A stretch of 64,000 nucleotides of DNA from Candidatus Bathyarchaeota archaeon (GTDB lineage: Archaea > Thermoproteota > Bathyarchaeia > Bathyarchaeales > Bathycorpusculaceae), in NCBI GenBank assembly GCA_026014585.1, contig JAOZIA010000024.1, forward strand, positions 186,001-250,000, read 5' to 3'. A program made the position numbers and the translations under genes. The notes under the pieces are model-generated. The model was not told where the DNA came from. It saw only the letters and a program-made list of their open reading frames with translations, and did no database searches. How positions within the stretch are numbered: the first letter of the stretch is position 1; each line of letters begins with the position of its first letter. Shown piece after piece: positions 1-64,000 of the stretch.

Positions 1-518
1 AAGTTAAGGGTCATTCCGCTGCCTTGGCCTGCTTCAATCATGATTCCACTTAGCATGTTTCCGATTTCCCCAAGTTCATTTTCTGCTTCGGGGAATACGC
101 TGACTAGTCCACTGCGGACTGAACGAAGGACACCAACTGCTGGTCCTAATGTGGATACTACATCACCCAATTCTGAGACGGTACGTAATCTTAATGTGAT
201 TTGTTCAAGAGCAAGTTTGGCATTCATGATTAATTTGGACATTTTGCGGACTTCGGCTAGCTCGTTTGCAAAAACGTTTGCTCTTGCAGTGTCGTGTTTT
301 GTGTATGCATCAACGATTCTTGCGAAAATTGCTTTGTCTCTTTGGCTGAATCGGTCGGTTGCTTGGTCAAGTTTTTGGACTTGAAGCTCGATGCGTCTTA
401 CTGCAAAATCAAGTCGTGGTTTTAGTGGTCCTGGCGGGTTAACGGCGTCTTTTATGTGGTTCCCGAGGGGTTGTTCATCCCGTTTAGCTTCCCATTTTTT
501 TGCGAATCGTTCTGACAA
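1..518 (-). CDS. cdvB: ESCRT-III/Snf7-family protein (CdvB-like), partial at window edge
   Basis: The reverse strand reads from a TTG start at 516-518 to the window edge without a stop, so the C-terminus is missing. A good ribosome site (AGGAGG, about 525-532) lies just upstream and decides the start. The protein has the archaeal ESCRT-III N-terminus: a basic first stretch (SERFAKKWEAK), a proline-rich link (VNPPGPLKPRL), then long amphipathic helices (RRIELQVQKLDQATDRF and onward). In TACK archaea such proteins polymerise on membranes in cell division or vesicle budding. No cdvA or cdvC (Vps4) is visible because the window ends here. Family call is firm; the division role is inferred from the family. 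Confidence 0.8.
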   Translation of the reverse strand, partial: MSERFAKKWEAKRDEQPLGNHIKDAVNPPGPLKPRLDFAVRRIELQVQKLDQATDRFSQRDKAIFARIVDAYTKHDTARANVFANELAEVRKMSKLIMNAKLALEQITLRLRTVSELGDVVSTLGPAVGVLRSVRSGLVSVFPEAENELGEIGNMLSGIMIEAGQGSGMTLN

Positions 519-734
519 TTAATATTCCTCCTAACTGCATTGAACTGCAGGAAACAATCTTATACATTGTTAATATGGCAGAAATATGCACGTATATACG
601 TAGGTGTATATGCTACGTGAAATTGCCTTTTTTGCTTTAACTTTATGATTAAATGCTGAACGTGACGCATGGTAAATTATACATAAATATGTTAGTTAGA
701 CTAAAAAGACGCATGATGTAATTGCTAGACAAAG

Positions 735-968
735 GTGAAAACATTGAACGACAGATTAAAAGTATTCGTCATCATCGGGGTTCTCGGTTTTGTCGCAGGC
801 ATCATCGCCTATTCAGTAGCCACATATTTCATCCCATGGCTCATCGAAGTTATGCCATCAATCAGTGGAGTAGCACCCTTCCTAATATCAGGAATTGTCG
901 GCGCCATATTGACAGTATTGCTGGTAGCCATCTGGGCAATGTTAACAGGCAAACGAAACTACCAATAA
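735..968 (+). CDS. small two-helix membrane protein, unknown function
   Basis: Short protein of up to 77 residues with two hydrophobic segments (about residues 9-28 and 44-70), the second rich in Gly, Ile, Leu and Val and ending in a short basic tail (TGKRNYQ). I do not recognise a family. GTG at 735 gives the longest form. The GGTG at 734-737 sits at ideal ribosome-site distance from TTG at 744, so the true start may be 744 (MNDRLKVF). It stands alone between cdvB and dnaJ, both more than 200 bases away. Membrane location is the only safe prediction. Confidence 0.55.
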   Translation: MKTLNDRLKVFVIIGVLGFVAGIIAYSVATYFIPWLIEVMPSISGVAPFLISGIVGAILTVLLVAIWAMLTGKRNYQ

Positions 969-1199
969 ACACAGAGCCAAAAGGCTCGACCTTTCTTTAA
1001 AAAACCAGTAAACACTCTTTCTTCTCAGCCAAAATTTTTTTGTTCTTTCTGAAAGCAACACAACTCAACTGCCAAACAGGTTTCCTGCAAGACATGTGTA
1101 GGGGTAATCTTGAATTTTTAGGGAAATAATATAAATCTTAGACTGAAGCTAACTTTTAAAAGTCAAAGAAAGATATGCACATTTAGCGGTAAAGTGCCT

Positions 1200-2309
1200 A
1201 TGGCAGAAAAAAAAGACTATTACGAAGTTCTCGGCGTAGAAAAAAAAGCATCTGACAGCGAAATCAAAGATGCCTACAGAAAACTAGCCATGCAATACCA
1301 CCCTGACCGCAACAAATCAGCGGACGCAGAGGAAAAATTCAAAGAAATCAGCGAAGCCTACGCGGTACTCTCTGACCCACAAAAACGTCAACAATACGAC
1401 CAACTTGGACACTCAGGCTTTGACCAACGCTACAGCTCAGAAGACATTTTCCGAGGTGCAGATTTTGACTCAGTTTTTCGCGACATGGGCTTTGGTGACT
1501 TATTCCGAACTATTTTCGGAGGCGGATTCCAAACTGAACGCATCAACCGCGGTCAAGACCTTGAATATTTACTAGATATTTCTCTTGAACAGGCAGCAAC
1601 GGGCATTGAGAAAGAAATTGAGGTGCCCCGAAGTGAGCACTGTGATGTTTGTGGCGGCAGCGGCGCTCAGCCAGGAACTAACCCTAAAACTTGCCCCCGA
1701 TGTGGCGGACAGGGCAGAGTTCAGAGTATGCGGCAGACCCCATTGGGAACGTTTATGCAGGTAACGAGTTGCCCGATGTGTCGTGGACGGGGAAAAATCA
1801 TTGAAACCCCCTGCAGCAACTGCCGAGGCTCAGGTATAGTTAAGAAACGCCGAAAAATCACAGTAAAAGTCCCCCCGGGCATGGAAGATGGAATGCATCT
1901 GCGTTTGCGAGGCGAAGGCGAAACCCCACCAAACAATGGAGAACCAGGCGACCTCTACGTAGGCGTACGCGTAAACCCCAACCCCGACTTCATCAGAGAC
2001 CAAGACGACCTCTACCACGTCGAAATGATAAGCTACCCCCAGGCGGCACTGGGCGCAGAAATCACCGTACCAACCCTCATCGACGGCGAACAAACCGTGC
2101 GCATTCACGCGGGCACTCAGGTGGGCGAAACCATCAGGTTACGCGGCAAAGGCATGCCACGATTCCGAGGCTACGGCAGAGGCGACCTCATCATCCGTGT
2201 GGGCATAGCGGTACCAGAAAAACTCACCAAAAAACAAAAAGAACTCCTCGAAGAACTCGCAAAAGAATTGGGTACTGAAGTATCAAAAGGCAGAAAATTC
2301 AGACTATAA
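1200..2309 (+). CDS. dnaJ: Chaperone DnaJ (Hsp40, type I)
   Basis: Co-chaperone that stimulates DnaK ATPase and delivers unfolded clients. From ATG at 1200 (369 aa; GTG at 1194 would add two residues) it has an N-terminal J domain with the HPD motif at residues 34-36, a short Gly/Phe region (about 97-110), four CxxCxGxG zinc motifs starting near residues 148, 165, 191 and 205, and the C-terminal client-binding domains. This is a complete type I DnaJ of normal length. It lies apart from grpE-dnaK, which run the other way 1.5 kb downstream. An AT-rich TATA-like stretch (AATATAAAT near 1127-1136) is the likely promoter. Confidence 0.95.
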
Positions 2310-2342
2310 CTTCTTACATTGCTTTTTATCAAAAAAGCTTTT

Positions 2343-3302
2343 TCAAGTAAGTAATTGAAGGTTTAACTGCTTTGCCAGTGCCTTGTACCTGTTTCTAACT
2401 GTAACTTCGGTGACTCCAGCTGCTTCAGCAATGTCTTTTTGCGTTTTCTTCTCATTGTTTTGTAGACATGCGATGTAGAGCGCTGCGGCAGCCAACCCCA
2501 TAGGGTCTTTCCCCGCAGCAACACGCTTACGTCTAGACTCCCGAAGAATCGCTATAGCTGCACCTATTGTTTTACCTGAAATTTCATTTTTTTCTGCAAT
2601 TTTGGAAACATAAATCAATGAGTCAGCAACGGGCATATGAACATTAAGCTCTTGAAGCAGTAACCTATAGCAGCGGGCAACGTCTTTCTTGTCAACCAGG
2701 CTAGCTTCAGAGATTTCATGAAGTGACCGGGGTATTCCGCTTTCGCGGCAAGCCGCATAAAGTGCAGCTGCAGAGATAGAGTTGATTGACCTGCCTCTGA
2801 CTAAGCCTTTTTCTAAGGCTTTACGGTAGGTAACAGCTGCTTTTTCTTTGATTGGTTGAGAGACACCAATATTGCTTGATAAACGTTCAATTTCAGACAT
2901 TGCTTGTGCAAGGTTTCTATCAACTGACGAATGCACACGACTGCGGATTTGTCATTTCCTTAGACGCCACATTTGAAGCCTAGTTGAGAGGGGAAGTTTT
3001 CGTCCGAAGGCATCTCTGTCCACTTGGCTAATTGCAGTGGATAAACCCTTGTCGTGAATTGAATATAAGGTGGGCATACCAACACGACTTCGGGAGGCTT
3101 TCTCTTGTACAGTAAAGGCACGCCATTCAGGTCCTTTATCTAACATCTGTTCATATAAGACAAGACCACAGTCTCCACAGATGGTTTCGCCTGTGTCGTA
3201 ATCGTGAACAAGATTTTTGCTTGCACACTCTGGGCAGGTATCAACTAAACGCTGATGCGGTTTAACTGTTTCTTTGGCTGTACTTAATCGGGTTATACTC
3301 AT
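2343..3302 (-). pseudogene. tfb: Transcription initiation factor B (TFB) interrupted by one in-frame TGA
   Basis: Read through, the 319-codon frame is a full-length TFB, the archaeal TFIIB homologue that bridges TBP/TATA and RNA polymerase. The N-terminal zinc ribbon (CPEC...CGDC), B-reader region and two cyclin repeats are all recognisable. The frame is broken only by TGA at 2952-2954, within LRK(stop)QIRSRV, exactly where TFBs normally carry Trp (LRKWQIR). No base is inserted or lost: frames before and after agree. Downstream, a GTG at 2936 could start a 197-aa core-domain protein lacking the zinc ribbon. TGA is the normal stop of many genes here, so it is not generally read as Trp. Options are a recent nonsense mutation in one of several tfb copies, a base-call error (TGG to TGA), or readthrough. 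Confidence 0.85.
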
Positions 3303-3484
3303 TTTTCCAATTCCATTTTTTCTTGCCCAGAACCATTACTGAATCAGAAAAGCAACATAAGGCAGAAAAGTGAATAATGTAATCTGTGCACCCATTTTCT
3401 AAGAGGCACATACCATATATGGCTTTGCCATCAACAATAGGAATATTATACTCTTAGTTGTCCTTAAAACAAGCAAGACAACAA

Positions 3485-3553
3485 ATGCCACGATTCCACG
3501 GTTACGGCAGAGGCGACGCCCCCAAAGAAATTGCGATAAAGGTTAAGTCTTAA
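3485..3553 (+). pseudogene. dnaJ 3'-end remnant (duplicated fragment)
   Basis: A 33-base stretch starting at ATG 3485 matches the dnaJ coding sequence at 2154-2186 at about 30 of 33 positions and encodes MPRFHGYGRGD, against [11 protein letters not shown] in DnaJ. After that the frame diverges (APKEIAIKVKS) and stops at 3551-3553. No J domain or zinc region is present nearby. It overlaps the 3' end of the opposite-strand small membrane gene by 11 bases. It looks like the stump of a former second dnaJ, or a duplication scar, lying between tfb and dnaK. Confidence 0.6.
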
Positions 3554-3761
3554 CAGGTTTTGTTATAGCTCGCTCATTCGTGTGCTTAAGCCATCCAACA
3601 GTCATAATGAGAGCGCCAATAAAAATTGAAATCATCATTCCATAAACCATGTAGCCATTGTACCAAATTTTAGTGAGAAGGCTAACTTCCTGAAAGACTC
3701 CAGCTATAAGCATTACTGCAAGTCCAAGTATAGTTATTTTTAAACCACGACTCAGGTGCAA
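3543..3761 (-). CDS. small two-helix membrane protein, unknown function
   Basis: A 72-residue protein with two hydrophobic helices (about residues 9-27 and 38-58) separated by a short aromatic loop (IWYNGYMVYG) and ending in a charged tail (KHTNERAITKPVKT). I do not recognise the family. It reads in the same direction as tfb but is separated from it by 240 bases, and its start is about 115 bases from the dnaK stop. The 3' end overlaps the dnaJ remnant on the other strand. Confidence 0.5.
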   Translation of the reverse strand: MHLSRGLKITILGLAVMLIAGVFQEVSLLTKIWYNGYMVYGMMISIFIGALIMTVGWLKHTNERAITKPVKT

Positions 3762-3877
3762 AATATCGCCAAGTAAATTTGATTTTTGTAGATTTAAGAC
3801 TTTGTGAAGTTACAATTTCTGCTCTAAAATAAAAACAAAAAAGGCACAAAAAAGAAAAAAGGAAAGGTTCCTTGGAA

Positions 3878-5788
3878 CTACTTTACTTTATAGTCTTCTG
3901 AGTCGACCACGTCAGGTCCTTCTTGTCCTTGGTCGCCGCTTGGGGGCGGTGTTGGTCCCGCGCCTGCGCCGGGTTGGGCTCCTGGTTGTTGCTGCTGTTT
4001 GGCGTAGTCCTGTGCGGCTTGCTGATACACTTTGGTTCCGACTTCCTGCAGCACCTTCTGCAATTCATCGGATTTGGCTTTGATTGCTGCCATGTCGTTG
4101 CTGGCTAAGGCGTTTTTGAGTTCGGTTACTGCAGCGTCGATTTTGCCTGATTCTTCTGTGCTGATTTTTCCTGCAAGGTCGCTCTTGGTTTTCTCAGCGG
4201 TGTAGACTAGGCTGTCGGCGGTGTTGCGTGTTTCGGCTTCTTCTTTCTTTTTGCGGTCTTGTTCTTGGAATTGTTCGGCGTCTTTGATTAGGCGTTCTTT
4301 TTCTTCTTTGCTGAGTTTGGTTGAGGCGGTGATGCGGATTTTGTTTTCTTTACCTGTTCCACGGTCTTTAGCGGTAACGTTTAGAATGCCGTTGGCGTCA
4401 ATGTCAAAGGTAACCTCGATTTGGGGTACGCCTCTGGGTGCGGGGGGCAAATCCACAAGATTGAACATGCCCAATGAAACGTTGTCTGCGGACATTGTAC
4501 GTTCCCCTTGGAGTACGTGGATTGTGACTGCGGTTTGGAAGTCCGCGGCTGTTGTGAACACTTGGCTGCGTTTAGTGGGGATGGTGGTGTTTTTGTCTAG
4601 GACTTTGGTCATTACGCCGCCCATGGTTTCAACACCCAAAGATAGCGGAGTAACATCCAGTAGCAATAGGTCGGTGACTTCGCCTGACACGACTCCTCCT
4701 TGGATTGCTGCGCCGATGGCGACGCTTTCCATTGGGTCGATTCCGCGTTCAGATGCTTTGCCCAAGATTTGCTCGACAAAGCGTTGCACTAGGGGCATTC
4801 TGGTCATGCCGCCGATTAGGATGATTTTATCTACTTGCTGGGGTGTGAGTTTTGCATCTTCAAGAGCCTTAAGCAGTGTTGGTCTTGTGCGTTCCACGAT
4901 GGGCTGTGCAAGAGATTCAAGCTTGGTTCTTGTCAGGGTCATGTGTAGGTGCTGTGGTCCCTGAGCGTTAGCTGTAAGGAAAGGCAGGTCGATATCTGTG
5001 CTCATAAGTGTGGAGAGTTCGATTTTGGCTTTCTCCGCCGCGTCCTTAAGACGAGACATTGCCATTTTGTCGTTGCTGACATCTACGCCTGTTTGGCGTT
5101 TGAACTCTTCTAGAATGTAGCTCATGACTGCTTTGTCCACGTCGGTTCCGCCCAACTGGGTGTCGCCGCTGGTAGATAGGACTTGGAAGACTCCTTTGCC
5201 AAAGTCCATTAAGGTTACGTCGTGGGTGCCGCCGCCGAAGCTAAAGACGAGAATTTTCATTTCGTGCTGGAGTTTGTCGATGCCATAGGCTAGGCATGCT
5301 GCGGTTGGTTCGTTGATGATGCGCATTACCTCGAAGCCTGCGATTTCGCCTGCGTCTTTGGTGGCTTGGCGCTGGTTATCGTTAAAGTGTGCTGGAACCG
5401 TGATTACTGCCTTGCTTACGTTTGTGCCAAGGTAGGTTTCTGCGTCTTTTTTGATTTTTTGTAAGATAAAAGCTGAGAGTTGTTGTGGGGTGTATTCTTT
5501 GCCGTAAATTTGGGCTTTGTAGTCGCTGCCCATTTTGCGTTTTATTTCAAAAACTGTTCCTTCTGCGTTAGTTGTGGCTTGGCGTTTTGCGGATTCACCT
5601 ACCAGCAACTGTCCGTCTTTGGTGAAGGCGACAACTGAGGGGAACATTTTTCCCGCCATTGTTGGTCCTTCTGCGCTTGGTATGACCGTGGCGTGTCCAC
5701 CTTCGTAGATAGCGGCTGCCGAGTTGGTTGTTCCAAGGTCTATTCCTAAAACTTTTTGGGTTTTTGTACTACTATTTTGGTTGCTCAA
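3878..5788 (-). CDS. dnaK: Chaperone DnaK (Hsp70)
   Basis: ATP-driven protein-folding chaperone. The 636-aa protein opens with the phosphate-binding signature GIDLGTTNS, carries the second Hsp70 signature in the nucleotide-binding domain ([11 protein letters not shown], where the usual form is LGGGTFDV), the adenosine loop (LIGGMTRMP), the conserved linker ([15 protein letters not shown]), the substrate-binding beta domain and a helical lid ending in a Gln/Pro/Gly-rich tail ([12 protein letters not shown]). Length is normal. It is preceded by grpE with a 17-base overlap, so the two are one operon. Many archaea lack DnaK; its presence with DnaJ and GrpE is typical of mesophilic lineages that acquired the bacterial-type system. 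Confidence 0.97.
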
Positions 5789-6302
5789 TTTTTTTGTCCT
5801 CCATTTGTGACTTTGATGGTTTTACTGATACTTTGACGATGCAGGGTCGGATTAGGCGTTCTTTGAGTTTGTAGCCTTTGCGGATTTGCTCCATTACAGT
5901 ATTGGGTTCTGCATCGTCACATTCCACGGTGGCTACAGCGTGGTGACATGTGGGGTCAAAAATTTTGCCCTTTGTGTCTTCTACTGTTGTGACGCCTTCT
6001 TGCTCAAGAACTTTTCTTAACTTCTTTAATGTCATTTCCACACCATCAACGAGCGATTTTTGTGCGGAATCTGCTGAAACACAAAGAGCAAGCTCTAACT
6101 CATCTACCACATCAAGAAGCGCCATAACCAAACGTTCATTCGCGTACGCTTTTGCTTGTTGGGCTTCGCGTTCATAACGTTTTTTTAGGTTCTCCAAATC
6201 CGCCTGTAAATATGCCAGCTTGTTGAGGTATTCTTCAGAACGTTTTTTCTCGCATTCCAACTGTTTTTCTAGGTTGGCGTGCGCTTCTTGTTTTTTATCC
6301 AT
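5772..6302 (-). CDS. grpE: Nucleotide exchange factor GrpE
   Basis: Releases ADP from DnaK. The protein (about 176 aa from ATG at 6302) has a long N-terminal coiled coil ([19 protein letters not shown]), the GrpE core ([15 protein letters not shown]) and the C-terminal beta domain with the hallmark FDPTCHHAV and [23 protein letters not shown] at 6314 would add four residues, but the GAGG ribosome site abuts that codon and is well spaced for 6302. It overlaps the start of dnaK and is surely co-transcribed. Confidence 0.93.
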
Positions 6303-6505
6303 AAATAGCTGCAACCTCGCGGTATTACTAATAAGCGTACAGTCTGAGAATAAAAATTTTCTCTTTTATAAACGGACTTTTTAACGTACAATATCAAGAG
6401 TTAACGCTTGTTCTTTTGTTTGTTGGAGTTTTGGTTTTTCTGGTGCAGTACATTATTTTTTGGCAATTTTTGGGGGGTTTGGGTTTGTTTTGGCAACAAG
6501 TTTAT

Positions 6506-6558
6506 ATATCAATTGTGATATCAGTAGCGATAATCAGTAATGATATCAATAGTGATAT
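6506..6558 (+). promoter_or_regulatory. Two-copy operator in front of the PadR-ABC exporter operon
   Basis: Two inverted repeats with identical 6-base arms and 4-base spacers: ATATCA-ATTG-TGATAT at 6506-6521 and ATATCA-ATAG-TGATAT at 6543-6558, centres 37 bases apart. The first adjoins a TATA-like TTTATATA (6501-6508) and the second ends four bases before the padR ATG. This arrangement fits autoregulation by the downstream PadR protein, whose dimers bind such palindromes; the link to PadR is inference. Confidence 0.75.
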
Positions 6559-6561
6559 GAA

Positions 6562-7173
6562 ATGTTTGGCGAAGATAAAGAAGACAGAAAAGAATTTCGG
6601 GAACAAATGCGACACGAAAGACGCCACATGTTCCACAAACACAACTGGATGCGCCACAACGCCATGGTCCCCAAAGGCTTCCTACGCTACCACGTCCTAG
6701 AAGCCCTAAAAGAAAAACCCATGTCAGGCAGCGAACTCATGGAAGAAATCGGCAAAAACATGGGCGGACAATGGAAACCCAGCCCCGGCTCAATTTATCC
6801 CCTGCTGGCATGGCTACAAGACAACACCTACATACAGGAGTTGCCTACCGAAAACGGAATGAAACGCTACCAGCTCACCCAAAGCGGCAAAGACCTGCTA
6901 GAAGAGCAAAAGAAGGTACGGGAAAAATTCCAATCCGACTTTGGCTTCATGGGAACCCCATGGTTTAACCACTCATTAGGAAAGATCCCTAAAGAAAAAA
7001 GCAACCAAGTACAAACCACAATGAAACAACTGCTCACCTCAGCACTTAGGCTGGGCAAAACCTTGTGTGAAAACTATTCCGAGAAAGATTTAGAGGAAGC
7101 CCTCAAAATCATCGATGACGCCAGCAAAAAACTCGATGAAATAAACAACAAACTTCAAGGCGAAAAACAATGA
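6562..7173 (+). CDS. PadR-family transcriptional regulator
   Basis: The 203-aa protein has the PadR winged-helix domain at about residues 35-120: MVPKGFLRYHVLEAL, KPMSGSELMEEI, the recognition segment PSPGSIYPLLAWL and the wing (MKRYQLTQSGKDLL), followed by a helical dimerisation tail. PadR proteins repress drug-efflux or stress genes and are released by small ligands. The stop overlaps the start of an ABC ATPase (ATGA), so it heads an exporter operon. Two matching palindromes lie directly upstream, supporting self-repression. Confidence 0.9.
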   Translation: MFGEDKEDRKEFREQMRHERRHMFHKHNWMRHNAMVPKGFLRYHVLEALKEKPMSGSELMEEIGKNMGGQWKPSPGSIYPLLAWLQDNTYIQELPTENGMKRYQLTQSGKDLLEEQKKVREKFQSDFGFMGTPWFNHSLGKIPKEKSNQVQTTMKQLLTSALRLGKTLCENYSEKDLEEALKIIDDASKKLDEINNKLQGEKQ

Positions 7174-8177
7174 GCCAAGTAAAAGAGAATGTCATAACCG
7201 TTGAGGGTTTAACTAAAACATTCAACACTCTAACCGCCGTAGACCACATCAACTTCAACGTCAAAAAAGGCGAAATATTCGGATTTTTAGGTCCAAACGG
7301 GGCAGGCAAAACCACCACCATCAAAATGCTAATCACCGTACTCCGCCCCAGTGAAGGCAAAGCAACCATACTCGGAGGCGACATCAGAAAACAAAGCATG
7401 GACGTTCGCGCTTCAATCGGCGTGGTCCCTCAAGAATACACTGCAGATGAAGACCTAACCGCTTATGAGAACATTTTGCTATGCGCAGATCTATATGGTA
7501 TTCCCCGCTCGGTTTCCAAGAAGCGGGCAGAGGACCTGTTGGAGCTGGTGGAGTTAACTGCTTTTAAGAAGAAGCGCGTGCAAACTTTTTCGGGGGGCAT
7601 GAGACGCAGATTAGAGTTGGCTTGTGGCTTGATTAACCGCCCCAAAGTGCTTTTCCTTGATGAGCCCACGTTTGGTTTGGACGTGCAGACAAGAGCGGCA
7701 ACTTGGAATTATGTGAAGATGCTAAAGAAAGAGTTTGGCATGACCCTATTCTTGACAACACACTATTTGGAGGAAGCGGATGCTTTGTGTGACCGCGTTG
7801 CCATTATTGACCATGGCAAAATCGTTGTGATAGGCTCCCCAACTGAGCTTAAAGACAGCTTAGGTGGCGACATCATCACGTTATCCATTCAGAAAGATGA
7901 GGACATCAGCGATTTAATCAGTAAAGTCGAGCACGTAAAAGAAGTTACAAAAGAAGACGGCGAATACAGAATTAAAGCGTCCAACGGCGAATTAACCACA
8001 CCCCTAATCATCGAAGCCCTACGAAACAATGGACACGTAGTCACCAAGCTATCCCTAACCAAACCCACACTAAACGAGGTTTACTTACAGTATACGGGTA
8101 GGTCTATGCGTGATGCAGAAGAATCAAAAGAAGGCGTTATGTCTCAGCGTATGATGATACGGAGGTCTCATGCATGA
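7170..8177 (+). CDS. ABC exporter ATPase, DrrA/CcmA type
   Basis: ATP-binding subunit of an ABC-2 type exporter, 335 aa. Walker A GPNGAGKTTT at residues 41-50, Q-loop VVPQEY, signature FSGGMRRRLELA, Walker B VLFLDEPTFGLD and a switch His in LTTHYLEEAD are intact. The C-terminal 100 residues form the accessory domain common in daunorubicin-resistance-type ATPases. Start overlaps the padR stop and its own stop overlaps the permease start (ATGA at both junctions), showing translational coupling. Substrate unknown; drugs, lipids or cell-surface polymers are usual for the family. Confidence 0.92.
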   Translation: MSQVKENVITVEGLTKTFNTLTAVDHINFNVKKGEIFGFLGPNGAGKTTTIKMLITVLRPSEGKATILGGDIRKQSMDVRASIGVVPQEYTADEDLTAYENILLCADLYGIPRSVSKKRAEDLLELVELTAFKKKRVQTFSGGMRRRLELACGLINRPKVLFLDEPTFGLDVQTRAATWNYVKMLKKEFGMTLFLTTHYLEEADALCDRVAIIDHGKIVVIGSPTELKDSLGGDIITLSIQKDEDISDLISKVEHVKEVTKEDGEYRIKASNGELTTPLIIEALRNNGHVVTKLSLTKPTLNEVYLQYTGRSMRDAEESKEGVMSQRMMIRRSHA

Positions 8178-9088
8178 TTCAAGACCCTGAGACACAGGTT
8201 TCAAAAAGCCGCTTTCATGGACTTTGGGCATTAACCCATCGGGAACTCAAAAAATGGTATCAGCAACCGTTTGTGTTCATCATGGGCATTGTTCAGCCAA
8301 TTCTATGGCTTGCCCTGCTGGGTAAAGCAATGAACATAAGCGCCATGTTCACAGGCTCCTCACTGCCACCGCTGCCCGCAATGGATCCAGCATTAACACC
8401 TGGACAAATGCAAGTCCTTAGCACATACTTTGCCAGCATGCAAAACTCAATAATGACCTCAACCTTTGGCACAACCGATTACTTCTCATTCATGGCAATG
8501 GGTATGGTAGCCTTTACCGTAGTCTTCACAACAGCGTTTACGGGCATGTCGGTGGTTTGGGATAGACGTTTAGGCTTCTTAAACAAAGTCTTAAGCACGC
8601 CTGTTTCGCGGTCATCAATAATCCTCTCAAAAGTGCTATCAGCAAGCATACGCGCAATATTTCAATCCGCAATCGTCGCAGTCATAGCGTTTGCAATGGG
8701 ACTCGTTGTAGGCACTAACTTTGGCTGGTACAGCATATTGGGAATTTTTGCCATCGTGTTCATGGTAAGCGTAGGCTTGTCTTCGATGTTCACGGCGTTA
8801 ACGTTGCGTTCCACCCGAATGGAAACCCCACAGGCAATCATTCAGTTAATCACGATGCCATTGATGTTTGCAAGCAGCGCATATTTCCCCATCGACAAAA
8901 TGCCCAGTTGGCTACAAAGCATCGCAAGCGTAAACCCAATCTCCTACACCATCGACGCAGTACGCAGACTCATGATATTTAGTGACGGCTTTGGTCCCCT
9001 AGCATTGGACTTCGCGTTTGTTGGAGCATTCGCGGTCATTGTCACGGTGATTTGCGTGGTGCTATCGTGGAGATACCTAAACAAGTAA
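8174..9088 (+). CDS. ABC-2 type permease
   Basis: Membrane subunit (304 aa) partnering the preceding ATPase. It begins with the typical cytoplasmic helix (ALTHRELKKWYQQPF), followed by six hydrophobic segments and an extracytoplasmic loop after the first one (MNISAMFTGSSLPP). The ABC-2 core VVWDRRLGFLNKVLSTPVSR is present, as is the C-terminal NPISYTIDAVRRLM motif. ATGA overlap with the ATPase. The next gene starts 91 bases later, so the MacB-like pair may be a separate transcript. Confidence 0.9.
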   Translation: MIQDPETQVSKSRFHGLWALTHRELKKWYQQPFVFIMGIVQPILWLALLGKAMNISAMFTGSSLPPLPAMDPALTPGQMQVLSTYFASMQNSIMTSTFGTTDYFSFMAMGMVAFTVVFTTAFTGMSVVWDRRLGFLNKVLSTPVSRSSIILSKVLSASIRAIFQSAIVAVIAFAMGLVVGTNFGWYSILGIFAIVFMVSVGLSSMFTALTLRSTRMETPQAIIQLITMPLMFASSAYFPIDKMPSWLQSIASVNPISYTIDAVRRLMIFSDGFGPLALDFAFVGAFAVIVTVICVVLSWRYLNK

Positions 9089-9179
9089 GGGTCATCCCGT
9101 CTTTCCCCTTTTTAGTTCATGTTAGGTAAATAGTCTTTATAAGAAACCTTAATGTCAAAACAGAAAAGAGGAAAAAATC

Positions 9180-9872
9180 ATGTCTTTTCCAGTCGTAGAA
9201 GCAATAGACGTTAAAAAAACGTACATGCTGGGTAAAATCCCAGTGGAAGCCCTGCGAGGCGTAAACCTCAAAGTTGAAGCAGGCGACTTCATCTCAATTC
9301 TTGGTCCCTCAGGAAGCGGCAAATCAACCATGTTAAACCTGATAGGTGCATTAGATAAGCCTACAGCAGGCACACTGCTAATTGATGGCGTTGACATTGG
9401 CAAACTCAACGATAATCAATTGGCAGATTTGCGGCTTAAAATCGGGTTTGTGTTCCAATTCTTCAACCTAATTCCTCGCCTCACCGCCAAAGACAACGTG
9501 GAGTTATCCATGTCTATAGCAAGCCTTGGCAAGGCACAGCGGAAACAACGTGCAATGGAACTGCTAGAAACAGTGGGATTAAAAGACAGAGTAAACCACA
9601 AACCCGCCGAACTCAGCGGAGGACAACAGCAACGTGTAGCAATCGCGCGGGCGTTAGCAAACAACCCCAAATTTCTGCTACTTGATGAGCCAACAGGGAA
9701 CGTGGACTCCAAAACAGCCAATGAAGTTATCACCTTAATCAAGAAGCTAAACAAAGAAGATAACGTCAGCATCATCATGGTTACTCATGACCAACATTTG
9801 GCAAGCGAAGCTAAACGAACAGTGCAAATGTTTGACGGAAAAATCACATTTGATGAGGTGAACCATCAATGA
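9180..9872 (+). CDS. ABC transporter ATPase, LolD/MacB type
   Basis: The 230-aa ATPase resembles LolD/MacB-family subunits: Walker A GPSGSGKST, the family-typical QFFNLIPRLTAKDNVE after the Q-loop, signature LSGGQQQRVAIARAL and Walker B LLLDEPTGNVD. It forms a pair with the FtsX-type permease that follows, overlapping it by ATGA. Such pairs act as mechanotransducing exporters of peptides or lipoproteins; the archaeal substrate is unknown. AGAGGAAAAAATC lies just before the ATG. Confidence 0.92.
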   Translation: MSFPVVEAIDVKKTYMLGKIPVEALRGVNLKVEAGDFISILGPSGSGKSTMLNLIGALDKPTAGTLLIDGVDIGKLNDNQLADLRLKIGFVFQFFNLIPRLTAKDNVELSMSIASLGKAQRKQRAMELLETVGLKDRVNHKPAELSGGQQQRVAIARALANNPKFLLLDEPTGNVDSKTANEVITLIKKLNKEDNVSIIMVTHDQHLASEAKRTVQMFDGKITFDEVNHQ

Positions 9873-11158
9873 AGTCCATAGATATTTTAGGGTACTCCTT
9901 TAGCGCCATAAAACTGCGTAAGCTCAGAGCGGGTTTAACTACTCTTGGTGTAGTCATCGGCATTGCAGCCATCGTTGCCTTGCTCTCAATCACACAAGGT
10001 CTACAAGCAACCATCACTGACCAGCTAAACCAAGGCTTATCCGCCAACAGCCTAATCATAACAGCGGGCAGTGGAGGCTTAGGAGGCGCAGGAGCTGGTC
10101 TGGGTGGTCAAACCTCTGGATTTAAGCTTCACACCAACGATACCTTAGCAATTAATGAGCTCTCGCCTGACATAGACGTCTCGCTGGCTATGATTAGCAG
10201 GCAAGGATACATTTGGGTTGGCGATACGAACCGTTCGGTTACGATTTACGGCGTGGACTATGAAACATACGCAAGAGTCTACGGTACAACCTTTGTTGCT
10301 GAAAACGGAACCATACCCACAAACCCAAACGACACAGACCTTGTTGCAGGCTACAACTTAGCTACGGCACAAGAAACCCGTGGAACAGTCACGGCTGAAC
10401 CCTTCAATGCAGGAAGCAACATCAACATAGTCTGGACCAACACCAGCACTCTGCCACCCAAAAACGAAACCTACACTGCATACGTAACTGCGACCCTGCC
10501 CAAAATCGGCGGCGTTGGCATCGGCGGACCATCCGACAACAGCATCTACATCCCCATTAGCCACGCAGAAAACATCTTTGGAACCGACGAATGCGACCTA
10601 ATAATCGTGCAACTAAAAAACAGTGACAACACAACAGTCACTAACGTAACCAAAGCCATAACCGACTACTTCGGCGACCAAGTCACCGTCATATCATCAA
10701 CCGCAGTCCTAAGCCTACTCACCAGCGTGTTCGGAACAATCCAGCTATTCCTTGGAGGCATCGCAGCCATAAGCCTCCTTGTCGCGGGCATTGGCATTAT
10801 GAACATCATGATAGTGTCCCTGATTGAGCGCACACGCGAAATCGGCATCCTCAAAGCGTTAGGCATGAAAAGCCGAACTGTCCTAACCATATTCCTTGGC
10901 GAATCCGTAATCATCGGCTTAATGGGTGCAATCATCGGCATAGCGCTTGGATGGGGACTGGCACTCGCAACCGCACAAGTGCTGGGCGGCGGATTCATCG
11001 GTGGTGGGACCGCAGCATTTGCGATAACCCCGTTGCTTACGCCAGAAGTGCTCTTAGGCGCTTTAGGATTCGGCATCGGCGTGAGCGTTATCTTTGCGTT
11101 GTACCCTGCGTGGCGCGCGTCAAAACTAAAACCAGTAGACGCTCTGCGTTACGAGTAA
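9869..11158 (+). CDS. MacB-like FtsX-domain permease
   Basis: A 429-aa protein with the MacB layout: an N-terminal helix (LRAGLTTLGVVIGIAAIVALLS), a large extracytoplasmic domain (about residues 45-275, rich in Asn/Thr), and three C-terminal helices of the FtsX domain with LVAGIGIMNIMIVSLIERT, REIGILKALGMKSR and the final PAWRASKLKPVDALRYE. Complete and normal length. Works with the preceding LolD-like ATPase (ATGA overlap). A T-rich stretch after the stop (11163-11190) is a plausible terminator. Confidence 0.92.
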   Translation: MKSIDILGYSFSAIKLRKLRAGLTTLGVVIGIAAIVALLSITQGLQATITDQLNQGLSANSLIITAGSGGLGGAGAGLGGQTSGFKLHTNDTLAINELSPDIDVSLAMISRQGYIWVGDTNRSVTIYGVDYETYARVYGTTFVAENGTIPTNPNDTDLVAGYNLATAQETRGTVTAEPFNAGSNINIVWTNTSTLPPKNETYTAYVTATLPKIGGVGIGGPSDNSIYIPISHAENIFGTDECDLIIVQLKNSDNTTVTNVTKAITDYFGDQVTVISSTAVLSLLTSVFGTIQLFLGGIAAISLLVAGIGIMNIMIVSLIERTREIGILKALGMKSRTVLTIFLGESVIIGLMGAIIGIALGWGLALATAQVLGGGFIGGGTAAFAITPLLTPEVLLGALGFGIGVSVIFALYPAWRASKLKPVDALRYE

Positions 11159-11243
11159 ACGCTCCTCTTTTTCCTTATTTTTTATAGTTTCTGTCCTCAA
11201 AGTTTAAGACACCAGTTTACAATGATTTTGTGGAGATTTACAT

Positions 11244-11720
11244 TTGAAAAGAATGTATCCTGAGCAGCCAGTGGTAGGCATAGGCTCAGTCATACTCAAA
11301 GAAGGCGAAATTGTCCTGATACAGCGGGGCAACGAACCGGGCAGAGGAAAATGGACCATCCCCGGCGGCTTAGTGGAGGTTGGCGAGCACCTTGAGCAAA
11401 CGGTGATTCGTGAAACCAAAGAAGAAATCAACCTAGACGTGATAAACCCCACACTGGTTGATGTTGTAGATAACGTGGATTATGATGCACAAGGCAAAAT
11501 CAAGTATCACTACGTCATCCTACAATACCACGTGCAAGTCATAGGGGGCAAACTAAAAGCCGACAGCGACGCCCTAGACGTCCAATGGGTACACATTGAC
11601 AACGTAGAAGAATATGACTTAACTGCGTCGTTTCGTGCTTTTTTTAGGAAAAACAAAAGAAAACTCGAAAAACTCACCTCATACCCCGAAAAAACAGCCG
11701 TGTTTCACCACCAGCCTTAA
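11244..11720 (+). CDS. Nudix hydrolase (ADP-ribose pyrophosphatase-like)
   Basis: The 158-aa protein carries a Nudix box beginning GGLVEVGEHLEQ and continuing VIRETKEEINLDV, fitting Gx5Ex7REUxEExxU apart from the usual Gly near the end. The fold hydrolyses nucleoside diphosphates linked to another group; the substrate cannot be set from sequence. TTG start at 11244 is supported by GGAG at 11232-11235. Its 3' end overlaps the opposite-strand herA gene by 47 bases, an unusually long convergent overlap. Confidence 0.88.
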   Translation: MKRMYPEQPVVGIGSVILKEGEIVLIQRGNEPGRGKWTIPGGLVEVGEHLEQTVIRETKEEINLDVINPTLVDVVDNVDYDAQGKIKYHYVILQYHVQVIGGKLKADSDALDVQWVHIDNVEEYDLTASFRAFFRKNKRKLEKLTSYPEKTAVFHHQP

Positions 11721-13134
11721 CATCCAAAGCGCGGACGCGGGTGACTATTGGGAAGTCATGCACAACTTTTCCCAGCGTGAGACAATGATGCGGTGGTAAA
11801 TCACGCGCAATACTCCGCACGGTTTCTGCATCCACCCGAGCAGCTCGGCTTACAACGTCGAGGTCGTGCTCATTGGTGAAGTTGAAGAGGAAGATGTTGT
11901 CTGCTTGGCGGTAGATGGTTTCTTGGATGGTGTCGGGCTGATTTGTGATGAATGTGGTGAAGATGCCATAATGCCGCATGCGAGTTACGATGTCATCCCA
12001 GTAAGTCTCGCGCAAATACAGGTGGGCTTCCTCAGCGAAAAGGAAAACCGCCTGCAACCGCCAATTCGACAGCGAATCCACCAATTTGCCCAGAACATAC
12101 TCAACCACGATTTGGCGGTCAATATTGCTGGTGTTTTTGAGGTTAATCACAATCGCGCCGCCGTAGTCTTTGGCTTTTAGCAGGCTCTCATCCAGCAAAG
12201 TTGCCTCACCAGGGCAATCTGTGAAGAATCCCGAGTTAGCAAAGCTGTGAAACCTTGAAGCCAACGCATCCCGAACGTGCTGGTTGCAGTTTAGGTCACG
12301 GATGGCGTCTCCGAGTTCTTGCATAGTGAGTTTGCCCCGTTCTTTAAGAGATTTCCATAGGCGGCGGAACTCACGGGCAGAAGTTCCAGGCAAGTGTAAC
12401 GCGTTTACCAGTATGCCCATGACGGTGTTTAGGTGGAGCTGGTCAAGGGCGACTTTGAAGTTTTGGCTGGGGGCGAGGGTGTGGATTTTGTCGTAGTACA
12501 TGTTGCGTTTGCCATCGTTGGTTAAGCCCAGATTGCTGTATTCGCCGTTGAGGTCAAAAATTACTACAGCGGCTTTGTATCCGACAAGGTTGGTCATGAG
12601 TAGTTTGCTGAGGTGGCTTTTGCCGCAGCCCTTTTTGCCCGTGATGATGTTGAGTGTACCATCCACGCTTGAAGCATCAATGGTTAGTAGGCTGGAGTCT
12701 TTGGTTCCGCCCAAAATAATTGGCAAACGCCCATCCATTTTTGCCAACTTCATCAGCATGGGCACACTGAGCTTTTTGATGAGTGATTGGGAACGGCTGG
12801 GTAACCAACTGCTACTGGGGCTAAGCATGTTGTTTTCTAGGGTGGCGCGTATTTTGCACACCAGCAAAGTGGCATCTTGAATGTAGGTTATATGAGGCGC
12901 AATTTCCATTGGGTCAATGTCCTCGCCCTGTAATGGCTCGCCACCATCAGGCAACGTACGCAAAAGCTCCTCTAAAACTCCTGGAACAGCAGCGAACTGC
13001 ACATCAATAACCTGCGCAATAAGGGCTTTGCCAGCATCAGCATCTTCGACCAGTAGGTAATCGCCTTTCTCAGCGCTCTCGGTTGGAAAACTGATGATTT
13101 GCAGAACGTTGCCTTCTTTTTTGTAGAGCTTCAT
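11674..13134 (-). CDS. herA: HerA-type DNA-pumping helicase/ATPase
   Basis: Hexameric FtsK-HerA superfamily motor that with NurA resects DNA ends in archaeal recombination. The 486-aa protein has the N-terminal HAS barrel domain (about residues 1-100), Walker A TGKKGCGKSH, Walker B AVFLFAEEAHLYL and the arginine-finger region near MRHYGIFTTFITNQP. Its start overlaps the nurA stop by four bases, a diagnostic herA-nurA operon. Mre11 and Rad50, often adjacent in other archaea, are not here. The 3' end overlaps the Nudix gene. Confidence 0.93.
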   Translation of the reverse strand: MKLYKKEGNVLQIISFPTESAEKGDYLLVEDADAGKALIAQVIDVQFAAVPGVLEELLRTLPDGGEPLQGEDIDPMEIAPHITYIQDATLLVCKIRATLENNMLSPSSSWLPSRSQSLIKKLSVPMLMKLAKMDGRLPIILGGTKDSSLLTIDASSVDGTLNIITGKKGCGKSHLSKLLMTNLVGYKAAVVIFDLNGEYSNLGLTNDGKRNMYYDKIHTLAPSQNFKVALDQLHLNTVMGILVNALHLPGTSAREFRRLWKSLKERGKLTMQELGDAIRDLNCNQHVRDALASRFHSFANSGFFTDCPGEATLLDESLLKAKDYGGAIVINLKNTSNIDRQIVVEYVLGKLVDSLSNWRLQAVFLFAEEAHLYLRETYWDDIVTRMRHYGIFTTFITNQPDTIQETIYRQADNIFLFNFTNEHDLDVVSRAARVDAETVRSIARDLPPHHCLTLGKVVHDFPIVTRVRALDVKAGGETRLFFRGMR

Positions 13135-14189
13135 GCCGAAAACTCCCTACCAAAGGCGCCAAAGAGCAGCCGATGCATGTCGGGGCGGTTGATGATGTTG
13201 ATACCGTGCTTGCGGGTTATGAAGTGCTTGATGGCGAGGACTTCGTTTGCGGTGAAGGTGCATAGGATGTGGCTGAGGCGAAGCGTTTCGGGGTAGCTCT
13301 GCGAGTACAAATCGTTGCCCAATAGCTTGGATACTGCGTCTAACCGCTGAGTTTCTTCAACCTCACGGTCCACATCAAGCCGAAAAGCCAAGTTTGCCTT
13401 GTTTAGCCGCGCAACATACACATCACCCAGCAACACAGTAGGAGGTCTGCTGCGCACTCCCGTGGTTTCCAGCAAATAGGGGGGGTCACGGTTGGGAAGC
13501 TGCTCAGTGATGAGCACACCGTTTGAGCGCAGCGTGGTTGCTTTGGAAAAGGCGAGCACTGTGCTGTGGTTGCGTCTTGCGTAACTGAGGATTTCTCGGA
13601 GGCGCTGGGCGGGCGTGTCGATTCCCGCGGTTAAGCTGCCGTCAAAGAGGATTACGCCGCCATTGATGGTTTTGGCTATCATGGTTTGCATCCACCGCTC
13701 CAACAGTCCCGCAAGGCGCGTGGGCATCTGCATCAGGTTCGGCGCGGAGGGGTGTACGGTGCCGTAAGTGGTGGTGAAGTAGGAGTGCTCCAGCGTGTTG
13801 TAGACTTGGGATTTGTTGTCTTCGGTTATGTGAAAAACAAATGGTCCCAGCCGCGAGTATTTGTAGTTGTGGTTTTCGCGCCATGTGATTGCGCCGCGTA
13901 TGGCTATGATTATGCCTGTGGTTGTTTCGCCGATTTTTATGGTGGAGCTGTCTACTGCGGCGATTAGGGTGTCTTGGTGGTTGGGTTTTAGGGGGAGGGG
14001 TTGGGTTTTGAGTTGTAGGTTGCTGGTGTAGGGTTCGGTGCCAAATTGTGGGGTTTGTTGTTGTAGTGGGTGTTGTACTTGTTTGAGTGAGTATAGGGAT
14101 TGTTCTAGGAAGCGTTGGGGGAGTGCTGTGTCGATGGTTGGTTGGGGAAAGTTATATTTGTTAGGTATTGCATATTGTTCAATCACCAT
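13131..14189 (-). CDS. nurA: NurA 5'-3' nuclease
   Basis: Nuclease partner of HerA. The 352-aa protein has the NurA signature motif AAVDSSTIKIG with its metal-binding Asp near residue 94, a second motif ILFDGSLTAG and the C-terminal KHFITRKHG...INRPDMH region. Translationally coupled to herA. The divergent promoter region carries direct and inverted repeats shared with the winged-helix gene on the other strand. Confidence 0.9.
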   Translation of the reverse strand: MVIEQYAIPNKYNFPQPTIDTALPQRFLEQSLYSLKQVQHPLQQQTPQFGTEPYTSNLQLKTQPLPLKPNHQDTLIAAVDSSTIKIGETTTGIIIAIRGAITWRENHNYKYSRLGPFVFHITEDNKSQVYNTLEHSYFTTTYGTVHPSAPNLMQMPTRLAGLLERWMQTMIAKTINGGVILFDGSLTAGIDTPAQRLREILSYARRNHSTVLAFSKATTLRSNGVLITEQLPNRDPPYLLETTGVRSRPPTVLLGDVYVARLNKANLAFRLDVDREVEETQRLDAVSKLLGNDLYSQSYPETLRLSHILCTFTANEVLAIKHFITRKHGINIINRPDMHRLLFGAFGREFSA

Positions 14190-14196
14190 GATTCAC

Positions 14197-14271
14197 CAAT
14201 ATACAATAGTGTTGATGGTGAAATATTTAAGTATTGTGCATGTGCATCTTGCACAATTCAATATACAATAG
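14197..14271. promoter_or_regulatory. Divergent promoter/operator between nurA and a winged-helix gene
   Basis: A 13-base direct repeat CAATATACAATAG occurs at 14197-14209 and 14259-14271. Between them is an inverted repeat ATTGTGCA (14233-14240) / TGCACAAT (14250-14257) with a 9-base spacer. CAATATACAATA is TATA-like, so each copy may serve as a promoter or as an operator half; the palindrome lies midway, well placed to control both genes. Confidence 0.6.
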
Positions 14272-14279
14272 GCGATAAC

Positions 14280-14687
14280 TTGACAGAAAAAACGCAAAAC
14301 CCACCAATACGCGTAAAAATGAAAATCGGCGAAATCGAATTCGAAATAGAAGCCCAACCCGACCAAATCCAACCCACAGTCGACAACATCCTCGCCACCG
14401 TCACAGACCGCCTAAAAAACACCAATCTCAGCCAAGTCACCCAACGAGAAGCCCCACCCCCACGCGCCGAAACCTGCAAAGGCGTCATCCAAAAACTCTG
14501 GGAAGACCAATACTTCAGTGAACCCCACGGATTAGACGAAGTCCACAGCGAACTCGCACGCAGAGGCTTCCACTACGACCGCACCGCCGTAGCCCACGCA
14601 CTGGTTGATTTAGTTAAGGACAATATTTTAACACGGATTGGCAAGCCCCGACGGTATCAGTACGCACAAAAAAGACCAGCAACATAA
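14280..14687 (+). CDS. small protein with C-terminal winged-helix-like domain
   Basis: About 135 aa from TTG at 14280; ATG at 14319 (MKIGEIEFEIEA) is an equally possible start. The N-terminus is an acidic beta-hairpin-like stretch (IRVKMKIGEIEFEIEAQPD), the middle is polar, and the last 65 residues (CKGVIQKLWEDQYF, LDEVHSELARRGFHYDRTAVAHALVDLVKDNILTR in outline) look like a winged helix with a basic wing (GKPRRYQYAQKRP). I do not recognise a named family. Being divergent from nurA and next to palindromes, it may be a DNA-binding regulator; this is inference. Confidence 0.7.
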   Translation: MTEKTQNPPIRVKMKIGEIEFEIEAQPDQIQPTVDNILATVTDRLKNTNLSQVTQREAPPPRAETCKGVIQKLWEDQYFSEPHGLDEVHSELARRGFHYDRTAVAHALVDLVKDNILTRIGKPRRYQYAQKRPAT

Positions 14688-14709
14688 GTCTGAAAATAAC
14701 CTCAGCACC

Positions 14710-14907
14710 TCAAAGGGATTTTGAGTGGATTATTTTGATTAGTTCTTTGGGTTCAGCTATAACGACTTTGCATTTTTGACAGGTTTCAACTTTTAAGGCT
14801 TCGTACATTGGGATGAAAACGTGGACTTTGGGTTCGGAGGTTTTTTGTTCAACAAACAGCTTGTTTACTTCTATATGATTCCATTCCCCGCACTTGGGGC
14901 ATTTCAT
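14710..14907 (-). CDS. small zinc-ribbon protein
   Basis: 65 aa with two CxxC knuckles, CPKCGEW near the N-terminus and CQKCKVV near residue 44, separated by a beta-rich stretch. This spacing fits one zinc ribbon. Function unknown; such small archaeal ribbons bind nucleic acid or proteins. It follows another 65-aa gene by 22 bases on the same strand and may be co-transcribed with it. Confidence 0.65.
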   Translation of the reverse strand: MKCPKCGEWNHIEVNKLFVEQKTSEPKVHVFIPMYEALKVETCQKCKVVIAEPKELIKIIHSKSL

Positions 14908-14929
14908 TCTGAGCCTCAGAGATAACCCT

Positions 14930-15127
14930 TCAGAGATTTTGTTGATAACTGCTATTTAGCATCCATTTGAATTCCCTATCCAGAACGGTCACTCTTTCCA
15001 GCGTCTTCATCCAGTCGCACTGCAGGCTTTTGGCGATTTCGGTTTCAATTTGGCTGTGGGTTGCTTCTTTGGCTTCGGGGACTAATTCGATTACGATTAT
15101 GGCTATTTTTTCCAATTTAAGCACCAT
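14930..15127 (-). CDS. hypothetical 65-aa protein
   Basis: Small soluble protein with an N-terminal hydrophobic beta-like run (IAIIVIELVPEA) followed by charged helices (THSQIETEIAKSL, TLERVTVLDREFKWML). No recognised family. ATG at 15127 and the start of the divergent AbrB-like gene at 15242 share a 114-base promoter region. Tandem with the zinc-ribbon gene downstream. Confidence 0.5.
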   Translation of the reverse strand: MVLKLEKIAIIVIELVPEAKEATHSQIETEIAKSLQCDWMKTLERVTVLDREFKWMLNSSYQQNL

Positions 15128-15241
15128 TTAGAGGTAAGTCGCGTGTCATATTAATATTGTGTAACCAAATAAGTTATGCATATTGCTTAACGGAAAATGT
15201 CATGTGTGTGGGAAACTGTGAAACCAAATAAGGTAACTAAA

Positions 15242-15427
15242 ATGCAAGAAGGCACAGGAAAATTCGTCAACCACCCCACACAAACAGGAAAAAAACTCTA
15301 CGACAAATTTTACGTATACATCCCAACACAAGTCGCAAAGGACGGAACATTCCCCTTCAAAGAAGGCGAAAAAGTCAAAGTAGAAATTAAAGGAAAAACC
15401 GTGGTAATAACAAAAGCCAAAGAATAA
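15242..15427 (+). CDS. AbrB/SpoVT-like small DNA-binding protein
   Basis: About 61 aa starting MQEGTGKFVNHPTQTG, with a swapped-hairpin-like pattern: KFYVYIPTQVAKD, FKEGEKVKVEIKGK, VVITKAKE. This matches the AbrB-type fold used in archaeal chromatin and antitoxin proteins, though no toxin gene is adjacent. The ATG at 15242 is chosen because AAGGT lies about 8 bases upstream; a longer form from 15197 is possible but has no ribosome site. Confidence 0.65.
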   Translation: MQEGTGKFVNHPTQTGKKLYDKFYVYIPTQVAKDGTFPFKEGEKVKVEIKGKTVVITKAKE

Positions 15428-15442
15428 CCAGCATCAACCAAC

Positions 15443-15540
15443 CTATTTGGAGCCTAATAGCCAAGGTATGCAGAAACAATAGAGAGAGGGTCTATTTGGA
15501 GCCTATTAGAAATACTATGCAGAACCTATAGAGGGAGGAG
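15443..15540 (+). repeat. Dispersed tandem repeat element, copy A (two units)
   Basis: Two tandem units of about 48-50 bases (15443-15490 and 15491-15540). Each opens with CTATTTGGAGCCTAWTAG, a near-palindrome, followed after 7-8 variable bases by ATGCAGAA and then ATAGAG plus a purine-rich GGGAGG-type end. The same two-unit element occurs in reverse orientation at 38301-38404, and a solo right end at 25250-25274. It sits between the AbrB-like gene and prs. It is neither coding nor a CRISPR: there are only two units, and the whole unit is conserved. Confidence 0.75.
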
Positions 15541-15611
15541 CTGCTTCAAGATGCTTTTGGGCTAAAGCCTTAAAACCATAACCTGCATTCTTATGGCACG
15601 AGGAACCCCAA

Positions 15612-16487
15612 GTGAAGATTATCAGTGGACCAGCATCCAAAGAACTTGCAGAAAAAGTCTCCCAGCAAACCGGTTACCCAAACGTGCCTGTGGCATCCAA
15701 AATTTTTCCCGACGGCGAATCCTACGTGCGCTTAGAAGGCAGCGTTGAAGGCGAAGATGTCGCAATCATACAAACCACCTGTCCACCTGGTCAAGATGGC
15801 AGGCTTTTTCAGCTCTCGTTTATGGCGGATGCGGCAAAACGTGGCGGCGCAAAATCCGTCACCGCAGTGGTACCCTATCTTGCGTATGCGCGTCAAGACA
15901 AAATGTTTCTGTCAGGCGAAGGAATCAGCGTAGAAACAATAGCGCGGATGATTAATGCTTCGGGGGTAGACCAGTTGTTAACTGTTAACCTTCACTCTGA
16001 AGCTTCCCTCTCCAAGTTCACGTTCCCAGCAAAAACCGCAAGCGCAATCCCCCTAATCGCTCAGTATTTTGTTGATAAAGGCTTTAGTGGCGCATTTGCG
16101 CTCTCACCTGACAAGGGCGCTATGTATATTGCTAAGCAGGCACAGGCGGTTCTGGGCGGTGACGTGGGGCATCTTAGCAAAACCCGCGACCGCTACACAG
16201 GACAAACCGTGCAAACCGCGGAAGGCTTAAACGTTAAAGACCAAACCGTCATCATCCTTGACGACATCATCAGCACAGGCGGAACCATCGTGGGAGCAGC
16301 AAAAATCCTGCGCGAACAAGGCGCCAAGCACGTTTTCTGTGCATGTGTCCACGGTTTGCTGATTGGGAATGCAGCTGAGAAGATTTTGGCAGCGGGTGTA
16401 GAAGAAATCATCAGCACAGACAGCGTACCCAATGCCTACAGCAAAGTTTCGCTGGCACCGCTAATAAGCAGTGAATTAAAGGCGTAA
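15612..16487 (+). CDS. prs: Ribose-phosphate pyrophosphokinase
   Basis: Makes PRPP from ribose 5-phosphate and ATP. The 291-aa protein carries the PRPP synthase motifs: FPDGESYVRL near the N-terminus, VVPYLAYARQDKMF (catalytic flexible-loop His region is YARQD), VNLHSEASLSKF and the PRPP-binding loop VIILDDIISTGGTI. This is the short archaeal class. GTG start at 15612. It leads a close set with the tRNA methyltransferase (5-base gap) and RNase Z, likely one operon. Confidence 0.94.
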   Translation: MKIISGPASKELAEKVSQQTGYPNVPVASKIFPDGESYVRLEGSVEGEDVAIIQTTCPPGQDGRLFQLSFMADAAKRGGAKSVTAVVPYLAYARQDKMFLSGEGISVETIARMINASGVDQLLTVNLHSEASLSKFTFPAKTASAIPLIAQYFVDKGFSGAFALSPDKGAMYIAKQAQAVLGGDVGHLSKTRDRYTGQTVQTAEGLNVKDQTVIILDDIISTGGTIVGAAKILREQGAKHVFCACVHGLLIGNAAEKILAAGVEEIISTDSVPNAYSKVSLAPLISSELKA

Positions 16488-16492
16488 AATTA

Positions 16493-17542
16493 GTGCCCAA
16501 GCTCTTTTTTTTACTCTCAGGCGAAAACCCAACCCTTCCAGCAGCGGAAGTCAAAGCTATTCTTGAAGCAGAAGACTACCCCTACAAAAATCCTGCAGAG
16601 TATGACCAAGTTCTCAGTTTAGACGCTGACGATGCATGTGTGCACATGATTCAAATACGTTCTGCTTTCACCCGAGTCTGCGCAAAACAAGTTTTCCTCT
16701 CCGATGCCACAAACGAAGAAATCTTGAAAACTGCTGCTCAAACCGATTTTAGTGAGGTTTTGTCTGAGGGTGAGAGTTTTGTGGTGCGTATCAACCGCAT
16801 AAAAAACTATGCCGATGAAGACTTGAACACGATGACGCTTGAGGGTGAATTGGGCGGAATCATCAAAGAAAACAATCCTGGCACGCGCGTCAACCTAAGT
16901 CATCCAGACAAAACTTTTATCGGCATAATTACCAGCGACAAACTCATTTTTGGGCTTAAACTAACCGAAATCCAAACCAAAACCTTCAGCGAACGCCGGC
17001 CCAGAAAAAAACCCTTCTTCCACCCCTCCGCAATGCCCAGCAAACTCGCGCGGTGTATGATAAATCTGGCACATGCAAAGGCGGACGCGCTGGTTTTGGA
17101 CCCCTTCTGCGGTACAGGAAGCAGCCTTATCGAAGCCACCTACATTGGATGCAGTGCTGTTGGTGTGGATGCTCAGAAGCGGATGATTTATGGTTGCAGA
17201 AAAAACCTGCGTTTCTTTAACATTTCCGCGGAGGGTTTAGTTTTGGGTGATGCGCGCAAACTGCCTTTTTCAAGGGTGGATTGTGTGGTGACTGACCCGC
17301 CGTATGGGCGAAGTGCGAGTACGTTGAAGGCGACGACGCGGCAGTTGGTGGTGGATGTTCTTGCGGCTTCTTATGGCTTGTTGGGTGTGGGGCAACGGAT
17401 TTGTATAGCTTCGCCTAAAACGTTAGGTATAAGCAAAATTGGTGAAGAGTTGGGGTTTAAGCATTTGCAGTCACATTTCGCGTACGTGCACCGAACATTG
17501 ACACGGGAAATTGCAGTGTTTGAAAAGGTGAATCAGCAATGA
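16493..17542 (+). CDS. tRNA (guanine-N2) methyltransferase, Trm-G10/Trm11 type with THUMP domain
   Basis: The 349-aa protein has an N-terminal THUMP-like RNA-binding half (about residues 1-165) and a C-terminal Rossmann methyltransferase with SAM motif LDPFCGTGSSLIEA, acidic motif VGVDAQKRM and catalytic DPPYGRSAS. This architecture matches archaeal enzymes forming N2-methyl or dimethylguanosine at tRNA position 10. GTG start; stop overlaps the RNase Z start by ATGA. Neighbours point to a tRNA-maturation operon. Confidence 0.88.
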   Translation: MPKLFFLLSGENPTLPAAEVKAILEAEDYPYKNPAEYDQVLSLDADDACVHMIQIRSAFTRVCAKQVFLSDATNEEILKTAAQTDFSEVLSEGESFVVRINRIKNYADEDLNTMTLEGELGGIIKENNPGTRVNLSHPDKTFIGIITSDKLIFGLKLTEIQTKTFSERRPRKKPFFHPSAMPSKLARCMINLAHAKADALVLDPFCGTGSSLIEATYIGCSAVGVDAQKRMIYGCRKNLRFFNISAEGLVLGDARKLPFSRVDCVVTDPPYGRSASTLKATTRQLVVDVLAASYGLLGVGQRICIASPKTLGISKIGEELGFKHLQSHFAYVHRTLTREIAVFEKVNQQ

Positions 17543-18456
17543 GTGTTCGGGTGGTTTTTTTGGGAACCAGCGGCAGCGTACCCACGTTAAAACGTAGTCT
17601 GCCCTGTATTGTGGTTCAAACCGACAAGGGCTTGTGGATGTTTGACTGCGGCGAAGGTGCACAGAGGCAAATGATGCAAAACAAAGTCAGCTTCCACAAA
17701 AAACTCAAAATCCTAATAACACACCTGCATGGCGACCACATGTTGGGCTTGCCGGGGCTTTTACAAACAATGGCATTAATGGACCGAAAAGAACCCGTGC
17801 AGGTTTATGGACCCGTGGGATTGGCGACGTTTTTGCAGTGCACCAAGGACACTCTAAACTTTGGGTTAACTTACCCTGTTGAAATCTACGAAATTATGGG
17901 TGAAGGCACAGTTTGCGAAGAGGACGAATGCACTCTGCAAGCGGTTAAATCAAACCATTCCATTGAGGGGTTCTGTTTTGCGTTGATTGAGAAGCCGCGA
18001 CCTGGCAGGTTTTATCCGCAGAAAGCCAAAGCGTTAGGTGTTCCAGCGGGTGAGTTGTGGTCAAAGCTGCAACAGGGCGAAGAAATTGTTGTTGATGAAA
18101 AAACTGTTTTGCCCAGTCAAGTTATGGGTCCAGTGCGTGCGGGCAGAAAAATCGTTTACACAGGCGACACCAAACCCTTCGCGGGGTTTGCAGAGTTTGC
18201 GCGGGATGCGGATTTGCTGATTCACGAGTGCACTTTTGATGATTCGATGGTTGAGCGGGCGGATGTAGATGGGCATTCAACGCCAAAACAAGCTGCGGGT
18301 CAAGCTAAAGCTGCCAAAGCTAAACGGTTGGTGCTTACCCATATCAGCGCCCGATACAGCGACGCCACTGTGCTTTTAGAGCAGGCAAAAACAGTTTTTG
18401 CGGATGTGGTTGTGGCTGAGGATGGGTTGGTTTTGGAGTTGCCCCTAAGCGAGTAG
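17539..18456 (+). CDS. rnz: Ribonuclease Z
   Basis: Metallo-beta-lactamase fold tRNA 3' endonuclease. The 305-aa protein has GTSGSVPT at the N-terminus, the metal motif HLHGDHMLGLPG (HxHxDH), the exosite-type region (KPRPGRFYPQKAKALGVP), a conserved GDTKP and the AEDG end. Length and motif order are those of the short-form enzyme. Translationally coupled to the tRNA methyltransferase; its 3' end overlaps a convergent gene by 12 bases. Confidence 0.93.
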   Translation: MSVRVVFLGTSGSVPTLKRSLPCIVVQTDKGLWMFDCGEGAQRQMMQNKVSFHKKLKILITHLHGDHMLGLPGLLQTMALMDRKEPVQVYGPVGLATFLQCTKDTLNFGLTYPVEIYEIMGEGTVCEEDECTLQAVKSNHSIEGFCFALIEKPRPGRFYPQKAKALGVPAGELWSKLQQGEEIVVDEKTVLPSQVMGPVRAGRKIVYTGDTKPFAGFAEFARDADLLIHECTFDDSMVERADVDGHSTPKQAAGQAKAAKAKRLVLTHISARYSDATVLLEQAKTVFADVVVAEDGLVLELPLSE

Positions 18457-19224
18457 TTGCTGAAGTTTTGTTAGGCTCTGAGGTACCTGAGTGGTGGATT
18501 CGATTATTATGTTGCGGTTGTAGCCTGTTTTCTTGATGATTTCCGCGAACCATTTGTAGTCGATGTTGCCCATGCCAATGCCAAGGTGCTCATCGTCGTT
18601 GCCGTGGTTGTCGCTGGCGTGGATGTGTATGATTTTGTCTGTTAGCATGTTAAAGAAAGGTTGATTTTGTGCTTCTAGATGTGCGTGTCCCAAATCCAAC
18701 ACGATGCCTATGGGCAGGTTAGTTTCGCGGTAGAAACGCTGGTACGCTTCAGGTGAGTTCATTAAAAACCAGTATTTGCCAGGCAGATTTTCCATGGCAA
18801 TGTTTACCCCTAATTCTTCGGATTCTGCATAAATTTGCTGGATGCTTTCCATGTTTTGCTGCCATTGTTTGCCGGGGTAGAATTGGCTGATTCCTGTTTG
18901 CTGTCCGGGGTGGAATACCCAGAGTTTAGCGTCTAAGGCGTTGGCGTTTTGGAGAGATTGTTTGAGGCGTTTGTGTATAATCTGTAGCATGGTTTTGTTT
19001 GGGGAGGCAATGTTTATGTCTGCAAAGGGCGCGTGGATTGAGTATTCGAGGTTGTAGCTTTTAGCGGTTTCCCGTAGTAGCTGTATGCGGGCTTTGTTTA
19101 GCTCGTGTGTTCCGTCATCTACAATTTCTATGTATCGTGTTCCGATTGTGCCCAGGCGCTTAACCATGCGGTTGAAGGGTTCGCCAAGACAATAAAGCAT
19201 TGAAACCCCAATTTTAGCAGTCAT
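18445..19224 (-). CDS. Sugar phosphate isomerase/epimerase-like TIM-barrel protein
   Basis: 259 aa with the xylose-isomerase-like (AP endonuclease family 2) barrel: YIEIVDDGTH, YSIHAPFADINIAS, WVFHPGQQTG, NIAMENLPGKYW, GIVLDLGHAHLEAQ, IIHIHASDNHG and NIIIES. These strands hold the His, Glu and Asp metal ligands typical of the fold. Substrate is unknown; related proteins include sugar isomerases, endonuclease IV and inositol catabolic enzymes. Single gene, converging on rnz. Confidence 0.82.
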   Translation of the reverse strand: MTAKIGVSMLYCLGEPFNRMVKRLGTIGTRYIEIVDDGTHELNKARIQLLRETAKSYNLEYSIHAPFADINIASPNKTMLQIIHKRLKQSLQNANALDAKLWVFHPGQQTGISQFYPGKQWQQNMESIQQIYAESEELGVNIAMENLPGKYWFLMNSPEAYQRFYRETNLPIGIVLDLGHAHLEAQNQPFFNMLTDKIIHIHASDNHGNDDEHLGIGMGNIDYKWFAEIIKKTGYNRNIIIESTTQVPQSLTKLQQLLA

Positions 19225-19304
19225 TATGCATCACTTTGTTTCTGGTTAAGAATGAAACCTCAGATAAATAACTTAACCTAACAAAATAGAGAATCAAACC
19301 AGCC

Positions 19305-19427
19305 AAGGAGGTTTCTGTTGCTTTTTCTTTTCTGTTCGGTTTAGCAGCCGCATGGGGAACAGCAATTGACAACGAAATCTACGACGCATGTACATATGAA
19401 CAATGTAAGGACACAGTAAAGAATTAG
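19305..19427 (+). other. possible tiny membrane peptide gene or frameshifted remnant
   Basis: A strong ribosome site (AAGGAGG at 19305-19311) is followed by TTG at 19318, but that frame stops after eight codons. The overlapping frame reads VAFSFLFGLAAAWGTAID and on to NEIYDACTYEQCKDTVKN, ending with TAG at 19425-19427, and looks protein-like, yet it has no normal start codon. A one-base shift within the T-runs (19319-19332) would join them into a peptide of about 36 residues. It is either a decayed or miscalled small membrane protein, or chance. Confidence 0.3.
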
Positions 19428-19468
19428 TAAAAAAATATTTAAGGATGAAAAAAGGGTTATGCTCAAGG

Positions 19469-19909
19469 TTACATTGTTTGTTCTCCAACCATTGCTACTT
19501 TGGGCATAAGCACTTTGTCAATAGCATGACAGACTCCGTTATCCACAACCAAATCTGCCTTGATAATGTTTGCATCGTTAACTTTGATGTTTCGATGTAA
19601 ATGCCAACGCTTCGCATCAATCCGCAGTTCCCCACCGTTTAACGCTTGCAAATACGTGTGTTTTTCTAAATCTGAAGCCATCATTTTTCCTTCGGCAACA
19701 TGGAAAGTTAAAACGTTTTTGAGCTGGGCGGTATCTTTGAGGAGCGCGTCAAGGTCGCCTTTGGGGATTTTAGAAAATGCTTCGTCTGTTGGCGCAAAAA
19801 CTGTGAAGGGACCTTGTCCTTTAAGGGTTTCAACAAGTCCTGCTGCTTTAACTGCTTCAACCAGCGTTTTAAACTCGCTTGAAGCCATTGCTGTTTCAAC
19901 AATATCCAT
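19469..19909 (-). CDS. Fasciclin (FAS1) domain protein
   Basis: About 146 aa, a single FAS1 domain: GPFTVFAPTDEAFSKIP, the middle motif LKNVLTFHVAEGK and the C-terminal NANIIKAD...DNGVCHAIDKVLMPK. FAS1 domains mediate adhesion in surface proteins, but this one has no signal peptide and seems cytoplasmic, as in many prokaryotic single-domain forms. ATG at 19909 is chosen because GGAGGTG lies just upstream. A paralogue about half identical lies at 24397-24837. Confidence 0.9.
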   Translation of the reverse strand: MDIVETAMASSEFKTLVEAVKAAGLVETLKGQGPFTVFAPTDEAFSKIPKGDLDALLKDTAQLKNVLTFHVAEGKMMASDLEKHTYLQALNGGELRIDAKRWHLHRNIKVNDANIIKADLVVDNGVCHAIDKVLMPKVAMVGEQTM

Positions 19910-20054
19910 AAAATTCACCTCCGCTTACAGTTAAGGCAAGAAAAAACATGATTATATGTGCTTTAATTGAAGTATAAACCTTAGCCAACCTGTATGTTTA
20001 TAGACCACATCGTTAATTTATTGGAAGCGGCTCTAAAAGTAAGGAGATTGTTTA

Positions 20055-21074
20055 ATGGCTGAAGCAACTTTTTCCCAGCTACTCGTGAACGTCGTAATCA
20101 TAGCAGTCGCCTTTGTTATTTTGAACTGGGCAAGCAATCTCACAATCAATAATGCCGTTAAAGTCTCAAACATAACTAAACTGGGCAAAACCGCTGTTGG
20201 CTTTAGCCTGCTTGCCTTCACAACATCTCTGCCTGAACTAACCGTAGCGTTGATAGCGGCCTTTTCAGGAGGCGTTGCACTTTCAATCGGTAACATTTTA
20301 GGCTCAAACATTGCAAATATCTGTGTAGTTGTGGGTATAGCAGCTTTCATAGTATTCTATCATAGCAGAAGAGTGAAAGGCAAACACATAGACCGCAACA
20401 TCATACCCTCGTTTGCTCAGTCTGAATTAAGCAGCATCCACTTTGGACTGTTCATTTCCTCAATTATACCTATTCTTCTAATTTACCTCGCCACCTCATC
20501 TTGGATAGTTGGATTAATTTTGATATGCATATTCGTAGGCTACATGTATCAGCTATCCAAAGTTAGAATACCCACAGACGAGGAAGAACCAGTGACCAGT
20601 GAAGAAAAAAGCAAGCTATCTCGTTTCCTAATTTTCACTATTGCAGGTGCACTTGGCGTGGTTGGAAGCGCCTATTTTCTGGTAGAATCCGCTGTTGTTA
20701 TCGCGGAAGCTGCAGGGCTGTCACAGCAAGTGATTGGCGCTACAGTAATTGCGATTGGTACAAGTCTTCCTGAGCTAGTTTTATCAGTGAAATCCATTCT
20801 ACGTGGGCATTCTGGGCTTGCTTTTGGAGGCATAATCGGTAGCAGCTTTGTTAATATCACCTTAATTTTAGGTGTTAGCATTTTTGTTCCCGCGCTCTTA
20901 GGTACGTCTATAGTTCTACAAACTGGTGTCTTCCAAAACATAGTGCTGTTTTCGATTATGACAAACATGTTCTTCTGGTACTTCCTCTCCAGGGGCTACA
21001 TTGGACACAAAGAAGGCGCCGTTTTTCTCTTCATCTACATCCTTTTCATTATAACTACCATTGGTGCATTATAG
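20055..21074 (+). CDS. Calcium/sodium:cation antiporter (CaCA family)
   Basis: 339 aa, about ten membrane helices, with the two inverted alpha repeats that define the CaCA superfamily: AFTTSLPELTVALIA with GNILGSNIANI in the first half, and AIGTSLPELVLSVKS with GGIIGSSFVNITLILG in the second. A polar loop (DEEEPVTSEEKSK) links the halves. It probably exports Ca2+ against Na+ or H+. AAGGAG precedes the ATG. Converges with the phosphatase gene, overlapping it by 20 bases. Confidence 0.9.
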   Translation: MAEATFSQLLVNVVIIAVAFVILNWASNLTINNAVKVSNITKLGKTAVGFSLLAFTTSLPELTVALIAAFSGGVALSIGNILGSNIANICVVVGIAAFIVFYHSRRVKGKHIDRNIIPSFAQSELSSIHFGLFISSIIPILLIYLATSSWIVGLILICIFVGYMYQLSKVRIPTDEEEPVTSEEKSKLSRFLIFTIAGALGVVGSAYFLVESAVVIAEAAGLSQQVIGATVIAIGTSLPELVLSVKSILRGHSGLAFGGIIGSSFVNITLILGVSIFVPALLGTSIVLQTGVFQNIVLFSIMTNMFFWYFLSRGYIGHKEGAVFLFIYILFIITTIGAL

Positions 21075-21822
21075 CCTCAACTTTTCCCCAAAGTCGCTGC
21101 CATAGGCTATCTAAGCTTTCTGTAGCCCCAACAAAAAAGGGGTAATCAACAACTTTAAGCATTGACAAGTCATTTGGTCCATTACCAACCCCAACAAACT
21201 TCAAAGAACCACATGTTTCCACAAAAAAATCTCTCAAAATCGTAACTGCTGCCCCTTTATCATGCATACCCATCAAATGATAGTATCTATCACCCTTAAC
21301 ACACCGCAGTTGCTCTGCATCGGCAGCATCAAAGAGGACTTTTTCATCCAAAATCTCTCCGTTAAATGGTTCACTGTATTCCCTTTGCCTGGCTAATAAT
21401 GCAAATTCTTTAGGCAGCCCCGTGGTCTTGGCGATTTCTTCAGCAGTCAAGTCACCAAAGCCAGTCAGTGCAAAGCCTGTTTTCTTTTTTATCCGCTCAA
21501 AACCTTTCCTAATGACGCTGTAGGGAACACCTAACTCAACAACCTCATAATTACCTTTTTTACACGTGAAAAAATTGTTTTTAGAAAAGTATCCTTTTGG
21601 AATAAAAATTGCTGCACCATTCTCAGAAACAAACGGGTCATCAACACCAAGCGTTTGCCTGTAATACTCAATCTCTGCCCGGGTTTTGCTACTACAAAAA
21701 ATCAGGCAAAAACCATTTTCTTGAAGCTTTTCCACGTAGGGTTTGACTGCATGGTAACTATAGTTTTTATCGAGCACTGTTCCATCCATGTCAGCAAAAA
21801 CTGCAATGCGGCACTGCTTCAT
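21055..21822 (-). CDS. HAD phosphatase for glycosyl-3-phosphoglycerate (MpgP/GpgP type)
   Basis: 255 aa, HAD superfamily Cof-type: motif I FADMDGTVLD, motif II CSSKTRAE, and motif IV GNGPNDLSML (GDxxND equivalent). The mannosyl/glucosyl-3-phosphoglycerate phosphatase subfamily fits, and its start overlaps the synthase stop (ATGA), so the pair makes a glycosylglycerate compatible solute in two steps: synthase adds the sugar to 3-phosphoglycerate, phosphatase removes phosphate. Sugar identity follows the synthase, judged glucose-type. Confidence 0.85.
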   Translation of the reverse strand: MKQCRIAVFADMDGTVLDKNYSYHAVKPYVEKLQENGFCLIFCSSKTRAEIEYYRQTLGVDDPFVSENGAAIFIPKGYFSKNNFFTCKKGNYEVVELGVPYSVIRKGFERIKKKTGFALTGFGDLTAEEIAKTTGLPKEFALLARQREYSEPFNGEILDEKVLFDAADAEQLRCVKGDRYYHLMGMHDKGAAVTILRDFFVETCGSLKFVGVGNGPNDLSMLKVVDYPFFVGATESLDSLWQRLWGKVEAIMHQW

Positions 21823-23006
21823 TTTTCCATGGACGCCTCTCTTAATTTTTCACGGGCATCAGGCATCGCAGAAAGAATACGCAACCAATCGGGCAACTGT
21901 GCACTGGTGGGTTTTTGCAGGTATCTTTTCCCCGCCTGCACAATCACTTCAGATAATGCGTCCACAGTGGTTTCTTCTTGATGTCTGTCGTAATCTAAAG
22001 AGTTGCATAGTGCGTCAGCTTGATACTGCCGTATTCTGTCTTGTGCAAACCGCCGATAAATAACCTCCAAACTAAGCAAAAACGCGTTTGAAACATCTAT
22101 GCCCTCAGTTTCAGTTAGAGTTCGTAGTAAAGTTGTGAAGCTGTCTTCTGCAGTTTTCAGCAATGCTTCATGACTGATTGCTTTATGTTTGTGCTCGAAA
22201 AATCCAAGGTCTACTTCGCATATCCGTTTGTTAGACACATTACGATATAGTTCTGCGAGTATGCCGATTTCCAGTCCCCAGTCGCTTGGGCTTCGCAAGT
22301 TCAAGGCTAAGTCGGTGTAGATTGCCATTTCTCCTGAGAGGGGGTAACGGAATGCTTGGAGGTAACGGATAAATGTTGATCTGTTGTCGAGTTTTTTCTG
22401 CAGTGCCGCTAGCAGAGGATTAATGAAGAGGCGGTATATTCTGCCATACATCTTTTTATTTTCAAGATTTACCCGTGCATAGTAACCCTTAGAGAAAGTG
22501 AAGTCTAATCGGGGATCCACTATCGTGTAGAGCAGTTTGGTTGGATATGCTTCTGAATACGTTAGAATATCTGCGTCATGGATTGCTATTGCATGAAGCT
22601 CCAGTGAAGCTATGCCTGTTGTCAACCAGACGTCTTTTCCTTTTCCGTTTAGCCCTGTTACGTCTAACCCTTTCTTTTTTAAATCCGCAAGAATCAGCTC
22701 AACTTGTGGTCTGTTGCACCATATTACATCGCAGGGAATTTCTATTTTGGAAGTAGCCTTAAGAGTTTGGTTATATTCTGATTCGTCTGCTGCTGAAAGT
22801 GCAATGTAGACTTTTTTTAGATACTCACACTTGTTTAATCCCTTAATAATTTTGGGTAAGGCTGGGCTCTCCAAATCCTGCCCAATTATTGGTATAATTA
22901 CGCCTGAGGGATATTTGTCGCTTAACTCATTTAGTCTGTTTTTGAGGGTTTCAAAATTTATCGAGTAATCATGTATACGCCCAATACGTTCCTGTTCGAT
23001 ATCCAA
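21819..23006 (-). CDS. gpgS: Glucosyl-3-phosphoglycerate synthase-like glycosyltransferase (GT81 type)
   Basis: 395 aa GT-A glycosyltransferase. Motifs: VIIPIIGQDLESPAL, a lysine-rich NGKGKDVWLTTG, the metal-binding DAD in IAIHDADILTY, then FSKGYYARV and GRIYRLFINPLLAAL, which fit glucosyl-3-phosphoglycerate synthases rather than GT55 mannosyl enzymes. TTG start at 23006 with GGAG about 10 bases upstream. Product with the coupled phosphatase would be glucosylglycerate, an osmolyte made under salt or nitrogen stress. The mannosyl alternative cannot be excluded without alignment. Confidence 0.82.
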   Translation of the reverse strand: MDIEQERIGRIHDYSINFETLKNRLNELSDKYPSGVIIPIIGQDLESPALPKIIKGLNKCEYLKKVYIALSAADESEYNQTLKATSKIEIPCDVIWCNRPQVELILADLKKKGLDVTGLNGKGKDVWLTTGIASLELHAIAIHDADILTYSEAYPTKLLYTIVDPRLDFTFSKGYYARVNLENKKMYGRIYRLFINPLLAALQKKLDNRSTFIRYLQAFRYPLSGEMAIYTDLALNLRSPSDWGLEIGILAELYRNVSNKRICEVDLGFFEHKHKAISHEALLKTAEDSFTTLLRTLTETEGIDVSNAFLLSLEVIYRRFAQDRIRQYQADALCNSLDYDRHQEETTVDALSEVIVQAGKRYLQKPTSAQLPDWLRILSAMPDAREKLREASMEK

Positions 23007-23139
23007 CGCGGGTCTACTCCATAATAATAAGTGCTTTTGTTTATATAAGAATTACAGAAAAATTCTAAAGATAAAAGTAATTTTCCATGGATTCAGAAAA
23101 TTCTTAAGTACTCGGCTTGCAACTCATACATGATGGCCC

Positions 23140-24390
23140 TTGGCTGATATCGTTTCCGTAGCTCTCATAATCAGCTCCTTAATTATTCTAATCGGATTCA
23201 TAGGAAACTATATTTTCAAAAAAACAGGCCTCCCCGACATGCTTATCCTAATTTTCATAGGCATACTTTGCGGTCCAATTTTAGGCATTTTTGACCCTGT
23301 AGCCGTTAATAGCTTTGCCCCATTTCTAGCTGCACTAGCCTTAGCTTACATCTTGTTTGATGGCGGAATGGGCTTAAATATTGGAAAAGTGATGCGGAAC
23401 AGCCCCAAAGCAGTTATGCTGGCAATTGTAGGTTTTATTTTCAGTGTTTTGGGCGTTTGCGCTTTCATGGTGTTTGTGTTTAATGTGCCCTTGGTTTACG
23501 GGTTGCTGTTTGGCAGCATGTTTGGCGGAAGTAGCTCTGTTGCGGTTATCTCCTTATCTTCAAAAATAAAAATTGGCGACAAAGGCGCAATCATTTTAAT
23601 TTTAGAATCCGCAATCACAGACATCTTATGCGTAGTTATCAGTTTATCCTTAATTGATGTTTTAGTAACGGGGCAAGCAGACGTAGCTTTCATCGGTTTA
23701 GGTATAGCTGAAAAATTCGTAATCGGCGCTCTAATAGGTGTAGGCTTAAGTTTAGCTTGGTTATTTGCACTGCGAAAAGTCGGTTCAATGCCTTTCTCCT
23801 ACATCCTAACCTTGGGCATTGTCCTGTTTGGTTACGCGGCATCAGAAAGTTTAGGTGGCAGCGGAGCCCTGAGTGCTTTGCTTTTCGGTTTAATTTTAGG
23901 CAATGAAGTGGGTGTGTTGAGATTCTTTAAGATGGATGGGAAAGACACCGTTATTGGTCCTTTTTCTTTAGCGGTCAGTAAAGGTCTGAAACGATTTGAA
24001 GCTGAAATTGCTTTTCTGATTCGCACATTCTTCTTTGTTTTCCTTGGCATAATTGCTTCTTTTTCAAGTATAGCTCTGCTGATTTCTGGAGTTGTGGTCT
24101 CCTTTATTCTTCTTGCCACCCGTTATGGCACAGTTTGGCTAGCAACCCGCAACAGTGTCCTTGAAATAGACCACAAAATAATGACTGTGATTTTGACGCG
24201 TGGTTTAGCCGCAGCAGTTTTAGCTACATTGCCTGCTCAGTATGGATTGCCCTATTCAGGATTGTTTGTAGACATTGCAGTGGTCGTTATCGTGACAACC
24301 GCCGTAATAGCAACTGTGGGGTCAATATGGCTTGCACACCAAAAAACTCCAAACCCAATTCCTCCGCCACCACAAGAAATAACCACTTAA
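23140..24390 (+). CDS. Cation:proton antiporter (CPA family, NhaP-like)
   Basis: 416 aa with about 12 hydrophobic helices, including LPDMLILIFIGILCGP, the family GGMGLN segment and SALLFGLILGNEVG. Acts in Na+ or K+/H+ exchange; ion specificity unknown. TTG at 23140 is used because the nearby ATG triplets are out of frame. Its divergent neighbour makes an osmolyte, so the two may share an osmotic or salt response, which is inference. Confidence 0.85.
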   Translation: MADIVSVALIISSLIILIGFIGNYIFKKTGLPDMLILIFIGILCGPILGIFDPVAVNSFAPFLAALALAYILFDGGMGLNIGKVMRNSPKAVMLAIVGFIFSVLGVCAFMVFVFNVPLVYGLLFGSMFGGSSSVAVISLSSKIKIGDKGAIILILESAITDILCVVISLSLIDVLVTGQADVAFIGLGIAEKFVIGALIGVGLSLAWLFALRKVGSMPFSYILTLGIVLFGYAASESLGGSGALSALLFGLILGNEVGVLRFFKMDGKDTVIGPFSLAVSKGLKRFEAEIAFLIRTFFFVFLGIIASFSSIALLISGVVVSFILLATRYGTVWLATRNSVLEIDHKIMTVILTRGLAAAVLATLPAQYGLPYSGLFVDIAVVVIVTTAVIATVGSIWLAHQKTPNPIPPPPQEITT

Positions 24391-24396
24391 CATTGA

Positions 24397-24837
24397 TTAA
24401 ATTTGTGCGCCTGCAACAATCACTTTTGACGTCAACACTTTGTCAATTGCATGGCATACCCCATTATCAGCTACTATGTCAGGTTTTATAACTATCGCAT
24501 CATTAACTTTTAAGCGACTCATCAGGTTCCAAAATGAAGCATCAATTTTTAATTCGCCGCCTGAAATCGTTTGTAAATAATCCACCATCGCTAAATCAGA
24601 TGATGTAAATTTGCCTTCAACAATATGGAAATTCAGCAGCGACCTTAACTTTTCAGGGTCACGCAAAAGAACCGATAATTCATGTTTGGGTACGTTTGAG
24701 AAGGCTTCATCAGTGGGTGCAAAAACCGTGAATGGACCGGGGCTTTTGAGTTTATCAACTAAACCAGCTATTCTTGCGGCTTCAATTAAAGTGTTAAACA
24801 TGCCTGTGGCAGATGCAGCTTCAACTAGGTCAGTCAA
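24397..24837 (-). CDS. Fasciclin (FAS1) domain protein, paralogue
   Basis: Single FAS1 domain of about 146 aa with GPFTVFAPTDEAFSNVP, LLNFHIVEGKFTSSDLA and DNGVCHAIDKVLTSK. TTG at 24837 is chosen: GGAGGTG sits 8-14 bases upstream, and the resulting N-terminus aligns with the paralogue at 19469-19909. A longer frame to 24906 exists but lacks a ribosome site. Only 6 bases separate the convergent stops of this gene and the antiporter. Confidence 0.88.
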   Translation of the reverse strand: MTDLVEAASATGMFNTLIEAARIAGLVDKLKSPGPFTVFAPTDEAFSNVPKHELSVLLRDPEKLRSLLNFHIVEGKFTSSDLAMVDYLQTISGGELKIDASFWNLMSRLKVNDAIVIKPDIVADNGVCHAIDKVLTSKVIVAGAQI

Positions 24838-24885
24838 AACGCTCTCACCTCCCTTTATACACAAATCTGGCTGAAAGATGAAAGG

Positions 24886-25120
24886 GTGAGGAGAGGCAAT
24901 AAACATTTTTACAATTTAGAGGTTGACGCTAAAAACGTCAAATTCGAATACGGTGTTTCCAACCGCGGCTCTTGGAAGGGTAATCCACTATTTGGCTTTC
25001 TAAAGGCTCCAAGGCCGGAGCAAACACAACGGTTTACGCTGTTGACCCCTGATTTTCAAACGCTTCTACAGCATAACCGTACTCTACAAAAGATACAACA
25101 CACTGGAAACGAAAACCAGA
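24886..25120 (+). other. possible decayed coding remnant in a 727-base gene-free stretch
   Basis: The 24838-25564 interval has no convincing gene. In this part the plus strand reads protein-like in pieces: YNLEVDAKNVKFEYGVS then RGSWKGNPLFGFLKAP in one frame, and after a shift near 25010 AGANTTVYAVDP, stop, FSNASTA, stop, PYSTKDTTHW in another. The pattern suggests a former secreted-type protein with a frameshift and stops. No family is recognised, so chance cannot be excluded. The rest of the interval holds repeat copy C and a long hairpin, listed separately. Confidence 0.3.
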
Positions 25121-25249
25121 ATAATAAACTAAACCTCTGCACCCAGCAAACGCGCCCTCTTTGAGGTGCAATTCGCGGATTGGACGACTTTCCTGATAAA
25201 CCCCATTTTAAGGCAAGAACGGTGTGGCTTGGAAATCTGCCATCAGGGA

Positions 25250-25274
25250 CCTCCCCTCTATAGTTTCTGCAAGG
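25250..25274 (-). repeat. Dispersed repeat element, copy C (solo right end)
   Basis: Reads CCTCCCCTCTATAGTTTCTG and onward on the plus strand; its reverse complement matches the conserved right end of the units at 15491-15540 and 38301-38350 (TGCAGAA, ATAGAG, GGGAGG). The left palindromic half CTATTTGGAGCC is absent, so this is a truncated copy. Confidence 0.6.
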
Positions 25275-25419
25275 ATGTTACAGAGGAGTAAGGTGTTCCT
25301 GATGACTTGGCTGATTTAGGATGAAAACCAGACTAATACTTGTAACAGTAAATACAGAAGAATAACCAATGTTTTTTCAACTTCGTAGCACCAAATTAGG
25401 TTTAGAAAACATTTGGTTT

Positions 25420-25476
25420 AGTTTTTGTCAAGGTTTCTGACTACACCAGTCAAACTTTCTTGACCAAACAAAAACT
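25420..25476. other. long imperfect hairpin
   Basis: Outer arms AGTTTTTGT (25420-25428) and ACAAAAACT (25468-25476), inner GTCAAG/CTTGAC, and apical GACT-ACACC-AGTC pair in nested order with small bulges, giving one 57-base stem-loop upstream of the nucleotide-kinase gene. It could be a transcript end, a small RNA, or the remnant of a mobile-element end; no transposase is present. Confidence 0.45.
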
Positions 25477-25564
25477 GCCTTCAAAGTCACGCGTGGTTTG
25501 TTTGGTTGTTTATGAAAACGCTTTTTAGGTTTATTTGCTGCTAAGGTACCGTAAGGGTTACTGG

Positions 25565-26131
25565 ATGTACACTGACAAACTTGTTATTGGATTAACTGGC
25601 ATGCCCGGCGCAGGCAAAAGCATAGTTGTGCAGGCAACCAAAGACTGGGGATACAATGTCGTTGTTATGGGTGACGTAATACGGGAGGAAACCAGAAACC
25701 GCGGCTTAGAACTCACCCCACAAAACGTGGGCAAAGTCATGCTGCAACTTCGAGAAGAATCAGGTCCAAACGTGATTGCCCAAAAATGCGTCCCCAAAAT
25801 CGCCGCTCAGAACAACCATAAAATCATCATTGATGGCCTGCGCAGTTACGCAGAAGCAGAAGTTTTCATGGCTAATTTTGCCAATTTCGTGTTGGTAACG
25901 GTTCATGCGCCGCCCCAGTTGCGGTTTGAAAGGTTAAACGCTAGGGGTAGAAGTGATGATTCGCCAAGTTTTGAGGTTTTTCATGAGCGTGACATGCGTG
26001 AGCTCGGCGTGGGAATGGGCGCGGCAATTGGTTTGTCGGAGTATGTTATTGTTAATGATGGAACAATAGATGAGGTTAAATGCAAGGCTAAAGCTGTGTT
26101 GGGAAGGATTGAGGAGAAATGGAGCAAGTAA
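25565..26131 (+). CDS. UPF0200-family nucleoside/dephospho-CoA kinase-like P-loop protein
   Basis: 188 aa. Walker A GMPGAGKS near residue 10, a lid-type region VVVMGDVIREETRNRG, VIIDGLRSYAEAEVF and VLVTVHAPPQLRFERL are hallmarks of the archaeal UPF0200 kinases, related to dephospho-CoA and adenylate kinases. Substrate unproven. ATG at 25565. The stop overlaps the start of the UPF0201 gene by 13 bases, a pairing common in archaea. Confidence 0.85.
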   Translation: MYTDKLVIGLTGMPGAGKSIVVQATKDWGYNVVVMGDVIREETRNRGLELTPQNVGKVMLQLREESGPNVIAQKCVPKIAAQNNHKIIIDGLRSYAEAEVFMANFANFVLVTVHAPPQLRFERLNARGRSDDSPSFEVFHERDMRELGVGMGAAIGLSEYVIVNDGTIDEVKCKAKAVLGRIEEKWSK

Positions 26132-26517
26132 AGATTCACGTAGAGGTTGAAATTAACCCAACTGAAAGCACCGAGAAAGTGCAAGCTGCAATCGGCACTA
26201 TACTTGAGGGTACCAAGGTTGAGGTTAGAGAAGCCAGAAAAGGCGCAGTCTTAATTGCAACTGCAGAGGGACACGAAAAACTAATCAAACTACGAAAAGC
26301 CCTACGCAATGACCGTATACGCGACGCCGCAAGAAAACAGTTACTCCGAGCAATACGCGGCAACACCGTGAGTTTTTGCTTAAATAAGCAGGTTGCTTTT
26401 GCTGGTCACATTTCGTTTTGTGAGGAAACTGCCGAGTCACCTCTTGGTCCAATAAAAATTTTAATTGAATCGGATAATCCAACGCAACTGGTTGAGTGGC
26501 TTGCCCAAAAAACCTGA
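26119..26517 (+). CDS. UPF0201-family protein
   Basis: 132 aa with the fold pattern of the archaeal UPF0201 family: KIHVEVEINPTESTEKVQAA, a central helical KLRKALRNDRIRDAARKQLL and C-terminal FCLNKQVAFAGHISFC with ESPLGPIKILIES. Possibly RNA-binding; it resembles the predicted exosome-associated proteins (a related protein is at 35352-35810). Overlaps both neighbours, so it is translated from a polycistronic message. Confidence 0.82.
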   Translation: MEQVKIHVEVEINPTESTEKVQAAIGTILEGTKVEVREARKGAVLIATAEGHEKLIKLRKALRNDRIRDAARKQLLRAIRGNTVSFCLNKQVAFAGHISFCEETAESPLGPIKILIESDNPTQLVEWLAQKT

Positions 26518-27553
26518 CAGCCAAAACGATTATGCACCTCATAAGGCGCTAGTTGCAAAAAACGGAGCAGTGCTGCTTGGAGACAGTGTTTCCTGCGATG
26601 CCCATGACGCATCTCGTTCATTGCGAGTTGTCACACACGCACATGCTGACCACCTGATGGGGCTCCGTCGGAGTCTAAAGAACTGCCAGAAAGTTCTCAT
26701 GACCGAAGCAACCAAAGATTTAATCCAAACCATAAACCCCCAATTCAACCTCAACTGTGAATCCGTTCAAACCGTAAAATACGGCAAAACCACAAAGTTT
26801 GAAGACGAAAAAATCACCCTACATAAAGCAGACCACATTTTAGGAGCAGCACAGGTGCTGGTTGAGGATGCGGGGGGAATTCGGATTGCCTACAGCGGCG
26901 ACTTCAAACTGGATAGTACCCCTGTGGTTGAGTGCGATGTTTTGGTGGTTGATGCCACGTATGGTACCCCTCAGTGCAGACGCCATTTTGACGTGGATGT
27001 GAAGGAGTTGCTGGTTTCGATGATTGAGCAGCGACTACGGGGCGGAACCGTTTACGTGTTTGGGTTTCATGGCAAACTCCAAGAAGTCATGCAAATTCTC
27101 ACCGACGCCGCCGTAACCGTTCCCTTTGTAATGCCCGAGCATGTCTACAACATCTCCAAAGTCTGCGAAAAACACGGCATGCACCTCGGATGCCTAACCA
27201 GCAGCACCAGCAAAGAAGGACACACACTGCTAAATGAGAACTTGCCTTGTGTCGCCTTTTACCACGTAAACCAGCGCCAACACGTCGGACTAAAAAATGC
27301 GCGGATTTGTGTGAGCGGATGGGAGTTTCATAAGCCGTGTCGGCAGATTGGTGACCGCGAGTATTTGGTAGCGTTTAGTGACCACTGCGACTTCGACGGC
27401 ACTGTTGAATATGTGAAGCAGACACGAGCAAAACAGGTCATAACGGACAATTACCGCGGCGGTTACGGTACGGTTTTGGCGTGTGAGCTTAGTAAGCGGT
27501 TGGGAGTTTCTGCGACGGCTATGCCTCGGGACATGGGGCAGACAACTCTTTAA
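26501..27553 (+). CDS. Metallo-beta-lactamase fold nuclease-like protein (predicted exonuclease)
   Basis: About 350 aa. MBL motif THAHADHLMG (HxHxDH), second-domain segments KADHILGAAQVLVED and YSGDFKLDSTPV, and a late His in AFSDHCDFDGTVEYV fit archaeal mRNA 3'-end/exonuclease-like MBL proteins related to CPSF and SNM1. The start is uncertain: TTG at 26465, 26492 and 26501 all fit; 26501 minimises overlap with the preceding gene. It completes a kinase-UPF0201-nuclease operon. Confidence 0.8.
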   Translation: MPKKPDSQNDYAPHKALVAKNGAVLLGDSVSCDAHDASRSLRVVTHAHADHLMGLRRSLKNCQKVLMTEATKDLIQTINPQFNLNCESVQTVKYGKTTKFEDEKITLHKADHILGAAQVLVEDAGGIRIAYSGDFKLDSTPVVECDVLVVDATYGTPQCRRHFDVDVKELLVSMIEQRLRGGTVYVFGFHGKLQEVMQILTDAAVTVPFVMPEHVYNISKVCEKHGMHLGCLTSSTSKEGHTLLNENLPCVAFYHVNQRQHVGLKNARICVSGWEFHKPCRQIGDREYLVAFSDHCDFDGTVEYVKQTRAKQVITDNYRGGYGTVLACELSKRLGVSATAMPRDMGQTTL

Positions 27554-27636
27554 GATGATTCGTTGGGCTTGTGGTGTAAGCTTAAAAAGCAACAATCTAA
27601 ACTTACATCATCAGCACAAATAGGATTTGAAATCAA

Positions 27637-28905
27637 ATGACAAAGTCATCAGTAATTTCTGGCTTCTACAAGCTCGCGCCCAAAGAACGTTTAAACATCG
27701 TTAAGGACTTTGCAGATTTAACACAAGAAGAATGTGACCTACTCGCTCAATCTTGCTCGTTGCCGCTGGATTTGGCGGACCACATGGTTGAAAACGTGGT
27801 AGGCACAATCCCAACACCCTTTGGCATCGGAGTAAACTTCCAAATCAACGACAAAGACTACCTTGTTCCTATGGCAACTGAAGAACCCAGCGTAATTGCA
27901 GCAGCAAGCTATGCGGCAAAGATGGTTCGGGATGGTGGCGGATTTAAAACCAGCAGCACCGCGCCAGTTATGATTGGACAAATTCAACTGGTAAACCTAC
28001 CAAACGCGCAACAAGCTAAAGAAAACGTCTTAGCCAAAAAAGAGGAAATCCTAAAAAAAGCCAACGAGCAAGACCCAGTGCTTAACAGTTTTGGTGGAGG
28101 CGCAAAAGACCTTGACGCCCGAGTCATCAAAACAACTGTTGGCGACATGGTAATTGTGCATCTTTACGTGGACTGCCGAGATGCCATGGGTGCTAACGCA
28201 GTGAATACGATGGCTGAGGCAGTAGCGCCTATGCTTGAACAACTTTCAGGCGGACACGTGTACCTACGTATTATCAGCAACTTAGCAGTAAGACGTCTTG
28301 CAAAAGCCACATGCACGGTTCCCAAAGAAGCCGTGGGCGGCGAAGCAATCGTGGATGGCATCGTTTACGCTTCAGCCTTTGCAGCAGCAGACCCCTACAG
28401 GGCGGCAACTCACAATAAAGGTGCCATGAACGGCATAATCGCAGTTGTGTTAGCCACGGGCAATGACCATCGAGCCATTGAAGCAGGCGGACACGCATAC
28501 GCATCACTAAACGGGCAATACACCAGCCTCTCAAAGTGGACCAAAAACCAAAACGGCGACTTAGAAGGCTCAATCGAGTTACCCATGGCAGTCGGATTGA
28601 TTGGCGGCGCAGTGAAAACTCACCCAATCGCACGCATCGCCGTAAAAATCTTGAATGTCAAGTCTGCTAACGAGTTCGCTGAGATTTTAGCCGCGGTTGG
28701 TTTAGCTCAAAATCTTGCCGCGCTCAGGGCACTTGCAAGTGAGGGTATTCAGCGGGGGCACATGTCTCTTCACGCCAGAAACATCGCGGTTACAGCGGGG
28801 GCAACTGGGGATTTGGTTGATGTTGTGGCGGCGCAGATGGTTAAGGAGCGTAAGGTTCGCGTTGATAGGGCTAAGGAGATTTTGGAGCAATTAACCAAAA
28901 ATTAG
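27637..28905 (+). CDS. Hydroxymethylglutaryl-CoA reductase, class II type
   Basis: Makes mevalonate for isoprenoid membrane lipids. The 422-aa protein has class II features: opening SGFYKLAPKERL, ENVVGTIPTPFGIGVNF, substrate-binding MATEEPSVIAA (catalytic Glu), DCRDAMGANAVN, catalytic Lys in ATHNKGAMNG, and catalytic His in GHMSLHARN. Class II enzymes usually prefer NADH and are typical of some archaea (Archaeoglobus) and bacteria; most archaea use class I. Single gene with its own promoter. Confidence 0.92.
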   Translation: MTKSSVISGFYKLAPKERLNIVKDFADLTQEECDLLAQSCSLPLDLADHMVENVVGTIPTPFGIGVNFQINDKDYLVPMATEEPSVIAAASYAAKMVRDGGGFKTSSTAPVMIGQIQLVNLPNAQQAKENVLAKKEEILKKANEQDPVLNSFGGGAKDLDARVIKTTVGDMVIVHLYVDCRDAMGANAVNTMAEAVAPMLEQLSGGHVYLRIISNLAVRRLAKATCTVPKEAVGGEAIVDGIVYASAFAAADPYRAATHNKGAMNGIIAVVLATGNDHRAIEAGGHAYASLNGQYTSLSKWTKNQNGDLEGSIELPMAVGLIGGAVKTHPIARIAVKILNVKSANEFAEILAAVGLAQNLAALRALASEGIQRGHMSLHARNIAVTAGATGDLVDVVAAQMVKERKVRVDRAKEILEQLTKN

Positions 28906-28996
28906 CCTGTTTCAACCCCGTTTTTGTTTTTTCCCTGTTTTTTGTTCCCTGTTAATCTTTATAACCCCGAAATTCCCTATTTCTTGTGGGATAAGC

Positions 28997-29296
28997 ATGT
29001 TTTTGCACAGAGCCGCTTTTGTTTTAGCTGCTATCATCTTGGCAGCAATCATCATTGTCCCCTTGGTTTTCATCAACTTTCAAACCCAAAACATCCTGCA
29101 ACAGCAAGCAAAGTTTGAACATTCCACCCGAACCAACGCTACTGGAATCCTAATTAACCTCTCAGAACAGCAACAGGCACTTTTTACCACAGTTTTCGTA
29201 ATTGATATTGTTTTAGCAGTGCTTTTCGGGGTTACCTTATGGTACGCACTTAAAACGCATCGGGAAAAACTTCTCTCTTCAACACCGCCAACTTAG
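28997..29296 (+). CDS. small membrane protein, two helices with external loop
   Basis: 99 aa. Helix one FVLAAIILAAIIIVPLVFI (about residues 8-26), a polar loop of about 40 residues with NAT and NLS sequons, then helix two VFVIDIVLAVLFGVTLWYA and a short basic tail. Topology suggests both ends inside. Family not recognised. A TATA-like CTTTATAA near 28957-28964 sits at the right distance for a leaderless transcript. Confidence 0.55.
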   Translation: MFLHRAAFVLAAIILAAIIIVPLVFINFQTQNILQQQAKFEHSTRTNATGILINLSEQQQALFTTVFVIDIVLAVLFGVTLWYALKTHREKLLSSTPPT

Positions 29297-29392
29297 CCTA
29301 TGACTTGGATGGAGCGGACAAGCATGACCCAAGTGTGCCCATTGATTATCAGATCCTCCGAACCAACACTGCCATATTACATCCCAAAGAGG

Positions 29393-29995
29393 TTACATGA
29401 AAAAGTTCGTCAAACCAACCAACACATACTGAACAGCAATCGCCGCAATAATTAGCGCCATCGCACGAGCAATCACCATCGAACCCGTTTTACCAAGCAC
29501 CCGATAAACCTCACCGATAAAACGCAAAATAACCCAAGTCAAAACAATCACAACAAGAATCGCTATCGCAGTTACCACTGCACCGTACTGTTGTAGGCTT
29601 AAAATCGAAGTTGTTATGGCTCCAGGTCCAACCAGAAGAGGCATAGCTATGGGAACGGCACCTATACTTTCGGGGGACTCCACGGTTTCATGTGAGCCAC
29701 CAGTAATCAAAATCCTTATGGCAATAATTAATAGCAAAATGCCGCCTGCCACTTCAAAACTTTCAATAGAAATGCCAAACACCATAAAGATTTCCCTGCC
29801 CAGAAAAGCAAAAATCAAAAGCACAATAAAACCGACAATACAGGCTGTGTTGAAGATTTTTCGGCGCTCTTCCTTACCCATTTTCTCAGTTAGGCTCATG
29901 AGTATGGGGATGCTGCCAAACGGGTCAACGATTATGAATAGAACAATTATGGTTCGGGCAAGGTTTATGGCAAAATCCTCAGGAAAAAAAGACAT
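29393..29995 (-). CDS. MarC/UPF0056-family membrane protein
   Basis: About 200 aa, six hydrophobic helices. Family motifs: VLFIIVDPFGSIPILMSLT near the N-terminus, RIFNTA-type cytoplasmic loop, and PLLVGPGAITTSI in the second half, with internal two-fold repeat. Once linked to antibiotic resistance but the function is unproven; MarC-type proteins are probable transporters. ATG at 29995 with TTG three bases upstream. Confidence 0.88.
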   Translation of the reverse strand: MSFFPEDFAINLARTIIVLFIIVDPFGSIPILMSLTEKMGKEERRKIFNTACIVGFIVLLIFAFLGREIFMVFGISIESFEVAGGILLLIIAIRILITGGSHETVESPESIGAVPIAMPLLVGPGAITTSILSLQQYGAVVTAIAILVVIVLTWVILRFIGEVYRVLGKTGSMVIARAMALIIAAIAVQYVLVGLTNFFM

Positions 29996-30092
29996 CAAAA
30001 TCCAACTAAACTATGATTTGCCCCCGATATTAACCCTACCCAGCCAGCCACCACACAAGTTTAATTAACAAATTCCGCAATCACAACAAAGC

Positions 30093-31697
30093 ATGGTGAC
30101 ACGTAACCCTTTAGCGACGCTCAAACGGATAGACAGGTGGCAGATTTGCCTAATCATCCTCGGCGTAGTTTACGGTGCAGTTCTTGCCACTAATCTGCAG
30201 ACAAATTCGATGGCGTGGGATGAAGTCGCACACCTAAACGGGGGCTTACTGCTCTCTCGCGGGCAAGTTGTGACGTGGGCGTTGACTAACTCGTTTTATC
30301 CGCCAATCTATGACCTGTTTGCCGCGGGTTATTTTCTGGTTTTGGGTCCGAGCTTATTTTCGGCAAGACTGGTTGCGGCTACGTTTTCGGTTCTAACACT
30401 GTTTGTTATCTACGCCATTGCCAACTTTCTCTACAGCAACAAGAAAACCGCGTTTTTAGCCGCCATCTTTTTTGCAGTTATGCCTGGGATTTTTTGGCTC
30501 TCCAAGCTGGCGATGATTGAGACCATGCTGATTTTTGTTTTGTCGCTGTCAATGTTTTATTTTTTCCGCTGGCTCAAACTGGGCAACGGCAAAGACCGCA
30601 CAAAAAGCCTCGCCGCAGTTGTGGTTGGGGTGGTGGTGAAGTATCAGATGCTGGTTATTGCGCCGTTAATCATGATTTTTGGCACGTTTTTTTGGAGGAA
30701 GGAGAATTTTTGGGCGGATTTCAAAAAATGGTTTGCCCCTAAACGCTTAGCCCTAATGGTCACGGTTTTGGCGGTGGTTGGCGTTGTGTTGCTGGTTTTG
30801 TACTCGCTTGGGCTTTTGGATTTGATGCTGTACGCATTTGGCGTAGGCAGTCAAGGCAAATCCGTCTACAGCACACGATATCCGCTACCAATTTTTTACT
30901 TGCTCGAAATGGTTCAGGTTGAAAACCCAATACACCCCATCTCGCTTGTGCTGTACGTTTTGAGTCTTGCAGGGTTAGGCTGGATGGTGTACAAGCGAAA
31001 GTTCGGCGACAAACTCTTGCTACTCTGGTTTGCGGTAGTATATGTGGTGTTTACGGTGGTTTCTAATCGGGAATGGCGCTACGTCGTCATCCTGTTCCCC
31101 GTGCTCGCGATTGCCGCCTCAAACCTAACCATAACCGCGCTGGAGAAACTGTGTAAAACATGGCAGACCGCTGTGGGTTTCATGAGCAAATACGGCACCA
31201 AAATCGCCGCAGGTCTGCTAATTGCCTTTGTGGGAGCGGGGCTTTGCTTTAGCTGTGTGGATGCTTACAATTGGCAGATCAGAGACGAAATCGTTGTGCC
31301 CATCGAGCAAGCCACCCTCTACGCCGCGCAGGATTTGGGTCCAAACCAGACGGTTGCGGTTGTGTGCTCCGTGAATCATTTCAGCAAATACATGGTGCAG
31401 TTTTACCTTGACGTGCAGACTGGGAGGAATCTGAATCAGACGTGGCAGTACCCCTTCAACGCCGCCGACAGCTTCACCCCCAACTTCGACGTAGTCGAGC
31501 TCACAGGCATCTGCCAACGCTTAGACACAAAATACGTGATGCTCTACGAATACGGCAACCTAAACTACTACAACACAGAACTAAACCAACAAACAATCCA
31601 AAACCTGCTAACGCAGAGCAATTATTTTACGCTGGCAGAAACTTTTGGGGAATCCTCGAATAGAGTTTTCGTGTTTAGATTTAACCAATCAGATTAA
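30093..31697 (+). CDS. PMT/GT39-type membrane glycosyltransferase
   Basis: 534 aa with about 11 hydrophobic segments. The first external loop carries the acidic motif MAWDEVAHLNGG expected of GT-C transferases that take sugars from polyprenyl phosphates, and the next loops have TNSFYPPIYDLFAAGYF and FLYSNKKTAFLAAIFFAVMP-like sequence. The C-terminal 130 residues form a soluble external domain. It probably glycosylates surface proteins or lipids. TTTAATTAA at 30058-30066 fits a TATA box for a leaderless start. Confidence 0.82.
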   Translation: MVTRNPLATLKRIDRWQICLIILGVVYGAVLATNLQTNSMAWDEVAHLNGGLLLSRGQVVTWALTNSFYPPIYDLFAAGYFLVLGPSLFSARLVAATFSVLTLFVIYAIANFLYSNKKTAFLAAIFFAVMPGIFWLSKLAMIETMLIFVLSLSMFYFFRWLKLGNGKDRTKSLAAVVVGVVVKYQMLVIAPLIMIFGTFFWRKENFWADFKKWFAPKRLALMVTVLAVVGVVLLVLYSLGLLDLMLYAFGVGSQGKSVYSTRYPLPIFYLLEMVQVENPIHPISLVLYVLSLAGLGWMVYKRKFGDKLLLLWFAVVYVVFTVVSNREWRYVVILFPVLAIAASNLTITALEKLCKTWQTAVGFMSKYGTKIAAGLLIAFVGAGLCFSCVDAYNWQIRDEIVVPIEQATLYAAQDLGPNQTVAVVCSVNHFSKYMVQFYLDVQTGRNLNQTWQYPFNAADSFTPNFDVVELTGICQRLDTKYVMLYEYGNLNYYNTELNQQTIQNLLTQSNYFTLAETFGESSNRVFVFRFNQSD

Positions 31698-31876
31698 GAC
31701 GACAGCGCTACCTTGCTTTAATTTCCAATGCAGAAAACATAAAAGTCCGTAATCGAAACTAGTTACTGCGCAACCAATACTGTTCGCAACTGTTTTGCCA
31801 TAAATTCTGCATCTTTCCATCATTAAATTTTCTTTACTGAAGCAGAAAACGCGCAACAAAAATGGAGGAAAAAATT

Positions 31877-32272
31877 ATGGAAAATAATGAGAAAAATCTT
31901 TTGCGGTCTGTACCACCTGAGCAGGGTTTTCATTTTTATCGTGATATGGAAAACTGTACTGAAGTGACTAGTTACAGCTTAGAAGAGCTTTGTGGAGCCA
32001 TTAGTTACGTGTGTAATGAGGCTATTTTGTTTCATTTTGAGCGGGGCGATTTTCAGAATTGGATAAGAAACGTGATTGGTGATGATGAATTGGCTCAGAG
32101 TATTGATGAAATAAGCGCGTGTTCGCGTGAGCTTTCTGCGCAGACTTGCAGGGAGGAACTATCTGAGAGGATTAGTATTCGGATTTCTCAGTTGCAGACA
32201 AGTGGACCACCGTTTTTTAGTGGAAAAAAAGGATACAAAAAAGATTTTACTGTGCCAACAAGTACGCATTGA
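31877..32272 (+). CDS. DUF5752-like small protein
   Basis: 131 aa from ATG 31877, chosen because GGAGG at 31864-31868 overlaps an earlier in-frame ATG (31862) and is well spaced for this one. Sequence features: FHFYRDMENCTEVTSYSLEEL and the family-typical FHFERGDFQNWIRNVIGDDELAQSID, then a cysteine pair in the C-terminal helix (ACSRELSAQTCREEL). No biochemical role is known. A candidate structured RNA follows 50 bases downstream. Confidence 0.72.
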   Translation: MENNEKNLLRSVPPEQGFHFYRDMENCTEVTSYSLEELCGAISYVCNEAILFHFERGDFQNWIRNVIGDDELAQSIDEISACSRELSAQTCREELSERISIRISQLQTSGPPFFSGKKGYKKDFTVPTSTH

Positions 32273-32321
32273 GGAATTTTCCTATCAGTTAAAGCTGTTT
32301 AAGAAACGCAAATAGATAAAT

Positions 32322-32398
32322 GTTGGACGATTTCCTAAAAGGTTGGACGATGAGGAAATCGAGGTACGGCGAGGTCCAACGGCGGGGACTTAGGCCGT
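32322..32398 (+). ncRNA. candidate structured RNA
   Basis: Nested helices are visible: GTTGGAC (32322-32328) with GTCCAAC (32374-32380) encloses GATTTCCT (32329-32336) with AGGAAATC (32353-32360); next to it ACGGC (32379-32383) can pair with GCCGT (32394-32398). A second GTTGGAC (32342-32348) offers an alternative partner for GTCCAAC, so two folds are possible. Local GC is higher than the flanks. No protein frame is credible. It lies before a TATA-like CTTATATT (32440-32447) of the flavoprotein gene, so it may be a free RNA or an upstream regulatory leader. Confidence 0.5.
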
Positions 32399-32482
32399 GA
32401 CTGATGAGAGCTTTTTCCGCTACCGAGTCCATGCAACTAAGCTTATATTCCCTGAGCTTCAATAGTTCTGGATGGTGCTTTG

Positions 32483-32956
32483 ATGAGTTTATTCAAGTTA
32501 CCATCAATGAGCCGCAGAGAAATTGACGACTTAATTGCTGAGCAGTTTTTGTGCAGAATCGCCTTCACTGGCAAGGCTGGTCCGTATATTGCGCCTTTTC
32601 AGTACGTGTTTTTCAACAAACGCCTCTACTTTCACTTTACTGATTATGGCAATAAGATGATGTTTTTCAAGGAGGGCAATCAGGTTTGTGTAGAAATCGA
32701 AAAGTACCTGTCTGACATGAGTCAGTATGCCTTTGTGATTTTAACAGGAAACCTCAAACTGGTCACTGACGAAAACGAGCGAGCCATGGCGATTGAGAAG
32801 CTGTCACAAGCGGGAGCAGAAAAACTTTCCACAAAATTCTTGGGTGCGCATGGTTTTGATACTGAGGCAGGATGGTCAGCGTTGAATCCAAAGCAGCCGA
32901 TTTTGATTTTGAAACTGGAAAAAGTCACTTCAATTAAGGGGTTGAAGTCTCCGTAG
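32483..32956 (+). CDS. Pyridoxamine 5'-phosphate oxidase-like FMN-binding protein
   Basis: 157 aa split-barrel protein: REIDDLIAEQFLCRIAF, YIAPFQYVFFNKRLYFHFTD and GNKMMFFKEGNQVCVEIE, then LTGNLKLVTDENER, match the small PNPOx-like flavoprotein family (general stress or nitroimidazole-resistance type). It probably binds FMN or F420 as a dimer; substrate unknown. ATG 32483 has GGTG upstream at 32474. Photolyase starts 10 bases after its stop, so the two flavoproteins likely share an operon. Confidence 0.82.
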   Translation: MSLFKLPSMSRREIDDLIAEQFLCRIAFTGKAGPYIAPFQYVFFNKRLYFHFTDYGNKMMFFKEGNQVCVEIEKYLSDMSQYAFVILTGNLKLVTDENERAMAIEKLSQAGAEKLSTKFLGAHGFDTEAGWSALNPKQPILILKLEKVTSIKGLKSP

Positions 32957-32966
32957 GTGAACATTG

Positions 32967-34307
32967 ATGGCGCCGCTGGGTAGACTTGAAGTGCTAAACA
33001 GCAAACCTTTGGGGAATGGCGAGTTTGTGCTGTATTGGATGCAAGCATCCCATCGTGCACAAGAAAATTGGGCATTAGACTATGCAATTGAGGAAGCAAA
33101 CCTGAGAGGATTGCCTGTTGTTGTGTTTTTTGGGTTAACAGAGTATCCCGAGGCTAACCTGCGTCATTACCTCTTCATGCTACAGGGTTTGCGGGAAGCT
33201 AAAGAGGAACTAAGAGGGCTGGGCATACGATTGGTGATTCAGCAGGTTTCGCCTGAATTGGGCGTTTTGGAGTTAGCCAAAAAAGCATCTCAAATCGTGG
33301 TGGACAAGGCTTACCTGCGCACAAACAGGCAATGGGTCGGTTATGTGGCAAAAAAAGCACAGGTTCCACTGGTTCAGGTTGAAGACAACGCCGTGATTCC
33401 CGTAGAGGAAGCCTCACAAAAAGAAGAATACACCGCTGCCACATTGCGCCCCAAAATCCTTGCCAAACTCAACAATTACCTTGAAGTACCCCCAAAACTA
33501 AACCCCAAAAAATCCTCACTTAAAATGAATCTGCCTTCGCTGCTTCTTACGGACTTGGATAAGGCGTTGTCAGGATTAAAAATCAATAGAACCGTAGACA
33601 AAGCACCTTTTCAGGGCGGAACCAGCAAAGCTAAAACCCTGCTGGAAACCTTCATAGCACAAAAACTGGAAACCTACGAGCAAAAAGGCAGCACACCCGA
33701 CAACGACTGCGCCTCAGAATTAAGTCCATTTTTGCATTTTGGACAAATCTCACCCATCTATGTTGCCGCAAGAATTCTAAAAACAAACACTGCAGATAGG
33801 CACAGGTTTTTGGAGCAACTCATAGTCCGACGAGAACTAGCCATCAATTTTGCACACTACAACCCGAACTATGACTCAATTGCTTGTTTGCCACGCTGGG
33901 CACAAGAAACCCTAAACCAGCATGCAACAGACCAGAGAAGCAACATCTACAGCCCAAAGCAACTGGAAAATGCACAAACCCATGACCCCTACTGGAACGC
34001 AGCACAAAAAGAGATGACGGCTACTGGGAAAATGAATGGATACATGCGGATGTACTGGGGCAAAAAAATCATCGAATGGACACAGAACCCAGAAGAAGCC
34101 TACAAAACCACATTGTATCTAAACAACAAATACGAGCTGGATGGCAGAGACCCAAACGGTTACGCTGGGGTGGCGTGGTGTTTTGGTAAGCATGACCGCC
34201 CATGGAAGGAACGTGAAATCTTTGGCAAAGTCAGATTCATGAACAGTGCAGGACTACAGAGAAAGTTTGATATGAACTTGTATCTGCAAAAAGTAAACAC
34301 GTTATGA
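32967..34307 (+). CDS. phr: Deoxyribodipyrimidine photolyase, class II
   Basis: 446 aa DNA-repair flavoenzyme that uses light and FADH to split cyclobutane dimers. Class II markers: [22 protein letters not shown] near the start, and the C-terminal FAD domain with [75 protein letters not shown] in pieces. AGGTGA precedes the ATG at 32967. A light-exposed niche at some time is implied, which is notable for a presumed anaerobe. Confidence 0.93.
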
Positions 34308-34361
34308 GTGGGCGTTGGAAAAAGGTTTATTTTGCCCCGTTCTACTATGTTTGGAACTTAG

Positions 34362-34411
34362 GCGGATCATCATGGTCCGTAGGGATGTGGTCCCCCAGGG
34401 GACTGAACCGC
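34362..34411 (+). promoter_or_regulatory. hairpin-rich leader of the eL15-eL13 operon
   Basis: Upstream of eL15, GCGG (34362-34365) can pair with CCGC (34408-34411), enclosing the compact hairpin GTCCCC (34390-34395) / GGGGAC (34398-34403). A TATA-like TTTATTTT at 34326-34333 predicts a transcript starting near 34355, so this structure would form in the untranslated leader before AGGAG and the ATG at 34445. It may mediate ribosomal-protein feedback; that is inference. Confidence 0.45.
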
Positions 34412-34444
34412 AAACAAAAAACACATACAGGAGAAAAACCAGAA

Positions 34445-35026
34445 ATGGCATACAAGTATATTGCCGAAGAATGGGCAAATCCCGAAGAAAGCTTCGTGGC
34501 AGAGCTCATGCGCCAACGCTTAATACTGTGGCGTAAACAACCAACAACCCTTAGAATAGAAAACCCAACACGCCTCGATAAGGCACACCAACTGGGCTAC
34601 AAAGCAAAACAAGGCTTCGTGATTGCACGAACCAAAGTACGCCGTGGAGGATTACGCAAAATCCGTCCAAAGTCAGGACGCCGCCCAAAACGTATGGGTG
34701 TTGCTAAATTCAAGCCTGCAAAAAGCATCAGACTGATTGCTGAGGAACGAACTGCAAAGAAATTCCCCAACCTTGAAGTGCTTAACAGTTACTGGGTTGG
34801 TCAAGATGGCAGGCACAAGTGGTTTGAAGTTATCATGGTTGACCCCTCAAGTCCATCAATAAAAGCGGACAAAGATATCAACTGGATAGCTCAGAAGCAA
34901 CACAAGAAACGCGTTTTCCGTAGCATGACCAGTGCAGGCAAAAAAGTTAGAAGCCTAAGACGTCGAGGAATTGGTGCAGAAAAAGTAAGACCCAGCCACC
35001 AGCGAGGGGCTAAAAAAGGAGCATAG
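34445..35026 (+). CDS. rpl15e: Ribosomal protein eL15
   Basis: 193 aa large-subunit protein. [62 protein letters not shown] in pieces, and the C-terminal [22 protein letters not shown] are classic eL15. ATG 34445 is used, with AGGAG upstream; an open frame extends 47 codons further upstream but that part is the leader. The eL13 gene starts 4 bases after the stop. Confidence 0.96.
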
Positions 35027-35029
35027 ACA

Positions 35030-35233
35030 ATGCACCACATAAAACCAATCATAACTAAGCACAGCGGCAAACAAGTTAAGGGCAAAGGATTTAGCCCAAA
35101 CGAGATGAAAGCTGCAGGCGTAAACAAAAACCAAATGCGCAAAATGGGCATGCCAATCGATTACAAGCGTAAAAGTGAACACGCTGAAAACGTGGAAGCC
35201 ATCAAAGCGCACGCGGCACAAACAAAAGCCTAA
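35030..35233 (+). CDS. rpl13e: Ribosomal protein eL13 (short archaeal form)
   Basis: 67 aa basic protein with the archaeal eL13 pattern: KPIITKHSGKQVKGKGFSPNEMKAAGV in outline, then MRKMGMPIDYKRKSEH and a helical ENVEAIKAHAA tail. eL13 is present in TACK and Asgard archaea and generally absent from Euryarchaeota, a useful taxonomic hint. Directly follows eL15 with a 3-base gap. Confidence 0.85.
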   Translation: MHHIKPIITKHSGKQVKGKGFSPNEMKAAGVNKNQMRKMGMPIDYKRKSEHAENVEAIKAHAAQTKA

Positions 35234-35351
35234 ACCCCCTTCTTATCTTTCTTCAATTTTTCATTTTTAACCAATTTTGCTGTCTCTTGCAGGGTTAAAA
35301 AGAAAATCCCTATATGCCACATCAGGCAACTAAACAGCAAAGGGAATTTCC

Positions 35352-35810
35352 ATGGAAAAATCAGGTGCCCAAACAAACAAAATCGCGCAAATAAACATCC
35401 GTGTATCCTCACACGCAACCGAAGACCCAGAAAAAGTCCAAACTGCCATCCGCAACATGCTACCCGAAGAAAACGCACAAGACATAGTTTTTGAGAAAAC
35501 CAGTTTAACAGGGCATCATGGTAACCCAATCATACTCTTTAGCACAACAATAACAGACAAAAATGTACTTCCAAAAATCGTGGATTTGCTAGGTTTAAAG
35601 CTTGCCAGTCTTGACAAAGAAACGCTTTTGCAAGATTTAGCAATGCATTTGGAAAAGTCTAACATGTTTTTACGGTTTGATAAGCAAGCTGCCTTTATGG
35701 GTTCAGCACATTTTTCCAGTGTTGACCCCATTCATTTTAAAATTCATTTCAAAACCAAAAACGAGGACGAAATAAAACAAATCCTGCAAAATTCAGGTTT
35801 GCTACCATGA
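35352..35810 (+). CDS. Predicted exosome-associated RNA-binding protein (COG1325-like)
   Basis: 152 aa. N-terminal beta strand INIRVSSHATEDPEKVQTAIRNML in outline, middle LTGHHGNPIILFSTTI, and C-terminal FLRFDKQAAFMGSAHF resemble the archaeal predicted exosome subunit family encoded beside RNase P genes. It overlaps the Rpp30 gene by 4 bases. The layout COG1325-Rpp30-Pop5 is conserved in many archaea, linking RNA decay and tRNA processing. Related in fold pattern to the UPF0201 protein at 26119-26517. Confidence 0.85.
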   Translation: MEKSGAQTNKIAQINIRVSSHATEDPEKVQTAIRNMLPEENAQDIVFEKTSLTGHHGNPIILFSTTITDKNVLPKIVDLLGLKLASLDKETLLQDLAMHLEKSNMFLRFDKQAAFMGSAHFSSVDPIHFKIHFKTKNEDEIKQILQNSGLLP

Positions 35811-36541
35811 CCAAAACCTTCTGCGACCTGCATTTGCGCATGAACCCCAAAGACTTGCAGAGTTGTCAGCATGCACTATGTAGAGCCGCAGAATTTGGCT
35901 ACAAACAAATCTCCATCCCCTTCAACAACAACGCCTCTCAACAGGAAATCGACCAACTCAAAACCGCTGCAGAAGAGGCTGGTTTGGATTTTGTGTCCCG
36001 CGTGGATTTGCAACCTAAGAACCAAAACGAACTCATGCAGGGGTTGCGTGCGTTGAGAAGAAAATTTGAGGTTATCTGTGTGGTTTGTGAGGTAAAGGAT
36101 GTGGCAAGGCAAGCAGCTAAAGACCGCCGAGTGGATTTGCTTAATTTTCCCAGTTTAGATTATCATTACCGCTTTTTTGACCGCGCTGAAGCTGAATTGG
36201 CAAGTTCTTGTTTGGCAGCGTTGGAGATTGATGTTAAGCCATTGTTTGTGTTGTCTGGTCCAGCGCGGGTTAGGTTTTTGTCTACTTTGCGTCGTGAAGT
36301 AACTATTGCTAAAGAGTTTGGGGTGCCCCTGGTGCTTTCTAGTGGTGTGGGGGAGGAATTGTTTATGCGTATGCCCCGTGACATGGCAAGTTTAGGGTTA
36401 TTGTTTGGTTTTAACGAAGAGCAAGCCCTAAATGCCGTATCTGTGAATCCAGCGGGGATTGTTTTGCGTAATCGTGAGAAGATGAGTTCAAGTTTTGTGG
36501 CTCCGGGGATTCGTGTTGTTAAGGAGGGCAGGGACTGTTGA
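35807..36541 (+). CDS. rnp3: Ribonuclease P protein component 3 (Rpp30)
   Basis: 244 aa PHP/TIM-barrel-like protein: FCDLHLRMNPKD at the start, RAAEFGYKQISIPFN, KDRRVDLLNFPSLDYHYRF, ALEIDVKPLF, and VLSSGVGEELFMRMPRDMASLGLLFG in outline. Forms part of the archaeal RNase P holoenzyme with RNA and Pop5/Rpp21/Rpp29. ATG overlaps the preceding stop and its own stop overlaps the Pop5 start. Confidence 0.9.
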   Translation: MTKTFCDLHLRMNPKDLQSCQHALCRAAEFGYKQISIPFNNNASQQEIDQLKTAAEEAGLDFVSRVDLQPKNQNELMQGLRALRRKFEVICVVCEVKDVARQAAKDRRVDLLNFPSLDYHYRFFDRAEAELASSCLAALEIDVKPLFVLSGPARVRFLSTLRREVTIAKEFGVPLVLSSGVGEELFMRMPRDMASLGLLFGFNEEQALNAVSVNPAGIVLRNREKMSSSFVAPGIRVVKEGRDC

Positions 36542-36849
36542 AGCGTTCGAAGCGTCGTTATTTGGCTTTGAAGCTGGAATGTGAAGGTTTGCCCAGTGAA
36601 CGTGAGTTTATGGATGCCTTGTGGGGTTCAGTTACGCGGTTGTATGGAGAGGTCGGTGCGAGCCAAGCAGGGTTGGTGTTGATTGATTGTGATGCTGAAC
36701 GCAAGATTTTTGTGGTTCGGGCTTCGCTTGTAAGTTTGGATTGTGTTCGGGCGTCTGTTGCGTTGGTTACGAGTGTTGCTGGTGTTGCTGCGTGTGTGCA
36801 TGTTTTGGCGGTTTCGGGTACGATTAAGGCTTTGTTGGCGGGTTTGTAA
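36538..36849 (+). CDS. rnp2: Ribonuclease P protein component 2 (Pop5)
   Basis: 103 aa, Pop5 fold: KRRYLALKLECEG at the N-terminus, FMDALWGSVTRLYGEVGASQAGL, and IFVVRASLVSLDCVRASVAL with a C-terminal helix-strand finish. The TTG start at 36538 overlaps the rnp3 TGA stop (TTGA), and the Rpp30-Pop5 pair function as a heterotetramer in RNase P. Last gene of the operon. Confidence 0.88.
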   Translation: MKRSKRRYLALKLECEGLPSEREFMDALWGSVTRLYGEVGASQAGLVLIDCDAERKIFVVRASLVSLDCVRASVALVTSVAGVAACVHVLAVSGTIKALLAGL

Positions 36850-37012
36850 TTTTTTCTGTGTAAAGGCTATGTTTACTTAAGACAATAGTTTTTGAAACTC
36901 TGTCATGTATGTCTGTTGACAATCTTACAAACAATAAACAGCAACGTTTATCAATTCTACACAACCGTTTGATAACATTACATTATGACAACATCTTAAA
37001 GGTAGAACATCA

Positions 37013-38242
37013 ATGGAACTAGACCAATTCTATTACAAACTAAAACTAAAAACAACCCCAATAATAGACGATTCCACACTTCGCGACGGCATACAAATGC
37101 CCGGATTAGCAGTTGGACCCAAAGAATCAGCAAAAATAGCCCAACTACTCTGCGACATAGGAACCGAAAGAATTGAACTATTCCACTACCAAGAACCCGA
37201 CAAAAAAGCCGTAAAACAAATCTTCGACCAAAACCTACCCATACGAGTAGCCGCATGGTGCAGATCCATCAAAGAAGACATCGACAGCGCCGTCACACTC
37301 GGCTTTAACGAAATAGGCATATCCCATCCAGTCTCAAATATACACTTCCAAGCAAAATGGCCCGAAAAAACCCATGAGCAAATCCTTGCAAACATCGTGG
37401 ATGTGGTAGAGTACGCGGCAAAAACCTGCGGATTACGGACTTTTGTGCATGGAGAGGACAGCACACGGGCAGATTGGGAGTTTGAACGCGAACTAATCAA
37501 TGCTGTGGCATCGGCGGGTGCGGAGTGTTACCGTATCTGTGACACTGTCGGTATTGGATTGTCGGCTCCTGAAGCGCCATTGCCCAATGGCATCACCGCC
37601 AAAGTGGTGGCAATCAAAAAAGAAACCAAAATAGGCGCCATAGAAGGTCATGCACATGACGATTTTGGCAACGCCGTTGAAAACACTATGGCTGCTATTC
37701 GAGCGGCGAGCGGGGTTTGGGATAAAATTTACGCCAGCACAACATGTCTAGGGATTGGTGAACGTGCAGGAAATGCAGAAACTGAAAAAATCATCCTTAA
37801 CTTGTACCTGCATTATGGCATCGAAAAGTTTGCAGGCAAAACAGTAAAGCTCAAAGAGTCAGCAGATTACATCGGAAAAGCCGCAGGATACATTGTCCCA
37901 CCAAACAAGGCCATTGTTGGTGATTATGGGTTTGCGCATGAGTCGGGTATTCACACGCATGGCGTTATCAGTGACCCTTGGACTTATGAGCCTTACCCGC
38001 CTGAACTGGTGGGCAACACACGACGATTAACCATTGGGAAACAGTCAGGCAAAGGCATCATGAAGTACAAAATCCAAGAACTCTCAGGCAATGAACCCGA
38101 CGAAGCAACAGTAGCGCTGGTTGTGGAGAAGATTAAAGATATATACGCCAACGGCAGACGTGCCTCGCTTAAAGAGGAAGAGTTCAAGAAAATCCTGCAT
38201 AATCTGAAAATTTTGCCTGAAAATGGCAAAGGAAACTGCTAA
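37013..38242 (+). CDS. Homocitrate synthase/isopropylmalate synthase-like enzyme, paralogue 1
   Basis: 409 aa DRE-TIM metallolyase: IDDSTLRDGIQMPG (metal Asp and catalytic Arg), HGEDSTRADWEFE, the second metal motif GHAHDDFGNA, TTCLGIGERAGNAETEK, and the substrate-lid HESGIHTHGVISDP followed by TYEPYPPELVG and GKQSGKG. Classical isopropylmalate and homocitrate synthases have HxHND; here it is HxHDD. A close paralogue (roughly two thirds identical by eye) lies in the nitrogenase-like operon at 59290-60552. It is a stand-alone gene and lacks the C-terminal regulatory domain of LeuA. Re-citrate, citramalate or homocitrate synthase are all possible. Confidence 0.85.
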   Translation: MELDQFYYKLKLKTTPIIDDSTLRDGIQMPGLAVGPKESAKIAQLLCDIGTERIELFHYQEPDKKAVKQIFDQNLPIRVAAWCRSIKEDIDSAVTLGFNEIGISHPVSNIHFQAKWPEKTHEQILANIVDVVEYAAKTCGLRTFVHGEDSTRADWEFERELINAVASAGAECYRICDTVGIGLSAPEAPLPNGITAKVVAIKKETKIGAIEGHAHDDFGNAVENTMAAIRAASGVWDKIYASTTCLGIGERAGNAETEKIILNLYLHYGIEKFAGKTVKLKESADYIGKAAGYIVPPNKAIVGDYGFAHESGIHTHGVISDPWTYEPYPPELVGNTRRLTIGKQSGKGIMKYKIQELSGNEPDEATVALVVEKIKDIYANGRRASLKEEEFKKILHNLKILPENGKGNC

Positions 38243-38300
38243 GTCTCGCCTTATTTCTTTTTTGCTCATATTTTTGCTTGTGAAAGTAGCCATTACGGGT

Positions 38301-38404
38301 CCTCCCCTCTATGGTTTCTGCATTGACTTTCTAATAGGCTCCAAATAGACTTTGACCTCTCTCTATCCTTTCTGCAATGATTGGCTATTAGGCTCCAAAT
38401 AGAC
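38301..38404 (-). repeat. Dispersed tandem repeat element, copy B (two units)
   Basis: Reverse-strand copy of the element at 15443-15540. Unit boundaries on the plus strand are 38301-38350 and 38351-38404; each ends (plus strand) in GGCTCCAAATAGAC and contains TTTCTGCA and CTCTCTAT or CCTCTAT. Unit order and the unit-specific variants (TAATAG then TATTAG) are the same as copy A, showing that the pair moved or was copied as one block. It lies between a homocitrate synthase-like gene and tRNA-Pro. Confidence 0.75.
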
Positions 38405-38522
38405 AGGTTGAGGCGACAAAATTTGGGCACTACGTTACAGACGCTTTGGGTCTTCCAGAACCTTTAAGTTTTTATTCGTGCACACATTGACTCTAACCCG
38501 AATTTGAAAGGGTGCAACCTGT

Positions 38523-38601
38523 GGGGCCGTCGTCTAGCATGGTTCAGGATACATGCCTGGGGCGTATGCGATCCTGGGTTCAAATCCCAGCGGCCCCACC
38601 A
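38523..38601 (+). tRNA. tRNA-Pro (GGG anticodon)
   Basis: Folds as a full cloverleaf: acceptor GGGGCCG/CGGCCCC, D arm GTCT/GGAT with GG in the loop, anticodon stem CATGC/GTATG with loop CTGGGGC (anticodon GGG), T stem CTGGG/CCCAG with loop TTCAAAT, discriminator A at 38598 and an encoded CCA at 38599-38601. No intron is needed. Confidence 0.93.
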
Positions 38602-38772
38602 CACTCTCAGCGACCCTATTTTGTAGGGTTTAGTTACGATAAGAGGCAAATTTTTCTAAACATTTCTTTCTTCCTTTTCCTAAAGAGTTTACTTTGTTAA
38701 TTCAGAATGAAATCGAATTTTTAATAAAAAAATAAAAGAAAAAGTGGGTCTTCTACTGAACCCATGTTGGGG

Positions 38773-39993
38773 TTACCAATAACTGAGTCGTAGAAAACTA
38801 ATATCACTTGAAATAGAGGGTGCGGGGTATTCGCCAGTGAGGTTAATCGATTCTAGGTTATAAGCAATCTTGTCAATCTGGAGATTGTTGAGAGTTGATT
38901 GATGGGAACTAGAATATCCAGGAATTAAATACTCATGGTCACAGACAAATTGCAAGAGTCCTTTAACGTTAATGCTATATTGAACTGTGCCATCGGAATA
39001 AGCAGTTCTAGTTGTGTAGTGTGGACATTCATTTAGGTTCATTAGCAAGTTGTAGTACTCACCTGGTTGTTTGAGCCACCATGAATTATCGTCAGCTGCG
39101 AATCCTCCTCCAGCTATAGGACTGAAAAGTTTCCAATTTGCATTGCCGCCGCCTCTGCTAATATAAAGCTCCATAAAGATGCTGTAACCGCCTGGTTCTA
39201 TTGCGTACACATAAAACATGGCGCCAGTCGCAGAAAGAGTAGTAACATGAAACTTATTATTGACAATATTACTTACAACGCCTTCAAGGTTTATGCTTGT
39301 TTTGCCAGCCACGCTAAGCAGAGGAGGTTGATATTCGTAACTTGAACCATCGTGACTTCCCTGAGTTAAGTCAGTACATTTCCAAGCATCAATAAGCAGG
39401 AGGTCACTGGAAGTTCCATGTACCAATCCATTATGAACAAAAGTCATACAATTGTAGCTGTCTCCAGAATATTCAGTTCCAAGTCCAAAGGGGTACCAGA
39501 GAAATGAGTGCGTCTTCCAATATTGGGGGGCAGGCTGTCCACCGGTTAGACTAGGGTTGAGGTTCCAAGAGGTTCCTCCGTTGTGGGTTATCGCATTACT
39601 CGAAAAGGCTAAAGAGGGTCCTTGTAAATTTACATCCCTAAATAACGTCACAAACCCTTGCACTTTAAGGGAAAGGACACGATCATTCCATGAAACCCCA
39701 TTATTAAATGTATGCGGGTACCTAATCAAACCAGAATCAGGTATATCAATTAAACCAACATACATTACATAAATGGATCCACTGCAATCCGTTGTAGGAT
39801 ACAAGTAAACAACTCCGTCAACCCAAAGGGAGCTTGCACAACCTAGGCCATCTGTACCACCAAAATCGTAGAGGACTGAGCCTAAATCATGAAACTCAGC
39901 ATATGTCGTTCCCTGAACTTGAGCAAATAGAGGCATAAACATGCTTGATATTAAAACAAAAAATAATACAGAAGCAATGAGTGAACGCTTCAA
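38773..39993 (-). CDS. secreted protein of unknown function
   Basis: 406 aa with a clear signal peptide (MKRSLIASVLFFVLISSMFM then a cleavage region near FAQVQG). The mature part is rich in Tyr, Ser, Gly and aromatic residues in short strand-like repeats (WKTHSFLWYPFGLG, MFYVYAIEPGGYSIFMELY), suggesting an all-beta surface protein, perhaps a carbohydrate-binding or jelly-roll fold. No C-terminal anchor is visible, and no family is recognised. A ribosome site GAGGAGGG (40004-40011 on the reverse strand) precedes the start. It stands alone. Confidence 0.7.
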   Translation of the reverse strand: MKRSLIASVLFFVLISSMFMPLFAQVQGTTYAEFHDLGSVLYDFGGTDGLGCASSLWVDGVVYLYPTTDCSGSIYVMYVGLIDIPDSGLIRYPHTFNNGVSWNDRVLSLKVQGFVTLFRDVNLQGPSLAFSSNAITHNGGTSWNLNPSLTGGQPAPQYWKTHSFLWYPFGLGTEYSGDSYNCMTFVHNGLVHGTSSDLLLIDAWKCTDLTQGSHDGSSYEYQPPLLSVAGKTSINLEGVVSNIVNNKFHVTTLSATGAMFYVYAIEPGGYSIFMELYISRGGGNANWKLFSPIAGGGFAADDNSWWLKQPGEYYNLLMNLNECPHYTTRTAYSDGTVQYSINVKGLLQFVCDHEYLIPGYSSSHQSTLNNLQIDKIAYNLESINLTGEYPAPSISSDISFLRLSYW

Positions 39994-40300
39994 GTTACAA
40001 CCCTCCTCTTCAAGTTGACCAAACTGAAGTCAGGGGATGTTCTTTTTAAGAAAGTTGCAGGAATAAGATATACGTGTGTTTTTATCAAACAGTATTCCTC
40101 AAAGCGATTTAGAGGTAAGATGCTTATATAATTTCAGTTAACAAAAATTAATCACATATTTATCTACAAAAAGTGAAATTTCACCCAGAATTGTTTAATT
40201 TTTTACAATAATTAAAAATACTCAATAAATCAGTAGTTCTTGTTTTTTGTGAGTGTTAATAACCAAGTTATGCGTAGAATTAGTATTGGAGATATGTTGT

Positions 40301-40492
40301 TTGTCGGGTGAATTTGAGAAGCAAGTTAAAAAGTTAAAGCTTGACCCTGTGTTTGAGCAAAAACTACTTGAAATGTTCAACGAAGCCAGTAACGAAGACC
40401 CCTGTGCGAGTTGTGAATCTAGAGAGGGCTGCGAGAATTTTAAATGGCACAAAAAATGGCTAAACACTGACCGTTGCAATAGCTGCCCCTAA
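40301..40492 (+). CDS. small cysteine-rich protein
   Basis: 63 aa from TTG 40301 (GGAG at 40288-40291). The N-terminal half is a charged helix (GEFEKQVKKLKLDPVFEQKLLEMF), the C-terminal part holds five cysteines: CASC, GCENF, and CNSC at the end, a likely metal-binding knuckle. Family unknown. Just downstream (40501-40605) a frame starts MASECRDELFCPRFWNRRACQNF, resembling a decayed second copy of the cysteine motif. The upstream 39994-40300 stretch is AT-rich and shows nothing else. Confidence 0.55.
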   Translation: MSGEFEKQVKKLKLDPVFEQKLLEMFNEASNEDPCASCESREGCENFKWHKKWLNTDRCNSCP

Positions 40493-40500
40493 CCCCACTT

Positions 40501-40605
40501 TTGGCTTCTGAATGTAGGGATGAATTGTTTTGTCCCAGATTTTGGAATAGGAGAGCTTGTCAAAATTTTGAAGAATTGAAGAAAAAAAGAAGAAATACCT
40601 TGTCT
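40501..40605 (+). other. possible decayed duplicate of the cysteine-rich motif
   Basis: From TTG 40501 the first 32 codons read ASECRDELFCPRFWNRRACQ and then NFEELKKKRRN, similar in Cys spacing and Glu/Lys content to the tail of the preceding gene (CASCESREGCENFKW). The open frame then runs antisense into the PRC-barrel gene, where it is surely not coding. No ribosome site of note precedes it. Probably a remnant or a short independent peptide. Confidence 0.3.
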
Positions 40606-40619
40606 CTGAAATTGTGCAA

Positions 40620-40937
40620 TTACCAGTGTCTTTCGGTTCTTATGTCGCTGCGAAGTTTTTCAAATTCTGCATCGGTAAACTCTTCTTTTAAAGTTATATT
40701 GTCCTCGTGTATGGGCCCCATTTTTTCAGCTGGCAAGGGTACAATCTTCTTTTCTAGAAAACCTGCCTTTTCACCGTAAATTTTTGCTACGTCCTCATTC
40801 ATCTTAACATCAACGACTTTTACCGACCAGTTATTGTCATCGACTTCAACATCTTCAACTTTGCCGATTTTTACGCCACGCCTAGCATAGACGTCAGTTC
40901 CTTTCAGTTTATCTAGACTAACCAATTTTTTCACCAT
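40620..40937 (-). CDS. PRC-barrel domain protein
   Basis: 105 aa with one PRC barrel: LDKLKGTDVYARRGVKIGKVEDVEVD then NNWSVKVVDVKMNED, IVPLPAEKMGPI and a helical tail (TDAEFEKLRSDIR). Such domains appear in RNA-processing and in archaeal CdvA proteins; stand-alone forms have unknown partners. Another PRC-barrel gene is at 54027-54347. No close neighbours on the strand. Confidence 0.82.
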   Translation of the reverse strand: MVKKLVSLDKLKGTDVYARRGVKIGKVEDVEVDDNNWSVKVVDVKMNEDVAKIYGEKAGFLEKKIVPLPAEKMGPIHEDNITLKEEFTDAEFEKLRSDIRTERHW

Positions 40938-41208
40938 ATTGTTGGTGGACAGCCGTTCTAAAAAGCGTGTGTAGGCGCACCAATGCTACAACAACTAGTT
41001 AAACACACTTTGTAGGAAGCATTTGTAATTTTGAGCTGCAAAAAAGCTGTTTAATAACTGTTAAGCTTATTTAGCGGTAATCTTTAGTTCTGTTGCTATT
41101 ATGTACCAGTCACAAAAGCTTATACCCTAAGTTAATCCGTCTTTTCTTTAGGCAAAGGCGTAATTGTCAGGCAGAATCAAAGAGCACAAAACGTCCGTAA
41201 AGTAGGAG

Positions 41209-41535
41209 GTGACTTGTATTTCTAAAACGTTAGCAAATATTGGCTTCATTTTAGCCTTAATAGGTAGCATAATTTTAATACTGCTTGGACTCGGAGCAAT
41301 ATTTGGAATCTTTCTGTTAATTTTTTATCCAGTGTACGCTCTGGGCTCATTCTTCTGGGGCATCGCTATGTTAATCGTTGGCATTTTGGCAGCGGCGGCT
41401 TCAAGGTTTGTTAGCAATGTTGGTGCAGCAATCTGGTTGATAATTCTCGCAGTCATCGCCAGCATCTTCGGAGCAGCTTTTGTGGCTTGGTTGATTATTA
41501 TAGGTGCAATACTTGGACTGCTATCACGACTATAA
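41209..41535 (+). CDS. small hydrophobic membrane protein
   Basis: 108 aa, mostly hydrophobic with three to four helices (IGFILALIGSIILILLGLGA, FFWGIAMLIVGILAAAASR, GAAIWLIILAVIASIFGAAF, LIIIGAILGLL). Start is odd: the strong ribosome site GGAGGTGA (41205-41212) overlaps the GTG at 41209, and the TTG at the proper distance is out of frame, so ATT at 41218 could be the real start. It precedes the ligand-gated channel gene by 40 bases on the same strand. Family unknown. Confidence 0.6.
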   Translation: MTCISKTLANIGFILALIGSIILILLGLGAIFGIFLLIFYPVYALGSFFWGIAMLIVGILAAAASRFVSNVGAAIWLIILAVIASIFGAAFVAWLIIIGAILGLLSRL

Positions 41536-41575
41536 CCTTGGCATTTTTAAGTTCAATTAAAATGGAAGGAAAGAG

Positions 41576-42586
41576 ATGGGAGAAAAAGCATCACACAAAC
41601 TAAGTCATATACTAAAGGTGTTCATTGTTGTATTAGCAATCTTAACCATTCTTTCTCTTCAAGCAGTGCAGACCTGTGCCCAACAACCCGATCAAACTTC
41701 TATAAATGAGGTTGATTTTGAAAATAACACAGTGTACATAGGTATCTGGTTGAACAACATCTACAGGTATGAGTATACCGCAGGCGCCTACATTATCGAC
41801 TTTTACCTGTACTTTTTCTGGATAGACCAAAACATAGAAACAATCGAATGGTACCTGCTAAATGGCTACCCCGTTAATCCAGCAACCACTGTTCTGGTAA
41901 ACAGCAACCTAACAGGCGAAGTCAAATATGAGATATACCGTATTACTGCAGCTTGTAGCATAACCCCTGATGCAAAGGATTTTCCCTTTGACTCAATTGA
42001 GTTAGCCATTGTCATCGAAATACTTACCCATGGACAAAACATAGATTTTGTATGGCTAGAAAACGAGACAGGTGTCGACCCAAATTTTGTCAACGCAGGT
42101 TGGGTAACCACTAATATTGATTTGACCACATCAAATCATGTTTACCCTCTGGATGCTGAACTGCCTCGAGCTGAAATGGTCGTAAGCCAGCAAAGACAAC
42201 TAGTAATATCCAGTATTCAGGGGCTTATTCCGCCTCTAATTTTTGCGGTATTGTCTGCTTTTTCTTTTCTGTTCAACCTCAAAGATGCCTCCTCGGTGGG
42301 TTTACGGTTGGGGCTTAACACTTCGATGTTGGTCACAACTTTATTGTTTAATTTCACAATAGCTTCAAGTGTTCCGCCGTCTTCAACGATTACGCTCTAT
42401 GGCTTGTTTATCATTTCAGTTCTGATTTTTACTGTGATGAACCTTATCGTTACTATTGCAGGTTATGTGCAGTGGTTCTATTATAAAAATGAGCAACAAA
42501 CAAAGGCGACTAATCGCTGGGGGTTCCTTTTCTCATTAATAGTTCCTGTAGTGTTCTTTTTATTGCTATATTTTTTCAGAGGTTAA
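41576..42586 (+). CDS. Pentameric ligand-gated ion channel homologue (Cys-loop receptor-like)
   Basis: 336 aa with a signal peptide (about residues 1-35), a beta-sandwich external domain (37-203) and four membrane helices, as in GLIC/ELIC-type channels. The Cys-loop-equivalent has the diagnostic DFPFDSIELAIVIE at residues 135-148. M1 (206-233) has the conserved proline in LIPPLIF; M2 (241-264) reads VGLRLGLNTSMLVTTLLFNF and is followed by SSVPPSS; M3 spans about 271-297 and M4 315-334. The disulphide cysteines of animal receptors are absent, as in prokaryotic members. Ligand and ion selectivity are unknown. Archaeal members are few, so this is of interest. Confidence 0.82.
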   Translation: MGEKASHKLSHILKVFIVVLAILTILSLQAVQTCAQQPDQTSINEVDFENNTVYIGIWLNNIYRYEYTAGAYIIDFYLYFFWIDQNIETIEWYLLNGYPVNPATTVLVNSNLTGEVKYEIYRITAACSITPDAKDFPFDSIELAIVIEILTHGQNIDFVWLENETGVDPNFVNAGWVTTNIDLTTSNHVYPLDAELPRAEMVVSQQRQLVISSIQGLIPPLIFAVLSAFSFLFNLKDASSVGLRLGLNTSMLVTTLLFNFTIASSVPPSSTITLYGLFIISVLIFTVMNLIVTIAGYVQWFYYKNEQQTKATNRWGFLFSLIVPVVFFLLLYFFRG

Positions 42587-42692
42587 GCCCATAATAAGCT
42601 CTCTTTTCATGTGATTTACTCTAGTCAGTCACATAACTATATGTCCTCTTTTCTCTTCTGTTATCCTCAGAATTTTTTGGAGGTTCAAATTT

Positions 42693-45044
42693 TTGTCCCT
42701 AAATGAGTATAAACCTGGAAGCCGATTTTCTGGCATTATCGGACGCACTGTTGACCAATCTAGCCCAGCGTGGCCCATGCCGCTAAGAGCCAAAGAAGGT
42801 GTACCAAATGTTCTTTTCATAATCTTAGATGACACAGGATTTGGACAACTTGGATGCTATGGAAGCCCCATATCAACCCCAAACATAGACAATTTAGCTG
42901 CAAACGGGCTGCTCTACAATAATATGCACACCACTGCCCTTTGTTCCCCAACACGTTCCTGTATCTTAACAGGTAGGAACCATCATTCAAACGGAATGGC
43001 GGGAATCACTGAAATATCCACGGGGTATCCTGACTACAACGGGTACATTCCCTTCGAGAATGGTTTTCTTTCCGAGATGCTTCTGCAGAAAGGCTACAGT
43101 ACCTATGCAGTTGGCAAATGGCACTTGACTCCCGCTAACGAAATTTCAGGTGCAGGCCCCTATGACCGCTGGCCCTTATCTAGAGGATTTGAAAGGTACT
43201 ACGGTTTTCTATGTGGTGACACTAACCAGTATTATCCTGATTTAACGTCTGACAATCATAGTGTGATGCCGCCTAAATCCCCCGAGGAAGGTTATCACTT
43301 AACTGAGGATATAGTGGATGTTGCTATCTCGTTTATTGCTGACTCAAAACAAGTGGCACCCAGAAAACCGTTCTTTTTGTACTTCTGTACTGGTGCAATG
43401 CATGCACCCCATCACGTTCCAAAAGAATGGGCTGACAAATACAAAGGACAATTCGATGATGGATGGGATGCATATCGCGAAAAAGTTTTCAAAAGACAAA
43501 AAGAACTTGGAATAATGCCAGCAAATGCCGAGCTTTCACGCCATGACCCCGATGTTAAACAATGGAGTGAATGTACTGATGAGGAAAAGAAAGTTTATTC
43601 CCGTATGATGGAGGTTTTTGCGGGTTTTCTTTCTCACACTGATTATCACATTGGCAGGCTTCTTAACTTCTTAAAAACCATTGGTGAATTTGATAATACA
43701 CTTATCATGGTTCTTTCTGATAACGGAGCAAGCGCTGAAGGGGGTCCACAAGGTTCAATCAATGAAAATCTTTTCTTCAATAATGTTCCCGAACTGCTTG
43801 AAGACAACATTAAAATGCTTGACAAAATAGGGGGACCCGAAACTTTTAACCATTACCCGTGGGGCTGGACGTGGGCTGGCAACACACCTTTCCGCCGCTG
43901 GAAACGAGAAACCTATCGTGGCGGCATAAGTGACCCCTTCATTGTGCATTGGTCCAACGGAATCAAAGCAAAAGGCGAAATCCGAACACAATACGCTCAT
44001 GCAATTGACTTGGTACCCACTGTTCTTGAAGCGTTAGACATAGAACCTCCTTCTATGATTCGGGGCGTTGCGCAGTCTCCTATTCAAGGCGTTAGTTTTG
44101 CTCACACTTTTGATAGCCCCAATGCTTCAAGTAAACATCATACGCAATATTTTGAGATGCTTGGTCACCGCTCAATCTACAAAAACGGCTGGCGAGCAGT
44201 TTGTCCATGGCCTGGACCCTCCTTTGCAGAAGCAGGAAAGCCATTTGGCATGCCCATCTCTGCAGATGAATTAACACAGTTGGATGCAAAAGGCTGGGAG
44301 CTCTACAACATCAATGAAGATGTAACGGAAAACAAAAACATCGCCGCAGACAATCGACCTCACTTAATAGAAATGATTGCACAGTGGTACGTCGAAGCGG
44401 GTAAATATAATGTATTACCTGTTGACGGACGCGGTGTACAGCGGTTTGCTGAGGAACGCCCCCAGATTGCGTTGGAACGCACAAGCTACACCTATTATCC
44501 TAACACCCAGCCGATGCCATCTGATGGCGCTGTAAAGGTTCTCAACAGGCCTCACACAATCATCATAGACGCAGAAATAAGCGAGGGCACAGACGGGTTA
44601 ATAGTGTCACATGGCGCCAGTGAAGGCGGTTATGCTCTGTATGTAAAAGATGGAAAACTGATTTTTGCCCACAACTACCTAGCCAAAGCTATTTACTATG
44701 TCAAATCAGAAAAAAATGTGCCCACAGGCAGACATAAACTGCGTTATACATTTGAAGTCACAGGCAAACCTGACCCGGCAAATGGAAAAGGCACTCCTGG
44801 ACGGGGAAAACTCTACTTTGACGACGAATTGGTTGGGCAAAACGATATACCTGTAACTATTCCTATAGCGATTGGGCTAAGCGGCAGATTCTCAATCGGA
44901 GCAGCTCCCAGTGCACCTATAACTCCCGACTATAATGGCGCCTTTAAGTTTAAAGGAAAAATCTACAGCGTAACTGTGGATGTTGGCGGAGAAAACATCG
45001 AAGATTCTAGCGCAAAAATGCGCAATGTAATGGCGAGACAATAA
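42693..45044 (+). CDS. Arylsulfatase-type sulfatase (large form)
   Basis: 783 aa hydrolase of sulfate esters. Metal-binding Asp pair at residues 46-47 (ILDDTGFG), formylglycine motif CSPTRSCILTGR with the modified Cys at residue 84, VGKWHLTP, MHAPHHVPKEW and VLSDNGASAEGG for the active-site bivalent metal, and a C-terminal beta-sandwich of about 200 residues. No signal peptide, so it seems cytoplasmic. TTG start with GGAGG upstream. It is followed by a BASS transporter (22-base gap) and a DUF1622 gene, probably one operon. Cys-type activation needs the maturase at 52227-53432. Confidence 0.92.
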   Translation: MSLNEYKPGSRFSGIIGRTVDQSSPAWPMPLRAKEGVPNVLFIILDDTGFGQLGCYGSPISTPNIDNLAANGLLYNNMHTTALCSPTRSCILTGRNHHSNGMAGITEISTGYPDYNGYIPFENGFLSEMLLQKGYSTYAVGKWHLTPANEISGAGPYDRWPLSRGFERYYGFLCGDTNQYYPDLTSDNHSVMPPKSPEEGYHLTEDIVDVAISFIADSKQVAPRKPFFLYFCTGAMHAPHHVPKEWADKYKGQFDDGWDAYREKVFKRQKELGIMPANAELSRHDPDVKQWSECTDEEKKVYSRMMEVFAGFLSHTDYHIGRLLNFLKTIGEFDNTLIMVLSDNGASAEGGPQGSINENLFFNNVPELLEDNIKMLDKIGGPETFNHYPWGWTWAGNTPFRRWKRETYRGGISDPFIVHWSNGIKAKGEIRTQYAHAIDLVPTVLEALDIEPPSMIRGVAQSPIQGVSFAHTFDSPNASSKHHTQYFEMLGHRSIYKNGWRAVCPWPGPSFAEAGKPFGMPISADELTQLDAKGWELYNINEDVTENKNIAADNRPHLIEMIAQWYVEAGKYNVLPVDGRGVQRFAEERPQIALERTSYTYYPNTQPMPSDGAVKVLNRPHTIIIDAEISEGTDGLIVSHGASEGGYALYVKDGKLIFAHNYLAKAIYYVKSEKNVPTGRHKLRYTFEVTGKPDPANGKGTPGRGKLYFDDELVGQNDIPVTIPIAIGLSGRFSIGAAPSAPITPDYNGAFKFKGKIYSVTVDVGGENIEDSSAKMRNVMARQ

Positions 45045-45066
45045 ACATGCAGAAGAAGGAGCGTTT

Positions 45067-45927
45067 TTGTCAGAAGTAGGTTCAATCCTAATCCCTCTTT
45101 TTGCTTTAGTATTCGTAGTTGGCAGCATGCTGGCTATGGGGTTGAGTCTTACCATTCAAATGATAGCTAAGCCCTTAAAAAAAGTAAAAACTGTAGCTTT
45201 TGCTTTGTTCGCTAACTTTGTTGTCATGCCTCTAGTCACGATTGGTGTGCTCTCTGTTTTGCCCTTGCAAGAGGATATTCAAATTGCCTTCTATATTTTG
45301 GCTTTAGCTGCTGGAGCCCCGTTTCTTCCAAAACTGGCACAGTTCGCAAAAGCAGACATTGCATTTGCCGTTGGATTAATGACGCTTCTCATGGTGGCCA
45401 CAGTGATTATTTTACCAATATTTTTGCCCTTGATGCTTTCTGGCATAACAATAAACCCCTGGGATATCGTTCGTCCTTTGCTGTTTCTTTTGCTTCTCCC
45501 CCTTGGAATTGGTCTATTAGTCCGACAACGCTATGAAGAATTCGCCAAACACACAGCTAAACTTCTAAACTCGGTAACAACTGTTAGCTTACTGGCGCTG
45601 CTTTTCCTCTTCTTCATTGCATACTGGGACGCAATCATCAGCACATTTGGAACAGGCGCAATTGCCTTCTCCATCTTTTTTATTGCTTTTGCACTGGTTG
45701 CGGGTTACCTAATCAGCCCAAAAGAGACAGGCATAAGACGGGTATCCAGTTTGGGTACTGCTCAACGTAATATTTCAGTGGGCATTCTTGTTGCTGCAGT
45801 AAACTTTGCAGACCAACCTTTGGTGGGCGTCACGGTGTTAATTGTCTCCTTAGTCGGGCTAGTTTTCTTGATGGTTACCGCGGGAGAGTGGGGCAGAAAA
45901 AGTCAAAAAGAAAAACAATCAGGCTAA
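45067..45927 (+). CDS. Bile acid:sodium symporter (BASS) family transporter
   Basis: 286 aa, about nine hydrophobic helices: GSMLAMGLSLTIQMIAKPL at the N-terminus, AAGAPFLPKLAQFAKAD, and the C-terminal SSLGTAQRNISVGILVAAVNF, which fit the BASS/SBF superfamily of Na+-coupled organic anion importers. Position directly after a sulfatase suggests uptake of a sulfated or desulfated organic acid; this is inference. TTG start. Confidence 0.8.
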   Translation: MSEVGSILIPLFALVFVVGSMLAMGLSLTIQMIAKPLKKVKTVAFALFANFVVMPLVTIGVLSVLPLQEDIQIAFYILALAAGAPFLPKLAQFAKADIAFAVGLMTLLMVATVIILPIFLPLMLSGITINPWDIVRPLLFLLLLPLGIGLLVRQRYEEFAKHTAKLLNSVTTVSLLALLFLFFIAYWDAIISTFGTGAIAFSIFFIAFALVAGYLISPKETGIRRVSSLGTAQRNISVGILVAAVNFADQPLVGVTVLIVSLVGLVFLMVTAGEWGRKSQKEKQSG

Positions 45928-45948
45928 ACATAAAAAGAGAGCTGACTT

Positions 45949-46320
45949 TTGAGTTTTCTAAGTACAGCAGAGGATGTTTTTTCAAACGTTGCTTCTTGGC
46001 TGAAGTTAGCCGCGGAGATTTCAAGCGTTGTCCTAATCGGGATAGGTTTAGTGGTTAGCATTTATTTTTTGATACAGCTACTTTTCTCAAAACAAAAAAA
46101 GAAGCAGTATCTCAAGCTGCGGTTGAATCTTGGACGTTTTCTTGTCTTAGCCTTGGAGCTTCAATTAGCCGCTGATATCATTGGAACCGCCATTGCTCCA
46201 AGTGTGGAACAGATTGGACAACTTGCCGCGATAGCTTTGATTAGAACATTTCTTAACTACTTCCTTAACCGAGAAATTCAAACGGAAGAAAAAGAGAGCA
46301 CTGAACAAGAAAGCCGCTAA
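45949..46320 (+). CDS. DUF1622-family membrane protein
   Basis: 123 aa with two or three helices: ISSVVLIGIGLVVSIYFLIQLL, LNLGRFLVLALELQLAADIIGTAI (family-typical) and QIGQLAAIALIRTFLNYFLNREI, with a charged C-tail. DUF1622 proteins are small membrane proteins of unknown role. TTG start at 45949, 21 bases after the transporter, so it completes the sulfatase-transporter operon. Confidence 0.8.
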   Translation: MSFLSTAEDVFSNVASWLKLAAEISSVVLIGIGLVVSIYFLIQLLFSKQKKKQYLKLRLNLGRFLVLALELQLAADIIGTAIAPSVEQIGQLAAIALIRTFLNYFLNREIQTEEKESTEQESR

Positions 46321-46448
46321 TTGTTTGAGTTTAAAAACAGTCAGAAACGGTTAAGTTCACCGGTTTTCTGTTGTGACATTTTGCGCCCACACAATTTAAT
46401 ATCTCCAAAAAAACCTCTAAACTGGTGCTTTTAATAGGAGGGATACTT

Positions 46449-46727
46449 GTGGCAGACGCTTTAGCCTTCTGGAAAGATACAAACACAAAACAAACCATAG
46501 TAAATTACATCTCAAAGGTAACTGACCCACAAAGCAGCCACTTTGTTCCACTACAAGATAGAACGCCATTTTCGATAACGACGGCAAATTGTGGACCGAG
46601 TGGTTCAGCATGACGATGAAAAACATGAATATGCCTATAGTGCAGGTACAGAAAAAGAAAAACTGCTGCGAGTGAACATGGCTGGGTTAAGATAAGTATG
46701 AAAAATGACTGGAAAACAATTTTCTAG
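46449..46727 (+). pseudogene. HAD-family acid phosphatase, internally deleted and frameshifted
   Basis: GTG 46449 opens VADALAFWKDTNTKQTIVNY, then after LQDR a frameshift leads to AIFDNDGKLWTEW, the HAD motif I of this family (FDNDGTLW). This joins directly to VQHDDEKHEYAYSAG in the same region and, after a stop, MKNDWKTIF and TAG at 46725-46727, which match the conserved C-terminus (HxDAxREYAYD, MKxDWKxIF). Some 200 central residues are missing. GGAGG at 46437-46441 still precedes the start. The intact family dephosphorylates unknown small substrates. Confidence 0.78.
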
Positions 46728-46821
46728 ATGCCTGCTCGTTTCTGGAATGTTAAATCTTTTGAAGTTGAACTGAGCAAAGAATAGGTGAGTCTAAATCAGC
46801 TACGACTTAACAACAATTGAT

Positions 46822-47490
46822 TTGATTGCAGCGTCTACAAACGCTTTTGCTGGTGCTCTTTTAGCTAGGCGTCCAGATCATTACAAGGGCTATACGCGTA
46901 TTGGAATTGTGCTTCTTGCCGTAATTGCAGGTATCGGCGGAGGGGTTGTTAGAGATATTATCTTAAATCAAGTGCCTGCGGCGTTTACCAATCCTCTCTA
47001 TGTAATTTTATGCACCATAATGGGGGTTTTGGCGCTGACAATATCTTATAGAGCGGGACGAAAAACCTACAGGAAACGGAGCGAGGAAGGAAATAATGTC
47101 AAGGAAGGTGCCCTAAATTATATGGCTACTTTTTCGTTACCTTGGTATGCGGCTGTAGGCGTAGATAAAGCTCTTACTGCTGGAGTACCCGTATTTCCCG
47201 CAATCATAATCGGAATCATTGGACCCACGACTGGTCGGTTTATCGTTGACCTCACGTCAGGAGTGACCCCTAAACATTTCGTCAAAGGAGAATTCTTCGT
47301 TACGACAGCAATCCTAACAAGTATCATTTATTACTTACTTTACGTCGCAGGATTATCTATTTGGCCAGCAACGTTAATTTCGGTGGCTTTTGGGTTCACT
47401 TTCCGTACAATTACATGGAGAAAAGGCTGGGAAGAAAAAGAACCCTGGGAACCAAAAAGCAGCTTGAAGGTTGCAAAACCTAAAGTTTAG
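46822..47490 (+). CDS. TRIC/UPF0126-type cation channel-like protein
   Basis: 222 aa with about seven hydrophobic helices in two repeats: GALLARRPDHYKGYTRIGIVLLAVIAGIGGGVVRDIIL in outline, then FPAIIIGIIGPTTGRFIVDLTSG. The GGGVVRD and matching second-repeat motif are typical of prokaryotic TRIC channels (K+/Na+ permeable trimers). The start is uncertain: TTG 46822 gives a first helix shorter than usual, and upstream in-frame codons to the stop at 46792 offer no standard start. Confidence 0.78.
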   Translation: MIAASTNAFAGALLARRPDHYKGYTRIGIVLLAVIAGIGGGVVRDIILNQVPAAFTNPLYVILCTIMGVLALTISYRAGRKTYRKRSEEGNNVKEGALNYMATFSLPWYAAVGVDKALTAGVPVFPAIIIGIIGPTTGRFIVDLTSGVTPKHFVKGEFFVTTAILTSIIYYLLYVAGLSIWPATLISVAFGFTFRTITWRKGWEEKEPWEPKSSLKVAKPKV

Positions 47491-47588
47491 AAGATTAGTA
47501 TACCTACATGATTACAACATACGCTTTTATTTGCTATAAACAAGTTTAAAGTTAAGAATTTTACCCCTGCCTCTTTTGCAGGTTACTG

Positions 47589-48896
47589 CTAAGTATTTTC
47601 ATGGGAACTAGAAGTATGTGCAGTTGGGGTTTTTTCCTGCAAACTTTGTGCTCTTTGCATCATGTATTTTTTCAAATATCGCGACAGCAAAAACCCCGTG
47701 ATTGAAGCTATAGTGATTGTGGGAATCAAATTAATCTGAGACATTAATGAGACCAGAAGAATAACTGAAATGGGCAAGGGAAAAAGCGCACTTGCAATGG
47801 CTGCCATGCCTGCGGTGACTGCAACTCCCTGCGGAATGAACGGTAACACTTGAGTAATAGCTAAACCCATTGTGCCTCCCATGAAAAGATATGGGAAAAC
47901 GGGTCCTCCTTTGAAGACTGTGTTAAAAGAAAGCGCTGTAACTATGGATTTACCGAACATAAGAAGCAATAAGAACCCAAAACTATAGGCACTGCTTTGG
48001 AATAGTATAGAAATTATTTCGTTTTGCCCTGAATAGAGCAACAGCGGAACAAATGAGCCAATAAATCCTACGGTTAAGCCGCCGATTAAGCCTCGTTTAA
48101 TTGGGCTACTTTCAAATCGTATAAACACATGTTTATGCAGTTTAACGTACAACCACTGATGGTACGCACCAAAAAATCCGCCGATTACACCGATTAAAAG
48201 AGCCCATAAGAGGTCAATGAATAAGGGTGAAGCGTATGGCGGGAAAATCAAAATTCCAGATATGGAAACGTTGAAAACATGATAGTAAACTAAGAAACCC
48301 ACAGTGGCTGAAATTAAACCGGGAACAAGCAGTTCTACATAGGGTATGCCTTGGATAAACAGGTATTCCATGGCTACGAAGGCACCTATAAGTGGGCTTC
48401 CAAAGAAGGAACCGAAACTACCTGCCACGCCACAGTAAGTCACAAAAATCACTGCATTAGTTCGGATTTTAAGTTTATCAGCAAGCAGCGTAGATGCGCC
48501 TCCGCCTAAATCTGCCAGCCCTCCCTCTGGACCAATTGAAGCACCTGCCCATAGAGAAAGAATACATTGTGTTATTATGCTTGGCAAGTGACGGTAATTG
48601 AGGCGTCCTTTGGTTTCAGAAAACTCCTTTTGGGTCGAGCCGAGATGGATGTGTTCTCCCGCATATTTGATTGTTAAGCCTATCAATACTCCGCCTATTG
48701 TCAGCAAGATTAGTGGCCAAAACAGGGCATAAGGTGTGCCTTCAAAGGGAGCTTCAAAAAATGATTCCCCCCAACCTGCTAAGAACAAGTAACCTATTGT
48801 TAGTAGGCTTGCTAGGGCACCTATGCCGGCGGCTAAAATCAATACTTTAAACAGATAGAGTCCTGAAGCAAAAATAGAATTTTTGTCACTTGCCAA
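47589..48896 (-). CDS. ClC-type chloride channel/transporter
   Basis: 435 aa with about ten hydrophobic helices. Selectivity motif GASIGPEGGLADLGGG corresponds to GxxxGxEGP in ClC proteins, with FGSFFGSPLIGAFVAMEY and the later GGPVFPYLFMGGTMG. The gating Glu (in PEGG) is kept. No C-terminal CBS pair. Whether it is a channel or a Cl-/H+ exchanger cannot be told. A 67-codon gene ends directly before its start. Confidence 0.88.
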   Translation of the reverse strand: MASDKNSIFASGLYLFKVLILAAGIGALASLLTIGYLFLAGWGESFFEAPFEGTPYALFWPLILLTIGGVLIGLTIKYAGEHIHLGSTQKEFSETKGRLNYRHLPSIITQCILSLWAGASIGPEGGLADLGGGASTLLADKLKIRTNAVIFVTYCGVAGSFGSFFGSPLIGAFVAMEYLFIQGIPYVELLVPGLISATVGFLVYYHVFNVSISGILIFPPYASPLFIDLLWALLIGVIGGFFGAYHQWLYVKLHKHVFIRFESSPIKRGLIGGLTVGFIGSFVPLLLYSGQNEIISILFQSSAYSFGFLLLLMFGKSIVTALSFNTVFKGGPVFPYLFMGGTMGLAITQVLPFIPQGVAVTAGMAAIASALFPLPISVILLVSLMSQINLIPTITIASITGFLLSRYLKKYMMQRAQSLQEKTPTAHTSSSHENT

Positions 48897-48897
48897 T

Positions 48898-49101
48898 TTA
48901 TGAACCCAAAAAATTAGTGATGCCTAAAAGTAGGAGCATTGTTTCTTGTTGATAAGACTTTGTTATTGTTAATGTGTAGTCATTATTTTCATCTGAACTT
49001 AAGTGAATGTGTTTATCTTGGATGGTTATCTTAGATGGGATGGTTTCCTTAAGGTTTAAAAACGCCTTTCTCTTCTTCTCTAAAAGGGAATATTTGCCCA
49101 T
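48898..49101 (-). CDS. hypothetical 67-aa protein upstream of ClC gene
   Basis: Small, charged N-terminus (MGKYSLLEKKRKAFLNL), a beta-like middle (SKITIQDKHIHLSSDENNDYTLTITKS) and a short hydrophobic end (ETMLLLLGITNFLG). No family is recognised. It ends one base before the ClC start on the same strand, so co-translation is plausible. Start lies 9 bases from the divergent channel gene frame. Confidence 0.45.
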   Translation of the reverse strand: MGKYSLLEKKRKAFLNLKETIPSKITIQDKHIHLSSDENNDYTLTITKSYQQETMLLLLGITNFLGS

Positions 49102-49133
49102 TTTCTGTCTTGTCTAATTTTTTGGCGGTAAGT

Positions 49134-49853
49134 ATGTCAAAGAATTTTTCGTGGGTTGAACTTCAAAGTTGGCTTCTTGGGTCACGATATTTAATTGTAA
49201 CCTTGTCAATAATGAGTTTTCTAATTATCCTCCCCTACACTTTTACCCAGTATGTTTATTTCGGACGCATCGTGCTTGCTTTTTGGCTTGCTCTTATATT
49301 AGTTGCTCTTAGCCTTTCAGTTTACCGTATAAAGATAGGCGGAAAGATTGGGTTACTATTAATAGCTGTAAATTTAGCTGCGACTATTCTTAATTTGAGT
49401 CTTGGGAGTTACCCGATTGCGGTGATAAACAGACTTCTGAATTTTATCACTTTTTCTTTTGTATCAATAATCATTTTTGTTGATTTAGCGACGGTTTATG
49501 TTGAAAAGCGCGGGAGATCCGATTACGTCTGGGGCGGCATCGCTATTTACCTATTAATCGGATTAACGTGGGGTGCCCTGTATAATTTAGTGGAATTGGT
49601 TACGCCGGGGTCATTTTTAGGTCCAGAATCTTTAGGCACCATAGAGTTTCCACTTTTTGTCTACTTTAGCTACTATGTGTTGACCACCGTTGGCGGTGTT
49701 TTAACTCCTATCACTTTGCAGGCTCAATCTTTGGTTATGATAGAACCAATAGTTGGAACTCTGTACGTTGCCATATTAGTTGCTCGACTTGTTAACCATA
49801 TATCTGCCAGAAAACAAGCAAAACCAGACAGTTCCGAGCAGTCTACAAAATAG
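49134..49853 (+). CDS. Ion-channel-like membrane protein with altered pore motif
   Basis: 239 aa, six hydrophobic helices in the arrangement of the two-TM-pore K+ channel family. The pore region reads FSYYVLTTVGGVLTPITLQA (about residues 178-197), where K+ channels have TTVGYGDITP; the YGD of the selectivity filter is replaced by GVL. The rest (SLVMIEPIVGTLYVAILVARLVNHI) matches related channels. It may be non-selective, a dead channel, or a different transporter. ATG 49134 with GGCGGT upstream is preferred over TTG 49110. Confidence 0.72.
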   Translation: MSKNFSWVELQSWLLGSRYLIVTLSIMSFLIILPYTFTQYVYFGRIVLAFWLALILVALSLSVYRIKIGGKIGLLLIAVNLAATILNLSLGSYPIAVINRLLNFITFSFVSIIIFVDLATVYVEKRGRSDYVWGGIAIYLLIGLTWGALYNLVELVTPGSFLGPESLGTIEFPLFVYFSYYVLTTVGGVLTPITLQAQSLVMIEPIVGTLYVAILVARLVNHISARKQAKPDSSEQSTK

Positions 49854-49973
49854 CGTTCGTCAGAAACCCTGATTCTGTAATATTGTATTAAGTGTACTTT
49901 TTGGATATAAATTGATAAAATCAGAATTGCTCTTAAATAAAAAAGGAAGAGAAAAAAAGTTTTTTTTAAAGGT

Positions 49974-50393
49974 TTAAGCCGGGATTACTGTTTCCTTCGC
50001 AGGTTTGGTTTCAACAATCCGCGTTATTTTATTTACCACTTGGTTTTCAACATCAAAGTTCCAGACCATCTCAGGTATGTTAATGAGAAGGAACAAGCCG
50101 CCAGTCATAACTGCCTCAACAGCGGTCACTGCTAAGTTCTGTATCCATTTCCCGATACCCACTTGAACTTCAAAATCGTTTGGTTCGCCTTCAATAAGAA
50201 TAGTGATTGCTCGCGTTGCTGTTAGTATATCTCTAAGTAGGTCTTCTTTTTTGGCTTGAATTACATAGCCTTTTGATGTGCTGGCAATTTGAGTCTGGAA
50301 ATCGTCACGCTGCAAGGATGCTTCTATTTTACTCGATAACTCATTTAGGTCCCAATTCCTGTTTACAAAACGTAGTGTTTTTACAGATACCAT
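49974..50393 (-). CDS. hypothetical protein with membrane-associated C-terminal half
   Basis: 139 aa. N-terminal half is soluble (VKTLRFVNRNWDLNELSSKIEASLQ, a strand-helix start, then YVIQAKKEDLLRDILTATRAITILIEGEPNDFEVQVGIG in outline), followed by a helical hydrophobic region (LAVTAVEAVMTGGLFLLINIPEMVW) and a tail. It resembles archaeal proteins of unknown function that begin with the same RFVNRNWD-type strand. ATG 50393 is chosen over GTG 50408. An inverted repeat at 50449-50527 lies in its upstream region. Confidence 0.6.
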   Translation of the reverse strand: MVSVKTLRFVNRNWDLNELSSKIEASLQRDDFQTQIASTSKGYVIQAKKEDLLRDILTATRAITILIEGEPNDFEVQVGIGKWIQNLAVTAVEAVMTGGLFLLINIPEMVWNFDVENQVVNKITRIVETKPAKETVIPA

Positions 50394-50448
50394 ATAAAAA
50401 ATCACCAAAAAATATCTCCGAGTAAAAAGATTTAAGGATTTGTGGATA

Positions 50449-50527
50449 CGCTAAGTGGCAACAATAAACGAAAATCTCGTTTTAAATTTACCACGCCACT
50501 GTTAAAACAATCCGATTACACTTAGCG
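50449..50527. promoter_or_regulatory. widely spaced perfect inverted repeat
   Basis: CGCTAAGTG at 50449-50457 and CACTTAGCG at 50519-50527 are exact inverted 9-mers 61 bases apart, in the divergent region between a hypothetical gene and a sulfatase gene. Spacing is near six helical turns, which could suit a looping regulator or a cruciform. No binding protein is known. Confidence 0.5.
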
Positions 50528-50673
50528 GGCCATATTGCTGTCTGATTGCGAATAGTTTGGGATACACGTTAGTTGGCGGAATAGATTGGTGTTGTGTCAA
50601 AGTAATCACAAACTAATAAGTAAAAGATTACGTTGATTCAAAATGTTTTTCTTGCGTTTTTTGAGGTGTTTAT

Positions 50674-52158
50674 ATGAGTCAAAATAAGAAACCTAATATT
50701 CTTGTAATGTGGGGCGACGACATAGGCTGGTGGAACATCAGCTACAACAACAAAGGCCAAATGGGCTACCGCACACCAAACATCGACCGCATAGCAAATG
50801 AAGGAATCTCTTTCACCGATTATTACGGGCAACAAAGCTGCACCGCTGGTCGCGCCGCATTCATTACAGGCCAAAACCCTATTAGAACAGGCTTAACAAA
50901 AGTTGGCATGCCCGGGGCTAACTTAGGGTTACAATCTGAAGATCCAACAATCGCTGATTTGCTCAAACCCTTAGGCTATGCCACAGGTCAATTCGGCAAA
51001 AACCACTTAGGTGACAGAGATGAATTTTTGCCCACAAATCACGGGTTTGACGAGTTTTTCGGCAACTTGTATCATTTAAATGCAGAGGAAGAACCTGAAG
51101 ACCCCGATTATCCCAAAGACCCTGAATTTAGAAAGAAGTTTGGCCCTCGTGGGGTTATTCATAGTTTTGCTGGTGGCAAAATTGAAGATACAGGACCCTT
51201 AACCAAGAAAAGAATGGAGACAATTGACGATGAAATAACTGAAAATGCAATAAGGTATATTGAAGATAACGGCAAGTCGGGTAAACCGTTTTTTGTGTGG
51301 TATAACACTACAGCGATGCATTTCAGAACACATCCAGCCCCTAAGCATCTTGGAAAAAGTGGCAAAGGCGGCTTCTACAACGATGTAATGGTTGCTCACG
51401 ATGAAAACATCGGTAAACTCCTTAGCAAACTCGACGAACTCGGTATCGCAGATGACACTATCGTTATGTATTCTACGGATAATGGCCCACACTATAACGC
51501 TTGGCCAGATGGTGCAATAACGCCATTTAGGAGCGAGAAAAACACGAATTGGGAGGGTGCTTGGCGGGTTCCAACATTTGCTCGCTGGCCTAACAAATTC
51601 CCGGCAGGTCTGGTTCTTAATGGTATTGTTTCTCATCAAGATTGGCTTCCGACGCTTTTAGCAGCTGCAGGCGAGCCGAACATAAAAGAAAAACTATTGC
51701 AAGGGCATACTGCAGGTGTAAAGAATTTCAAAGTACACCTCGACGGGCACAACATGCTGCCTTACTTTATGGGGCAAGAAAAAGACAGCCCACGCCAATC
51801 CTTCTTCTACATAAATGATGACGGGCAACTTGTAGCTCTTAGGTACAATGATTGGAAGCTTGTTTTCTTGGAACAGAGAGCTAAAACAATGGCGTTGTGG
51901 GGTGAACCTTTCGTATCCCTGCGTATTCCAAAAATGTTTAATTTACGCAGAGACCCATTCGAACGCGCTGACCTTAACTCGAACACATATTGGGACTGGC
52001 TTATTGAACACGCATTCTTACTAATTCCTGCCCAAGCTTTTGTTGCAGAACAAATCCAATCTTTAAAAGAGTTCCCACCACGTCAAAAGCCTTCCTCATT
52101 CAATCTTGATCGCGTGATGGAACACCTACAAGATGCAGCAGGTGCTGGCCAACATTAA
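50674..52158 (+). CDS. Arylsulfatase, second copy
   Basis: 494 aa, alkaline-phosphatase-fold sulfatase. MWGDDIGWWN holds the metal Asp pair (residues 15-16); the formylglycine motif is CTAGRAAFITGQ with Cys at residue 56 in the CxAxR form; GKNHLGDRDEF, TAMHFRTHP and YSTDNGPHYNAWP give the other active-site residues. No signal peptide. Followed 68 bases downstream by an anaerobic sulfatase maturase, which would convert Cys 56 to formylglycine without oxygen. Distant from the 783-aa enzyme, so substrates likely differ. Confidence 0.93.
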   Translation: MSQNKKPNILVMWGDDIGWWNISYNNKGQMGYRTPNIDRIANEGISFTDYYGQQSCTAGRAAFITGQNPIRTGLTKVGMPGANLGLQSEDPTIADLLKPLGYATGQFGKNHLGDRDEFLPTNHGFDEFFGNLYHLNAEEEPEDPDYPKDPEFRKKFGPRGVIHSFAGGKIEDTGPLTKKRMETIDDEITENAIRYIEDNGKSGKPFFVWYNTTAMHFRTHPAPKHLGKSGKGGFYNDVMVAHDENIGKLLSKLDELGIADDTIVMYSTDNGPHYNAWPDGAITPFRSEKNTNWEGAWRVPTFARWPNKFPAGLVLNGIVSHQDWLPTLLAAAGEPNIKEKLLQGHTAGVKNFKVHLDGHNMLPYFMGQEKDSPRQSFFYINDDGQLVALRYNDWKLVFLEQRAKTMALWGEPFVSLRIPKMFNLRRDPFERADLNSNTYWDWLIEHAFLLIPAQAFVAEQIQSLKEFPPRQKPSSFNLDRVMEHLQDAAGAGQH

Positions 52159-52226
52159 CAATCACACTAAGTAGTGATAGTTCAGCACCTTCTTTTCTTT
52201 TTAACAGTAATTGAGATTCGATAGAT

Positions 52227-53432
52227 GTGAACAAAAAAGAGCAGAAAATTCAAGCTTTTCATGTAATGGCTAAACCTACAGGCTCCAGATGTAATTTGAA
52301 TTGTGCCTATTGTTTTTACTTAAAAAAGAAACAGCTCTATCCGAAGAGTAATTTTCAAATGTCAGAGGAAATTATGGAAAAGTACATCCGACAAACCCTT
52401 CAAGCCCACAACTCACCCAGCGTAACCATTGCTTGGCAGGGTGGTGAACCAACGCTGATGGGTTTAGACTTTTTCCGCCACGCCACTAATGTGATAAAAC
52501 AAAATGTTCGTCCAGGCGTAACAGTTGAGAATACTTTGCAAACCAACGGTGTTTTGATTGATGATGAATGGTGCAAGTTTTTGCATGACAACCATTTTTT
52601 GGTAGGTTTAAGCAGTGATGGCCCAAAACAAATGCATGATGCTTATCGAAAAGACAAAACAGGGCGTTCAGTTTTTGATAAGGTGATACACAGTGCTCAT
52701 CTTATGCAGAGATATAATGTTGAATTTAACATTCTTTGCACAGTAAATGCCGTGAACAGTCAGCATCCCCTTGAAGTTTACCGGTTTTTCCGTGATGAAC
52801 TAAAAACGCCTTATCTGCAGTTTATCCCCATTGTTGAGCGAGATAACGAAACAGGAAATCAAGAAGGCAACTGTATCACTGAACGTTCAGTGAATCCAAA
52901 GCAGTATGGAAAGTTTTTGATTGAAGTCTTTGATGAATGGGTTACTAATGATGTGGGTAAGATGTTTGTTTTGTTTTTCGATGGAGTATTAGCTTCCTAT
53001 GTTAGGGGGTACTCGTCTCTTTGCATATTGAGCCCTAAATGTGGGGAAGGTGTTGTTCTTGAACATAACGGCGATGTTTATAGTTGCGACCATTTTGTGG
53101 AACCAAACTACTTTTTAGGAAACATTTCAAACACTTCCATAGCCGACCTTGTTTTTAGTCAAAGGCAAAGAGATTTTGGGGATTATAAATGGAAAACTCT
53201 GCCTCGTTACTGCCGAGAATGCGAGTTCTTGTTTACTTGTTATGGTGAATGCCCAAAAAATCGGGTTCTTAAAACGCCTGACGGCGAAGAAAACTTAAAT
53301 TGGCTATGTGAAGGCTTGAAAGCATTTTTTGTCCATACAAAAGAGCCCATGCAGATGATGGCAAACTTGTTGCTTAGAGGTCGACCTGCTTCAGATATAA
53401 TGCAAATCTGGCATGAAAAAACAGTTCAATAA
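52227..53432 (+). CDS. Anaerobic sulfatase-maturating enzyme (radical SAM, SPASM)
   Basis: 401 aa. Radical SAM cluster motif CNLNCAYCF with cysteines at residues 22, 26 and 29, followed by WQGGEPTLMGLDFF, LQTNGVLIDDEW and a C-terminal SPASM domain (CGEGVVLEHNGDVYSCDHFV, CRECEFLFTCYGECPKNR) that binds two more 4Fe-4S clusters. This is the anSME architecture that oxidises a Cys or Ser in sulfatases to formylglycine. GTG start. It sits behind the 494-aa sulfatase and may serve the 783-aa one as well. Oxygen-sensitive, so the cell is an anaerobe. Confidence 0.92.
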   Translation: MNKKEQKIQAFHVMAKPTGSRCNLNCAYCFYLKKKQLYPKSNFQMSEEIMEKYIRQTLQAHNSPSVTIAWQGGEPTLMGLDFFRHATNVIKQNVRPGVTVENTLQTNGVLIDDEWCKFLHDNHFLVGLSSDGPKQMHDAYRKDKTGRSVFDKVIHSAHLMQRYNVEFNILCTVNAVNSQHPLEVYRFFRDELKTPYLQFIPIVERDNETGNQEGNCITERSVNPKQYGKFLIEVFDEWVTNDVGKMFVLFFDGVLASYVRGYSSLCILSPKCGEGVVLEHNGDVYSCDHFVEPNYFLGNISNTSIADLVFSQRQRDFGDYKWKTLPRYCRECEFLFTCYGECPKNRVLKTPDGEENLNWLCEGLKAFFVHTKEPMQMMANLLLRGRPASDIMQIWHEKTVQ

Positions 53433-53437
53433 ATTAA

Positions 53438-53809
53438 TTATGTGTTTGGCACGAGAATATCTTTGAAATAGTGGCTTACAAGTTCTGCCTCAGACATTAC
53501 TTCTATTTCTTTTTTATGAATCAATTTGCGTATTGATCTTGTTTTTCTTACTTTTCGATATGATGAAAAACTCATGTAAGTGCCAAAAACGGTAAGGCAT
53601 GTCAAAAAGACAAAAAAGATAATTTCAAATTGAGATGTCTCGGGAAAATAGCTAAATGCGTACGATAAAGTTGCTGCGGCTGAAGGAGCAATTACGGCAA
53701 GTGATAACCCCGTGCGTAATTGAGAGAGTTGAGTTCTTTCTATAGCTAGATAGTTCCTTTCTGCTGCAAGCAGTGTACGTATAAGCGCTAAACGTGTGTT
53801 ATCATTCAA
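53438..53809 (-). CDS. DUF202-family membrane protein
   Basis: 123 aa: LLAAERNYLAIERTQLSQLRTGLSLAV in outline is the DUF202/YidH motif (AERTYLAWxRT), followed by three hydrophobic helices (LSLAVIAPSAAATLSYAF, IIFFVFLTCLTVFGTYMSF) and a charged tail. Function unknown. It converges on the maturase with a 5-base gap. Region 53810-54026 contains the TATA-like ACAATATAATTTT for the next gene. Confidence 0.78.
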   Translation of the reverse strand: MNDNTRLALIRTLLAAERNYLAIERTQLSQLRTGLSLAVIAPSAAATLSYAFSYFPETSQFEIIFFVFLTCLTVFGTYMSFSSYRKVRKTRSIRKLIHKKEIEVMSEAELVSHYFKDILVPNT

Positions 53810-54026
53810 AAAAATCCCCTTTATGTATTATACTATTTGAGGTATATCTTCTTTTTTGCATAAGAATTAGGAAGTAAGTGACTTAGTCACCCCTAATGCA
53901 GAAAAACATCAACCGAAAACTCTTTTGGGAAAAAAACAGGCAGAACCCCGCTCGATTGTACCCTCGGCAAAACAATATAATTTTGGATGAGAATAAGTAA
54001 TACAAAGTTTTAGGTGGTGAAATTTT

Positions 54027-54347
54027 TTGGTTAGTGTCGATGAGGTTTCTGGACGAAAAGTTGTTAGCATAAAAGGGGATGAAATAGGTGAAATCAAGGA
54101 TGTCGAGTTTGACATAAAAAAATGGGAAGTTACACACATGGTACTGAAACTTTCTAACAAAGCTGCGGTTTCATTAGGCTACAAGAAGACTATTGGAAGT
54201 TATGATGTTTGCATGCCCGTAAGTTTGATATCTTCAGTTGGTGATGTAGTGACAATAAACAAAACTTTGCTTGAGATAGCAGAAAATTTGGATATAAAAG
54301 AATGCCCACCGAGAACAATGCATCGCGGGATGACTATTGGACTTTAA
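54027..54347 (+). CDS. PRC-barrel domain protein, second copy
   Basis: 106 aa: SVDEVSGRKVVSIKGDEIGEIKDVEFD in outline, then KKWEVTHMVLKLSNKAAVSLGYKK, VCMPVSLISSVGDVVTI and a helical end. TTG 54027 with AGGTGGTGA upstream. It lies just before the nitrogenase-like operon but is separated by 470 bases and has its own promoter, so a functional link is not shown. Confidence 0.8.
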   Translation: MVSVDEVSGRKVVSIKGDEIGEIKDVEFDIKKWEVTHMVLKLSNKAAVSLGYKKTIGSYDVCMPVSLISSVGDVVTINKTLLEIAENLDIKECPPRTMHRGMTIGL

Positions 54348-54754
54348 ATTTTCTTTCATCAACTACAAACCCTTTTTTTGGATAGCTTCAATCAATAAAA
54401 AGAAACCTGTACAGGGGGCTTTATTCAGTCAATTTCTTCTTGAGAGTGTATCTTGTGCACCTATGAACAGTTACCAAAATATGTCCCTGCTGCCAATACC
54501 TCATGCAGGTTGTGCATTGTTCGTAGCTGTGGGGCTTTACGGCGTTGATTGATGAATTGTTGTGATTTTGTGTAGTGTGTTTGTTTAGTTGTTCATTTTG
54601 TTGGTTTGTGTGTGAATGTTTTGCTGGGTGTTTGCTGCACATTCAGGGGTTAAAAACATGTTTGTTCAGTTTATATTTTATAAACTCTATATATGTCCAG
54701 GTTTATGCTAAATTGATAGATACATGTTTATTTGCTTAGGTAATTTGTGAACAC
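54348..54754. other. gene-free upstream region of the nitrogenase-like operon
   Basis: 407 bases without a credible gene. It includes a T/G-rich tract (54540-54640), a TATA-like TTATATTTTATAAAC near 54681-54696, and ATATATG repeats just beyond. It probably carries promoter elements for the operon downstream; a long untranslated leader starting near 54720 is possible. No tRNA or other RNA fold was seen. Confidence 0.5.
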
Positions 54755-54771
54755 TTGTGAAAGTTTCACAA
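54755..54771. promoter_or_regulatory. perfect 17-base palindrome before the NifH-like gene
   Basis: TTGTGAAA-G-TTTCACAA is an exact inverted repeat at 54755-54771, with an extra direct half-copy TTTGTGAA at 54744-54751. It lies 6 bases before a TATA-like TTTTAAA (54778-54784), and the ATG is at 54819, so it would block or aid assembly of TFB at the promoter. It does not match the NrpR operator of methanogens. A nitrogen- or sulfur-responsive regulator is inferred only. Confidence 0.7.
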
Positions 54772-54815
54772 CTAAGCTTTTAAAGCGTCCCCCCATGAAA
54801 CTGTGAGGGAGTTAA

Positions 54816-55636
<821 letters not shown>

Positions 55637-55637
<1 letters not shown>

Positions 55638-56566
55638 TGGTGCTGTCTATGAAGCAAGCAACTCTCACGTACACTCAATACAAGAGTCCCCAAAAGAAGA
55701 GCTACGCTGAAATAATTCAGGAACATCCCTGCTACGACTCTAAAGCACACTTCAAATTTGGCAGAGTTCACCTTCCAGTCGCGGCAGGATGCAACATAGG
55801 ATGCAACTATTGCGTCCGAAAATACGACTGCGCCAACGAAAACCGACCGGGAGTCACAAGTAAACTCTTAGATGCAAAAGAAGCTATAGAAAAAGTTCGC
55901 TGTACAGTGAAGCATGACCCGCGGCTTCGTGTTGTAGGCATTTCTGGACCGGGCGACCCGTTGACCAGTGACACAACATTTGAAGTGTTTGAACAGGTTC
56001 ACAATGAGTTTCCAGATTTAACGCTTTGTCTTTCAACCAACGGCTTATTGTTACCGCAAAAATTAAGCCAAATCAAGAAAGTAGGCGTTAACGCACTTAC
56101 AATCACCATAAACGCAGTAGACCCAGATGTGGGTTCAAAAATCTACTCGTTTGTTAACTATCAAGGCAAAACCCTGCACGACAAAGAAGCCTTCCAAGTG
56201 CTAAGCAAAAACCAGCTAGATGGCCTTCGAGAAGCTGCCGCTGCAGACATAGCCGTAAAAGTCAACACAGTATACATTCCAACCATAAATGCGGAACACA
56301 TCCCCGAAATCGCCAAAACCGTCCGCAGCCTAAAAGCTTACATAATGAACATCATACCCCTAATTCCACAGGGCAAATTTGCACACATACCCGCACCCAC
56401 CCAGCAAGACATCCACACCATCCGACAAGCCTGCCAAGACACCTTGATTCAATTCCACAATTGCGTGCAATGCCGAGCTGACGCTACAGGTGTACCTGGA
56501 GAAGAAGCCTGCGGTAGCCGCTTGCCCAATTTTGAACAACATCTAAAAACAAAGGAGACACCATAG
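55637..56566 (+). CDS. NifB-like radical SAM cofactor maturase
   Basis: 309 aa stand-alone NifB (no NifX tail), as in methanogens. HPCYDSKAHFKFGRVHLPVA, CNIGCNYC (Cys 52, 56, 59), YDCANENRPGVTS, ISGPGDPL, LCLSTNGLLLP, TITINAVDP and the C-terminal NCVQCRADATG (Cys 276, 279) are NifB markers. NifB fuses two 4Fe-4S clusters and inserts carbide to give NifB-co, the core of all nitrogenase cofactors. Its place between nifH- and nifD-like genes, overlapping the first by one base and abutting the second, ties it to this enzyme. Confidence 0.93.
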
Positions 56567-57949
56567 ATGCCGCTAATTTTACCTGACTGCGACAAAACTG
56601 TACCTGAACGCCAAAAGCACGTCTACATAAAAGACTCCAGCGACCCCTTCATGATTCCAGCCTGCAACATTGCCACTGTACCTGGTGACTTAACTGAGCG
56701 TGGATGCACTTATGCTGGCTGCCGAGGAGTTGTTGGTGGTCCCGTTAAGGATGTGATTCAGCTTCAGCATGGTCCTATCGGTTGTGCTTATTATCCTTGG
56801 GATGCTCGACCCCACGTTGCCACAGGCACCAACTTCCACTTAGCTAACGTGTTCTCTACGGACTTACGCGAATCCAACATTGTCTTTGGCGGCGAAAAAA
56901 AACTCTACGATTCAATCATAGAATCCAACAAAGCTTTCCCTGATGCACAAGGCGTATTCGTATATGCCACCTGCGTTGCAGGCTTGATTGGCGATGACAT
57001 CGAAGCCATAGCAAAGCGTGCAAGCAAAGCCATAGGCAAACCTGTAGTAGCTTTCAACTGTCCCGGTTTTCGTGGCGTAAGCCAAAGCTTGGGTCATCAC
57101 ATAGGCAACGAGATGCTCTTTAACAAAATCGTCGGCACAGAGGAACTCAAAGAGAAAACGCCTTACGACATAAACCTGATTGGTGAGTACAACATTCGCG
57201 GTGATGACTGGCTGATTTTGTCCCTGCTTGAATCCGTGGGGTTACGGGTGGTCTGCACTTTCACTGGTGACTCGTCTATCCATGACATTGCCAAGATGCA
57301 TGCTGCAAAACTCAACGTAATTCGCTGTGCACGTAGCGCCAAATACATAGCTGAGATGATGAAAGAAAAATACGGCACGCCCCATATGGAAGTTGACCTC
57401 TACGGTATCGAACAAACCGCTGAGGATTTGCGTCAAATCGCCAAGTTTTTTGGGTTAGAAGCCAAAGCCGAGGAAGTCATTGCTAAGGAGACTGCTGAAA
57501 TCAAAGAGGAGATGGATTTTTACCGTGAAAAGTTCAAGGGTAAAACTGTCATGATTTATCAGGGTGGTCCGCGTAGTTGGCACTGGCCAAGCTTTATGGC
57601 GGAGTTGGGCATGGAGGTCAAAGTGGTCGCTACAACCTTTGGACATGAGGATGACTACGAAAAAATCGTTAAGCGAGTCAAAGACGGCACTGTGGTTATC
57701 GATAACCCAAACGCACCCGAGTTCGAAGAGATGATATTTAAGTACAAGCCTGACCTGTTCATCGCGGGGCAAAAAGAGAAGTACCTCAGTTACAAGTACG
57801 GTGTTCCCTTCCTTAATGGTCACACATACGAAAGCAAAGGCGGCTACATGGCATTTAAGGGCACAGTGCGTTTTGCCCGTGACATCTATCAGGCGCTCTA
57901 TTCGCCAGCGTGGCGGTTCATACGAAAAACCGAGGAGGAACACCAGTAA
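56567..57949 (+). CDS. NifD-like nitrogenase alpha subunit with conserved cofactor ligands
   Basis: 460 aa. P-cluster cysteines Cys47 (RGCTYAG), Cys73 (GPIGCAY) and Cys136 (ATCVAGLIGDD) match NifD Cys62, 88 and 154. FRGVSQSLGHHIGNE keeps Gln173 and His177 (NifD Gln191, His195). Cys254 (VIRCARSAKYI) and His419 (NGHTYESKGGY) match the cofactor ligands Cys275 and His442, and GGPRSWH keeps the Arg359 equivalent. Such a set is expected of nitrogenases and cofactor-bearing relatives, not of BchN or CfbD. The segment YYPWDARPH differs from the NifD Arg96 area. Starts directly after the nifB stop and overlaps nifK (TAATG). Confidence 0.93.
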   Translation: MPLILPDCDKTVPERQKHVYIKDSSDPFMIPACNIATVPGDLTERGCTYAGCRGVVGGPVKDVIQLQHGPIGCAYYPWDARPHVATGTNFHLANVFSTDLRESNIVFGGEKKLYDSIIESNKAFPDAQGVFVYATCVAGLIGDDIEAIAKRASKAIGKPVVAFNCPGFRGVSQSLGHHIGNEMLFNKIVGTEELKEKTPYDINLIGEYNIRGDDWLILSLLESVGLRVVCTFTGDSSIHDIAKMHAAKLNVIRCARSAKYIAEMMKEKYGTPHMEVDLYGIEQTAEDLRQIAKFFGLEAKAEEVIAKETAEIKEEMDFYREKFKGKTVMIYQGGPRSWHWPSFMAELGMEVKVVATTFGHEDDYEKIVKRVKDGTVVIDNPNAPEFEEMIFKYKPDLFIAGQKEKYLSYKYGVPFLNGHTYESKGGYMAFKGTVRFARDIYQALYSPAWRFIRKTEEEHQ

Positions 57950-59283
57950 TGGTGGTTATCACAAAAACCCGCAGCGTCGCCATCAACGCTCCCAAAATGT
58001 GCCAGCCAATCGGCGCAATCTGGGCAACCCTTGGTGTACATGGTAGCGTGCCCCTAGTGCATGGTTCACAGGGATGCTCCACGTACCCGCGTAACTTGAT
58101 GGGGCGGCATTTCCGTGAACCAATCGAAGTCGCCATCACTTCACTTCACGAAAAAGCAACAATCTTCGGTGGTGCATCTAACCTTAAGCAGGCACTTGCC
58201 AACATCATCATACGCCAGCAGCCCGAGCTCATAACAGTCATAACTACTTGCCTTAGCGAAACCACAGGCGATGACATCCACGGCATCGTTAAAGCTTTCC
58301 GCGCAGAAAAACCTGAACTTGCCAAGCAATCAAAAATCGTTACAGTCAACACCCCCAGCTACGTTGGAACCCATGTGGTTGGCTATGATAATGCAGTAAA
58401 AGCAATGGTGTCTCAGCTCTCAACAGGTAAGGACCGCCCAAGTGACAAAGTCAACGTAATCCCTGGTATAATAAACCCTGGTGACGTAATGGAGCTCAAA
58501 CACATATTCTCCGAAATGGGCGTACCTGCCATATACATAACAGACATCTCACAAACCCTCAACGCGCCCCTGCGTCTGCCAAAGCCCCATTTCCCACGAG
58601 GAGGAACAACAGTGGAGGAAATCGCAGACTGCGCCAACTCGCTGGGTACGATAGCGGTTTGCAAGCATCAAGGGCAGGGTGCAGTTAATTATCTTAAGGA
58701 TAAGTTTAGTGTACCTGGGCAGTTGTGTGAGACGCCAATTGGTGTAGAAGCAACGGAGGATTTCCTTGAACACATCACCCGCTTTACAGGCAAGAAAGTG
58801 CCTGAATCATTGCTTGACGAGCGTGACCTGCTGGTAGATGCAATGGTGGACTCCAGCCACATCACATTTGGCACTAAAGTCGCTATTTTCGGTGATCCTG
58901 ACGTAGCCTTTGCTCTGGCACGATTCACCTATGAACTGGGTATGCAGCCAATTCACGTGATGACAACTCTGGAAACCCCCAAGTTTGCGCCTGATATGAA
59001 AGCGTTAGCAACCGATTACGGCACAGGCGAAGACCAAAACAACCTCATTGTCGGCGGCGACCTCTACGAACTACACCAGAAAATCAAAGAAAAACCCGTT
59101 GACCTCTTAATCGGTGACTACAAAGGCAAATACATCGCCAAAGAAGAACACATCCCACTGGTCCGCGTCGGATTCCCTCAAGCTGACCGCTTCGGTTACC
59201 AACGAAGAGCAATGCTTGGTTTCCGCGGCTCACTGCAACTACTGGACACACTGGTGAACACTGTAATGGATACCAAAGATTAA
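57949..59283 (+). CDS. NifK-like nitrogenase beta subunit
   Basis: 444 aa from ATG 57949. P-cluster cysteines Cys18 (MCQPIGA), Cys43 (HGSQGC) and Cys101 (TTCLSETTGDD) match NifK Cys70, 95 and 153. RHFREPIEVAITSLHEKATIFGG, TPSYVGTHVVGYDNAVKAM in outline and the C-terminal GFPQADRFGYQRRAMLGFRG follow NifK throughout. The N-terminal extension of Azotobacter NifK is missing, as in AnfK/VnfK and archaeal forms. It would form the alpha2beta2 core with the NifD-like protein. A new ATG of the same transcript: TAATG with nifD. Confidence 0.93.
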   Translation: MVVITKTRSVAINAPKMCQPIGAIWATLGVHGSVPLVHGSQGCSTYPRNLMGRHFREPIEVAITSLHEKATIFGGASNLKQALANIIIRQQPELITVITTCLSETTGDDIHGIVKAFRAEKPELAKQSKIVTVNTPSYVGTHVVGYDNAVKAMVSQLSTGKDRPSDKVNVIPGIINPGDVMELKHIFSEMGVPAIYITDISQTLNAPLRLPKPHFPRGGTTVEEIADCANSLGTIAVCKHQGQGAVNYLKDKFSVPGQLCETPIGVEATEDFLEHITRFTGKKVPESLLDERDLLVDAMVDSSHITFGTKVAIFGDPDVAFALARFTYELGMQPIHVMTTLETPKFAPDMKALATDYGTGEDQNNLIVGGDLYELHQKIKEKPVDLLIGDYKGKYIAKEEHIPLVRVGFPQADRFGYQRRAMLGFRGSLQLLDTLVNTVMDTKD

Positions 59284-59289
59284 AGGGGG

Positions 59290-60552
59290 GTGGGCACTCT
59301 GAAGCTGGACGATTTTTTCTTTAAAATGCCCAGTCTCAAAACCGACCCCATCATCGATGACACTACCCTACGAGATGGCATGCAAATGCCTGGCTTAGCC
59401 GCCAAACCCAAAGATGCTGAAAAAATCGCTCAAGCTCTCACCGAAGTCGGAGCCCAACGCATTGAACTCTTCCATTACCAAGATGTTGACAAGAAAGCCG
59501 CTAAACGGATTCTCGCCAAAAAACTGGACTGCCGCATTGCTGGCTGGTGCCGCACCCTTAAAGCAGACGTTGACAGTGCAGTTGATTTAGGCTTTGATGA
59601 AGTTGGCATTTCTCATCCTGTTTCTTATGCACATCTAAACGCAAAGTGGCCCAACAAAACCTCCGCTGAGTTGTTGGCGAACTTGGTTGATGTGGTAGAG
59701 TACGCCGCGAAAACACATGGACTGCGAACGTTTGTGCATGGAGAAGATGGTACGCGAGCTGAATGGAGCTTTGAGAAGCAACTGGTTAATGCGGTTGCAG
59801 ATGCTGGGGCGGAGTGTTACCGTGTCTGTGACACTGTAGGCATTGGATTACCTGAACTGGATGCACCTCTACCTGTAGGTATCCCCGCGAAAATTAAAGC
59901 TCTAAAGAAGGAAACCAGTATAAAATCCATAGAAATCCACACTCATGATGACTTAGGCAATGCTGTAGCTAACGTTATCGCTGCTATACGCGCCGCTTCT
60001 GGTTTGTATGATAAAATCTACATAAACACTACCTACTTGGGAATTGGTGAACGGGCAGGGAATGCTGAAACCGAAAAAATCATTCTTAATCTTTACCTGA
60101 ACTATGGCATAAAAAAATATGAATCAAAAATTGGCAAGCTTAAAGAAACCGCGGATTTCATTAGCCAAGCCATTGGTTTTACAGTACCTCGCAAACAAGC
60201 TATTGTAGGTAAACACGGTTTTACCCATGAGTCGGGCATCCACACTTATGGTGTCCTTACCAACCCTTGGACTTATGAGCCCTATCCGCCAGAACTGGTC
60301 GGCAACAGCCGAAGCCTAACGATAGGCAAACAATCAGGTAAAAATATAATCAAACATAAAATCATTGAAGTCACTGGTTGCGTGCCCAGCAGTGAAACTG
60401 TTGCTGTTGTGGTGGAGCGGGTTAAAGCGGCTTATGCGACTGGACGACGAAAATCGCTTAGCGATAAAGAATTTGAGCGTATGCTAAAAGACCTCAACTT
60501 GTTTAACGTAGACCCTGTTGCTGGAGCTATGTTTGTTCAAAATGTTGCTTAA
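59290..60552 (+). CDS. Homocitrate synthase (NifV)-like enzyme, paralogue 2 in the nitrogenase-like operon
   Basis: 420 aa DRE-TIM enzyme, condensing an acyl-CoA with a 2-oxo acid: IDDTTLRDGMQMPG, HGEDGTRAEWSFEK, second metal motif IHTHDDLGNAV, TTYLGIGERAGNAETEK, HESGIHTYGVLTNP, GKQSGKN. It starts 6 bases after the nifK stop; AGGGGGG overlaps the GTG at 59290, and CTG 59299 aligns with the ATG of paralogue 1, so it may be the true start. Position implies it makes R-homocitrate, the organic part of the nitrogenase cofactor; sequence alone cannot exclude Re-citrate or citramalate synthase. Confidence 0.85.
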   Translation: MGTLKLDDFFFKMPSLKTDPIIDDTTLRDGMQMPGLAAKPKDAEKIAQALTEVGAQRIELFHYQDVDKKAAKRILAKKLDCRIAGWCRTLKADVDSAVDLGFDEVGISHPVSYAHLNAKWPNKTSAELLANLVDVVEYAAKTHGLRTFVHGEDGTRAEWSFEKQLVNAVADAGAECYRVCDTVGIGLPELDAPLPVGIPAKIKALKKETSIKSIEIHTHDDLGNAVANVIAAIRAASGLYDKIYINTTYLGIGERAGNAETEKIILNLYLNYGIKKYESKIGKLKETADFISQAIGFTVPRKQAIVGKHGFTHESGIHTYGVLTNPWTYEPYPPELVGNSRSLTIGKQSGKNIIKHKIIEVTGCVPSSETVAVVVERVKAAYATGRRKSLSDKEFERMLKDLNLFNVDPVAGAMFVQNVA

Positions 60553-60775
60553 GGGTGTCTGTTTAGAGGTGTTGATGAATAGGCTGTAAGTGATTTGCCT
60601 TTATTTGTGGGTTACGTGGTAATTACGGCCATAGTGTAAACTTTTTACGATAATTACAGTTGTTTAGTGGATTTTTTACAGTTTTTCATAATTTTTATGA
60701 GAAAACCTCAACTATGTTTAAATCAGGCATCACCAAATCATCTTGACAAACAAACACAACCGTGGAGATTTAGTC
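60553..60775. promoter_or_regulatory. intergenic region before asnB with short palindromes
   Basis: Contains GTAATTAC (60619-60626), GTAAA-CTT-TTTAC (near 60638-60650) and a longer imperfect TTTTCATAA/TTATGAGAAAA pair (near 60685-60708). These AT-rich sites make a separate promoter for asnB likely. None matches the palindrome before nifH. GGAG at 60763-60766 is the ribosome site. Confidence 0.4.
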
Positions 60776-62446
60776 ATGTGCGGCATAGCAGGAATATTCA
60801 ACATATCCGAGCCACTCCCAGTAGCCAGAGACAAAGCCCTAAGAATGGCAACCAAAATCAGGCACCGAGGTCCCGACTGGAGCGGCATATACAACGATGA
60901 CAAAGCCATCCTAGCCCATGAACGCCTCTCAATAGTAGACGTCGAACACGGCGCCCAACCCCTCTTTGACAAGAAAACAGGCAACGCGCTTGCCGTAAAC
61001 GGGGAAATCTACAACCACATACAACTGCGCAAAGAGCTAAAATGTGAACACTTGTGGCAGACAAAATCAGACTGCGAAATCATCCTATATCTGTACGATG
61101 AGTATGGTCCTGACTTTCTTAACATGCTAAACGGCATGTTCGCCTTCATCCTATACGACAAAGCAAAAGGCACATACTTTATTGCTCGAGACCACATCGG
61201 AATTATACCCTTGTATGTGGGCTATGATGATAAAGGAACACTGTACGTAGCAAGCGAAATGAAAGCCCTAACCGAGTACTGCACCACAGTTAAAGAGTTC
61301 CCGCCGGAACACTACATGCTGGGCAACCACAAGTTTGTTCAATGGTACAAACCTAAATGGGCAACAAAAGCACCAACTAAAAAACTTGTGCTCTCCGATT
61401 TACATAAAGCACTGGAAAAGTCTGTTCGTGGACAGATGATGTCTGATGTTCCTTACGGCGTACTTATCTCTGGCGGGTTAGATTCCTCACTAATAGCATC
61501 TATCGCTTCAAAGTACCGCAAAAAACGGGTTGAGTCAGGCGGTAAAGAGGAGGCATGGTGGCCAAGGCTACACTCGTTCTCTGTTGGCTTAGCGGATTCA
61601 CCCGACCTTAAATATGCACGAAAAGTTGCCGATTACATTGGCACAGTTCATCATGAAATCATTTTCACCATTCAGGAAGGCTTTGACGCCATAAAAGACG
61701 TCATATACCACATAGAAACCTTTGATGTAACCACCATACGCGCCGCAACCCCGATGTATCTGATGGCACGCAAAATCAAATCCATGGGCATCAAAATGGT
61801 GCTCAGCGGCGAGGGCGCAGATGAGGTTTTTGGCGGATATCTCTACTTTCACAAGGCACCCAACAAGCAAGAATTTTACGAGGAAACTGTGCGCAAACTC
61901 TTCATGTTAAGCAAATACGACTGCCTCAGAGCTAACAAGGCAACTGCGGCATGGGGTGTGGAAACTCGTGTGCCATTTTTGGATCGGGAATTTTTGGATT
62001 TTGCTATGAACTTTGACCCTCAAGAAAAAATGTGCACAGGAGACAGAATTGAAAAGTACGTGCTACGAAAAGCATTTGAAGGCTACATTCCCGACGAGAT
62101 ATTGTGGCGGCAAAAAGAGCAGTTCAGCGACGGCGTAGGGTACGGCTGGATTGACTACCTCAAACGGCACGCAGAGTCTGCAGTTACTGATGAAATGATG
62201 GCAAATGCTAAAACGCGTTTTCCAGTGCAAACCCCCAACTCTAAGGAGGAGTACTATTATCGGCAAATCTTTGATGGTTTCTTCTCGTGTCCAGCTGCTG
62301 CGTTAACTGTTCCTGTGGGTCCAACGATTGCTTGCTCAACTCCAACTGCTTTTCGTTGGAGTAAAGAGTTCGCTAACACTCCTGACCCTTCAGGTCGTTC
62401 AATTAGAGAACATAAGGATGAAGCCGCCCAAAGCCTTGGCAACTAA
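60776..62446 (+). CDS. asnB: Asparagine synthetase, glutamine-hydrolysing (AsnB)
   Basis: 556 aa. ATG 60776 leaves Cys2 as the free N-terminal nucleophile (MCGIAGIFNISE). The glutaminase domain (RHRGPDWSGIY, LAHERLSIVD, NGEIYNH) is followed by the synthetase with the PPi loop LISGGLDSSLIAS, SGEGADEVFGGYLYFHKAP in outline and the ETRVPFLDREFLDFAM motif. Ordinary full-length AsnB. It follows the nitrogenase-like operon after 223 bases on the same strand. It may carry fixed nitrogen into asparagine, or be ordinary housekeeping. Confidence 0.95.
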   Translation: MCGIAGIFNISEPLPVARDKALRMATKIRHRGPDWSGIYNDDKAILAHERLSIVDVEHGAQPLFDKKTGNALAVNGEIYNHIQLRKELKCEHLWQTKSDCEIILYLYDEYGPDFLNMLNGMFAFILYDKAKGTYFIARDHIGIIPLYVGYDDKGTLYVASEMKALTEYCTTVKEFPPEHYMLGNHKFVQWYKPKWATKAPTKKLVLSDLHKALEKSVRGQMMSDVPYGVLISGGLDSSLIASIASKYRKKRVESGGKEEAWWPRLHSFSVGLADSPDLKYARKVADYIGTVHHEIIFTIQEGFDAIKDVIYHIETFDVTTIRAATPMYLMARKIKSMGIKMVLSGEGADEVFGGYLYFHKAPNKQEFYEETVRKLFMLSKYDCLRANKATAAWGVETRVPFLDREFLDFAMNFDPQEKMCTGDRIEKYVLRKAFEGYIPDEILWRQKEQFSDGVGYGWIDYLKRHAESAVTDEMMANAKTRFPVQTPNSKEEYYYRQIFDGFFSCPAAALTVPVGPTIACSTPTAFRWSKEFANTPDPSGRSIREHKDEAAQSLGN

Positions 62447-62458
62447 CCTCCACCTTTA

Positions 62459-63235
62459 TTATTTGCTCATCATGTGTTTGGTTATTTTTGCTACTCTTTT
62501 TCGGGGCAGGAGTTTTATTAGAAAATGTTGTGTTTTATTGTAAAGCCCAGGCACCACGACTCGTTTGTTTTTCATTAAGCCGTCGTATCCTATTTGAGCT
62601 ACTTGTTTTGCTTCCATGACGTGGGATTTGAAAAATTTTATGTCTTGGTTTTTGGCGCGTTTGGTAAATTCTGTTTTTGTCGCTCCTGGACAAAGAGCTG
62701 TCACCGTTACGCCTGTTCCATCCAACTCCTCAGCGAGACCCTCAGAAAAATTAAGAACATACGCTTTGGTTGCGCAATACACAATGTTTAGAGGTCCTGG
62801 TACGAAAGCGCCTATGGATGAGATGTTGAGGATTTTACCTGAACTGTTTGTTTTCATTTTTGGCAAAAAAAGCTTTGTTAATTTGGTTAGTGAGACCATG
62901 TTTACTTGCATCATTTCCATTTCTTCTTCAAGGTTAGTGTTTGAGAATTCGCCATAGACATCAAATCCTGCGTTGTTAACTAAAACATCAATCTGTAGCT
63001 CTTGTTTTCCGATTTCATTGAAAATTTCGTTTGCTGAGTTGGGGTGTGATAGGTCTTTGGATATGATTTTTGTTTCAACTTTGTACTCTTTGTTTATTTC
63101 ATATGCAAGTGCTGAAAGTTTTTCTTCATTTCGAGAGACTATTACGGTGTTGTAGCCGTTTTTTTCAAATAGCTTGCTTAGTTCGTAGCCGATTCCTGAG
63201 CTTGCGCCTGTTATTAGTGCTGTTTTTTGGCTCAT
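62459..63235 (-). CDS. Short-chain dehydrogenase/reductase (SDR)
   Basis: 258 aa from ATG 63235, with GGAGG just upstream. Classical SDR: cofactor motif TGASSGIG, NNAGFDVYG, catalytic Ser in ISSIGAF, Tyr-Lys in YCATKAY, and PGATKTEF. The NADP(H) preference is suggested by SRNEEKL at the end of strand 2. It belongs to the DltE-like long-tail SDRs with a basic C-terminus. Substrate unknown. A longer frame to 63346 lacks a ribosome site. Divergent from the TrmB-type regulator. Confidence 0.9.
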   Translation of the reverse strand: MSQKTALITGASSGIGYELSKLFEKNGYNTVIVSRNEEKLSALAYEINKEYKVETKIISKDLSHPNSANEIFNEIGKQELQIDVLVNNAGFDVYGEFSNTNLEEEMEMMQVNMVSLTKLTKLFLPKMKTNSSGKILNISSIGAFVPGPLNIVYCATKAYVLNFSEGLAEELDGTGVTVTALCPGATKTEFTKRAKNQDIKFFKSHVMEAKQVAQIGYDGLMKNKRVVVPGLYNKTQHFLIKLLPRKRVAKITKHMMSK

Positions 63236-63367
63236 GTTTTTTCCTCCGTTGTTACTATTATTTTGTGTGTTAAGTAACAAAAGCCTTACTCTCAGTAAAC
63301 AACTTGTAAGTTGTGGGAAAACAAAAGAAAAATACTTGCAAACCAAATAATACCTGTTAGAGGCTTG

Positions 63368-64000
63368 ATGTTGAGCGAATCAAAAATTCTAACCACTATG
63401 GGCTTATCCAACTATGAAGCCAACGCTTACTCTGCGCTTCTCTATAATGGTGTAACCACAGCTGAAAAAATCAGTACCTCCACAAAAATACCCAACGGAC
63501 GAATCTATGATGTGCTTGATTCTCTTGTCAAAAAAGGGTTAATCAACGTACAAAAATCTCGTCCAAAACTCTTTGTTGCCGTAGAGCCTCAGATTGCGCT
63601 AAAAAGACTCCTTGAAGCCAAAAAAACCGATTTAGACCGCGAATACTCCCATATGCTCCTGCTTGCATCTGTAGCAGAAAACCAACTGAAAAACAAACTT
63701 GCCCCAGCATCCAAACCCAGCATGTTCTGGACAGTTGTAGTTGGGAAAAAAGAGGTTATGCAGTTGCTTGAGCGAACAATTGATGAAGCTAAAGAGGAAG
63801 TTCTTTTTTATGGCGCAAATCTTCAAGCGCAGCTTCCTGAATTGGCAAGTCTAGTAGAAGCCTTGGCTCAAAAATATGTTAAAGGTTCAGCGGTTAGTTT
63901 CAAGTTTCTTTTTGGGTTATCTGACATTTCAGTGATTTCGCAGATTTTAGGTGAAAAATCTTTCTCTGAACTGATACGCAGCAATGAGGTAACTGCTCAA
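63368..64000 (+). CDS. TrmB-family transcriptional regulator, partial at window end
   Basis: Open for 211 codons to the window edge. Begins MLSESKILTTMGLSNYEANA and has the TrmB winged helix: YSALLYNGVTTAEKISTSTKIPNGRIYDVLDSLVKKGLI in outline, then a coiled linker (EAKKTDLDREYSHMLLL) and the start of the sugar-binding/phospholipase-like effector domain (WTVVVGKKEVMQLLERTIDEAKEEVLFYG). TrmB regulators often respond to sugars; target here may be the divergent SDR 130 bases away. Its C-terminus is beyond the window. Confidence 0.85.
   Translation, partial: MLSESKILTTMGLSNYEANAYSALLYNGVTTAEKISTSTKIPNGRIYDVLDSLVKKGLINVQKSRPKLFVAVEPQIALKRLLEAKKTDLDREYSHMLLLASVAENQLKNKLAPASKPSMFWTVVVGKKEVMQLLERTIDEAKEEVLFYGANLQAQLPELASLVEALAQKYVKGSAVSFKFLFGLSDISVISQILGEKSFSELIRSNEVTAQ

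Follow-up and report, generated by a model that had tools for sequence, protein, structure and literature searches.

Organisation of the locus

The window analysed here is a stretch of 64,000 nucleotides from a Candidatus Bathyarchaeota archaeon, and the gene that concerns us lies at 41576..42586 on its forward strand. This open reading frame starts with ATG, is present in one copy in the host genome and encodes a protein of 336 residues which, through NCBIfam TIGR00860, profile searches against the PDB and signature residues, we assign as a subunit of a Cys-less ('Pro-loop') pentameric ligand-gated ion channel (pLGIC), referred to below as type A. In the same orientation there follow a 783-residue arylsulfatase (sulfA, 42693..45044; PF00884, 2.9e-67), a transporter of the SBF (bile acid:sodium symporter) family (45067..45927; PF01758, 7.9e-14) and a DUF1622 membrane protein (45949..46320; PF07784, 8.1e-28), the successive gaps downstream of the channel gene being 106, 22 and 21 bases. 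SulfA has no hydrophobic N-terminal segment and carries the sequence CSPTR at what we take to be the position of the formylglycine motif. The left edge of the cluster is marked by a gene for a PRC-barrel protein on the reverse strand (40620..40937; PF05239, 2.3e-6), which is conserved in two further genomes with a type A channel (G007 and G087). Approximately 10 kb from the channel cluster, the forward strand also encodes a second sulfatase of 494 residues (50674..52158; PF00884, 6.5e-50) and an anaerobic sulfatase-maturating radical SAM enzyme (anSME, 52227..53432; TIGR03942, 477.9 bits against a cut-off of 349.45), and the window thus holds two of the three sulfatases of the host genome as well as its only maturase over the cut-off. 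The intervening stretch (46822-49853) is itself rich in channel genes, encoding a PF03458 membrane protein, a ClC-family channel and an Ion_trans_2-like protein, and is not conserved at the G007 and G087 loci.

A small hydrophobic protein of 108 residues that belongs to no Pfam family is encoded on the forward strand at 41209..41535, 40 bases 5' of the channel gene, and the initial annotation had raised it as a possible partner of the channel. In G007 and G087, too, it is encoded close to the cluster. Its relatives nevertheless occur in 14 of the 256 genomes searched from the class (Bathyarchaeia), including a 71% identical copy in a genome with no detected pLGIC (G001), and the copies in a further type A genome (G016) are unlinked to the channel. 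The protein is therefore not specific to the cluster, and its reading as a dedicated partner is weakened. The neighbours that tell more, namely the arylsulfatase, the SBF symporter, DUF1622, the second sulfatase and the maturase, were left unmentioned by the initial annotation.

Five genomes hold a type A channel, and the pLGIC, sulfA and DUF1622 genes are clustered in three of them (the host, G000, together with G007 and G087), with the SBF gene in two of these three. In G007 the sulfatase adjoins the channel and the unit recurs without SBF, while the arrangement in G087, which belongs to another genus, is pLGIC, a DUF6325 gene on the opposite strand, sulfatase, SBF and DUF1622. Proteins with DUF202, DUF6325/DUF1269, SHOCT and PRC-barrel domains are also recurrent around the cluster. 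The channel gene of G016 has no cluster neighbour; in G056 the next downstream gene is not a sulfatase, and the contig ends inside the channel gene. Among 25 neighbourhoods of other pLGICs, including the type B channels described below, no protein of the sulfatase cluster was found, apart from two weak matches to an uncharacterised protein (x49974). After the G007 cluster lies a short fragment resembling the N-terminus of the maturase (L033:12489-12785), which is probably a relic; an intact maturase is encoded on another contig of that genome.

Family membership and signature residues

The similarity of the protein to known channels is apparent even when its single sequence is used as the query. 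Searching the PDB with phmmer, the best match was 6fvq, a Cys-loop ligand-gated channel (1.1e-7), ahead of a GLIC-GlyR chimera (2.4e-7) and then GABA-A, nicotinic and glycine receptors. A profile built from the five type A orthologs (A1) gave a best E-value of 3.7e-12, again to the GLIC-GlyR chimera, with GLIC itself matching at values down to 6.1e-10; 93 distinct sequences were matched at E<=0.001, and the best 60 of these 93 are GLIC or GLIC chimeras throughout. Scores against the general family models are more modest. TIGR00860 matches with an E-value of 2.3e-17 at 62.9 bits, below its cut-off of 280.2, and both pLGIC domains of Pfam are found in the expected order with E-values of 0.0015 (PF02931, 18.4 bits, cut-off 26) and 0.0017 (PF02932, 19.1 bits, cut-off 28.1). 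PF02932 used alone against the six-frame translation of the host genome gave no match, nor did it in 14 controls. Given the profile matches to pLGICs, these sub-cut-off scores mark the protein as a divergent member of the family rather than a non-member. The open reading frame is not a chance one, because it has orthologs in four other genomes (61-68% identity in three, 42% in the fourth) and pN/pS among the four closest type A orthologs is low, at 0.24-0.32.

A survey of the family lists seven near-universal signature residues (PMC4795631, Table 1 and section 7), and all seven are present in the window protein. The [F/Y]PxD motif of the β6-β7 'Pro loop', as defined in the survey, reads F136 P137 F138 D139 (41981..41992, forward strand); Pro and Asp are kept in all five type A proteins and F136 is Tyr in one. 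The β9 aromatic residue is W176 in 5/5, and the pre-M1 arginine, R207 (42194..42196, forward strand), is likewise invariant and stands 12 residues ahead of the M1 proline, as in GLIC. In known pLGICs this arginine is the salt-bridge partner of the Pro-loop aspartate. For the M1 kink there are two adjacent prolines, P219 (four of five, Thr in G087) and P220 (all five), and the proline of the M2-M3 loop, P267, is invariant, lying within a V266-PPSS stretch directly after M2. The initial annotation had picked out the FPFD motif, a proline in M1 and VPPSS, and these are indeed found at residues 136-139, 219/220 and 266-270. It had also proposed a signal peptide, which agrees with a Kyte-Doolittle peak at residues 12-30 (41609..41665, forward strand), a hydrophobic N-terminal segment that is probably such a peptide. 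The cysteine pair of strict Cys-loop receptors is absent, since C34 and C127 are the only cysteines of the whole protein and form no flanking pair.

Pore and predicted structure

Alignment of the region from pre-M2 through M2 to VPPSS (residues 242-270; 42299..42385, forward strand) places G at -2', L at -1', R at 0', G at 2', S at 6', V at 9' and L at 13'. A basic residue at 0', found in 79% of the survey sequences, is present as R244 and in 5/5 type A proteins. At 9', where the survey has Leu in 75% and does not treat it as strictly defining, the window protein has V253, and the five type A proteins have Val in four cases and Ile in one. Between -5' and 24' no acidic residue is present in the window protein, and R0' is the only basic one. 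The acidic ring at -1'/-2' that is a trait of cation-selective channels is missing, with G at -2' and L or M at -1' in all five type A proteins; these L-R or M-R pairs also differ from the A[R/K] motif at -1'/0' of anion-selective animal receptors. In the G056 copy, positions 18'-20' of the alignment are all acidic, with three such residues. According to the text consulted of PMC9897478, all known cation-selective pLGICs show acidic rings at their cytoplasmic mouth, and the consulted sections of the 2016 survey state that M2 motifs at this site do not predict selectivity in prokaryotes (PMC4795631). Because the mouth of the pore is free of acidic residues and carries R0', strong cation selectivity of the known type appears unlikely for the window protein, and anion permeation is possible.

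An AlphaFold model made from two sequences is of low confidence (pLDDT 46.6) and shows strands followed by four C-terminal helices (214-233, 241-262, 268-303 and 306-334). The M2, M3 and M4 segments of the initial annotation are partly borne out, in that the four helices come from this low-confidence model, while the hydropathy peaks of the protein fall at M1, M3 and M4. The external β-sandwich that had been proposed is supported: the ectodomain of the same low-confidence model (residues 50-207) matches ELIC with a Z-score of 10.1 and an rmsd of 3.4 Å over 145 residues, and the best 50 matches listed by the structure search with it are pLGICs only. Foldseek with the whole model likewise listed only pLGICs among its best 50, with TM-scores of only about 0.3. 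An external β-sandwich combined with four transmembrane helices is also consistent with the profile alignments, which span both domains, the poor model being a caveat to this architecture. Taken together, the profile matches with GLIC-type structures at their head, the full set of signature residues and the ectodomain fold uphold the initial identification of a Cys-loop receptor-type channel, and we regard it as virtually certain that the window protein is a genuine member of the pLGIC family.

Distribution and relation to known channels

The initial annotation took channels of this kind to be known from only a few archaea, with examples in Methanosarcina, and this view of their rarity does not hold. 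The A1 profile matches 36 of 256 genomes from the class and 34 of 398 genomes drawn evenly from the phylum. The Methanosarcina pLGICs were already known from 2004 (PMC549065, in the portion consulted), and the 2016 survey counts, in its consulted sections, 24 archaeal sequences, including Thaumarchaeota and Euryarchaeota (PMC4795631). Type A itself is confined to five of the 256 class genomes: the host, G016 (64% identity to the window protein), G087 (68%), G007 (61%) and G056 (42%). The other matches in the class are fragments (G023, G112 and G140) or share about 25% identity and represent the Thaumarchaeota-type archaeal channels (type B), which occur commonly in Bathyarchaeia as well as in further families of the phylum; both types are found in G056, with one channel of each. 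The tree, built from 53 sequences after eight fragment ORFs from L030, L085, L107 and L139 had been dropped, shows type A as a single clade with 100/100 support on a long stem, outside the type B clade; the deep branching order of this tree is not settled and long-branch warnings apply to it.

Type A and type B share a full-length architecture, the lack of the Cys-loop cysteines and a basic 0' residue, and their profiles align with an hhalign probability of 99.0 (E 6.6e-18). They differ in their identity of only about 25%, in their separate clades and in the absence of a sulfatase cluster near the type B loci checked. In type A, moreover, the M1-M2 loop is longer by three residues, -1' is L or M where type B mostly has Q, and the Pro loop has Asp rather than Glu, Glu being found in the [F/Y]PxD motif of all 30 type B rows; this substitution is put at 3% in the consulted sections of the 2016 survey (PMC4795631). 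Type A would accordingly be a distinct subfamily within a known kind of channel, the novelty lying in the subtype and its sulfatase context, and as a clade without an acidic ring at the pore mouth it adds to the sequence diversity of archaeal channels.

Of the characterised channels, the proton-gated GLIC of Gloeobacter heads the profile matches, and its Pro loop, β9 Trp, pre-M1 Arg, M1 Pro and M2-M3 Pro align with those of the window protein, but the latter has G-L without an acid at -2'/-1' and the tree gives no settled deep relation between them. Ahead of M2, the GLIC row taken from 3ei0 shows A in place of the E of other GLIC entries, and it was therefore left out of statements on pore charge. 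The channel 6fvq, which shares the FNFTI stretch and R0' with the window protein, was taken as sTeLIC-type on the grounds that 9ex6, named sTeLIC, is listed under the same sequence as its sister entry 6fl9. ELIC and DeCLIC resemble the window protein through their ectodomains, which match the low-confidence model at Z of about 10. However, the window protein has no added N-terminal domain of the DeCLIC kind, and it lacks an acidic ring at the cytoplasmic pore mouth. Animal Cys-loop receptors (GABA-A, glycine, nicotinic) belong to the same superfamily and give significant sequence matches, but the window protein has neither their cysteine pair nor their long M3-M4 loop.

Neither the type A nor the type B profile found a relative among viral contigs, and phage records likewise gave none. 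Matches in the plasmid collection were distant (about 24-27% identity) and limited to Azospirillum and Streptomyces, the type A search returning seven records, all from Azospirillum. A viral or plasmid origin of the channel was rejected on these grounds.

Co-occurrence with sulfatase and maturase genes

With membership set at E<=1e-60, the sulfA family is present in seven of the 256 class genomes, namely the five type A holders together with G058 and G219 (71% and 77% complete, respectively), and the probability of all five type A holders falling within these seven is 2.4e-9 (hypergeometric). An anSME over the cut-off is found in 17/256 genomes of the class. Within the 90-genome family of the host its holders are the five type A genomes and no others, G001 having a sub-cut-off relative, and this identity has a naive p of 2.3e-8, or 7.2e-6 when stratified by genus (32, 7 and 4 genomes in three genera), a stratification that ignores kinship inside the genera. 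The three type A holders in genus g1 may be one clade, a part of the species tree that the p-values disregard, and the pattern as a whole is drawn from five type A genomes. Simple linkage does not explain it, because four of the five have their anSME gene at an unlinked site and G016 has a separate contig each for channel, sulfatase and maturase. The other members of the cluster are less regular companions, SBF being found in 4/256 genomes (three of the five with type A, and G058) and DUF1622 being strongly found only in G000, G007 and G087 of the 90 in the family.

Outside Bathyarchaeia, sulfA matches proteins of cyanobacterial plasmids along its full length at 72% identity and those of haloarchaeal plasmids at 56%, and 106 records of the plasmid collection hold relatives. 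In two haloarchaeal plasmid records the sulfatase is followed by an SBF gene whose product is 43-46% identical to that of the window, with a formylglycine-generating enzyme beside the pair. No pLGIC was found at the six sulfA plasmid loci inspected. As the pair recurs in haloarchaeal plasmids and these six loci are without a channel, the sulfatase-SBF pair is an older unit and the channel an addition made in Bathyarchaeia.

Proposed role and alternatives

On balance, we lean towards a reading in which the protein is a homomeric, Cys-less pLGIC of the archaeal cell membrane, ligand-gated and tied to the use of organic sulfate. Five subunits would assemble with the β-sandwich outside and M2 lining the pore, and an external small solute or ion would bind the ectodomain, opening the channel via the coupling zone of Pro loop, pre-M1 and M2-M3 loop. 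The SBF symporter would import an organic sulfate ester, from which the cytosolic Cys-type sulfatase, activated by anSME, would free sulfate, and the channel may either report the external solute or pass ions that balance the imported charge. The observations beneath this proposal are family membership, purifying selection, the separate clade, the clustering and the co-occurrence. Against it, most sulfA relatives occur without a pLGIC, as the 106 plasmid records illustrate, the G016 channel stands without a cluster neighbour and SBF is missing from two of the five type A genomes. In a more specific version, which we consider unlikely, type A would be dedicated to organic-sulfate metabolism: sulfate, or a sulfated solute outside the cell, would gate a pore permeable to anions, and the channel, together with SBF, arylsulfatase and anSME, would either detect sulfate esters or discharge left-over sulfate and charge. 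If true, it would provide an archaeal pLGIC with an assigned pathway.

The channel could instead be real but a passenger, functionally unconnected to sulfate esters, within an island of genes for sulfatase, transport and small membrane proteins that was gained by lateral transfer. The high identity of sulfA to cyanobacterial plasmid proteins suggests lateral transfer and mobility, the 38-56 kb stretch of the window is relatively AT-rich (GC 0.38-0.45), and presence in genus g1 is patchy, all of which fit a passenger. We nevertheless hold this to be somewhat doubtful, since the gene set is kept even where it is unlinked (in G016, and for anSME in four of five genomes) and no insertion scar was seen. 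A tRNA-Pro (GGG) gene with encoded CCA stands at the left edge of the AT-rich stretch (38523-38601) and was considered as an integration site, but was set aside because no second copy of its 3' end occurs within the window. A function as a general chemosensory receptor for low-molecular-weight solutes, unrelated to sulfatases, would follow the proposal by Tasneem et al. of chemotactic receptors, based in the portion consulted on PBP/Cache fusions and neighbourhoods (PMC549065); Pfam searches of 15 ORFs between 38.7 and 54.4 kb, other stretches being partly scanned, found no PBP, Cache or chemotaxis domain, and we judge this improbable. The Val or Ile at 9' in place of the usual Leu and the sub-cut-off Pfam scores might even suggest a degenerate, non-conducting protein of pLGIC fold which only binds its ligand, but the retention of all seven signature residues, among them the coupling pair of Pro-loop Asp and pre-M1 Arg, and the low pN/pS make that very improbable.

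The tie to organic-sulfate use remains our preferred reading, and its interest lies in what is known of such channels in microbes. The consulted sections of the 2016 survey report no biological role for any pLGIC in unicellular organisms and do not mention sulfatases (PMC4795631). Sulfatases are equally unmentioned in the consulted portion of the 2004 paper, where pLGIC neighbourhoods feature PBP-II, Cache and a Na+/H+ symporter (PMC549065). Our literature search, with subscription journals and preprints mostly outside its scope, found no paper joining a prokaryotic pLGIC or DUF1622 with a sulfatase, and none on a ligand-gated ion channel of Bathyarchaeota. The genomic company of type A is thus a testable clue to the function of a microbial pLGIC, and that this company includes a sulfatase and its activating enzyme, even where the maturase is unlinked, points to a definite pathway and narrows the candidate ligands to a few.

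Additional observations

Two genomes of family f29 (G373 and G301; L134:6743-8707, L130 and L143), possibly Nitrosopumilaceae, with what we take to be small genomes like those of ammonia oxidisers, hold two pLGICs each, encoded side by side in G373. One of the pair has P-R at -1'/0' and the other E-R and no pre-M1 Arg, and the two resemble a pairing of an anion-type with a cation-type channel. Split pLGIC genes were seen in G573 (a split of about 1.3 kb) and, with apparent frameshifts, in G023 and G112 (L139:5025-7408, L107:2567-3570 and L085), and these may reflect gene decay, insertion or assembly error. Elsewhere in the window, nifH, nifB and two nitrogenase component 1 subunits are encoded at 54819-59283 in the order nifHBDK, an arrangement reported in 2024 for Bathy-6 genomes in the text consulted of PMC11697101. 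At 34362-34414, the window of this Bathyarchaeia genome also contains a match to the Rfam eL15-Euryarchaeota ribosomal leader (41.2 bits).

Follow-up and report, generated by a model that had tools for sequence, protein, structure and literature searches.

A NifD-like protein of a Bathyarchaeia archaeon as the probable alpha subunit of a Mo-type nitrogenase independent of NifEN

The window analysed in this work (the whole stretch of 64,000 nucleotides, from a Bathyarchaeia archaeon) contains an open reading frame (ORF) whose product resembles NifD. The question raised by this locus is whether the protein is the alpha subunit of a genuine nitrogenase, with its cofactor held by the canonical ligands, or a relative that acts on another substrate, as two unusual segments, YYPWDARPH and GCRGVVGGP, had led the original prediction to consider.

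56567..57949, plus strand: nifD, nitrogenase alpha subunit (TIGR01862 score over the cut-off, ligand columns, tree and predicted fold)

The ORF starts with ATG, is free of internal stops and encodes 460 aa. Its product passed the cut-offs of both TIGR01862 (nitrogenase component I alpha; 599.7 bits, cut-off 486) and the NCBIfam subfamily TIGR01284 (alt_nitrog_alph; 569 bits, cut-off 513). The narrower equivalog models nifD, VNFD, ANFD and nifE all gave scores under their cut-offs, far under them for VNFD and ANFD, the score against canonical NifD (TIGR01282) being 512.8 bits for a cut-off of 653.6. This pattern fits a nitrogenase that would fall outside the three classical types. The closest solved D chain was that of 9spz (E 2e-155). 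The AlphaFold2 model of D alone had a mean pLDDT of 75.6 and a pTM of 0.78, and a Foldseek search with it gave nitrogenase alpha chains with query-normalised TM values of 0.82-0.87 among the 50 best matches; because its low-confidence stretches (residues 46-55, 74-77, 79-87 and 166-172) are parts of the cluster pockets, this model supports the fold only and the pocket was not judged from it. NifD is under strong purifying selection, with a dN/dS of ~0.04 in the two computable pairs, for which dS was near saturation.

The ligand positions were evaluated in a MAFFT L-INS-i alignment containing the NifD proteins of Gluconacetobacter (5koh) and Sinorhizobium, an ancestral NifD (9hbn), Azotobacter VnfD (5n6y) and AnfD (8boq), 9spz_A, NifE, two nitrogenase-like proteins and five Bathyarchaeia relatives, the sequences of the solved chains being taken from HMMER alignments. 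Column numbers are those of A. vinelandii NifD and were set from motif anchors. The codons of the main residues are the following.

56705..56707, plus strand: Cys47, P-cluster ligand (NifD Cys62), by alignment
56783..56785, plus strand: Cys73, P-cluster ligand (NifD Cys88), by alignment
56972..56974, plus strand: Cys136, P-cluster ligand (NifD Cys154), by alignment
57326..57328, plus strand: Cys254, cofactor ligand (NifD Cys275), by alignment
57560..57562, plus strand: Gln332, position 355 of the 355-360 pocket loop, by alignment
57821..57823, plus strand: His419, cofactor ligand (NifD His442), by alignment

The original prediction had assigned Cys254 and His419 to the two cofactor ligands, Gln173, His177 and Arg336 to Gln191, His195 and Arg359, and had considered the P-cluster cysteines intact. 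In the full alignment neither Cys254 nor His419 fell off the ligand columns, the three other residues occupied the proposed columns and C47, C73 and C136 were aligned with C62, C88 and C154, so that this part of the prediction held throughout. C254 and H419 were present in 6/6 Bathyarchaeia proteins. The columns A65, G69, V70, G87, R96, G185, R277 and S278, together with G356, G357, F381, G424, K426 and E427 in the C-terminal part, were also kept, and the same set of residues was found in the five relatives, whose NifD proteins are 81-86% identical. All ten residues reported by Garcia et al. as invariant in nitrogenases (V70, Q191, H195, C275, R277, S278, G356, F381, G424 and H442; PMC7216921) were found in this NifD, which retained as well the homocitrate-side residues Q191, K426 and E427. 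An identification of the ORF as NifE was discarded, its residues at columns Q191/H195/R359/F381 being Q, H, R and F and those of the NifE rows K, N/Y, K and K/T. At the level of sequence, these results confirmed the product of 56567-57949 as a genuine nitrogenase alpha subunit.

The ORF is the third of five genes arranged head to tail on the plus strand, and the other four are listed below.

54819..55637, plus strand: nifH, Fe protein, 272 aa (TIGR01287, 429.4 bits, cut-off 394.35)
55637..56566, plus strand: nifB, radical SAM protein of the [Fe8S9C] precursor, 309 aa (TIGR01290 and motifs)
57949..59283, plus strand: nifK, nitrogenase beta subunit, 444 aa (best PDB match 9spz_B, E 1e-119)
59290..60552, plus strand: nifV-like gene, HMGL/homocitrate-synthase family, 420 aa (6ktq match and conserved place after nifK)

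NifH has the P-loop GKGGIGKS and the cluster cysteines C94 and C129, and is 85-91% identical across the five relatives. NifB, which is without a NifX domain, has the CX3CX2C motif plus C276/C279; its score against TIGR01290 (302 bits) was under the cut-off of 343.65, yet this model was its best match by far. The P-cluster ligands of NifK (C18, C43, C101 and S137) were aligned with 9spz_B. The ATG of nifK overlaps the stop of nifD by one base, which implies that no vnfG or anfG gene for a gamma subunit lies between D and K. The order H-B-D-K-V was identical in all six nif-carrying Bathyarchaeia genomes (that of the window and the five relatives), and dN/dS, where computable, was 0.04-0.10 over the cluster genes, with dS near or at saturation. 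None of the neighbouring window genes that were tested occurred in the flanking stretches examined in the five relatives, and a scan for promoters and terminators in the operon gave no more hits than did shuffled sequences. Contamination was rejected as an origin of the cluster, which recurs in five related genomes and lies in the window on a contig of 576,886 bases. Directly downstream of it is a gene for asparagine synthase B (window 60743-62446), not found around the clusters of the relatives. Elsewhere in the window we observed a radical SAM/SPASM protein resembling an anaerobic sulfatase maturase, preceded by a sulfatase (50674-53432), and a second large sulfatase-like ORF (42693-45044).

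When the six nif genomes were searched with PF00148, exactly two proteins, D and K, were found in each one of them, showing that nifE and nifN are absent from the genome of the window and from those of the five relatives. Since the relative G118 is a single contig of 2.73 Mb, this absence is not only a matter of assembly gaps.

The fifth gene was found directly after nifK in 6/6 nif genomes. The closest solved relative of its product was the homocitrate synthase 6ktq (E 3e-49), and its score against TIGR02660 (NifV) was 273.9 bits, below the cut-off of 462.9. The window contains a second member of this family outside the cluster, 66% identical to the operon protein.

37013..38242, plus strand: nifV-like paralogue outside the cluster (family search and tree)

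Among the 91 genomes searched of this archaeal family, 42 had one copy of the gene and five had two copies. All five two-copy genomes carry nif, and the sixth nif genome has the operon copy alone. The six operon copies formed one clade (100/100) apart from the other copies. The 37013-38242 copy appears to be of a housekeeping type, widespread in the archaeal family and single in most of the relatives that have any, and we propose the operon enzyme as a putative source of homocitrate.

Taken at roughly three chances in four, the best explanation is that this Bathyarchaeia archaeon has a Mo-type nitrogenase independent of NifEN, with the ORF encoding its alpha subunit, and that the D/K pair would be its own scaffold as well as the catalyst. 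According to this proposal, NifB would make the [Fe8S9C] precursor, which would be loaded straight into apo-NifDK already bearing its P-cluster and matured there to FeMo-co with NifH, molybdate and homocitrate, the last being supplied by the NifV-like enzyme encoded directly downstream. Cys254 and His419 would hold the cofactor, and electrons from NifH would pass through the P-cluster to the reduction of N2. The maturation in place is suggested by analogy with Roseiflexus, whose NifHBDK makes FeMo-co without NifEN, with NifDK maturing it, and where V or Fe was no substitute for Mo (PMC11573651). As the Roseiflexus parts are all present here, together with a likely source of homocitrate, the cluster points to a nitrogenase that probably uses Mo as its metal and has D/K as its own scaffold. 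In the literature surveyed, we found no report of expression of a Bathyarchaeia nitrogenase or of N2 fixation by it.

The genomic distribution of the cluster bears on whether its product still fixes N2. We found nifD in 6/257 genomes of the class, belonging to two genera of one family, and 398 genomes sampled evenly from the phylum gave no further nifD outside this set. P-II regulators are usual partners of archaeal nif genes. P-II proteins were absent from 5/6 nif genomes, which counts against the best explanation; ammonium transporters were present in 6/6. It could be proposed that the cluster is transcribed and its products folded, N2 fixation having been lost and the genes being kept for another role, e.g. 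electron disposal or H2 production. The patchy distribution and the missing P-II regulators agree with such a loss, and Roseiflexus itself has never been shown to grow diazotrophically (PMC11573651). Nevertheless, the purifying selection on all the computable genes and the complete conservation of the ligands in the six genomes argue against it, and we consider a loss of this kind improbable.

Other PF00148 proteins were observed in congeners without nif. These genomes have a five-gene cluster (L069:8188-15086, G004:C10; also L070, L071, L072 and L073) composed of a BtuF/BtuC/BtuD-like ABC importer, a NifH::PF00148 fusion of ~720 aa and a PF00148 partner, which is absent from 6/6 nif-carrying genomes and may serve for the import and reduction of a tetrapyrrole or metallophore. 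In the one fusion that was aligned, that of G004, the three D-type cluster cysteines were kept, Cys275 was Thr and the column of His442 was a gap. A NifDH homologue has been mentioned in termite-gut Bathyarchaeia (PMC7886697). A parallel to this importer-linked cluster was found on a plasmid of Methylocystis parvus (L038:3743-8819), where a lone nitrogenase-component-1-like protein, with most ligand residues missing, is encoded beside a TonB-dependent receptor and ABC substrate-binding genes.

The composition of the pocket was then considered. The segments YYPWDARPH and GCRGVVGGP do contain real departures from canonical NifD (R97 to Pro or Gln and N98 to His or Asn), as the original prediction had noticed, but the key pocket residues were kept, A50, G54, V55, C73 and R81 corresponding to A65, G69, V70, C88 and R96. 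The proposal of an altered substrate choice drawn from these segments is consequently weak and not supported, and GVVGGP occurs also in the solved nitrogenase 9spz. Two other changes were specific to the lineage, at position 425 (Gln, Thr, Asn or Met) and at position 355, which was Gln or Glu in 6/6 Bathyarchaeia, unlike every reference compared. In the alignment this residue was Val in Nif, Thr in Vnf and Pro in Anf; it is Ile in A. vinelandii NifD (PMC7216921), and for the Thr of VnfD a contact with the carbonate ligand has been suggested (cited in PMC7216921). One could imagine a cofactor or bridging ligand unlike that of standard FeMo-co, tuned by Gln/Glu355, with a homocitrate-like ligand made by a lineage-specific synthase related to the housekeeping paralogue of Bathyarchaeia and not by a true NifV, an arrangement that we regard as unlikely.

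A comparison with the metal-unique residues of Garcia et al. gave a mixed picture, D carrying Mo-type residues at 65 and 96, a V-type residue at 358 (Pro, as in Vnf) and a V/Fe-type one at 440, where Gln of the Mo enzymes is Asn; none of the Fe-unique residues was found in D by alignment. At the V/Fe markers Cys65, Lys96, Leu360, Lys380 and Arg426, D has A, R, S, T and K, and its residues at 69, 359, 380, 426 and 427 did not match the Fe or V/Fe type. We read this mixture as Mo-like with probable ancestral mixing, and not as an indication of another substrate.

Some of the unusual pocket residues would also agree with a nitrogenase-like reductase that carries a NifB-made [Fe8S9C] cluster, has neither Mo nor homocitrate and acts on another substrate, like methylthio-alkane reductase. 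That system (MarDK; 9fmg/9d9u) has a similar list of parts free of NifEN, with NifB-like MarB and NifH-like MarH as partners, and its large cluster is ligated by Cys and His (PMC12552129). However, the His ligand of MarD is on another loop (PMC12552129), whereas His419 is on the canonical column of His442; the match between the two proteins is remote (E 4e-31, aligned over residues 57-371 only); the cluster of MarD is without homocitrate (PMC12552129), whereas the operon described here invariably includes a NifV-like gene; and the homocitrate-side residues are kept in NifD. A reductase of this type is therefore very unlikely.

In the NifD tree, where NifE rows were placed across the root, the Bathyarchaeia D proteins formed one clade (100/99), whose sister group consisted of 9spz and Vnf/Anf; a 100/98 branch separated this assemblage from Nif I-III. 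The grouping of 9spz with the Vnf/Anf proteins had lower support (91/84), and 9spz, which was not identified as F-Mc, had its own branch of about 0.6 changes per column. By this placement, NifD would be basal in the lineage of the V and Fe nitrogenases, in the position that Garcia et al. give to the Chloroflexi 'Clfx' clade (PMC7216921); our tree contained no Chloroflexi sequence, and a direct union with Clfx rests on the literature (PMC11697101). Although the branching beside 9spz plus Vnf/Anf, the residues Pro358 and Asn440 and the alt_nitrog_alph score over the cut-off would suit an enzyme using vanadium or only iron instead of Mo, this alternative, the least likely of all, was rejected on account of the missing gamma subunit and the pocket residues (A65 and R96, where Vnf/Anf have Cys and Lys, and the five positions mentioned above), in line with the low VNFD and ANFD scores and with the finding that Roseiflexus NifDK gained no activity with V or Fe (PMC11573651).

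The Mo-type nitrogenase proposed here offers independent confirmation of a compact, NifEN-free nitrogenase set in a non-methanogen archaeon of a sediment lineage that is abundant but uncultured. Because a NifV-like gene consistently accompanies the set, the pathway can be tested directly with five genes. This bears on how the cofactor was made in the first nitrogenases and on how few genes would be needed to transfer nitrogen fixation to other hosts.

Among the solved structures, 9spz/9sq3 provided the closest D and K chains. GVVGGP, Pro358, Asn440 and Thr380 are shared by 9spz with the Bathyarchaeia NifD, from which it differs in having Val at 355, Arg-Arg-Asn at 96-98 and Ser at 441. The system of Roseiflexus sp. 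RS-1, of the 'Clfx' clade, has the same nifHBDK order, no NifEN and a basal position in the V/Fe lineage, and, as likened from the literature, shares the ligands and R96, R359, G69, V70, Q191 and E427 (PMC11573651, PMC7216921); it differs in belonging to a bacterium, in being biochemically proven and in that no NifV appears in the main text of the paper (PMC11573651). The nearest precedent is the nifHBDK set of Bathy-6 archaea described in 2024, from the same class of archaea, a set that keeps the H-B-D-K order and the active-site residues of NifD, is free of NifEN and clusters with Clfx (PMC11697101); the cluster of the window is a member of that published set or its close kin. The nitrogenase of this lineage was thus already reported, and it is a sound system but not a new kind of one. 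The main text of the Bathy-6 paper, searched for homocitrate and isopropylmalate, is without a NifV-like fifth gene (PMC11697101). What the present analysis adds is this fixed fifth gene, with a second copy of the family confined to nif-carrying genomes, the residue-by-residue test of NifD, the Gln/Glu at position 355, the whole-genome absence tests and the P-II search.
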